NCBI GenBank assembly: GCA_027055805.1
Contig: JALUMR010000089.1
Location: forward strand, 1-32,206
Reading direction: 5' to 3'
DNA length: 32,206 bases
Origin: Campylobacteraceae bacterium
GTDB taxonomy: Bacteria; Campylobacterota; Campylobacteria; Campylobacterales; Sulfurovaceae
Below, piece by piece: positions 1 to 32,206 of this stretch. The notes under the pieces are model-generated. The model worked only from the letters and a program-made list of their open reading frames with translations, did no database searches and was not told where the DNA came from. The translations under genes were made by a program, and so were the position numbers. The first letter of the stretch is position 1. Each line of letters opens with the position of its first letter.

Positions 1-56
1 TAGAAATCTTATAAATTGATGAATTCATTAAACTCTTTATTTGATGCTTTTTAAGA

Positions 57-62
57 TATAAT
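57..62 (+). promoter_or_regulatory. Predicted -10 box for the 267-residue membrane protein gene
   Basis: A perfect TATAAT lies 22 bases before the ATG at 85, after a T-rich stretch. There is no convincing -35, as is usual for housekeeping promoters in Campylobacterota. An AAAGGA ribosome binding site follows at about 72-77. Predicted from sequence only. Confidence 0.45.
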
Positions 63-84
63 AATTTTTTTAAAGGAATAAAAA

Positions 85-888
85 ATGCAAGAAAACAATA
101 TGCGACTTATAGATGAGGCTATCGCTTTTGAGCCTGTTAAAAATACTTTTCGTTTGGGTTGGGAGTTTATTACTCTTAATAAAAAATTTACTATGAGTGT
201 CATGGTTGTACTTCTGGTTTTAAGCTTGTTGGGACTTTTACCTGTAGTAGGATTTATTGCTTCAGTTTTTTCTAGTGGATTTGCCTTGGCTGTTCAGATA
301 TATGCAGGTAGATTAGTTTATGAGACAGATAATATAGAGAGCTTTGTTGAGGAGGTTCATAATGCCGATGGTCAAGATATAATAAAGCGTTACTTTGCTC
401 CTGCTTTAGGTGCATATATGGGCTGGATGGTCATGGCTTTATTGTTTGTTGGGATTATTTCTTTAGTTATAGCTGGTTCAGGTATCAGTTTTCAAGGAGG
501 AATATCTGCTACTACCAATAATGCAGAACTTTTTTCTTTATTATCAACTATTGGTATACCTCTACTTTTAGTAGGAGTACTGTTCTCTTATGTTCAACCT
601 TTGGTTCAGTCAAACATTATAATGGCAAACGATTTTAAAGAGGGTTTTTTTGCTGTATTTACAATATTTTCTGCTGATGTTTGGAGAGATGCAATGCAAG
701 GAGTTTACTTTAAATATATTTCGGTTTATGGAGTTATTATTTTATTGGCTATGTTTCTGTTTACTTTTATTTTTACTATCTTTTCTACAATCCCTATTTT
801 AAACATACTTGTTTTAGTAGTTTTTGTTTATATATTTTCTATTATGATGACGGTATCGGCTGTTATGGCTAAAAGAATAGTAGAGTAA
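85..888 (+). CDS. Multi-pass membrane protein of unknown function
   Basis: The 267-residue protein has a short charged N-terminus followed by about five or six hydrophobic segments (roughly residues 35-55, 57-75, 108-130, 150-172, 208-230 and 235-262), so it should sit in the inner membrane. A ribosome binding site (AAAGGA) precedes the ATG at a good distance, and a TATAAT lies just upstream, so it is probably transcribed alone. It ends at a hairpin shared with the convergent gene. I do not recognise a named domain or catalytic motif. It faces the polysaccharide genes rather than joining their operons, so it may be the neighbour of the locus and not part of it. Confidence 0.8.
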   Translation: MQENNMRLIDEAIAFEPVKNTFRLGWEFITLNKKFTMSVMVVLLVLSLLGLLPVVGFIASVFSSGFALAVQIYAGRLVYETDNIESFVEEVHNADGQDIIKRYFAPALGAYMGWMVMALLFVGIISLVIAGSGISFQGGISATTNNAELFSLLSTIGIPLLLVGVLFSYVQPLVQSNIIMANDFKEGFFAVFTIFSADVWRDAMQGVYFKYISVYGVIILLAMFLFTFIFTIFSTIPILNILVLVVFVYIFSIMMTVSAVMAKRIVE

Positions 889-910
889 AGCCCTTTTGTA
901 TAGGGCTTTA
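886..910. terminator. Hairpin between convergent genes, likely bidirectional terminator
   Basis: TAAAGCCC (886-893) and GGGCTTTA (903-910) form a perfect 8 bp stem around a 9-base loop. It begins inside the stop codon of the plus-strand gene and lies 11 bases beyond the stop of the minus-strand gene. The plus-strand side is followed by a moderately T-rich stretch; the minus side is less clear. Confidence 0.6.
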
Positions 911-920
911 CTTGTAGATT

Positions 921-2117
921 TTATTTGGACTTATAAACTTCTTGCATCATTTTTATCCACTCTTTTGTAACGGGGTACTTTGTTTTTTGTCGTAGCCAGT
1001 CTTGCTCTTCGGTATAGTATATGGCGTATTTATCACTATATTTTAGGGCTTTTTGTAGGGTTCTTTTAATATCATTTATGCTGGATTTATTACGCGTATC
1101 AAACTCTTTATAACTGCTTTTTTGACCTTTGTTAAATACCATAAAGCCAACATTGACATCTTGTGACCAAGAGGCTCTATCTTTAGGTGGGACAAGCCAT
1201 TGGTAACTGCTGTTTAAATCATTGTTGTATTTATCTTTGGCAATATTGTATTTTCTCCACTCATAACTCTCTCTAAAGTGTTTATCTGCTCTGTATCTAT
1301 AGCTTTCACCCATATCGTAAAGGGTTGCATTTTTATCTAACCCCTCTTTGAAACCTGTAAAAATGGCACCTAAAAGTTCATGGGAACGAGGTAGCCCAAG
1401 CTCAACTATCAGTCGGTTATCTTTATTGGAGTTCGGATGTGAAAGTGCTGGACCGTGATAGACTAAAAGCGTAAGGTTTGGATTTGCTTTGACCATGCTT
1501 TTCATGATTTGTTTAAAAAGGGAGGTAACTTTGTCGCTATGCTCTTTAAATGTATATTTTGAATTACGATAGGCATGTTCATCGAACATAGCTTTTGTTT
1601 GGCTACCTTTTCTTTCCCATGCTTTAGAGTTTTTTGTTAACTCTTTTTTTGTTGGAAATTTAAAATTAATCATTTTTCTATCGTTGTCTCTATAGACTTC
1701 ATCATCAAAAACAATACCTTCAAAGTGTAGGTTAGCAGCTACTTGTGCAACTATGGCAAAGTTTTGTGTAACCTGTTCCCAAGCTGTTTTGTTCCAGTAG
1801 TCTTCAGGAAAGTGAATATCAACTCGAAGGAAATTGTGTTTATTTTTATAAAGGTCTTTTAGACCTTTTACTTCATTCCAAACGGTTTTATAGTCCAGTT
1901 TGGTTTTAGGTTTCATCACTTCATGGGTAAAGGTGTCTCCTACCACAATAAACCCAGAGAAGGGAAGCTTTTTAATAGTCTCATAGTTATCTATAAGATT
2001 TTTAGACATCATGGGGAGCCACTCATTCCCTTGAGCGAGTAGAAGATACTTCTCTTTAGCTTGTAGAGAGGTGAAAAGCAGAGGGATAATGACTAAAGTA
2101 TATAACATTTTTTTCAT
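921..2117 (-). CDS. Secreted TIM-barrel hydrolase-like protein (downstream copy of a tandem pair)
   Basis: This is a 398-residue protein with a clear Sec signal peptide (hydrophobic core at residues 5-18, likely cleavage after LQA at 18-20), so it is exported. The mature part has alternating strand-like and helix-like stretches. It carries an acidic FDDE motif at 137-140, following a small hydrophobic strand, as in glycoside-hydrolase-like TIM barrels where such acids are catalytic. The family is not one I can name, so hydrolase activity is inference. It is a close paralogue of the gene just upstream, matching along the whole length. It is the last gene of the minus-strand run that starts with the EpsG-like gene and ends at the 886-910 hairpin. 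The AAGGAA site upstream of the ATG fits the start. A role in trimming the exported polymer is a guess from context. Confidence 0.75.
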   Translation of the reverse strand: MKKMLYTLVIIPLLFTSLQAKEKYLLLAQGNEWLPMMSKNLIDNYETIKKLPFSGFIVVGDTFTHEVMKPKTKLDYKTVWNEVKGLKDLYKNKHNFLRVDIHFPEDYWNKTAWEQVTQNFAIVAQVAANLHFEGIVFDDEVYRDNDRKMINFKFPTKKELTKNSKAWERKGSQTKAMFDEHAYRNSKYTFKEHSDKVTSLFKQIMKSMVKANPNLTLLVYHGPALSHPNSNKDNRLIVELGLPRSHELLGAIFTGFKEGLDKNATLYDMGESYRYRADKHFRESYEWRKYNIAKDKYNNDLNSSYQWLVPPKDRASWSQDVNVGFMVFNKGQKSSYKEFDTRNKSSINDIKRTLQKALKYSDKYAIYYTEEQDWLRQKTKYPVTKEWIKMMQEVYKSK

Positions 2118-2150
2118 TTTTTTATTCCTTTTTTATAATGTATAATATTT
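2118..2150 (-). repeat. Leader copy left by tandem duplication
   Basis: Read on the minus strand, the spacer before the 398-residue gene repeats the sequence just before the 402-residue gene: AAATATTATA, then A or C, then ATTATAAAAAAGGAA. At the upstream copy the same bases encode the end of the SGNH protein (KNIINYKKG). The spacer therefore looks like a non-coding remnant of that gene's 3' end, carried along when the secreted-protein gene was duplicated. It also supplies the ribosome binding site. Confidence 0.65.
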
Positions 2151-3357
2151 ACTTGTTTTTATAGACATCTTGCATCATTTCCATCCAACCTTCTGTAAGA
2201 GGATAGGGTGTATTGGGACGTACCCAATCTTGCTCTTCGGTATAGTATATGGCATATTTATCACTATATTTTAGTGCTTTTTGCAGGGTTCTTTTAATAT
2301 CATCAATACTGGATTTGTTACGCGTATCAAACTCTTTAAATGTACTTCTTTGACCTTTATTAAAAACCATAAAACCTACATTGACATCATTTGACCATGA
2401 GGCTCTATCTCTAGGAGGGACAAGCCATTGGTAACTGCTGTCTATATCATTGTTATATTCATCTTTTGCAATATTGTACTTTCTCCACTGATAACTGTTT
2501 TTAAAGTGGTTCTCTTCTCGGTATCTGTAACTTTCTCCCATATCGTAAAGCGTCGCATTTTTATCTAATCCCTCTTTAAAACCTGCGAAAATGGCACCTA
2601 AATGTTCATGTAATCTGGGTGAACCTAGATTTACTATAAGTTGGTTGTCTTTATTGGAGTTAGGGTGTGAAAGTGCTGGACCATTGTATACTAAAACAGT
2701 AAGGTTTGGATTTATCTCTACCATGCTTTTCATTATCTCTTTAAAAAGGGAGGTGATTTTCTCGCTATGCTCTTTAAATGTATATTGTGGATTACGATAA
2801 GCATATTTATCAATAATAGTGTTCTCTTGACTACCTTTTCTTTCCCATGATGCAGAGTTATTGTTTAACTCATTTTTGGTTGGAAATTTAAAATTTACCA
2901 TTTTATGGTCATTCATGTCTTCATAAATCTCATCATCAAAAACAATACCGTCAAAGTGTAGGTCAGTAGCTACTTGTGCCACTATGGCAAAGTTTTGTGT
3001 AACCTGCTCCCAAGCGACATAGTCCCAGTAGTCTGCAGGAAAGTGAATATCAATTCTAAGAAAATTATGTTTGTTTTTATAAAGGTCTTTTAGACCTTTG
3101 ACTTCGTTCCAAACGGTTTGATAGTCCAGTTTGGTTTTAGGCTTCATTACTTCATGGGTAAAGGTGTCTCCTACTATAATAAAACCAGAGAAGGGAAGCT
3201 CTTTAATAGTGTTATAGTTATCTATAAGATTTTTAGACATCATGGGGAGCCATTCATTCCCCTGTGTAAGTAGAAGATACTTCTCTTTAGCTTGTAGCGA
3301 AGTGAAAAGTAGAGAGATAATAATTAGTTTATTCAGTTTGTAGAGTCTCTTTTTCAT
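2149..3357 (-). CDS. Secreted TIM-barrel hydrolase-like protein (upstream copy of a tandem pair)
   Basis: A 402-residue paralogue of the following gene. The N-terminus (positive, then hydrophobic to about residue 20, cleavage after LQA near 23) is a Sec signal peptide. The acidic FDDE motif is present near residue 140, as in its twin, and most positions agree by eye. Differences cluster in the signal peptide, in the segment after the FDDE motif (about residues 150-190) and near the C-terminus. The first 29 bases overlap the 3' end of the SGNH gene in another frame. The start is supported by AAGGAA seven bases before the ATG, which itself lies inside the SGNH gene, so the two are probably translated from one message. 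The function is not known; an exported polysaccharide-active enzyme is the most natural reading, from the fold-like pattern and from the neighbours. Confidence 0.75.
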   Translation of the reverse strand: MKKRLYKLNKLIIISLLFTSLQAKEKYLLLTQGNEWLPMMSKNLIDNYNTIKELPFSGFIIVGDTFTHEVMKPKTKLDYQTVWNEVKGLKDLYKNKHNFLRIDIHFPADYWDYVAWEQVTQNFAIVAQVATDLHFDGIVFDDEIYEDMNDHKMVNFKFPTKNELNNNSASWERKGSQENTIIDKYAYRNPQYTFKEHSEKITSLFKEIMKSMVEINPNLTVLVYNGPALSHPNSNKDNQLIVNLGSPRLHEHLGAIFAGFKEGLDKNATLYDMGESYRYREENHFKNSYQWRKYNIAKDEYNNDIDSSYQWLVPPRDRASWSNDVNVGFMVFNKGQRSTFKEFDTRNKSSIDDIKRTLQKALKYSDKYAIYYTEEQDWVRPNTPYPLTEGWMEMMQDVYKNK

Positions 3358-4450
3358 TTTGTGTTCCTTTTTTATAATTTATAATATTTTTTTTGAGCAT
3401 TTGTAAATGCTCTGTAATGTTCTCTTTTGTAACCAATTGACCAAAGTCATCAGGAACTTTTACTGTTTTGTCATTAAAAATTCGTGCTGCTATAAGTTTT
3501 CCTATGAAAGGTCTGTAGTGGCTACGTTCATAATAGTTGCAGTTATTTGTCGTGATACTGTTGTAGCCTGAAAAATCATAAAAGTCTGTAATAGTTGCAA
3601 TGTCTTTGAGATAAGCAAGATAGTCCTTAATAACAAAAGTGTCCATTAAGATTTTATTGTGAGGTACCATAAAGGTATAGAGCTTAATGTTGTTTGCTTT
3701 ACAGAGAGAAACTATCTCTTTTAGGGCATGAATGGTCTCCTTTCGTGTTGTATATTTTAAAATAGGTCTGTTGTGTCTGTGAAATGACTTTTGATTTTTA
3801 ACATACTCTTCACAGTTTTTTGCAATCTTCTCTTCAGCTACAGGGTTCGCCCAAATACCTGTTTGTAAATTGTAGGTTACATTAAAGGTATAATTGAAAT
3901 TTTGAGCTATTTTCTTTTTTATATTCAAAGGGAAAAAACCACTTAAGTAATCAAAGTAGAAGAGGGCTAGTGATTCATCTTTTACATAGGGATGCATTCT
4001 CCCTAAATAGTTAGACTCATCACTTCCATAATAGCTCATATTGATGCCATCGAGTTGCATATAGAGGGTTTTAATGGGGTATTTTGCTTTTATCATATAG
4101 CGTATATGCATTAGGTTGCTATAGAGGTTTGCTCCATTTAGGGTCATATTGTATATTTTTGCATTTGGAATATACTGCTCAACTACTTGTGGATTGGTGG
4201 TTCCTATACGACTTGAGCCAAGCATATAGCCATTATATTTGTCATGATTTTTCTCTAGGTACTCAATTTTTACAAAACGTTGATTGATTTGAAAATCATG
4301 CTTGAGTATTTTACTCTGAAACACATTGAAAGGGTCAACAATATAGTTTGTTAACATAAGTAACGAAAAACCTATAAGTGCTGTAGTGGTAGAAATTTTA
4401 ATCCATTTTTTACTGTTGATATTTTTGTTGTTCTTTTTTTTGCTGTTCAT
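3329..4450 (-). CDS. SGNH-type O-acyltransferase partner of MBOAT (AlgJ/DltD-like role)
   Basis: The 373-residue protein has one membrane anchor near residues 17-38 and a periplasmic domain. The motif GSSR at 78-81 fits the nucleophile block of SGNH-like proteins paired with MBOAT acyltransferases, with Ser80 as the likely nucleophile. Near the C-terminus, residues 308-314 read ERSHYRP. Related proteins usually carry an Asp where this one has Glu308; His311 is kept. It follows the MBOAT gene directly. I prefer the ATG at 4450 (GGTGG eight bases upstream), but a GTG at 4462, directly after the MBOAT stop, would add four residues. The 3' end overlaps the next gene by 29 bases. Likely role: to take acyl groups moved across the membrane by the MBOAT protein and place them on the polysaccharide. 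Substrate unknown. Confidence 0.75.
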   Translation of the reverse strand: MNSKKKNNKNINSKKWIKISTTTALIGFSLLMLTNYIVDPFNVFQSKILKHDFQINQRFVKIEYLEKNHDKYNGYMLGSSRIGTTNPQVVEQYIPNAKIYNMTLNGANLYSNLMHIRYMIKAKYPIKTLYMQLDGINMSYYGSDESNYLGRMHPYVKDESLALFYFDYLSGFFPLNIKKKIAQNFNYTFNVTYNLQTGIWANPVAEEKIAKNCEEYVKNQKSFHRHNRPILKYTTRKETIHALKEIVSLCKANNIKLYTFMVPHNKILMDTFVIKDYLAYLKDIATITDFYDFSGYNSITTNNCNYYERSHYRPFIGKLIAARIFNDKTVKVPDDFGQLVTKENITEHLQMLKKNIINYKKGTQNEKETLQTE

Positions 4451-4462
4451 CTGTCCTACCAC

Positions 4463-5917
4463 CTAAAAATTAAAATATAAAAATTCGGATACTTTATTGA
4501 GGGAAATTAGACCGATAAGAAGGGTAATACCTGTAAAAATAGCCGTAAAGTAATTGAGTTGAAAACTTTTTAATTGTTCTGCTGAACTCTTAAAAAATAA
4601 GGTCATTATAAATGCAGTGACAAGCCAAAGAACGGTCTCTAATTCTGCTCCTATATGGATACCAAAATAGCCAAAATTCACCGAGAACTCTTTTAGAAAT
4701 GCCAAGTGATTCTCAAGAACTTTTGGAAGAACAATATTGTCTAGTGAGAACATAGAGCTTAAAACTTTAATGGCATCGTCCCACTCTTTGGCTCTAAAGA
4801 ATACCCAAGCGATATTGATAAAGTTAAAGGTGATAAACCAAGCTACCCAGCCCCAAAGTTTGAACCCTAAGTTGCTCCACGCTCTGTGAATAACTAAGGC
4901 TAAACCATGAAGAAAGCCCCAAAATACAAACGTCCATCCAGCTCCATGCCAAAGACCACCAATAATAAATGTAGCCATTAGGTTGGCGTAGGTTCTAAAG
5001 GAGCCTTTTCTATTTCCTCCAAGAGGAATATAGATATAGTCTCTTAAAAATCGACTCAACGTTATATGCCATCTTCGCCAAAAATCTTGAATGCTTTTTG
5101 CTTTATAGGGGCTGTTGAAGTTAATAGGTAGTTTGATATTGAAAAGAAGTGCAGCTCCTATTGCCATGTCTGTGTATCCTGAAAAGTCAAAATAGAGTTG
5201 GAAAGTGTACGACAGAGAGGTTGCCCACGCTTCAAAAAGGTTTAACGTCGTTGCTACATCAAATCCAGCTGTTGCCCACGTTGCAAAGGTGTCGGCAATG
5301 ATTACTTTTTTAAAGAGTCCTATAGCAAAGATAAAGAGTCCCATAGCTATGTTGTTGTAGTTAATGATTTTATTTCTTGTTTTAGCAAATTGAGGCATCA
5401 TCTCTTTATGGTGGACAATAGGTCCTGCTATTAGTTGAGGGAAAAAAGTTACAAAGAGTGCATAGTTTAAAAAGTTATACTCTTTGGTCTCTTTTCTGTA
5501 GCTATCAACCAAGTAAGATATCTGTTGAAAAGTAAAAAATGATATAGCAAGGGGTAATGCAAGGTTTAGTAATGGGATACTGCTGTTAAAAGCAAGATTG
5601 ACATTTTCTATGAGAAAGTCTGCATATTTAAAGTAGCCAAGCAAAGAGAGGTTTGCAACTATTCCTACTATTAGGATGCTTTTGTTTGAAAACTTACTTG
5701 AGCCATTTGCTAAGATATTACCTAAAAGGTAGTTAAAAAGCATAGAGGCTAATATAATGGGCAGATAGGCAACATTCCACCAAGAGTAAAAAAAGAGTGA
5801 AGAGAAAACCAGTAGCCCTTTACTTGCCTGGGTTAATCTTTTATGGTTGAGATAAAAATATAATATAAATGTAATTGGTAAAAAAGCAAATATAAATTGG
5901 TAGCTATTAAATAACAT
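4463..5917 (-). CDS. MBOAT family O-acyltransferase (AlgI/DltB-like), copy 1
   Basis: A 484-residue polytopic inner-membrane protein with all the marks of the AlgI/DltB branch of MBOAT proteins. These include HHKEMMPQF near 169-177, FDFSGYTDMAIG at 243-254, the DFWRRWH block at 278-284, YIPLGGNRKG at 295-304, and WHGAGW starting at 323 with the conserved catalytic His324. AlgI-type enzymes move an acyl group, usually acetyl, from the cytoplasm to a periplasmic partner that acylates a polysaccharide. The SGNH-like gene directly downstream is that partner. The protein is closely similar to the second MBOAT at 12898-14310. An extended -10 lies about 25 bases upstream and AGGAG precedes the ATG. 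Confidence 0.93.
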   Translation of the reverse strand: MLFNSYQFIFAFLPITFILYFYLNHKRLTQASKGLLVFSSLFFYSWWNVAYLPIILASMLFNYLLGNILANGSSKFSNKSILIVGIVANLSLLGYFKYADFLIENVNLAFNSSIPLLNLALPLAISFFTFQQISYLVDSYRKETKEYNFLNYALFVTFFPQLIAGPIVHHKEMMPQFAKTRNKIINYNNIAMGLFIFAIGLFKKVIIADTFATWATAGFDVATTLNLFEAWATSLSYTFQLYFDFSGYTDMAIGAALLFNIKLPINFNSPYKAKSIQDFWRRWHITLSRFLRDYIYIPLGGNRKGSFRTYANLMATFIIGGLWHGAGWTFVFWGFLHGLALVIHRAWSNLGFKLWGWVAWFITFNFINIAWVFFRAKEWDDAIKVLSSMFSLDNIVLPKVLENHLAFLKEFSVNFGYFGIHIGAELETVLWLVTAFIMTLFFKSSAEQLKSFQLNYFTAIFTGITLLIGLISLNKVSEFLYFNF

Positions 5918-5941
5918 AGGTCTCCTATAGTGTTTTTTAAA

Positions 5942-5947
5942 ATTGTA
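5942..5947 (-). promoter_or_regulatory. Extended -10 promoter for the first MBOAT operon
   Basis: On the minus strand the sequence TGTTACAAT fits an extended -10 (TGn plus TACAAT), giving a leader of about 17 bases before the ATG at 5917. The MBOAT/SGNH/secreted-protein genes may thus be transcribed separately from the EpsG-like gene upstream, although read-through is possible. Predicted from sequence only. Confidence 0.4.
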
Positions 5948-5988
5948 ACAGAAAATACATTACAACATAATTTGTTTTAAAATGTTAA

Positions 5989-6948
5989 TCAATGAACATT
6001 TGCCAGTCTGTATTTGAACATTAGTAAAATATATAGAAAAAATAGAACATAGGTTCCTTGTTTGTAATGTTTAGGTAGGTACCCAACTGAGATAATAATA
6101 AGTGGTATGGTTAGTGCAACAAAGCGTTGAGCGAAGTTACCCATCAGGGATGAGAAGAAGAAAAAGCTGGTCATCGTTATGGCATACCCTGCTATAATAC
6201 GTTGTTTTTCATTTTCAAAGTTAGCAAAGGTTGCAACAATTAAACCTATTGTAAACCAGATAATGGAGTAGGAGAGAGATGCACCTACAATAATATCATG
6301 GTACCCTGCACGTCTATCACCTAGAAAGGCAAGTAGTATGTCTACCCCATAACGTATAAATAGTGCAACAAAAAATGCTACAAAAATAGTAATGAGATAA
6401 TATTTTTTAGAGGCTACCATGTGGTTTAATTTTTGAAGTAAAAAGTAAATAACGATAAAGAGAGGCATAGAGGTATGAATTAAAAAGGAGGTAATAGCAA
6501 TGATTATTTTCCATTTTTTTGAACGTAAATCATACGCCAAGAGAAGCAGTGCAAAGGCGAAAGCACTTCGTATTTGAGCCATAACTAAGTCAATAAACAT
6601 AGGGTTAAATAGAAAAATCATCCCGATATAGTAATCAACACGTTTAAAGAGAAAAAGAGCATAAAGAAAAACGGTAAGTATAGATACAAGATAGAGTGCT
6701 AAACGATAATCATCAAAAACTAAGCCAATACCAATAATGACATATTTCCAAACAGGTTCACTGACTATCCATGAAAGACCAGTATGGACACCTTCATTAC
6801 CTCCTTCGTGAAGGTATTCGATACGATTTATGTAGTTGGTGATGTCTGCAAAATCTCCATGGTATATGATGTCCCATGGAACAATATAGGTAATCAAAAT
6901 TGCATAAAAAAGTGAAATGAAATAGAGGTTATATGTTTTATTTGTCAT
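5989..6948 (-). CDS. EpsG-family / Wzy-like polysaccharide polymerase
   Basis: A 319-residue integral membrane protein with about nine or ten hydrophobic helices and a large N-terminal loop (about residues 28-68). The stretch AQIRSAFAFALLLLA (about 123-137) matches the Arg-containing helix seen in EpsG-family polymerases, and the following LIHTSM (about 156-161) is also typical. EpsG proteins are the Wzy-type enzymes that join lipid-linked repeat units into long chains at the periplasmic face of the membrane. The two flippases and the Wzc-like regulator in this window support that role. The start lies 36 bases from a TATAAT on the minus strand; the ribosome binding site is weak (AGAGAAAG). 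It is shorter than some Wzy proteins but within the EpsG range. Confidence 0.75.
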   Translation of the reverse strand: MTNKTYNLYFISLFYAILITYIVPWDIIYHGDFADITNYINRIEYLHEGGNEGVHTGLSWIVSEPVWKYVIIGIGLVFDDYRLALYLVSILTVFLYALFLFKRVDYYIGMIFLFNPMFIDLVMAQIRSAFAFALLLLAYDLRSKKWKIIIAITSFLIHTSMPLFIVIYFLLQKLNHMVASKKYYLITIFVAFFVALFIRYGVDILLAFLGDRRAGYHDIIVGASLSYSIIWFTIGLIVATFANFENEKQRIIAGYAITMTSFFFFSSLMGNFAQRFVALTIPLIIISVGYLPKHYKQGTYVLFFLYILLMFKYRLANVH

Positions 6949-6983
6949 GCTTTCTCTTTTAGACCAATGAAATGAGTGTGTTT

Positions 6984-6989
6984 ATTATA
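6984..6989 (-). promoter_or_regulatory. Predicted -10 box for the EpsG-like gene
   Basis: TATAAT on the minus strand gives a leader of about 29 bases. It lies in a very AT-rich 181-base divergent spacer (6949-7129), which also holds the promoter for the plus-strand methyltransferase gene. The middle of this spacer (about 6990-7080) is nearly all A and T and shows no other feature. Confidence 0.45.
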
Positions 6990-7107
6990 ATTTTAACATT
7001 AAAAATAATAATTATGATAAAATTTTAATATATTTTTAAATTTATTATAAAATAATAAAAATATATTAACATTTTAAAACATAAAGTATTATTAATATGG
7101 GTTGAGA

Positions 7108-7113
7108 TATAAT
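7108..7113 (+). promoter_or_regulatory. Predicted -10 box for the methyltransferase-flippase operon
   Basis: TATAAT lies 16 bases before the ATG at 7130, and AAAGGA (7119-7124) is well placed for ribosome binding. A transcript starting the usual distance after this box would begin right at the ribosome binding site. Either the leader is very short or the true promoter lies further upstream. Confidence 0.35.
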
Positions 7114-7129
7114 CATCTAAAGGATAATT

Positions 7130-7837
7130 ATGGAGCTTTCAGGTGATGAAATTGTGGCAAAAAATGCCGATTGGAAGTTTAGTGGTAACATGGTGGATAA
7201 CTTTGAAAAGCACGTGAGAAAGTCTGTACCTCTTTATGAAGAGGGGCATGAATTGGCCATAAAACTTAGTGACTATTTTGTTAAAAATGACTCTATATGT
7301 TATGAGTTAGGCTCTTCAACGGGTAGGCTTAGTTATAAGTTAGCCAAGCACCATGAGTTTAGAGATGCAAAATTTGTAGGAGTTGATATAGAAAAAGATA
7401 TGGTTACTAAAGCAAATGAGCTTTATAAAAATCCAAATTTATCTTTTGTTTGTGATGACATGAATACCATGGAGTTCGAGAAAAGCGATTTGATTGTCTC
7501 TTATTATACAATTCAGTTTATTCACCCTAAGTTACGACAGCAGTTGATAGATAAAATATATGAGTGTTTAAATTGGGGTGGGGCTTTTATACTGTATGAA
7601 AAAGTACGAGCAAATGATGCACGGTTTCAAGACATTATCTCAAACCTCTATATGGAATACAAATTAGACCAAGGTTATGAAGCCCAAGAGATTATTGCTA
7701 AAGCAAAGAGTTTAAAAGGTGTGCTAGAACCCTTCTCGACAGAAGGCAATATGGACATGTTGAAACGGGCAGGTTTTGTTGATATCTTAACAGTACAAAA
7801 ATATATGAATTTTGAAGGGTTTTTAGTTATAAAATGA
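7130..7837 (+). CDS. CmoA-like class I methyltransferase
   Basis: The 235-residue protein follows the layout of CmoA (carboxy-SAM synthase) from end to end. It has a KSVPLYEE segment at 31-38, the SAM-binding glycine motif ELGSSTG at 59-65, VGVDIEKDM at 83-91, IQFIHP at 128-133, LIDKIYECLNWGGA at 139-152 and a GYEAQEI segment at 182-188. In E. coli CmoA, Arg199 grips the extra carboxylate of carboxy-SAM; the aligned residue here is Ala192 (alignment made from memory). That argues for a methyltransferase using ordinary SAM, perhaps on a sugar or lipid-linked intermediate. The gene overlaps the first flippase by ATGA, so it belongs to the polysaccharide operon and not to tRNA modification. A true carboxy-SAM synthase cannot be fully excluded. 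Confidence 0.7.
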   Translation: MELSGDEIVAKNADWKFSGNMVDNFEKHVRKSVPLYEEGHELAIKLSDYFVKNDSICYELGSSTGRLSYKLAKHHEFRDAKFVGVDIEKDMVTKANELYKNPNLSFVCDDMNTMEFEKSDLIVSYYTIQFIHPKLRQQLIDKIYECLNWGGAFILYEKVRANDARFQDIISNLYMEYKLDQGYEAQEIIAKAKSLKGVLEPFSTEGNMDMLKRAGFVDILTVQKYMNFEGFLVIK

Positions 7838-9102
7838 AAAATAGTGAAGAACAAAGTACATTAAAGCGTTTGAGTGAGAACTTTATCTCTTTAGTTGTAT
7901 TACAATTTATTAATATTATATTACCTCTATTATTGATTCCCTATCTTATTCGAGTACTGGGTATAGAGGGTTTTGGAGTCTATAGTTTTGTATTGGCTAT
8001 TGTGCTTTATGGAGTAAAATTAAGTGATTATGGCTTTACGCTCTCGGCAACTTATCATATATCTTTAAATCAAAAGAACAAGTTAAAAAGAGATGAGGTT
8101 TTCTCTTCGGTTTTGACCATTAAGGTTTTAATCGTTCTAGCCTATATCATTTTTTTAACTCCATTGGTTTTCTTGATTGACAAACTCTATATGTATAAAG
8201 AGTTTATCTTTTTATCTTATGGGGTACTTTTTGGCTCTTTACTGTTTCCTGTGTGGTTTTTTCAGGGTATGGAAAAAATGAAGTATATGATGTACCTAAA
8301 TAGCTTCTTGAAGTTTATTTTTGTAGCTTCTGTATTTGTTTTTGTAAAAGAGGAGAGTGATTTGTATCTGTTGTTTCTTCTTAATAGCGTAGCTATTTTT
8401 ATAACAGGTCTCTTGGCACTTTATGTTGCCATTACAAAGTTTGATGTGCAACTTTCGATTCAGCCTTTAAGTAAAATAGTTTTTTATTTAAAAGATGGTT
8501 GGTATATTTTTACATCAAAAATTGCTGTTGAGTTCTATACCACGGTCAATATTATTATTTTAGGCTTTTTTGTCTCTCCTTTGGTTGTTGGGTATTATGC
8601 TATTGCTGAAAAAATCATTCATGCCATAGGAGGCTTACTTGACCCTTTAACCAGAACGGTATACCCTTATTTGGTCAATGTTTATCAAGATTCAAGTGAC
8701 TCTTTTGTTCGACGAAATAAACAACTTGCTTTGGTTATTTTTCTCATCATGTTTCCTGTCTCTTTAATCGTAATGTTTTTTGCAAAACCGATACTCTTGC
8801 TCATTACAGGAGGAGAGGTGGCAGAGTTAAGTGTGAAGGCATTAGAGATTCTCTCTTTGGCTTTAATGGTCTATCTTTATGGTAGTCAGTTTACCAATAT
8901 ACTTGTTACCATCAAAGAGACAAAATTTTTAAACAAAGTTCTTTTAAGTTCAGCCATTATCAATACAACCCTTGCACCCATTTTAATCCACTTTTACGGG
9001 GTTATAGGCTTAGTATGGCTAAATGTATTTATAGTCTTTTTTATGGTCACTATTCAAGGTCATTTTATTATTAATTTTAAAGAGGGGCATAATAACGCAT
9101 GA
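7834..9102 (+). CDS. Wzx-type oligosaccharide flippase, copy 1
   Basis: A 422-residue integral membrane protein with about 12 hydrophobic helices. The N-terminal stretch (IPYLIRVLGIEGFGVYSF, about 37-54) and the PVWFFQGMEKMKYM block (about 139-152) are hallmarks of the polysaccharide transporter family that includes Wzx and RfbX. It should flip lipid-linked repeat units across the inner membrane for polymerisation. It overlaps the methyltransferase gene upstream and the second flippase gene downstream by four bases each (ATGA), so the three are translationally coupled; its own ribosome binding site is weak. The next gene is a clear paralogue. Confidence 0.88.
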   Translation: MKNSEEQSTLKRLSENFISLVVLQFINIILPLLLIPYLIRVLGIEGFGVYSFVLAIVLYGVKLSDYGFTLSATYHISLNQKNKLKRDEVFSSVLTIKVLIVLAYIIFLTPLVFLIDKLYMYKEFIFLSYGVLFGSLLFPVWFFQGMEKMKYMMYLNSFLKFIFVASVFVFVKEESDLYLLFLLNSVAIFITGLLALYVAITKFDVQLSIQPLSKIVFYLKDGWYIFTSKIAVEFYTTVNIIILGFFVSPLVVGYYAIAEKIIHAIGGLLDPLTRTVYPYLVNVYQDSSDSFVRRNKQLALVIFLIMFPVSLIVMFFAKPILLLITGGEVAELSVKALEILSLALMVYLYGSQFTNILVTIKETKFLNKVLLSSAIINTTLAPILIHFYGVIGLVWLNVFIVFFMVTIQGHFIINFKEGHNNA

Positions 9103-10349
9103 GTAATGTAGATAAAACAGAGAAGAGACAACTCTTTTTAAACTTTTTTTCACTGCTCTCTTTGCAGGGAACCAACTATATTTTACCTCTTATAACCTTT
9201 CCTTACCTCATACAGGTTTTAGGTGTTGAATATTTTGGATTGTTGGCTTTTGCAACAGCTATGATAATGTATTTTAATGTGATTACAGATTATGGATTTA
9301 ACCTCTCTGCAACACGTGAAATATCAGTTCATAGAGAGAACCAAGAGAAGATTATTGAGATATTTTCTGCTGTTATGACCATTAAAGTAGTTTTGATGAT
9401 AGTCAGTTTTATTGTACTCACGCTCATCGTATTTTCTTTTGAAAAATTCTCTTCTGACTGGGAGATATATTTTTTAACCTTTGGAACAGTTATTGGTCAG
9501 GTACTTTTTCCTGTATGGTTTTTTCAAGGCATGGAACGCATGAAATATATCTCCTATCTTAATGTTTTTTCAAAAATTCTTTTTACGGCAGCCATATTTC
9601 TATTTGTAAAAGAACAGAGTGATTACTATTTGGTTCCTCTCTTTACTTCGGTAGGTTTTATAGTTGCTGGGATATGGTCACAGGTTTTAATTTATAGAGA
9701 GTTCAATGTACGGTTTAAATTACAAAGTACATCCGTACTAAAAGAGTATCTTATAGATGGTTGGCATATTTTTGTCTCCAGGGTTTATGTCAATATATAT
9801 ACAACGACAAACCTTATATTGCTAGGGTTGTTTACTAACAATACCGTTGTCGGTTACTATGCCATAGCCGAAAAAATTGTTGTGGCTATTGGAGGAGTGT
9901 TTCAACCAGCCAATCAAGCCATATATCCCTATTTGGCTCGTAAATATAAAGAAAATTTTGAATTGTTTATAAACTTTGTAAAAAAAATAGCACTGGTTTT
10001 TTTAGCCATTTCATTCGCTTTTTTTATCTTCGCTGAATACTTCAAAGATACTATAGTCTTATTGGTTACAGGCTCTCAAACAGTAGAAGTGAGCGTACTT
10101 TTGGCAATCTTTCTTTTACGAGTTTTGACCTATCCTTTTGGTGCTCTTTTTTCCAATTTATTAATTGTTATGGAAAGAAAAAAAGAGTTTATGAAAGTTA
10201 TGAACTATACTGTATTGCTTGATTTGTTAATCATTCCTCCTTCTATCTACTTTTATCAAGAGATGGGCTTGGTTATCTCATTTATTGTTGTCTCTTTTGT
10301 ACATATACTACTGCTGGTTTATTATTTTAAAAAGTCAATTGGTCAATAG
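9099..10349 (+). CDS. Wzx-type oligosaccharide flippase, copy 2
   Basis: The 416-residue protein is a paralogue of the preceding flippase, with the same start-region motif (FPYLIQVLGVEYFGLLAF, about 34-51), the same PVWFFQGMERMKYI block (about 137-150) and YYAIAEKI near 253-260. About 12 membrane helices are visible. Paralogous flippases side by side are uncommon. They could serve two repeat units, or two lengths or decorations of one, or form an unequal pair; the sequence cannot decide. It is coupled to the gene before it by an ATGA overlap, with GAGGGG upstream as ribosome binding site. It is the last gene of the operon, followed by a hairpin. Confidence 0.88.
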   Translation: MSNVDKTEKRQLFLNFFSLLSLQGTNYILPLITFPYLIQVLGVEYFGLLAFATAMIMYFNVITDYGFNLSATREISVHRENQEKIIEIFSAVMTIKVVLMIVSFIVLTLIVFSFEKFSSDWEIYFLTFGTVIGQVLFPVWFFQGMERMKYISYLNVFSKILFTAAIFLFVKEQSDYYLVPLFTSVGFIVAGIWSQVLIYREFNVRFKLQSTSVLKEYLIDGWHIFVSRVYVNIYTTTNLILLGLFTNNTVVGYYAIAEKIVVAIGGVFQPANQAIYPYLARKYKENFELFINFVKKIALVFLAISFAFFIFAEYFKDTIVLLVTGSQTVEVSVLLAIFLLRVLTYPFGALFSNLLIVMERKKEFMKVMNYTVLLDLLIIPPSIYFYQEMGLVISFIVVSFVHILLLVYYFKKSIGQ

Positions 10350-10404
10350 ATGTTAAGTAGAGTCTTGAAAGAAGTGTAAGAAGTTTTTTTACTTTTTTGG
10401 AGAA

Positions 10405-10435
10405 CAAGAGAGGGACTCTATGGTTACCTCTCTTG
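10405..10435. terminator. Hairpin between convergent genes
   Basis: CAAGAGAGG (10405-10413) and CCTCTCTTG (10427-10435) form a 9 bp perfect stem around a 13-base loop, between the second flippase gene and the convergent PPC-BspA gene. There is no strong T-run on either side, so its strength as an intrinsic terminator is uncertain. Confidence 0.5.
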
Positions 10436-10447
10436 GAGTATAAGTGA

Positions 10448-11809
10448 TTATTGTTTGGTTATAAATGCAAAATAGTTTGTTGATTTTCGTCCATAAATAC
10501 GTACATAAACTGTAGTATCATGATCTACGGTTACTGAACACTTTTCATCTTGTGTACCAGGGTTGGTTGAGCTACAATCATTTTTATTACTTTTTGGTCT
10601 GTAGCCTACTCCTACATATAAGTCAGCATTACTACCATCATATAGGCTTTTTAGTTCAGTGGTAATGGTATCACCACTTAATACAGGTATTTCGTAGTAT
10701 TTTGAATGACCTTTATAGACATAATCAGACGGATTCATTATCTGCTCGTCAAAAAGTTCTATTGGTTTATTTTTTCTTTCCATTGCATCTGCTCCCTGAA
10801 ACATATTTCTAAAGTTCATAACATTTTCAGCATTCCATTTCCTAATGTTTTGATTGAAACTACCTGCATTCTCAAACATAGAGTGCATGTCTGTAACCTT
10901 AGATACATCCCAGTTACCTATGTATTGATTAAATGAATTGGCATTCCAAAACATACGTTTCATGTTTCTAACATTAGAAACATCCCAATTACTGATGTCT
11001 TGGTTAAAATCACGTTGACCTGAAAATAAAAAACTCATATCGGTAATACAAGAAGTATCAACCTGTGTAACATCTTCATGATTTTTTATTTTACTTCTAA
11101 GTTCATTTTTTGTTAAACAATTAGCAGGTTTATCAATCCATTTTGGTTCAATATTAGACTTTGCTAAAAAACTATCAAAAAAGAAGTCATGATTTGTTAC
11201 TTTTTTTACATTCCATTTACTTAAGTCATGATTTTTAAATTTATATTGACTACCATCACCATCTGGAAAAAACATATAAGCCATATTTGTAACATTAGAT
11301 ACATCCCAGTTACTAATGTCTTGATTAAAAGTTCTTGCATGTTCAAATAAATGACTCATATCAGTAATTTGAGAAGTATTTACCTTCGTGATATCTTCAC
11401 CATTTTCAATCATCACCTTCAACTGTTCACGGGTGATAGGCTCTCCTTGTACTTGAGGATTGGTTACGGTTATATCATAGTCTGTTGTTTTACGTCCATA
11501 AACACGTACATAGACTCTAGCATCTTCATTTAGTGTTATTGAACACTCATCAGCTTGTGTTCCTGATTTGGTTGATTGACAACTATTCGCATTAGCTGTT
11601 GGTCTGTAGCCTATGCCTACATATAAGTCAGCATTATCAGTTAGATTGGATACTTTGGTAGTAATAGTGTCACCACTTGATGCAAATATTAAGTGGTAGT
11701 TTGATGCACCTTTGTTGATATGACTGGAGACTTTTTCTCCTAATGCAATGGATGAATCACTTGCAAACAGTAGATTTGCAAAGAGTAAAAGAGATATGGT
11801 TTTTTTCAT
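10448..11809 (-). CDS. Secreted PPC - BspA/DUF285 repeat - PPC protein
   Basis: A 453-residue exported protein. Signal peptide: residues 1-16 (cleavage after LFA). A first PPC-like beta domain (about 18-120) holds GDTITTKVSNL, ADLYVGIG and VYVRVYGRK, with a Cys pair spaced CX11C. The middle (about 128-345) is built of BspA-type/DUF285 repeats such as FNQDISNWDVSNVTNM. It has two parallel modules, each starting with a helix (LTREQLKVMI, LTKNELRSKI) and then ITDMSxLF. A second PPC domain (about 355-453) closes the protein, again with CX11C. DUF285 repeats are known from surface and adhesion proteins; PPC domains are usual on secreted proteins. No catalytic residues are seen, so an adhesin or matrix role is likely. 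The PPC domains are of the same type as those in the three proteins at 24539-30069. Confidence 0.85.
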   Translation of the reverse strand: MKKTISLLLFANLLFASDSSIALGEKVSSHINKGASNYHLIFASSGDTITTKVSNLTDNADLYVGIGYRPTANANSCQSTKSGTQADECSITLNEDARVYVRVYGRKTTDYDITVTNPQVQGEPITREQLKVMIENGEDITKVNTSQITDMSHLFEHARTFNQDISNWDVSNVTNMAYMFFPDGDGSQYKFKNHDLSKWNVKKVTNHDFFFDSFLAKSNIEPKWIDKPANCLTKNELRSKIKNHEDVTQVDTSCITDMSFLFSGQRDFNQDISNWDVSNVRNMKRMFWNANSFNQYIGNWDVSKVTDMHSMFENAGSFNQNIRKWNAENVMNFRNMFQGADAMERKNKPIELFDEQIMNPSDYVYKGHSKYYEIPVLSGDTITTELKSLYDGSNADLYVGVGYRPKSNKNDCSSTNPGTQDEKCSVTVDHDTTVYVRIYGRKSTNYFAFITKQ

Positions 11810-11831
11810 TTTAATGCCTTTATTAATTTAT

Positions 11832-11867
11832 TTATAACAAAACAGTATACAACATGAATTGTTATAA
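11832..11867. promoter_or_regulatory. Inverted repeat around the -10 of the PPC-BspA gene, possible operator
   Basis: TTATAACAA (11832-11840) and TTGTTATAA (11859-11867) are perfect 9-base arms separated by 18 bases. Between them lies a minus-strand TATACT (11844-11849), a plausible -10 giving a leader of about 28 bases to the ATG at 11809. The layout suits a repressor covering the promoter. The same repeat could instead form a hairpin ending the SGNH message that stops at 11898. Confidence 0.35.
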
Positions 11868-11897
11868 AATAATAAATAAAGTTAAATATTAGTTCAA

Positions 11898-12887
11898 TTA
11901 CTCAATAAACCCTATCTCTTTAATAATTTTAGCAATGTTTCGGTGTGCTTTGCTTGTCCAGTGACTATCACATGTAAATGACTCTAGTTTAAGATTTAGT
12001 TTCTTGGCTGTCTCATTTAAGAAAATAAAGTCTATATTTTGTTCATTAAGAAACTTCTTCATGATTGCTTTGTTCTTTTTACTTTTACTACGAAGAACAA
12101 GTTTATATTCTATTTTACTATTGACAGAGTGTATAAGTTTGTTTGTTTGGTATATGGCTCCCTTTAGATAGAGCCAGTTTTTACTTAGGTCAACATCTTC
12201 TTTAGTTTTTCTATCAGCTTCTTTTTTTGGGGAGAGCTTACTTTTTAGGAAGTATAGGGTTTTTTTAACAAATAGATAGCTTTGATAATAGTTAAGTTTG
12301 TCACTCATTTTATCAAAAAGTGTCTCTTCTCTTGGGGGTATAATGGTATAGTCATCAAGATTGTCAAATGTTACATAGACCTTTGGTCTTGCTAATGAAC
12401 TTAAGTTTTTACTGTCTACATCGAGTAAATCTCCTTCTATATCTATAAATTGAAGGAGGTATTTTGTGTTGTTAAGGTCTACTTTTTCTTGAAGTATGAC
12501 CAGTTGTTGAGTGGGGCTTGTACCTGCGAGTCCATAGTTCATGAAGTTGTATTTATAATTGAACTCTTTTGCTAGTGAGTTGTGCATAATGTATTCGTTT
12601 TTAACCATTTGAGCTTCAACATTGGAGTCTCCTAGCAGAATAACATCTTTTTTATTTGAATCATAGGGAACAATATTGCTTGGTAGACCTTTTTCATCGT
12701 AGCTATATCTGTTTTTGTAGCACTCTTCAATAATATACTCTTGAAAGTTTTCCTTGTGCCACAGACCTATTTTTTTATCATATTTTGTAGCAGATACTCC
12801 CCACTCAAAAGGGGAATATTTTAAAAATAGCTCAAAACATACTAGAGCAAGAAATGAAGATATTAAAATGATTGTAAAATTTTTCAA
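11898..12887 (-). CDS. SGNH/GDSL hydrolase-like acyltransferase partner of MBOAT copy 2
   Basis: A 329-residue protein with one N-terminal membrane anchor (about 4-22) and a periplasmic domain. The SGNH blocks can be read: ILLGDSN with Ser88 as nucleophile, an AGTSPTQ block (about 121-127), and a C-terminal CDSHW with Asp307 and His309, like the D-x-H motif of AlgJ/AlgX-type acetyltransferases. It follows the second MBOAT gene after 10 bases, so it is very likely its periplasmic partner, passing acyl groups to the polysaccharide or removing them. It is only distantly similar to the other SGNH protein in the window, whereas the two MBOAT proteins are close. This suggests that the two modules modify different positions or sugars. 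Start: ATG at 12887; a recognisable ribosome binding site (AAAGGC) lies in the short spacer. Confidence 0.8.
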   Translation of the reverse strand: MKNFTIILISSFLALVCFELFLKYSPFEWGVSATKYDKKIGLWHKENFQEYIIEECYKNRYSYDEKGLPSNIVPYDSNKKDVILLGDSNVEAQMVKNEYIMHNSLAKEFNYKYNFMNYGLAGTSPTQQLVILQEKVDLNNTKYLLQFIDIEGDLLDVDSKNLSSLARPKVYVTFDNLDDYTIIPPREETLFDKMSDKLNYYQSYLFVKKTLYFLKSKLSPKKEADRKTKEDVDLSKNWLYLKGAIYQTNKLIHSVNSKIEYKLVLRSKSKKNKAIMKKFLNEQNIDFIFLNETAKKLNLKLESFTCDSHWTSKAHRNIAKIIKEIGFIE

Positions 12888-12897
12888 TAGATAGCCT

Positions 12898-14310
12898 TTA
12901 GAAATTAAAATATAAAAATTCTGATACTTTATCTGCTTGTACCATGATATTGGTTAGTTGTAGCAAAGAGAGTACAAATAGGAAAGTAGTAATAAAGAGT
13001 ATTGTACTTTTAGAAAATTTCATTTTTATAATCTCATTAGAATTTTTGACGAAAATAACGACTAAAAATATAATAATATAAGCTATTTCAATAGTATCAA
13101 TAGTTATGTTTATATCTGAAAAGTTAAACATGGCTGTTAAAACCTTGATGGCATCATCCCACTCTTTTGCTCTAAAAAACACCCAAGCGATATTGACAAA
13201 GTTAAAAGTAAGAAACCAAGCAAACCAAGACCAAAGTTTGAAGCCTAGTTTACTCCATGCTCGGTTGATGACCAATGCCATACCATGTAAGAATCCCCAA
13301 AAAATAAAAGTCCAACCTGCACCATGCCAAATACCCCCAATAATAAAGGTAGCTAAGAGGTTGGTATAGGTTCTAAACTCTCCTTTTCTGTTCCCCCCTA
13401 AAGGAATGTAGATATAGTCTTTTAGAAATCTACTTAAAGTCATGTGCCATCGTCGCCAAAAGTCTTGTATGCTGGTGGCTTGGTAGGGACTGTTGAAGTT
13501 AATGGGTAGTTTAATGTTAAAGAGCAGGGCAGCACCAATTGCCATGTCTGTATAACCAGAGAAGTCAAAATAGAGTTGAAAGGTATAGGATAGTGAGCTT
13601 GACCATGCTTCAACAAGGTTGAGGGTGGTAGCCACATCAAAGCCTTCTGTAGCCCATACAGCAAAAGTATCGGCAATGACAACTTTTTTGAAGAGTCCTA
13701 TAGAGAAGATAAAAAGACCTATAGTTATGTTTCTATGGTTTTTAATTTTATTTCTAGTTTTAGCAAACTGAGGCATCATCTCTTTATGGTGAACAATAGG
13801 ACCTGCTATAAGTTGAGGAAAAAAGGTTACAAATAGTGCATAGTTTAAAAAGTCATACTCTTTTGTCTCTCTTCTATAGCTATCAACCAAATAGGATATT
13901 TGTTGAAAGGTAAAGAATGAGATTGCCAAAGGCAGTGCCAAGTGTAACAGTGGAGCATCCGAAGAGAAAACAAGGTTAAAGTTTTCAATAAAAAAATCAG
14001 AATATTTAAAATAACCAAGTAGTGCCAAATTGGAGACTATTCCAAAAATAAGAAGTGATTTTTTAGAAAATCTACTACGCTTATTTTTACTATCTTTGTT
14101 GTTTAGACTATTTCCCAAAATATAGTTAAAAAGCATAGATGACAATATAATGGGCAGATAAGCAATATTCCACCAAGAGTAAAAAAAGAGACTCGAAAAG
14201 ACGAGAAAACCTTTACTCGCTTCTGTCAGTCTCTTTTGGTTTAAATAAAAATATATAAAAAATGTTATGGGCAAAAATGCAAATATAAATGTATAACTAT
14301 TAAATAGCAC
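12898..14310 (-). CDS. MBOAT family O-acyltransferase (AlgI/DltB-like), copy 2
   Basis: The 470-residue polytopic protein is very similar to the MBOAT at 4463-5917 over about the first 400 residues. It carries HHKEMMPQF (about 174-182), FDFSGYTDMAIG (about 248-259), DFWRRWH and YIPLGGNRKG, and WHGAGW with the likely catalytic His329. The last 80 residues differ between the copies except for the end, KVSEFLYFNF, which both share. The start is a GTG at 14310, with AGGA six bases upstream; the copy 1 start is ATG. A TATAAT lies about 24 bases upstream. It is followed by the second SGNH-type partner. It should pass acyl groups across the inner membrane for O-acylation of the polymer. Confidence 0.93.
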   Translation of the reverse strand: MLFNSYTFIFAFLPITFFIYFYLNQKRLTEASKGFLVFSSLFFYSWWNIAYLPIILSSMLFNYILGNSLNNKDSKNKRSRFSKKSLLIFGIVSNLALLGYFKYSDFFIENFNLVFSSDAPLLHLALPLAISFFTFQQISYLVDSYRRETKEYDFLNYALFVTFFPQLIAGPIVHHKEMMPQFAKTRNKIKNHRNITIGLFIFSIGLFKKVVIADTFAVWATEGFDVATTLNLVEAWSSSLSYTFQLYFDFSGYTDMAIGAALLFNIKLPINFNSPYQATSIQDFWRRWHMTLSRFLKDYIYIPLGGNRKGEFRTYTNLLATFIIGGIWHGAGWTFIFWGFLHGMALVINRAWSKLGFKLWSWFAWFLTFNFVNIAWVFFRAKEWDDAIKVLTAMFNFSDINITIDTIEIAYIIIFLVVIFVKNSNEIIKMKFSKSTILFITTFLFVLSLLQLTNIMVQADKVSEFLYFNF

Positions 14311-14333
14311 TGTTTTTCCTAATGTGAAAGTTG

Positions 14334-14339
14334 ATTATA
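14334..14339 (-). promoter_or_regulatory. Predicted -10 box for the second MBOAT operon
   Basis: TATAAT on the minus strand, giving a leader of about 17 bases before the GTG start. It lies in the 71-base AT-rich spacer after the 275-residue gene, so the MBOAT/SGNH pair may have its own promoter besides read-through from upstream. Confidence 0.4.
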
Positions 14340-14381
14340 TTTTAACATAAAAAAATATAATCTAATATATAATAAGAGATA

Positions 14382-15209
14382 TTATAGTTCTTTTTCGTGC
14401 CATTCTTGAGTATTACACTTTCTAAAGGAGGTTAAGCATTGGTCTACGTCGTATGACCAGTGAATAACTATGGGGTGAATGGTTGCACTATGATGTGTTC
14501 TAGTGTAGATGTCTACACCTAGTCTGACTCTTTGGTACTCATGAAACTGCTCTGAAAAGCTAACAAAGAGAACATTGGCTCCCTCTTTTTGGTGTAATCT
14601 TTCGTTAGCAAGTTTTGCAACCATGTCTAAAAAACTGGTTAAAATAAGACCACATCTTGGAATAATTTTTCCATCATCATTAACAAAACCTGCTGCGAGG
14701 TCATGTTTGTAGTCATCATCTTTTAAATAGGCTTTTCCGTCAATATTTATGAAACTGTCCGAGAGTGTTTTGTTCTTTTTGAGTGCTTTAAAGGCTCTGT
14801 TTTTTAAGTTACGTTCTGAGATGAGTCGTACTGATTCTTTACGAATATACTTTTGTCCGTCAACCATGGCATCTATAAACTCTTGAGAAGCTTCAGCACC
14901 GTCATCATCCAGATTATTAAGTAGGAGTGTTGGAATAATTTTAAACTTATGTTTGTGTTCTTGGATAATTTTGCCACAAAGTGCATTGGCAAATTTCATA
15001 TTTCTTTCTGCCCACGCTCTATTTTCTTCTTCAAGAGGGAGTGAAAAGTGTGCAATTTCTAGGACAATAATGGTTTTTTTGTCTTGGTTTTCTAACTGTT
15101 TATTTATAAGTTCATATAAATTGTTCAGTTTCTCTTCAGACCACTCTTCATAGGCTAGGGTAGGGGCTGAATACTCTTTATGGTTGGTTGGTGCAATACA
15201 TACTTCGAT
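14382..15209 (-). CDS. Unrecognised cytoplasmic protein, apparent AUC start
   Basis: The first ATG of this frame is at 14999 and would give 205 residues, but the frame stays open back to the stop of the AsnB-like gene. That extra part reads like real protein (for example EVCIAPTNHKEYS and EEENRAWAERNMKFANALC). No ATG, GTG or TTG occurs in it. An ATC codon at 15209-15207 sits exactly six bases after AAGGA (15216-15220), where a start would be expected, giving 275 residues. Either the gene starts with the rare AUC, or an ATG was changed by one base (mutation or sequence error). The protein has no signal peptide or membrane helix and has His- and Asp-rich stretches (YTRTHHSATIHPIVIHW at about 237-253). 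I recognise no family. Its place right after the AsnB-like gene suggests they work together. Confidence 0.6.
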   Translation of the reverse strand: MEVCIAPTNHKEYSAPTLAYEEWSEEKLNNLYELINKQLENQDKKTIIVLEIAHFSLPLEEENRAWAERNMKFANALCGKIIQEHKHKFKIIPTLLLNNLDDDGAEASQEFIDAMVDGQKYIRKESVRLISERNLKNRAFKALKKNKTLSDSFINIDGKAYLKDDDYKHDLAAGFVNDDGKIIPRCGLILTSFLDMVAKLANERLHQKEGANVLFVSFSEQFHEYQRVRLGVDIYTRTHHSATIHPIVIHWSYDVDQCLTSFRKCNTQEWHEKEL

Positions 15210-15212
15210 GGG

Positions 15213-17057
15213 TTATCCTTTAAAATTTTCGTACCAAAGTTGAAAGAGAAAAATTCTCCATAATCTGGTTTTATGGTTGTTATTTCCATTGTAAAAATCA
15301 TCACGTATCTTAATTATATCATAAGAGTTAAATATATCGTCTTTATCTAACCTCTCTTTGTTTACTTGTGCATAAACAAGCTCTTTTAGTTCATTTCGCA
15401 TCCAGGAATCAAAATAAACAGTAAATCCACTCTTAGGTCTATCGAGAAGATTTTTAGGTATATAGGTATGGGCAATCTCTTTTAAAACATATTTTTTAAT
15501 ACCATCTTTTATTTTGATAGAGGAGGGAACCTTTGCCATATAAGAGATGAGTTTTTCATCTAAAAATGGAGTATGAATAGAGATGTTGTTATGGTTGGCT
15601 GCTGAGTAGCTTTTAACCAACTCTCCATCGGTCATGGTTGTTTTAAAGTAAACACCAATAATTTCATCAACAGTTTCATGGTGTCCATTAAAGTCAATCT
15701 CATCAAACGTTGTATAGATAGGTTGGTGATAGCCTTTAATGAGTGATTGTAATTCTTTTTCTCTAAAGGTCATAATTTTAGTTTTGGTCATTTGAGGAAT
15801 ATTTTTAGCAGAAAGTATGGAGAGTAGTTTTTCACATTTTGTTGGAAGGTTGTTGATGTCTCTCAAAAGGGGAAGTGCCTCAATATTTACATTTTTTAAT
15901 GGATTTATGAGAGCTTTTCTTATGCTATAGGGGAGTGATATAATGCGATTAAAAAAATGAACATCATCTGCAGTTGCAAAGACTTCATCTCCTCCATCAC
16001 CTATAAATAGATGCTCTATGCCCTCTGCTTTTATCATCTCTGTAGTTAAGAGTGTTGGTGCAGCTGCATGGTCAGAAAAAGGCTCATCATAAATTTCAGA
16101 GAGCTTAGGGATAATGTTTGTAACATCTTTAGCTGTAAAATAGTGTTCATGATGTTTTGTTCCTAAATGAGCAGCGATTGCTTTTGCATGAGGTGCTTCA
16201 TTTATGTTGTCATCTTCAAAACCAATAGTAAATGTTTCAAGATTGTAGTCACTTCTATTTTTAAGTAGAGCAGCAATGGTTGAGCTGTCATATCCACCAC
16301 TTAAAGAGAGAGAAACAGTTTTATGGTCTATTTCAGATTTTTTAATGGCAGAGACGAGTAATGCTTCTGCATCAGTTATAATTTTAGTTTCAATTTCAGA
16401 TTCATCTAAAGGGAATTTTTTAGTGTCATATTCAGACTCCAAGCTCCAATAAGTCGTGTTAAAGTGTTCTTTTTTTCTCAAGTCAAAGTTGGTAGATGTT
16501 CCAGATTTGACTTTATAGCAATCTTTTAAAATGGTGTTGGGTTGTATAACTGAGCCGAATTGTAAATAGTTTGCTACTGAATCTATACGAATGGTAGGCA
16601 TAAAATTAGGAGCATTTTTAAAATCATTTATTCGACTACCAAAAACAATAAGCTCTTCAGAGAAATAATAACTTAAAGGAATTAATCCAATTTTATCTTT
16701 ATATAAAATCAAGTATTTGTTAACTTTATCAAAAATGATAAGCGTGAAGTCTCCTTCTAAATATTTAATTAGATCCTTCCCCCATACCAAATAGGCTTGG
16801 TTGATAAGGTCAATGGTAGCTAGGGAGTTGTTTGAAATATTAAGCTTTGAAATCAAGAAAGACCTATTTGAAACTCTTCCATTGAAAAGTAGTAAGGTCT
16901 CTTTATTGTCAATAGATTTAGACTCTTTATGTTTAGTATAGGATAAAAATATATTATACTCTTGATATTTATAATAATAAGTCTTTTTATGATGAACATT
17001 ACTCTCTATAGAAAAATCATTTTTTCTGTAATCAATAAATCCAAAAAAGTTTTGCAT
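15213..17057 (-). CDS. AsnB-like amidotransferase homologue lacking the glutaminase Cys
   Basis: The 614-residue protein has the two-domain layout of asparagine synthetase B. The C-terminal synthetase part is intact: the PP-loop SGGYDSS at 253-259, FTIGFEDD with NEAPHA, the DEPFSDHAA block (about 329-337), GDGGDEVFA (about 354-362) and PKSGFT near the C-terminus. The N-terminal glutaminase domain is degenerate. It begins MQNFFGF in place of MCGIVGF, so the Cys2 nucleophile is missing; FNG (58-60) remains, but the HRGPD and SDTE signatures are gone. The start is firm because AAAGGA precedes this ATG. The enzyme may use free ammonia, rely on another glutaminase, or catalyse a different ATP-dependent ligation, as beta-lactam synthetase does. 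In polysaccharide loci AsnB homologues usually amidate uronic acids. It is the first gene of a minus-strand run. Confidence 0.85.
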   Translation of the reverse strand: MQNFFGFIDYRKNDFSIESNVHHKKTYYYKYQEYNIFLSYTKHKESKSIDNKETLLLFNGRVSNRSFLISKLNISNNSLATIDLINQAYLVWGKDLIKYLEGDFTLIIFDKVNKYLILYKDKIGLIPLSYYFSEELIVFGSRINDFKNAPNFMPTIRIDSVANYLQFGSVIQPNTILKDCYKVKSGTSTNFDLRKKEHFNTTYWSLESEYDTKKFPLDESEIETKIITDAEALLVSAIKKSEIDHKTVSLSLSGGYDSSTIAALLKNRSDYNLETFTIGFEDDNINEAPHAKAIAAHLGTKHHEHYFTAKDVTNIIPKLSEIYDEPFSDHAAAPTLLTTEMIKAEGIEHLFIGDGGDEVFATADDVHFFNRIISLPYSIRKALINPLKNVNIEALPLLRDINNLPTKCEKLLSILSAKNIPQMTKTKIMTFREKELQSLIKGYHQPIYTTFDEIDFNGHHETVDEIIGVYFKTTMTDGELVKSYSAANHNNISIHTPFLDEKLISYMAKVPSSIKIKDGIKKYVLKEIAHTYIPKNLLDRPKSGFTVYFDSWMRNELKELVYAQVNKERLDKDDIFNSYDIIKIRDDFYNGNNNHKTRLWRIFLFQLWYENFKG

Positions 17058-17081
17058 TGATATCCTTTCTTTCGTGGCATA

Positions 17082-17087
17082 ATTCTA
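17082..17087 (-). promoter_or_regulatory. Extended -10 promoter for the AsnB-like operon
   Basis: On the minus strand TGTTAGAAT fits an extended -10, giving a leader of about 18 bases before the ATG at 17057. This resembles the first MBOAT promoter (TGTTACAAT) in both sequence and leader length. The rest of this 156-base divergent spacer (17058-17213) is almost pure A and T; the plus-strand promoter in it could not be placed with confidence. Confidence 0.4.
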
Positions 17088-17213
17088 ACATAAATAATCA
17101 AAAAATAATATAAAAAAAAGCTTATCTATGAGATAATATCTTATAAAATAAAAAAAAAGGTAAAAAATATTAATAATAATACTAATTTAAATAATTTATA
17201 TATTTTTAAGTGG

Positions 17214-18494
17214 ATGCTAAAGCGATTTGGATTTATTAAAAGTATATTTTTTCAAATAATTGATAAGTTGATTTATCAAGAGCAGTCTCAGTTTCTGCTT
17301 CACTTTTGGCGTGGACATCGTACGCCATTTCAAAGCATATTGTTTTACAACCGTTTTGGTCGAATTTTATTTGCAGGGAAAGAGTTTATGGCTTTCTTAA
17401 GCAAAGGAAAATTGATAAAAAAAAACATTCGTTTAGAAGGTTATGAAGAGATAGAGCGTGATTTTAGAAAGGGAGATTACACTTACTTATATCCTATCTC
17501 ACCAATGGTGGACAGAAGAATTGAACCCATTGAAGAGAGCTATTTAAGAAAAATTGAAAACTCTTTAGAGTTAGCTTATATTATGGAAAACAATATTTTT
17601 GATAAAACAGAGGAGTGGGATAGGGTTACCGATGTATTTAAGTCACTTTTTTTTAAAGATGATGGAGAGATAGACCCAGCTAAACTTAGTCAATTTAGAG
17701 CCACCTCTAAGCGTTGTGAAGAGGTTTTTGGTGACCAGTTTTACTATGTAGACCAAGATGTCGGTTATACCAAAGCTTATCTGAAAGCGATTGATTTGAT
17801 TTTAGAGTATCATCGTTATTCAAAAGTGATAAAAAAAGAGTTATTATCATCTGTTTCTGAGAGTAAAGTTGGAGGAAGTGCTTCTGTTTTCTATAGAGGA
17901 CAGTACTTAAGTGAAAAGCTTCTTTTCCATACTTTAATGGTTAATGATATTACTACACATATAGATTTTGATAAAAATAAGCGTAATGTTATTGTGGATA
18001 TCGGTTCAGGTTATGGGGGCTTAGATAGATTGCTCTCTTATTATATTCCAAATGCTTGTTTTGTTTTGGTTGATTTACCAGAGACGCTACTTTTGACCTC
18101 TTACTATATGGAACATAATTTTCCAAATAAAAAGATAGCACTTTTAAGTGATATTGCTGACAGATTAGATGAGTTTGATGCTTTGGTTTTAGAATATGAC
18201 TTTATTCTTGTGCCTCCTTCTGTTGTTGAAAAAATATCAACAGCGACTGTAGATTTGGTCGTAAATAGTGCCTCTTTAGGATTTATGCAGCAAGATTATG
18301 TGCGTTATTATCTCGAACATATCTATCGTATATTACGTACTAGAGGACATTTTTATTCACTGAACAAAGAGTATAATGACCATTTAGGAATTGGTTTTTA
18401 CTCTTGGGACTTCAAAGGTTCATACTTAACAAAATTGATGGAGTACAACAACCGTTTCTCTTATGCTCAATGGTTAGGAGAGAAGGTTGACTAA
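17214..18494 (+). CDS. Putative sugar O-methyltransferase (NanM-like)
   Basis: A 426-residue protein that matches the putative sugar O-methyltransferase family (NanM type). It has a long N-terminal helical part. A SAM-binding core follows: VDIGSGYGGLDRLLSYY (about 263-279), VDLPETLLLTSYY (about 287-299), and a late NSASLGFM (about 347-354) before YRILRTRGHFYSLN. These proteins methylate sugars of surface polysaccharides in the cytoplasm, probably on activated or lipid-linked precursors. It starts a plus-strand run of three genes; the next gene begins a few bases after its stop. The ribosome binding site is poor (AAGTGG directly before the ATG), so the true start could lie a little further downstream. 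Domain identification is from motif memory. Confidence 0.72.
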   Translation: MLKRFGFIKSIFFQIIDKLIYQEQSQFLLHFWRGHRTPFQSILFYNRFGRILFAGKEFMAFLSKGKLIKKNIRLEGYEEIERDFRKGDYTYLYPISPMVDRRIEPIEESYLRKIENSLELAYIMENNIFDKTEEWDRVTDVFKSLFFKDDGEIDPAKLSQFRATSKRCEEVFGDQFYYVDQDVGYTKAYLKAIDLILEYHRYSKVIKKELLSSVSESKVGGSASVFYRGQYLSEKLLFHTLMVNDITTHIDFDKNKRNVIVDIGSGYGGLDRLLSYYIPNACFVLVDLPETLLLTSYYMEHNFPNKKIALLSDIADRLDEFDALVLEYDFILVPPSVVEKISTATVDLVVNSASLGFMQQDYVRYYLEHIYRILRTRGHFYSLNKEYNDHLGIGFYSWDFKGSYLTKLMEYNNRFSYAQWLGEKVD

Positions 18495-18498
18495 TGTG

Positions 18499-19596
18499 AT
18501 GAAAGAAGAAAAATTATTTGTAGGTGTTATTGATAGACTCGTCATGGGTGGAGCTGAACGCATGATGGTAAATATTTTAAACTATTTTGTTGCAGATGGT
18601 AAAGAGGTTCATCTGGTTATTTTTAGTCATAGGGGAGCTTTAACAGATTTACTTGATGAGCGTATAGTGATACATGATTTAGAGATGCTCTCTGTAGCTA
18701 AAGGGATGCCCAAGTGTCTTAAAAAACTTAAAAGTTTAAAACCAGATATTGTTTTTTCAGGTACGGCTCATGTCAATATTGCTTTGGCACCTTTTATTCC
18801 TATAATGAAAATGTTTTTGCCACAAACACGTTGGATAGCTCGTGAGACAAACCTTGCAAGTATGAAGAATAAGAAGCAGAAGTATCCTAAGGTGTTTGAT
18901 TTTTTATATAGAAATGTTTATAAAAACTATAGTACTATCATTGCTCAATCAAAAGATATGCAGGATGATTTGCTTCTTCATTATCCTTCTGCTGGGAAAA
19001 AAAGTATCGTTATAAATAATCCTATTGATATAGATAGAGTTTCGGAACTCTCTAATGAGACTATTTCATATAACTTTGAAGATAAAAAAATAAATTTGAT
19101 AAATGTGGCAATTATGCGTCAGGCAAAACGGCATAATTTGTTGTTGGAGGTTCTATCAAAACTGCCTTTAAATTACAATTTAGTTTTGGTTGGTTCAGGG
19201 GATGAAGAGGAGCATTTAAAACGCTTGGCACAAAGTTTAAACATAGAAGAGCGAGTGACTTTTGAGGGGCATCGGTCAAACCCTTATCCTTATTTGAAAT
19301 CTGCTGATTTGTTTATTCTTACTTCTGAACATGAGGGTTTCCCCAATGTTTTACTAGAAGCAAACAGTTTAGGTCTTCCTCTTGTGGCATTTGCTTGTCC
19401 TGGAGGAATTACAGAGATTATAGAAGAGGGAGAAAATGGTTTTTCTGTCTCTAACGGAGATGTTGATGCTATGGTTAAAACCATAATTAAAGCATCTTCT
19501 TATCCATTTGATAAAGAAAAAATTATTGCTCGTACACGAGAAAGATTTGCTCATAATATTATTTTAGAGCAGTACCGAGAACTCTTTTTCTCTTAA
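18499..19596 (+). CDS. GT4-family glycosyltransferase
   Basis: About 365 residues with the GT-B fold of family GT4. The N-terminal half has VMGGAERMMVNIL, the donor-acceptor cleft motif of this family. The C-terminal half has LVLVGSGDEEEHLKRLA, VTFEGHRSNPYPYLKSADLF and the EX7E nucleotide-sugar motif in EHEGFPNVLLEA. It should add one sugar of the repeat unit on the cytoplasmic side of the membrane; donor and acceptor cannot be told. The frame opens at a TTG at 18487. I prefer the ATG at 18499, though the GTG at 18496 is nine bases from AGAAGG and is equally possible. It sits directly after the methyltransferase gene and 37 bases before the EptA-like gene. Confidence 0.88.
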   Translation: MKEEKLFVGVIDRLVMGGAERMMVNILNYFVADGKEVHLVIFSHRGALTDLLDERIVIHDLEMLSVAKGMPKCLKKLKSLKPDIVFSGTAHVNIALAPFIPIMKMFLPQTRWIARETNLASMKNKKQKYPKVFDFLYRNVYKNYSTIIAQSKDMQDDLLLHYPSAGKKSIVINNPIDIDRVSELSNETISYNFEDKKINLINVAIMRQAKRHNLLLEVLSKLPLNYNLVLVGSGDEEEHLKRLAQSLNIEERVTFEGHRSNPYPYLKSADLFILTSEHEGFPNVLLEANSLGLPLVAFACPGGITEIIEEGENGFSVSNGDVDAMVKTIIKASSYPFDKEKIIARTRERFAHNIILEQYRELFFS

Positions 19597-19633
19597 ATAT
19601 GAAAAAAATAAATAAACAACAAGGACAACAACA

Positions 19634-21265
19634 ATGAGAGTAAAATTAGGATTAATTTTTATTATTTTAGTAATTTTTGAAATAGTAGTATTTGAAAACT
19701 TTATTGATAAAATGATGTATCTGTTTGATACGAAAAGCTTGGCTATAGCATCTTTTTATCTATTGGTAACTTTTATAGGATTTTTAAGTATAACACTGCT
19801 CTTTTTTATACGTAATAAAATCATATTTTTCTTCTTTTATCTATTTCTATTTTTCACCTATAGTATAGATTTGGTTTATAAAAACATTAATACAGAGGGC
19901 TTTTCACTCAATGACCTAAGTATCGCACTGGCTCAAGCTGATGCTTTTGGGTTAGATGCTTTATCTACCTATGCAGATGCGATTGAACAGGCAGGAGTAG
20001 TAATGCTTCTCTTTACGATTTTTGTTTTTATAATAAGAAAGATAATTGTTAAAAACAGGCTTTTTATCTCGTTAAAATGGGTTCTTTCTACATTGATTAT
20101 TGCTTTTTTACTCTCTTATCTTATTTTGTATCGAACGACAGGTGCAACACAAACACGACCAACAAATTTAAAAATTGCAAATCTATTTATCTACTCTTTT
20201 ACAAATAGTCTCTATTATGGAGAACGAGAAAAACTGACAAAAGAGCCAGTAAATGCATCAGTCTACAAAAATATTATTTTAATTGTTGATGAGAGTATAG
20301 GAGGAAAATACCTTGGTATTAATGGCTACGATAAAGAGACCACTCCCTATTTGAAGTCCATTAAAGGGAGTTATGTAAACCTAGGTTTGGCATCATCTGC
20401 AGCGAATGCTTCTGATAGTAGTAATATTTTGTTGATGAGTGGTTTGCAGTTGAGTGACCTACCTGATAAAGAGAACAACTCGTTAAAACAAGCAATGATT
20501 TTTCAATATGGAAAAAAGGCTGGATACATGACCCATTATCTATCTGGACAAAGTATGGGGGATTATTTGCAGAACCATATGAGTAAATATGACCTACCCT
20601 ATATTGATACTTTTATGCAACCTAAAGGGGAGTATGTTCTTAAGGAGATGCCTGAAGAAGATATTATAAAAGCAACGAAGAAAATACTAAAAAACTCAAA
20701 GAAAAACTTTATATATATGCTTAAACATGGTGCCCATTTTCAATGGGAACATAGTTATCCTGAGACAGAAAAGTACTTTTTACCAACGTTGGGGGGTGAT
20801 TCAGATGCTTTATCTTTAGATAAAAAAGAGTATGCTTTAAACTCTTATCGTAATGCTGTTCGTTATAACGTTGACCTATTTTTTAAACATCTACTTCAAG
20901 AAATAGATTTTAAAAACTTAAAAGATACCCTTATTATTTATACTTCTGACCATGGACAATCTATTTTAGAAGAGGGAAGAACCTCTACTCATGGTGACAG
21001 TAAAAATCCTCCTCTTACACAAGGAGTTGTACCACTTTTACTTTTTTCGACCAAAGACAACAGTACACTTAAAGATTTCTCTTTTTCAAAAGACATATAT
21101 TCTCATTATCAAATTTTTCCAACCATTATAAAACTAATGGGTTATGAAACTAAAGATAAGAGTTTTTTTGATATAAACAAAGAAAATTCAAAACAAGTTT
21201 TTGTATCAGGAGATCTTTTTGGACGAGTTGCTCTTCAAAAGAATGATATACATGAGAAGAGATAG
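19634..21265 (+). CDS. EptA-like membrane phosphoethanolamine transferase/sulfatase-family protein
   Basis: The 543-residue protein has five or so N-terminal membrane helices (about 5-21, 36-58, 63-85, 120-137 and 148-166). These are followed by a periplasmic domain of the alkaline phosphatase/sulfatase superfamily. Metal-site motifs can be read: IVDES (217-221), GYDKETTPYL (231-240), LKHGAHFQWEHSYP near 363-376, and SDHGQS at 438-443 with Asp439 and His440. The order matches EptA-type phosphoethanolamine transferases. Where these have a catalytic Thr, this protein reads SSAANASDSSN (254-264), so the nucleophile may be a Ser or may have been lost. A phospho-substituent transfer onto the polymer or lipid A is likely. 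AAGGA eight bases before the ATG supports the start. It is the last gene of the plus-strand run. Confidence 0.75.
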   Translation: MRVKLGLIFIILVIFEIVVFENFIDKMMYLFDTKSLAIASFYLLVTFIGFLSITLLFFIRNKIIFFFFYLFLFFTYSIDLVYKNINTEGFSLNDLSIALAQADAFGLDALSTYADAIEQAGVVMLLFTIFVFIIRKIIVKNRLFISLKWVLSTLIIAFLLSYLILYRTTGATQTRPTNLKIANLFIYSFTNSLYYGEREKLTKEPVNASVYKNIILIVDESIGGKYLGINGYDKETTPYLKSIKGSYVNLGLASSAANASDSSNILLMSGLQLSDLPDKENNSLKQAMIFQYGKKAGYMTHYLSGQSMGDYLQNHMSKYDLPYIDTFMQPKGEYVLKEMPEEDIIKATKKILKNSKKNFIYMLKHGAHFQWEHSYPETEKYFLPTLGGDSDALSLDKKEYALNSYRNAVRYNVDLFFKHLLQEIDFKNLKDTLIIYTSDHGQSILEEGRTSTHGDSKNPPLTQGVVPLLLFSTKDNSTLKDFSFSKDIYSHYQIFPTIIKLMGYETKDKSFFDINKENSKQVFVSGDLFGRVALQKNDIHEKR

Positions 21266-21295
21266 AGCTTTTACTTTAGAGTTTCTACTTTATTT

Positions 21296-21323
21296 AGAAA
21301 GATAGGATTACTCCCATCTTTCT
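21296..21323. terminator. Possible hairpin between convergent genes
   Basis: AGAAAGAT (21296-21303) pairs with ATCTTTCT (21316-21323); inside it GGA pairs with TCC around a TTAC loop, with one A-C mismatch. The hairpin covers the stop codon of the asnB gene, and no T-run follows on either strand, so the call is weak. Confidence 0.3.
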
Positions 21324-23221
21324 CTCCAAGAGACATACATAATTATCATCCAAATAAAAGTTGGATTGTCAATTTGTCCTCTTTTTAATTTTTCTATCAC
21401 TTCCTTGAGTACCTCTTCTTTAAATAGTGCATCTTGTTTTAGTAAATTACTCTCTAAAGCTTCTAGTGCTTTTGGTTTTAGCTCGTTTAGTAACCATGAT
21501 TTTAATGGTATGGTGAAACCTGCTTTTGGTTTGTCGGTCATCTCTGTGGGTATATACTTTTTTAGTACTTCTCTTAAAAGGTATTTACCTTTAGCATTTT
21601 TATATTTTAGCTCACTTGGAACCCGTGCCATATATTCGGCTAGTTTGTGGTCTAAAAGGGGTTCACGACCCTCTAATGAGACAGACATGGAGGCTCTATC
21701 TACTTTACATAGAACATCATCAAGCATAAATGTTTTATAGTCAATTGCCATCATTTGGCTTGAACTGTCTAGTTTTTCAAGTTTTTGAAAATCGTTAAAA
21801 TAGGTACTCTCAAAATTTTTAAATTTTCCATCTACCAAAGCTCTATCTAAAAACTCTGCTTCTACTTTAGAACTGGCTCGTATAAACATCTCTTGTTGCG
21901 TCTGGGCATTCATCATGTTTTTAAATTTGTTAAATTTGTCAACAATATTACTTTGTCTCTTTGATTTTGGTAAGAGTGAGTTTAGTAAAAGAACAGATTT
22001 TTCAGAGAGTAGATTAACAGAAGTTTTTAAAATATGATGTTTTATTTTAGAGGATTTTATTTTGAGTACTCTATTGATAGCAAAATATTTACTGTAGCCA
22101 AGGAAAACTTCATCCCCTCCATCAGCAGAGAGGGCTACGGTTACTTTTTTTCGTGCAAGGTTAGAAACCAGCATGGTAGGAAGAGCAGAATCGTCAGCAA
22201 AGGGTTCATCGTAATAAAAGGCTAGGTCATCTATAAGCTTTAGCATATCTTGTTGGGTACAATACTCTTCTGTATGGTTTGTTCCAAGATATTGGGCAAT
22301 TTTTTTGGCATCATTGGCTTCGTTAAACTCTTTTTTCTCAAACCCAATGGTGAATGTGTTTAGTTTCTCTTTTTTTCCTTTTTGTAGCAGGGAAGTAACC
22401 ATAGAACTGTCATACCCACCACTTAGGAAAACCCCTACAGGAACATCAGAGACCATTCTTAGATTTGTAGCCGTAGAGAGTAGAGATTCAATATCCTCTA
22501 CTATCTCATCTTCACTTTTTGTATGTTTACTCATAAGATAAAAGTCATTAATGTCCCAGTATTTATGTGTTTCAAAACAGTTTGACTCTAAATTATACTC
22601 TATATAGTGTCCTGGTTTTAATTTGAAACACTCTTTATAGATGGTGTGAGGCGTTGGAATATAGGCAAACTGGAAATAGAAAGGAAGAATCTCTTTGTTT
22701 ATCTCTTTTGAAAAACTTGGATGTTGATGAAAGGACTTAATCTCTGAGGAGAAGAGAAAAGTGTTTTCTGATACATGGTAGTAGAGTGGTTTTACACCAG
22801 CTCGGTCTCTAAGTAAAAAGAGTCTCTTTTTTAGTTGGTCATAGATAACAAAGGCAAACATACCCGTAAATTTCTCAACAGAGTCAATACCCCATTCTTT
22901 ATAGGCGTAGAGTATAACCTCTGTGTCGGAGTTAGAGACAAAGGTATGTCCTAAAGTGACTAACTCTTCTTTTATCTCTTGAAAATTATAGACTTCCCCA
23001 TTAAAAATAAGTATGTAGTTCTCACATGAGCTAACAAAAGGTTGATGAGCATGAGAGGAGGTATCTTGGATAGAGAGTCTATTGTGTCCAAGGTGAACAC
23101 CTGTAGTCTCATCAATATAAATACCCGAGTCATCAGGTCCTCTATGTTTTTGTATTTGAACCATTTTGCTTAAAATATTTTCTTCTTTGGTTTTGGAAAC
23201 AAAACCGACTATACCACACAT
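21308..23221 (-). CDS. asnB: Asparagine synthetase B-type glutamine amidotransferase, complete
   Basis: A 637-residue protein with every AsnB signature. It starts MCGIVGF with Cys2 as the glutaminase nucleophile, then HRGPDDSG (26-33), NRLSIQD (47-53), FNGEVYN (73-79) and SNSDTE (96-101). The synthetase PP-loop is SGGYDSS (267-273), followed by DEPFADDSALP and DGGDEVFLGYSKY. AsnB-type enzymes in polysaccharide loci often amidate a sugar acid rather than make asparagine; which applies here cannot be told from sequence. It overlaps the GT4 gene upstream by 13 bases, so the two are coupled, which favours a role in repeat-unit assembly. AAGGAGA precedes the ATG. It is the intact counterpart of the Cys-less homologue at 15213-17057. 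Confidence 0.9.
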   Translation of the reverse strand: MCGIVGFVSKTKEENILSKMVQIQKHRGPDDSGIYIDETTGVHLGHNRLSIQDTSSHAHQPFVSSCENYILIFNGEVYNFQEIKEELVTLGHTFVSNSDTEVILYAYKEWGIDSVEKFTGMFAFVIYDQLKKRLFLLRDRAGVKPLYYHVSENTFLFSSEIKSFHQHPSFSKEINKEILPFYFQFAYIPTPHTIYKECFKLKPGHYIEYNLESNCFETHKYWDINDFYLMSKHTKSEDEIVEDIESLLSTATNLRMVSDVPVGVFLSGGYDSSMVTSLLQKGKKEKLNTFTIGFEKKEFNEANDAKKIAQYLGTNHTEEYCTQQDMLKLIDDLAFYYDEPFADDSALPTMLVSNLARKKVTVALSADGGDEVFLGYSKYFAINRVLKIKSSKIKHHILKTSVNLLSEKSVLLLNSLLPKSKRQSNIVDKFNKFKNMMNAQTQQEMFIRASSKVEAEFLDRALVDGKFKNFESTYFNDFQKLEKLDSSSQMMAIDYKTFMLDDVLCKVDRASMSVSLEGREPLLDHKLAEYMARVPSELKYKNAKGKYLLREVLKKYIPTEMTDKPKAGFTIPLKSWLLNELKPKALEALESNLLKQDALFKEEVLKEVIEKLKRGQIDNPTFIWMIIMYVSWRERWE

Positions 23222-24369
23222 AGGCTCTCCTTGTATTGTGTAATGATTCTTTCTAGTGAGTACTCTTTTGCTTTGAGGGGTCCTCTTTTTTTATAGTTCT
23301 CTTCTAACTCTCTGTTGGTAAAAAATGTATTGATTGCTTTAACTAATGCACTGTTGTCACCAATGGGATAGAGTATTCCATTTTCAGCTATCTCAATATC
23401 TTTTTTTAATTGAAAATTTATATCTGTTGTTGGAGCAAGTATCTCTCTTGGTCCAGAGATACAATCGGTTGAGATAATTGGTGTAGCCGTAATCATCGCT
23501 TCTACGATGACATTGGGGAACCCCTCTCCATTGGATGCCAAAACAAAAACATCTGCTTGGGCAATGTATTTAAACGGATTATCTTTTCTTCCGAGTAGGT
23601 AAACTCTGTTTTTTAACGTATATTTATCAATAGCATCTTCCAGATTTTGTTGCTCTTCACCTTCACCTATAATAATAAGTTCAATAGTATCATCGAGTTG
23701 AGCAAGTGTCTCTATTAAGCTAATTTGTTTTTTTTGAGAAGAGAGTCTACCCACATTTATAATATACTTTTTATCTGGATTAAATATGAAATCGTCTATT
23801 TTCTCATGAGCTAAGTGTTCGATTTTCTCTATATCGTATGGGTTGTTAATCACAGTATAGTTTTTTATATTTGGAACTTCTTTTAAAAACTCCTCTTTCA
23901 TTCTTTGTGCTTTAAAAATAACCAAATCGGCATATTTGTAGAGCAGTTTTATAAGTCTAAGATTGATTTTTGCAGAGAGTGATTGGTTTTTAAAGTGGTT
24001 AATACTAATGACCTCAACTACTTCTACCTTATGATTTGCTCCAAAAACTTTTGCCAGTAGATTGCTAAAATTGGCTCTGTAGATATGGCTTTGAATTAAA
24101 GGTATGTTATTCTCTTTTATATGTTTTTTTAATTTTAATGCCAAGTAGGGAAGGTATAAAAATTTTTTAATATTACTGTCATGTTTTGTTAATTTAGAAA
24201 GATATATGATATTGACCTCTTTAGGTAAGGTATATACATTGTCTTTTTCGATGCAGAGTAGGGTTACTGCTATATTTTGTCTTATTAATTCTGTAATAAT
24301 GACAGAGAGTACTCTTTCTGCCCCTCCAGAAGTCAATGAGTTTATAAAGAGTGTAACGTGTTGTTTCAA
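23209..24369 (-). CDS. GT4-family glycosyltransferase (TTG start)
   Basis: The 386-residue protein is a GT4 glycosyltransferase, with the N-terminal cleft motif SLTSGGAERVLSVI. The C-terminal part has INVGRLSSQKKQISLIET, IIIGEGEEQQNLE, VYLLGRKDNPFKYIAQADVF and the EX7E motif in GEGFPNVIVEA, followed by SGPREIL. It should transfer one sugar to the growing lipid-linked repeat unit. The start codon is TTG, well supported by AAAGGA seven bases upstream. The 3' end overlaps asnB by 13 bases. A very AT-rich spacer (24370-24538) lies upstream with several TATAAT-like boxes, too many to choose one. The weak start may keep its level low. Confidence 0.88.
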   Translation of the reverse strand: MKQHVTLFINSLTSGGAERVLSVIITELIRQNIAVTLLCIEKDNVYTLPKEVNIIYLSKLTKHDSNIKKFLYLPYLALKLKKHIKENNIPLIQSHIYRANFSNLLAKVFGANHKVEVVEVISINHFKNQSLSAKINLRLIKLLYKYADLVIFKAQRMKEEFLKEVPNIKNYTVINNPYDIEKIEHLAHEKIDDFIFNPDKKYIINVGRLSSQKKQISLIETLAQLDDTIELIIIGEGEEQQNLEDAIDKYTLKNRVYLLGRKDNPFKYIAQADVFVLASNGEGFPNVIVEAMITATPIISTDCISGPREILAPTTDINFQLKKDIEIAENGILYPIGDNSALVKAINTFFTNRELEENYKKRGPLKAKEYSLERIITQYKESLCVV

Positions 24370-24498
24370 TATAAAATCCTTTAAATGTAGTAAAGTTAAA
24401 ATAAAATAAATTATTTAATTATAATATAATATTATAAAATCTTTAATTATTGTCCCGTTAAATTGGTAGCTATAAAGTGATACTGTTATGGGAATAGA

Positions 24499-24523
24499 AG
24501 AGAAAGAGTATAACTCTTTCTCT
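24499..24523 (-). terminator. Terminator hairpin of the first PPC-repeat gene
   Basis: AGAGAAAGAGT (24499-24509) and ACTCTTTCTCT (24513-24523) form an 11 bp perfect stem with a 3-base loop, just after the stop of the gene at 24539. The same stem core follows the two paralogous genes. No T-run follows on the minus strand. Confidence 0.55.
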
Positions 24524-24538
24524 ATGATAGTGAGGATA

Positions 24539-26473
24539 TTACTCAGCAGCAGATAAAGTAATGTTGTCTAAATACCCACCTGTTGTGTGAAATATTATAA
24601 TTTTAATAATTTCATTATTAGGCTCTAGTCTATGTAATTCATCATCTATGTTCACTTCAAAGTGGTTCCATAAACTTGTTGATGAATATCCATATCCACG
24701 TACCATCTCTACAGGAGAAGGGTAGTTTAAGAAGATATTGTGTCCATTATCATGTTTTCTTGGTGGATAACCTTGATGAGTGTACCACGAATCCCATGTC
24801 ATGATTCTTCTTCCTAATTTTGTTTCAACAATAACACCAACACCATAATGAGGAATAAAGCCTCTATGACTTTCAGGGTGATTATGGAGTAGATGGGTTG
24901 GTAATCCTCCCATATCCATAGATAATACTCTTTGTGAAGTATTGTTTAGTGGAAGGTGGTATCTATATATTGTAGCTCCACCATTTGCATGTTGAACCAA
25001 GACTCCTGTACCTTCTGGTGCACCAGGTATATCTGGGGTAGGGTAAACGTATCCATCTATATTTCCTAGTACTGTTTGCCAGTTAGGGTTAAGGGTACCA
25101 TTTTCTGCATCTTCAAGCACAGTAGGAACTTCAGGATTTGCTGGTATCAATTCTAGTTCAGCTGTAGCTCTTAAGAGATAATCAGATGCTCTAAATCCAG
25201 ATATTCCTATAAATACTTCTGTATCATCAGAGATACTAAGTGAACAGGAATTTGAACTCGCTCCCATATCAACACCTCTACAATCATAAGATGCTCTTGT
25301 AGGCTTTTCACCTTTTTTCATGTAGATATGAGCAATATTGGTGAGTTCACTTATAGTTGCTATAACTTTATCTCCCAAATGAGCTTGTATTTTATAATAT
25401 TTCATATCACCTCTTGCTACAGAACCAGATACTGATTCACCAGAAACTAAAGTAGGTATAGCCCCACCAACATTACCATTATGGAGTGTAGCAGTTATGG
25501 TATAGTTACTTGATTGGTATCCGTAAACAGTTATGAATGCAGTGGTGTTCTGAGTTGCAGTAATGGAACACCCATCATCTTGAGTATTGCTGTTGGTTGA
25601 TTTACAATCAAAAGAGCTACCTGTTGGAAGTTCACCCATTTTTACATATAAATCACTATCAGCAGAGAGATTGCTTATTAAAGAATCCAAAGATTGACCT
25701 GCTGACATGTCGATTTTATAGTGTTTCTCTGCTCTTTCATTAACTGAGCCAGATATGGCTTGAGCAGAAGTCAAAGTAGTGATAGGATTTTCTTCACCAT
25801 GACTTTTGGTTACAGTTATTTGATAATCTGCTGCTCTACGTCCATAAACACGTACATAAACTCTAGCATCATGGTCTAAGGTTACAGAACAGCTTTCATT
25901 TTGTGTACCAGCATTGGTTGATTGACAATCATTTTTACTGCTTGTTGGTCTGCCACCCACTCTTACATATATATTTGCATTATCAGATAGTCCAGTTAGA
26001 TTGGATGTAATGATATCTCCACTTGAAGCAGAGATTAAATAATAATGCGACTTACCTCTATTGACATGACCAGATACACTCTCTCCTGAGGTAACTATTG
26101 TATCATTTTCAGAAAGGTGATTTTTAGTTGCCGTAACTTGATAGTTGGTTGCTCTTCGTCCATAAACCCGTACATAAACTGTTGCATCATGGTCTACTAG
26201 TGCAGAACAACTATCATTCTCTATACCACCATTGGTTGATTTACAATCATAAGAACTGCTCGTTGGTCTAGCTCCCACTCTTACATATACGTCGGCATTA
26301 TCTGTTAGTCCCTCTAAAATGGACGAAATGACATCCCCTCTTGAGGCAGAGATTAAATAATAATTTGATTGACCTCTATCTACATGACCAGATACAGTCT
26401 GACCAGATACAACTGCTGTATCATTTGCAAACAGTACATTTGCGAATATTAAAAAGAATATAATTTTCTTCAT
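24539..26473 (-). CDS. Secreted protein with four PPC domains and an unassigned C-terminal domain
   Basis: About 644 residues from the ATG at 26473, whose AGGAGA context is shared with its paralogues; a GTG six bases earlier is open but less likely. A signal peptide (about 1-16, cleavage after LFA) precedes four PPC-like beta domains (about 17-122, 123-227, 228-335 and 336-443). Each has GD or GQ at the third strand, a DxYV strand, a CX11C pair and a VYxRVYG-like final strand. The C-terminal domain (about 444-644) has EDAENGTLNPNW, the RYHLP strand, RRIMTWDSWYTHQGYP and NGHNIFLNYPSP, and ends GGYLDNITLSA. I cannot name it; a carbohydrate-binding beta sandwich is a fair guess. The first PPC domain appears duplicated relative to the two paralogues. 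No protease residues are seen, so it is likely a matrix or adhesive protein. Confidence 0.82.
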   Translation of the reverse strand: MKKIIFFLIFANVLFANDTAVVSGQTVSGHVDRGQSNYYLISASRGDVISSILEGLTDNADVYVRVGARPTSSSYDCKSTNGGIENDSCSALVDHDATVYVRVYGRRATNYQVTATKNHLSENDTIVTSGESVSGHVNRGKSHYYLISASSGDIITSNLTGLSDNANIYVRVGGRPTSSKNDCQSTNAGTQNESCSVTLDHDARVYVRVYGRRAADYQITVTKSHGEENPITTLTSAQAISGSVNERAEKHYKIDMSAGQSLDSLISNLSADSDLYVKMGELPTGSSFDCKSTNSNTQDDGCSITATQNTTAFITVYGYQSSNYTITATLHNGNVGGAIPTLVSGESVSGSVARGDMKYYKIQAHLGDKVIATISELTNIAHIYMKKGEKPTRASYDCRGVDMGASSNSCSLSISDDTEVFIGISGFRASDYLLRATAELELIPANPEVPTVLEDAENGTLNPNWQTVLGNIDGYVYPTPDIPGAPEGTGVLVQHANGGATIYRYHLPLNNTSQRVLSMDMGGLPTHLLHNHPESHRGFIPHYGVGVIVETKLGRRIMTWDSWYTHQGYPPRKHDNGHNIFLNYPSPVEMVRGYGYSSTSLWNHFEVNIDDELHRLEPNNEIIKIIIFHTTGGYLDNITLSAAE

Positions 26474-26522
26474 TAACACGTCTCCTATTTTTTATAAAGT
26501 TTATTTTATTTTTTAGAATAAA

Positions 26523-26553
26523 ATCACATTATATCACATGAAATGTTTTTTAT
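26523..26553 (-). promoter_or_regulatory. Conserved promoter block, first PPC-repeat gene
   Basis: On the minus strand, an A-rich stretch with ACATTT is followed by ATGTGATATAATGTGAT. This holds the extended -10 TGATATAAT (TATAAT at 26528-26533) and two direct TGTGAT copies 10 bases apart. The 31-base block is nearly identical before all three PPC-repeat genes. The leader to the ATG would be about 48 bases. Confidence 0.6.
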
Positions 26554-26605
26554 GGTTTAATATTTATTCTTATGAATTGTTGTTTGAAGTGAAGTTTTTG
26601 GAGAA

Positions 26606-26638
26606 TACCAGAGAAAGAGTAGAACTCTTTCTCTGGTA
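26606..26638 (-). terminator. Terminator hairpin of the second PPC-repeat gene
   Basis: TACCAGAGAAAGAGT (26606-26620) and ACTCTTTCTCTGGTA (26624-26638) form a 15 bp perfect stem with a 3-base loop, 11 bases after the stop of the gene at 26650. It is the longest of three related stems. There is no long T-run, but the stem is strong. Confidence 0.6.
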
Positions 26639-26649
26639 CTTAAGAGGGG

Positions 26650-28272
26650 TTAGTTAGCAGCAGATAAAGTAATATTATCTAAGTAACCACCTGTTGTGTG
26701 AAATGTTGTAATTCTAATAATGTCATTATTAGGTTCTAGTGCATGTAGTGCATCATCTAAATTAACTTCAAAGTGGTTCCATAAACGTGTTGATGCATAT
26801 CCATATCCACGTACCATCTCTACAGGAGACGGGTAGTTTAAGAAGATGTTGTGTCCATTGTCATGTTTTCTTGGTGGGTAACCTTGATGGGTGTACCAAG
26901 AGTCCCATGTCATGAATCTTCTTCCCAATTTTGTTTGGACAATAACACCCACCCCATAATGAGGGATATAACCTCTAGGTGTACCGTTATTGAACTTGTG
27001 GTTTGGTAATCCACCGATATCCATAGATAGTACTCTTTGTGAATTATTATTTACTGGAAGGTGGTATCTATAAAGTGTGGCTCCACCAGAAGCATGTTGA
27101 ACCAATACCCCTGTACCTGATGGTGCCCCAGGAATATGTGGAGTAGGGTAAATATAACTAGGTTCATGTCCTATTACAATTTGCCAGTTAGGGTTAAGGG
27201 TTCCACCTTCTGCATCTTCAAGAACAGTAGGAATTTCAGGGTTTGCTGGTATCAATCCCCCTTGAGTAGTAACAGTTAAGAGATAATCAGATGCTCTAAA
27301 TCCAGATACGCCTATAAATACTTCAGTATCTGAAGAGATATTGAGTGCACATGAGTTTGAACTTACGCCCATTTTAACAGCTCTACAATCATAAGATGAT
27401 CTTGTAGGCTTACTGCCTCTTCTTAGATAAATATGAGCATGATTGGTTAGTTCGCTTATGGTAGCTATAACTCTCTCTCCATGTTTTACATCTATTTTAT
27501 AGTATTTCATAGCATCTCGTGCTACGGAACTGGATACAACTTCACCAGAGACTAAAGTGGTGATGTTGTTTCCTCCACCTCCACCACCATTGTGACGTGT
27601 AGCAGTTAAAGTATAGTTACCAGCTTGGTATCCATAAACTGTTATGAATGCAATAGTGTTTTGGGTTGCTGTAATGGAACAACCATCATCTTGAGTATTA
27701 CGATTACTTGATTTACAATCATAAGCATTACCTGTTGGTAGTTTGCCCATTCTAACATATAAATCATTATCTGCAGATAGATGAGTTATTAGAGAGTCCA
27801 AAGATTGATCTGCTCCCATTCTAATTCTATAGTGCTTCTCTTCTCCTTTATCAACTGAATCAGATATGGTTTGACCTGAAGTTAAAGTTCTTATATCATT
27901 ATCATTACCTCCACCATGACTTTTAGTAAGAGTTATATGATAATTTGTTGCTCTACGTCCATAAACGCGTACATAAACTGTAGCATCACGAGTTATTCTT
28001 ATAGAACAATTTTCATTTTGTCTGCCACCATGGGTTGCTCTACACTGATTCCTTCTGCTTGTTGGTCTAGCACCCACTCGTACATATAAGTCTGCATTAT
28101 TGCTCAGTCCCCTTAAATGTGATGTAATCGTATCACCTTTTGAAGCAGAGATTAAATAATAATTTGACTCACCTCTATTGACATGACCAGACACCGTCTG
28201 TCCCGATGTAACGGATGTATCATTTGCAAACAGTAGATTTGCAAACATTAAAAAGAATATGATTTTCTTCAT
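26650..28272 (-). CDS. Secreted protein with three PPC domains and the shared C-terminal domain
   Basis: A 540-residue paralogue of its neighbours. The signal peptide (about 1-16) is followed by three PPC-like domains (about 17-122, 125-230 and 237-345), each with a CX11C pair, then the roughly 195-residue C-terminal domain with RRFMTWDSWYTHQGYP and GGYLDNITLSA. The first PPC domain is unusually rich in Arg (for example RRNQCRATHGG), which may give it a distinct charge. Glycine-rich linkers (GGGN, GGGGG) separate the domains. A clear AGGAGA ribosome binding site precedes the ATG at 28272. It has its own conserved promoter block and terminator, so it is a single-gene unit. Function unknown; likely an extracellular matrix or surface protein acting with the polysaccharide. 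Confidence 0.82.
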   Translation of the reverse strand: MKKIIFFLMFANLLFANDTSVTSGQTVSGHVNRGESNYYLISASKGDTITSHLRGLSNNADLYVRVGARPTSRRNQCRATHGGRQNENCSIRITRDATVYVRVYGRRATNYHITLTKSHGGGNDNDIRTLTSGQTISDSVDKGEEKHYRIRMGADQSLDSLITHLSADNDLYVRMGKLPTGNAYDCKSSNRNTQDDGCSITATQNTIAFITVYGYQAGNYTLTATRHNGGGGGGNNITTLVSGEVVSSSVARDAMKYYKIDVKHGERVIATISELTNHAHIYLRRGSKPTRSSYDCRAVKMGVSSNSCALNISSDTEVFIGVSGFRASDYLLTVTTQGGLIPANPEIPTVLEDAEGGTLNPNWQIVIGHEPSYIYPTPHIPGAPSGTGVLVQHASGGATLYRYHLPVNNNSQRVLSMDIGGLPNHKFNNGTPRGYIPHYGVGVIVQTKLGRRFMTWDSWYTHQGYPPRKHDNGHNIFLNYPSPVEMVRGYGYASTRLWNHFEVNLDDALHALEPNNDIIRITTFHTTGGYLDNITLSAAN

Positions 28273-28330
28273 TAATACTTCTCCTATTTTTTATAAATTT
28301 TATTTTGTATTGTTTTATTTCTAAAACAAT

Positions 28331-28361
28331 ATCACACTATATCACATAAAATGTTTTTTAT
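28331..28361 (-). promoter_or_regulatory. Conserved promoter block, second PPC-repeat gene
   Basis: Same block as before the neighbouring paralogues. Here the -10 reads TATAGT (28336-28341), one base off consensus, so this copy may be weaker. Two TGTGAT copies lie 10 bases apart. The leader would be about 57 bases. Confidence 0.55.
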
Positions 28362-28415
28362 TGTTTAATATTTATTAGTATTTATTATTGTAAAGTGAAG
28401 CTTTAGGAGAGTAAA

Positions 28416-28440
28416 AGAGAAAGAGTTTAACTCTTTCTCT
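28416..28440 (-). terminator. Terminator hairpin of the third PPC-repeat gene
   Basis: AGAGAAAGAGT (28416-28426) and ACTCTTTCTCT (28430-28440) form an 11 bp perfect stem with a 3-base loop, 15 bases after the stop of the gene at 28456. Same stem core as the two paralogous units. Confidence 0.55.
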
Positions 28441-28455
28441 AGTAGTTAAAAAGAT

Positions 28456-30069
28456 TTAATTAGCAGCAGATAAAGTAATATTATCTAGGTAACCACCTGT
28501 TGTGTGAAATATTATAATTTTAATAATTTCATTATTAGGCTCTAGTTTATGTAATTCATCATCTATGTTCACTTCAAGATGAGTCCATAAATTTGTTGGT
28601 GCATACCATCCACGTACCATCTCTACAGGAGATGGGTAGTTTAAGAATATATTGTGTCCATTGTCATGTTTTCTTGGTGGATAACCTTGGTGTGTGTACC
28701 AAGAATCCCATGTCATGATTCTTCTTCCTAATCTCGTTTCAACAATAACTCCCACACCATAATGAGGGATATATCCTCTATGACTTTCAGAGTAGTTGCT
28801 AAATTTATGTGTTGGTAATCCACCTATATCCATAGATAATACTCTTTGTGAAGTATTGTTTACTGGAAGATGGTATCTATAGAGTGTGGCTCCACCAGAA
28901 GCATGCTGAACCAATACACCTGTACCTGATGGTGCACCAGCAATATCTGGAGTAGGGTAAATGTATCCAGGTTCATTTCCTATCACAATTTCCCAGTTAG
29001 GGTTAAGGGTACCATTTTCTGCATCTTCAAGAACAGTAGGCACTGCAGGGTTTGCTGGTATTAATTCTAGTTCAGCCGTAGCAGTTAAAAGATAATCTGA
29101 TGCTCTAAATCCAGATACGCCTATGAATACTTCAGTATCATCAGAGATATTAAGTGAACAGGAGTTTGTAGTTGCTCCCATATCAACACCTCTACAATCA
29201 AAAGATTCTCTTGTAGGCTTTTCACCTTTTTTCATGTAGATATGAGCAATATTGGTGAGTTCACTTATAGTCGCTATAACTTTATCTCCCAAATGTGCAT
29301 TGATTTTATAATATTTCATATCACCTCTTGCGACAGAACCAGATACTACTTCCCCAGAAGCTAAAGTAGTGACACCATCTCCTCCACCATTACCACCATG
29401 GAGTGTAGCCGTTAAGGTATAGTTAGCAGCACGATATCCGTAAACAGTAATATATGCAGTAGTATTTTGTGTTGCTGTAACGGAACAGGCATCATTTTGA
29501 GTATTGCCATTGGTTGATCTGCAATCATAAAAATCTCTTGTTGCTATTTGACCCATTCTAACATATAAATCATTATCATCAGTAAGGTTACTTATTAATG
29601 AGTCTAATGATTGACCTGTTGTCATGTTAATTTGATAATGTTTTTCTGCTCCTTGAGCAACAGAATCAGAGATGGCTTGACCAGAAGTCAATGTAGGTAT
29701 GTTGTTCCCAGCACCATTTTTTGTTACTGTCACTTGATAGTCTGTTGCTCTATGTCCATAAACACGTACATAAACCATAGCATCATGATCTAATGTTACA
29801 GAACAATTTTCATTTTCTATACCACCATTGGTTGATGTACAATCATTTCTACTACTTGTTGGTCTACCACCTATTTTTACATATAAATCAGCATTATCAC
29901 CTAGTCCAACTAGATTGGAGGTAATGGTGTCTCCATTTGAAGCAGAGATTAGGTAATAGTTTGACTCACCTCTATTGACATGACTGGACACTGTCTGTCC
30001 AAACACAACTGATGTATCACTTGCAAAAAGTAGATTTGCAAAGATTAAAAAGAATATGATTTTCTTCAT
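28456..30069 (-). CDS. Secreted protein with three PPC domains and the shared C-terminal domain
   Basis: The 537-residue protein is the promoter-most member of the tandem trio. Layout: signal peptide (about 1-16, LFA then SD), PPC domains at about 17-120, 121-226 and 227-335, then the shared C-terminal domain (about 336-537) with EDAENGTLNPNW, RRIMTWDSWYTHQGYP and a short deletion (MVRGWYAP) where the others read MVRGYGY. All three PPC domains keep the CX11C Cys pair, probably a disulfide in the oxidising outer compartment. Start: ATG at 30069 with AGGAG upstream. The gene faces away from the Wzc-like gene across a 213-base spacer (30070-30282), so matrix protein and polymer export may be controlled from one region. 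Function is inferred from context only. Confidence 0.82.
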   Translation of the reverse strand: MKKIIFFLIFANLLFASDTSVVFGQTVSSHVNRGESNYYLISASNGDTITSNLVGLGDNADLYVKIGGRPTSSRNDCTSTNGGIENENCSVTLDHDAMVYVRVYGHRATDYQVTVTKNGAGNNIPTLTSGQAISDSVAQGAEKHYQINMTTGQSLDSLISNLTDDNDLYVRMGQIATRDFYDCRSTNGNTQNDACSVTATQNTTAYITVYGYRAANYTLTATLHGGNGGGDGVTTLASGEVVSGSVARGDMKYYKINAHLGDKVIATISELTNIAHIYMKKGEKPTRESFDCRGVDMGATTNSCSLNISDDTEVFIGVSGFRASDYLLTATAELELIPANPAVPTVLEDAENGTLNPNWEIVIGNEPGYIYPTPDIAGAPSGTGVLVQHASGGATLYRYHLPVNNTSQRVLSMDIGGLPTHKFSNYSESHRGYIPHYGVGVIVETRLGRRIMTWDSWYTHQGYPPRKHDNGHNIFLNYPSPVEMVRGWYAPTNLWTHLEVNIDDELHKLEPNNEIIKIIIFHTTGGYLDNITLSAAN

Positions 30070-30107
30070 TAATACTTCTCCTATATATTTTATTATTTGT
30101 AAATAAT

Positions 30108-30138
30108 ATCACATTATATCACATAAAATGTTTTTTAT
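30108..30138 (-). promoter_or_regulatory. Conserved promoter block, third PPC-repeat gene
   Basis: Same 31-base block, with the extended -10 TGATATAAT (TATAAT at 30113-30118) and two TGTGAT copies 10 bases apart. The leader to the ATG at 30069 would be about 37 bases. The rest of the spacer up to 30282 is AT-rich; it should hold the Wzc-like gene promoter, which I could not place. Confidence 0.6.
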
Positions 30139-30282
30139 AGTTTGTTTTTTGCTTTTTTTTAAAAATATATTATTATTATATAATTTATGCTCTATAGAGT
30201 ATATTTATAAGTAATATATAAGTTTTTAATTGTTATTATTTATTTTAAAAAATAAAAAAATAAAATATTGGTATTGAATAAT

Positions 30283-32206
30283 ATGAAATCTCTTCCACCA
30301 CCTACCACCATAAAAGAAGAAAACTATATCATTGAGCTTTTCAAGCTTGTAGCTCCATACAAATGGGTAATTTTAACGATGATGCTACTCTCTATGCTTT
30401 TAGCTCAAGTTTATCTTTACTTTACTCCTTCTGTATATAAATCGTATGCTCTTGTAAAGGTTAATCGAGACCTTCCTGTGCCTGCTGAGAATGGAGATTT
30501 CTTAAGTGAAAACCTTTTTAGTGTGAATAAGACTGATACATTACAGGAGATTACTACGCTTAAAACTTATAATATAAACAGCAAAGTACTCAAGAAGGTT
30601 AATCTTCAAGTACAATACTTTATAGACGATGCTTATCGAAAAGTGGAAATATATGATGATGTGCCTATTGAGATTACAAATTTAACGATGACAATAGAGG
30701 ACTTTAAAGAGCCATACATAGCTCTGATTCCTCAAAAAGATGGATTTGTACTCTCTTCAGATAAAAAAGGAAAATCAAAACTTTATGCTTATGGTGAAGG
30801 GATTGAAACAGAGTATTTTACAGCCAATGTAATAAAAAATAGAGAGTTTAACCAAACCCTCTATTTAAAGATAAATGGAGACAATAGACGTATTTATGAA
30901 AAATATATAAAAAATAATTTATCTATAACACAAGTTGATTTACAGTCTGATTTTCTTAATATTTCATATAAAGACACTATCCCTCAACGGGCTGATAATT
31001 ATGTCAATACCCTTATTAGTGCTTATGTTGAGCAGAGTAAACATAAAAAAGAGACTACAAATAATAAAATTTTAAACTTTTTAGACGAGCAACTTGAAAA
31101 AATAAGAGTAAAGTTAGAGCTTTCTGAAAAAAAACTTCGAGGATATGAATCTGAAAATGAGAGTATTAATCCAGCAGTTAAGTCAACAAATCTTTTTAAT
31201 AAACTAGGAGATATTGATATTAGATTGTCAGAAATAGTCTTAAAAGAACAATTGATTGATAATTTAAAAAAATATGTTGATAATAACAGAAACTTTGATG
31301 CGATTGCTCCTACGTTATTGGAGTTTAATGATCAAAGTACGATTCATTTAATTGACACTTTAAATCAGTTATATGTGGAAGAAGATGAGCTAAAACTTGA
31401 GTTTACAGACAGTTACCCACGATTGATACAAATACATAAAAGAACCGATGAAATTAAGAAAAAAATTGCTTTGAATATTAAAAATTTGGGTTCTGTTCTG
31501 AAAATTAAGCACAAAAATCTTTTAAAGCAAAAAAGTAAATATGAATCTATTTTAAAAACACTTCCTAAAGAAGAGAAAAAGCTTATTGCTTTTCAGCGTA
31601 GTTATGAATTAAACTCTAAGATGTATACCTATCTTTTAGAGAAAAAGTCAGAAAATGAGTTAATTAAAGTCACTGCAGTATCAGATTATGAGGTAGTTGA
31701 TAAAGCATATACTCCTCCTGTACCTATCAGTCCAAAGCGAGGTATGGTCTTTGCAATGGCTGCTATTATAGGTTTGGCTTTAGGAAGCATGATTGCACTG
31801 ATACGTTCTATGTTGATAGATAAGGTACAGACAAAACGAGATGTAGAACTGTTAACTAAATTGCCTATTTATGGTACTATTCCTCTCTATAAAGATAAAA
31901 TATTAATGAACGTTTTATTGGAAGAATCCTATCGTAAACTGGCGATGAACCTTCAGTTCTCAAAAAAGGAGGATGAAGGTAATATTGTTTTGGTGACCTC
32001 TCCTATACAGGGTGAGGGGAAAACAACAACCATTGTAAACTTAAGTACGATTTTGAGAAATACCAGATATAAGTCAATAATTATAGATTTGGATATGCAT
32101 AATCCTTCTGTACATGAATATTTTGGAATGCAACAGCAATATAGTGGTGTGAGTACTTATTTAAGTGAGCGTGATAATCTTGGTAATGTTATTTTTACTA
32201 CCAATC
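30283..32206 (+). CDS. wzc: Wzc-like polysaccharide co-polymerase and tyrosine kinase, 3' end outside window
   Basis: The gene is open to the window edge (641 residues seen). A proline-rich start precedes the first membrane helix (about 28-47). A Wzz-type periplasmic part with coiled-coil stretches (about 255-300 and 365-420) follows. A proline-rich motif (TPPVPISPKRG) leads into the second helix (about 488-508). The cytoplasmic BY-kinase domain then shows Walker A GEGKTTT at 577-583 with Lys580, and the Walker A' stretch IIIDLDMHNPS near 598-608. Wzc-type proteins set chain length and drive export of Wzx/Wzy polymers, cycling through phosphorylation of a C-terminal Tyr cluster that would lie beyond the window. 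The start is chosen as the first ATG; the ribosome binding site is poor, and in-frame TTG codons at 30268 and 30274 are alternatives. Confidence 0.88.
   Translation, partial: MKSLPPPTTIKEENYIIELFKLVAPYKWVILTMMLLSMLLAQVYLYFTPSVYKSYALVKVNRDLPVPAENGDFLSENLFSVNKTDTLQEITTLKTYNINSKVLKKVNLQVQYFIDDAYRKVEIYDDVPIEITNLTMTIEDFKEPYIALIPQKDGFVLSSDKKGKSKLYAYGEGIETEYFTANVIKNREFNQTLYLKINGDNRRIYEKYIKNNLSITQVDLQSDFLNISYKDTIPQRADNYVNTLISAYVEQSKHKKETTNNKILNFLDEQLEKIRVKLELSEKKLRGYESENESINPAVKSTNLFNKLGDIDIRLSEIVLKEQLIDNLKKYVDNNRNFDAIAPTLLEFNDQSTIHLIDTLNQLYVEEDELKLEFTDSYPRLIQIHKRTDEIKKKIALNIKNLGSVLKIKHKNLLKQKSKYESILKTLPKEEKKLIAFQRSYELNSKMYTYLLEKKSENELIKVTAVSDYEVVDKAYTPPVPISPKRGMVFAMAAIIGLALGSMIALIRSMLIDKVQTKRDVELLTKLPIYGTIPLYKDKILMNVLLEESYRKLAMNLQFSKKEDEGNIVLVTSPIQGEGKTTTIVNLSTILRNTRYKSIIIDLDMHNPSVHEYFGMQQQYSGVSTYLSERDNLGNVIFTTN

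Follow-up and report, generated by a model that had tools for sequence, protein, structure and literature searches.

Putative AUC Initiation and Recurrent Candidate AUH Starts in a Sulfurovum-like Genus of Campylobacterota

The minus-strand gene located at positions 14382-15209 of the window (that is, the whole stretch of DNA analyzed in this work, 32,206 nucleotides long) most probably starts at the AUC codon in positions 15209-15207, through an initiation anchored by a Shine-Dalgarno (SD) sequence and carried out by the ordinary fMet tRNA with a mismatch at the third base; we assign to this reading a probability of about 0.87. Moreover, the comparison of orthologous sequences suggests that the Sulfurovum-like genus harboring this gene (hereinafter, the AUC gene) repeatedly uses AUC, AUU, or AUA (AUH) as start codons in unrelated genes. 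The evidence is comparative throughout, and the genomes of the genus are largely MAGs, coming from several independent MAG projects.

Organization of the AUC Gene and of Its Start Site

The features of the window around the start site are the following:

14382..15209, minus strand: AUC gene, 275 codons counted from AUC, with a product of an unnamed family; full-length alignment with 30 homologues, dN well below dS in the codons before the first ATG
15207..15209, minus strand: putative AUC initiation codon; retained as ATC/ATA by 12 of the 13 genomes of the genus, ATG there or one codon off in distant homologues
15216..15221, minus strand: Shine-Dalgarno sequence AAAGGA, separated from AUC by six bases; shared by the 13 genomes of the genus that possess the AUC gene
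15213..15215, minus strand: TAA stop codon closing the AsnB-like gene, with a gap of three bases to AUC; TAA/TAG in the species of the genus
14997..14999, minus strand: first in-frame ATG, 70 codons downstream of ATC, not the start; a truncation here would lose the invariant E50-N69
15213..17057, minus strand: AsnB-like amidotransferase gene, conserved upstream partner; PF00733 with 9.5e-67, TIGR03108-like below the cut-off

The minus-strand reading around the start is AAA GGA TAA CCC ATC GAA GTA TGT ATT GCA CCA, with AAGGA at 15220-15216, CCC at 15212-15210, and ATC at 15209-15207; the AAAGGA motif also encodes the final two residues (K-G) of the AsnB-like protein, whose gene shares the reading frame of the AUC gene in the window. 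The frame following ATC spans positions 15206-14382, the stop codon ending at 14382, and its scanning did not retrieve any ATG, GTG, or TTG between ATC and the ATG at 14999-14997. The original prediction had described a frame open for 70 codons before its first ATG and devoid of these three codons, with an ATC placed exactly six bases after AAGGA; the reading of the frame and of the sequence confirmed both statements.

Coding Status and Conservation of the AUC Start

The comparison with homologues indicates that the frame of the AUC gene is coding from its first codon onward. The same-genus protein matches retrieved by a search over relatives start at residue 1, and the homologues from 12 further genomes of the genus are conserved from the codon directly after ATC. 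Within codons 2-70, dN is about 0.05-0.34 and dS ranges from 0.26 to saturation, and the differences at third positions amount to 0.51 vs. 0.30 and 0.18 at the other ones. The 70 upstream codons had been said to read like real protein, which is borne out both by this conservation and by dN values well below dS. Furthermore, the extended protein aligns over the full length with 30 homologues, whose starts do not lie near ATG 14999; residues E50, H53, W65, A66, N69, and F72 are invariant across all of them, the first five being encoded upstream of the first ATG. Since a truncation at ATG 14999 would remove the invariant E50-N69, this codon is not the start.

The 13 genomes of the genus possessing the gene harbor ATC (ten), ATA (two), or ATG (one, G031) at the start, preceded in all cases by AAAGGA; the non-canonical start is thus retained in 12 species out of 13, and in 12 of the 13 genomes the gap between AAAGGA and ATC/ATA is of six bases. 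In G031, the ATG comes after an ATA that preserves the six-base spacing. These data strengthen the AUC start, one of the options originally put forward; another one, a recent change from ATG to ATC, is ruled out by the occurrence of ATC/ATA in 12 of 13 genomes from several independent MAG projects. At loci L010 and L025 (G009), a one-base difference shifts the AsnB frame, producing a 16-base overlap with the downstream start, and AAAGGATAA-N3-ATC is kept.

The more distant homologues, mostly also located beside AsnB, carry an ATG (M-E-D-C, M-G-C) that is either aligned with the AUC position or shifted by one codon downstream. At L036 and L015, ATT or ATG immediately precedes the start ATG (ATG ATG, ATT ATT ATG); in some distant homologues, such a preceding codon may represent a route between AUG and AUH starts.

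According to the tree, the AUC gene underwent a single start-state change within the genus, and in most comparisons of codons 2-70 the synonymous sites are near saturation with the start still being AUH. The likeliest scenario suggested by these sequences is that the change from AUG to AUC/AUA predates the ancestor of the 13 species and has been retained while synonymous sites became saturated. The gene was found in 13 of the 34 same-genus genomes and in scattered other families of the order, and was absent from the other sampled genera of its own family; this patchy distribution across the families of the order is likely due to a horizontal transfer of the AsnB pair.

Candidate AUH Starts in Other Genes of the Genus

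The search of the motif AAAGGATANNNNATHGAA across the genus retrieved a second gene with the same start, coding for a rhomboid protease (PF01694). We also carried out a codon-blind survey of the genes with a coding signal upstream of their first canonical start, recording which codon follows an SD; it pooled 2.0 Mb of the genus (1,802 genes), with 620 kb of other genera (538 genes) for comparison. Among the SD-linked codons in upstream coding extensions, 9 out of 15 were ATH in three sets from the genus, vs. a background of 6-14%, and two out of three were ATC in a sample of the genome to which the window belongs. In the pooled 2.0 Mb, repeated support was obtained for five families (the AUC gene, QueH, rhomboid, PriA, and NFACT/RqcH), with an overwhelming predominance of ATC, ATT, or ATA; no recurrent family with SD-linked AUH starts was retrieved by the survey from the 620 kb (538 genes) of other genera. 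The other SD-linked codons (AAC, ACC, CGT, TAT, and AAA) occurred once or twice each. A DEAD-box helicase gene has an ATC start in one genome only, and the start of its orthologue was not found among the loci examined. The survey covers part of each genome. It undercounts AUH genes, given that a gene is registered only if 8-10 codons or more lie before the next canonical start. In the genome of the window itself, NFACT, starting at ATC (L261:2867, AAAGGAGAAAAA ATC AGA CAC), is another clear case.

The distribution of start codons among the genomes of the genus is as follows:

AUC gene: AUH in 12, canonical in 1 (13 genomes)
QueH: AUH in 23 of 26 genomes, canonical in 3
PriA: AUH in 18 of 24 genomes, canonical in 6
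rhomboid: AUH in 15 of 29 genomes, canonical in 14
NFACT/RqcH: AUH in 11 of 22 genomes, canonical in 11

Over the five families, this gives 79 AUH vs. 35 canonical starts within the genus, proportions that are not genome-wide rates, QueH, PriA, NFACT, rhomboid, and the helicase having been chosen for possessing an AUH member. In the other sampled genera, the four shared genes have canonical starts in 35 orthologues, and one rhomboid is unclassified. QueH, the plainest case, begins in the genus as ILVHICC with ATT, ATC, or ATA, and elsewhere as MLVHICC or with TTG; a stop codon is often located one to seven codons before the start. Within the genus, C, T, and A all occur as the third base of the start, the first two being invariant; this is what would be expected if a mismatch at the third base is tolerated, and agrees with the in vitro IF3 rule of strict Watson-Crick pairing at the first two bases (PMC10158994). 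Several start-state changes were placed on the tree (six for PriA, four for rhomboid, four for NFACT, and three for QueH), which leaves the direction of the change open for some of the genes.

The window may embed a further gene of this kind:

17169..18494, plus strand: possible second AUU-started gene, methyltransferase-like (annotated-type ATG at 17214; AAAAGG followed by ATT at 17169), tentative

In its orthologue from G031 (L021), the codons before the ATG are conserved and that ATG reads ATT, with no canonical start over 66 codons. A small methyltransferase-like gene on the minus strand of L188 (G033), near position 3125, shows ATA after AGGAGG; an ATG occupies this position in the sister species G021 (L197) and in others, and the alignment suggests a recent switch from AUG to AUA. 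We had also considered an ATT start for this gene, and discarded it since the ATA is aligned opposite the ATG of the sister species.

Only tentatively, one might extend these observations to a genus in which the third start base is largely free wherever the SD is strong, AUN being a general start, possibly via a changed initiation machinery (IF3, 16S rRNA, or initiator modification). Such starts, PriA included, would then concern perhaps 10-30 genes per genome, a rough extrapolation from the 4-6 found in 606 kb of G025, two stretches of which were picked for holding known cases.

Relationship between Start Codon and Shine-Dalgarno Strength

In the genus, start-codon quality and SD strength run in opposite directions. 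The mean SD energy is -6.8 kcal/mol for the 79 AUH starts vs. -2.6 kcal/mol for the 35 canonical orthologues of the genus; an SD core lies 4-7 bases from the start in 76 of the former, and no core was detected in 30 of the latter. The assignment to the AUH or canonical class was made without use of the SD. The NFACT GTG starts of G010 and G026, counted as canonical, may be AUH, which renders the split conservative. A rank test on the SD difference gave p = 4e-13, with related species treated as independent; phylogenetically independent pairs, summed over four genes, were about 11.6 in the same direction and about 0.4 in the opposite one, the informative pairs being 0 to 5 per gene and no single gene being significant.

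Proposed Mechanism and Alternative Explanations

In the mechanism that we propose, AAAGGA would anchor the 30S subunit six bases from the AUC codon, and the fMet initiator tRNA (anticodon CAU) would pair with A and U and mismatch the third base, so that the protein would begin with Met and not with Ile. Initiation would proceed below the efficiency of AUG, braked by IF3, resulting in a low and possibly growth-dependent expression; both the reduced output and the IF3 control of AUH starts are expected by analogy with known systems. The original prediction had likewise suggested that an AUC start would keep expression low, which is plausible in the light of these precedents. As for the components involved, IF3 was found in 31 of the 34 genomes of the genus, and its alignment with solved IF3 sequences revealed full-length proteins with no part missing. 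We also searched for an initiator tRNA with an altered anticodon by means of the initiator-type anticodon loop GGGCTNATAACCC, whose matches, present in 29 of the 34 genomes, all read CAU; the initiator tRNA sequences examined look ordinary. Given the CAU loops, the ordinary initiator tRNAs, and the full-length IF3, the known mechanism is the simplest one.

In the case of the AUC gene, reinitiation may add to this, as nearly all species have three bases between the AsnB stop and AUC. An unlikely reading, though the one that survives best among the alternatives, brings this to the extreme: ribosomes terminating AsnB translation at TAA would restart at AUC, de novo initiation being negligible. 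The start codon would be unchanged and only the source of the ribosomes would differ. Besides the position of the stop, this would fit with AsnB being the upstream partner at most loci and with G009, where the coupling distance is kept, the end of AsnB lying 16 bases beyond the first base of AUC. However, QueH, PriA, NFACT, and rhomboid have SD-N6-AUH with varied upstream sequences and no common stop spacing; hence, coupling is not needed for the AUH starts of the genus.

A second alternative is a special initiator reading Ile codons (a tRNA with a GAU anticodon or a modified C34), which would make AUH starts fully efficient and unattenuated. The use of all three Ile codons and the excess of AUH over canonical starts in the five families speak for it; the uniformly CAU loops and the ordinary initiator sequences speak against it, even though modifications are invisible in DNA, and the association of AUH with a strong SD argues for a weak start. 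On balance, we consider it very improbable.

Even less credit can be given to read-through of the AsnB stop, yielding an AsnB fusion and leaving the AUC gene without a start of its own. The original prediction had raised this option from the shared frame and the single TAA between the two genes, and that arrangement is indeed found in the window and, with one stop and the same frame, in most species of the genus; the fusion itself does not hold, since the stop is never swapped for a sense codon (TAG replaces it in one species), the sequence that follows it is variable, the frames of AsnB and of the AUC gene differ in G009, and the distant homologues, located downstream of AsnB, start at an ATG of their own. 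A start at ATG 14999, the first canonical one in frame, with the preceding 70 codons as leftover sequence, is hardly credible in view of the protein-level conservation of those codons, with their invariant residues and low dN, and of homologues beginning with ATG at the upstream end of the stretch. Lastly, the sequencing error (or private mutation of an ATG) originally suspected, for which a single base in MAG data would be enough, is ruled out for practical purposes by ATC/ATA in 12 of the 13 species from unrelated assemblies.

Comparison with Known Non-Canonical Starts

AUH starts, of which infC and pcnB are examples, are regarded as rare and go uncalled by common bacterial gene finders. Our literature search, whose coverage excluded many subscription papers, retrieved no report of AUH starts for Sulfurovum or Campylobacterota; isolated AUH or near-cognate starts are known (infC, sigR, ccpN/cvfC1), and their genus-wide use in housekeeping genes appears to be new.

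The closest likeness is with Staphylococcus aureus, where cvfC1 (AUU), ccpN (AUA), and citZ and infC (AUA) have the same AUH codons behind a strong, extended SD, and where, in poor medium, the AUU/AUA starts reach about 10% of the expression obtained with AUG; the starts of cvfC1 and ccpN are conserved between species, like those of the genus (PMC13009471). In that Firmicutes species, four genes are concerned, with start sites mapped and reporters measured (PMC13009471), whereas in the Campylobacterota genus at least five orthologue-supported families, including PriA and QueH, are concerned, and they are known from their sequences alone.

The infC gene starts at ATT in E. coli and at ATC in Streptomyces and is autoregulated by IF3, as cited in PMC5472188; its conserved AUH start is read by fMet-tRNA and discriminated by IF3, a role that in the genus would be played by IF3 in the same way. 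The AUH genes of the genus, however, do not code for IF3, and its own infC apparently starts at TTG. At the infC loci L100-L129, this apparent TTG start is conserved (AAGGTAA AAT/GAT TTG AGT), and appears to be a weak start unlike the AUU/AUC/AUA known elsewhere. Streptomyces sigR has a GTC start repressed by IF3 and missed by annotation. This start, conserved in some 30 species and preceded by a strong SD, resembles those of our genes in its third-base mismatch; sigR differs in being a single gene with GTC/GTT (PMC5472188), the genus having AUH in several genes.

Belinky et al. (2017) reported that the SD compensates for GUG/UUG starts, and counted 1 AUG-to-AUU switch per 61,358 ancestral AUG starts, AUU being outside their coupling analysis (PMC5622118). 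The weaker start codon goes with the stronger SD in the genus as well, but its AUH starts are recurrent and long-lived. The visible trade with SD strength reverses between related species; this, in turn, would make start-codon discrimination by IF3 and start-codon evolution testable by comparison. As a practical consequence, wrong annotations are to be expected for many of the N-termini of these bacteria.

The AUC-Gene Protein and Its Genomic Context

Sequence searches against Pfam, NCBIfam, and PDB gave zero family matches for the AUC-gene protein. Its AF2 model (pLDDT 85) was probed with Foldseek, obtaining weak matches, several of which with ATP-using enzymes of the HUP fold (NAD synthetase, class I aaRS, MshC); with E values of about 2e-3 to 2e-2 and TM scores of only about 0.36-0.41, they are too weak for assigning a function. 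The AsnB-like gene lies upstream of the AUC gene at most homologous loci, across families, and our best guess is that the protein is a partner of the AsnB-like enzyme. On the other side, the AUC gene is flanked by an acyltransferase gene:

12898..14310, minus strand: MBOAT O-acyltransferase gene; PF03062 with 4.5e-41

This adjacency is found in the closest species only. The cluster of the window embedding the AUC gene includes MBOAT acyltransferases, glycosyltransferases, and flippases, and we presume it to be an exopolysaccharide locus. It also harbors, at 921-3357 (minus strand), a tandem pair of closely similar proteins and, at 24539-30069 (minus strand), three neighboring paralogous proteins of the secreted type, with shared repeats and a shared C-terminal domain.
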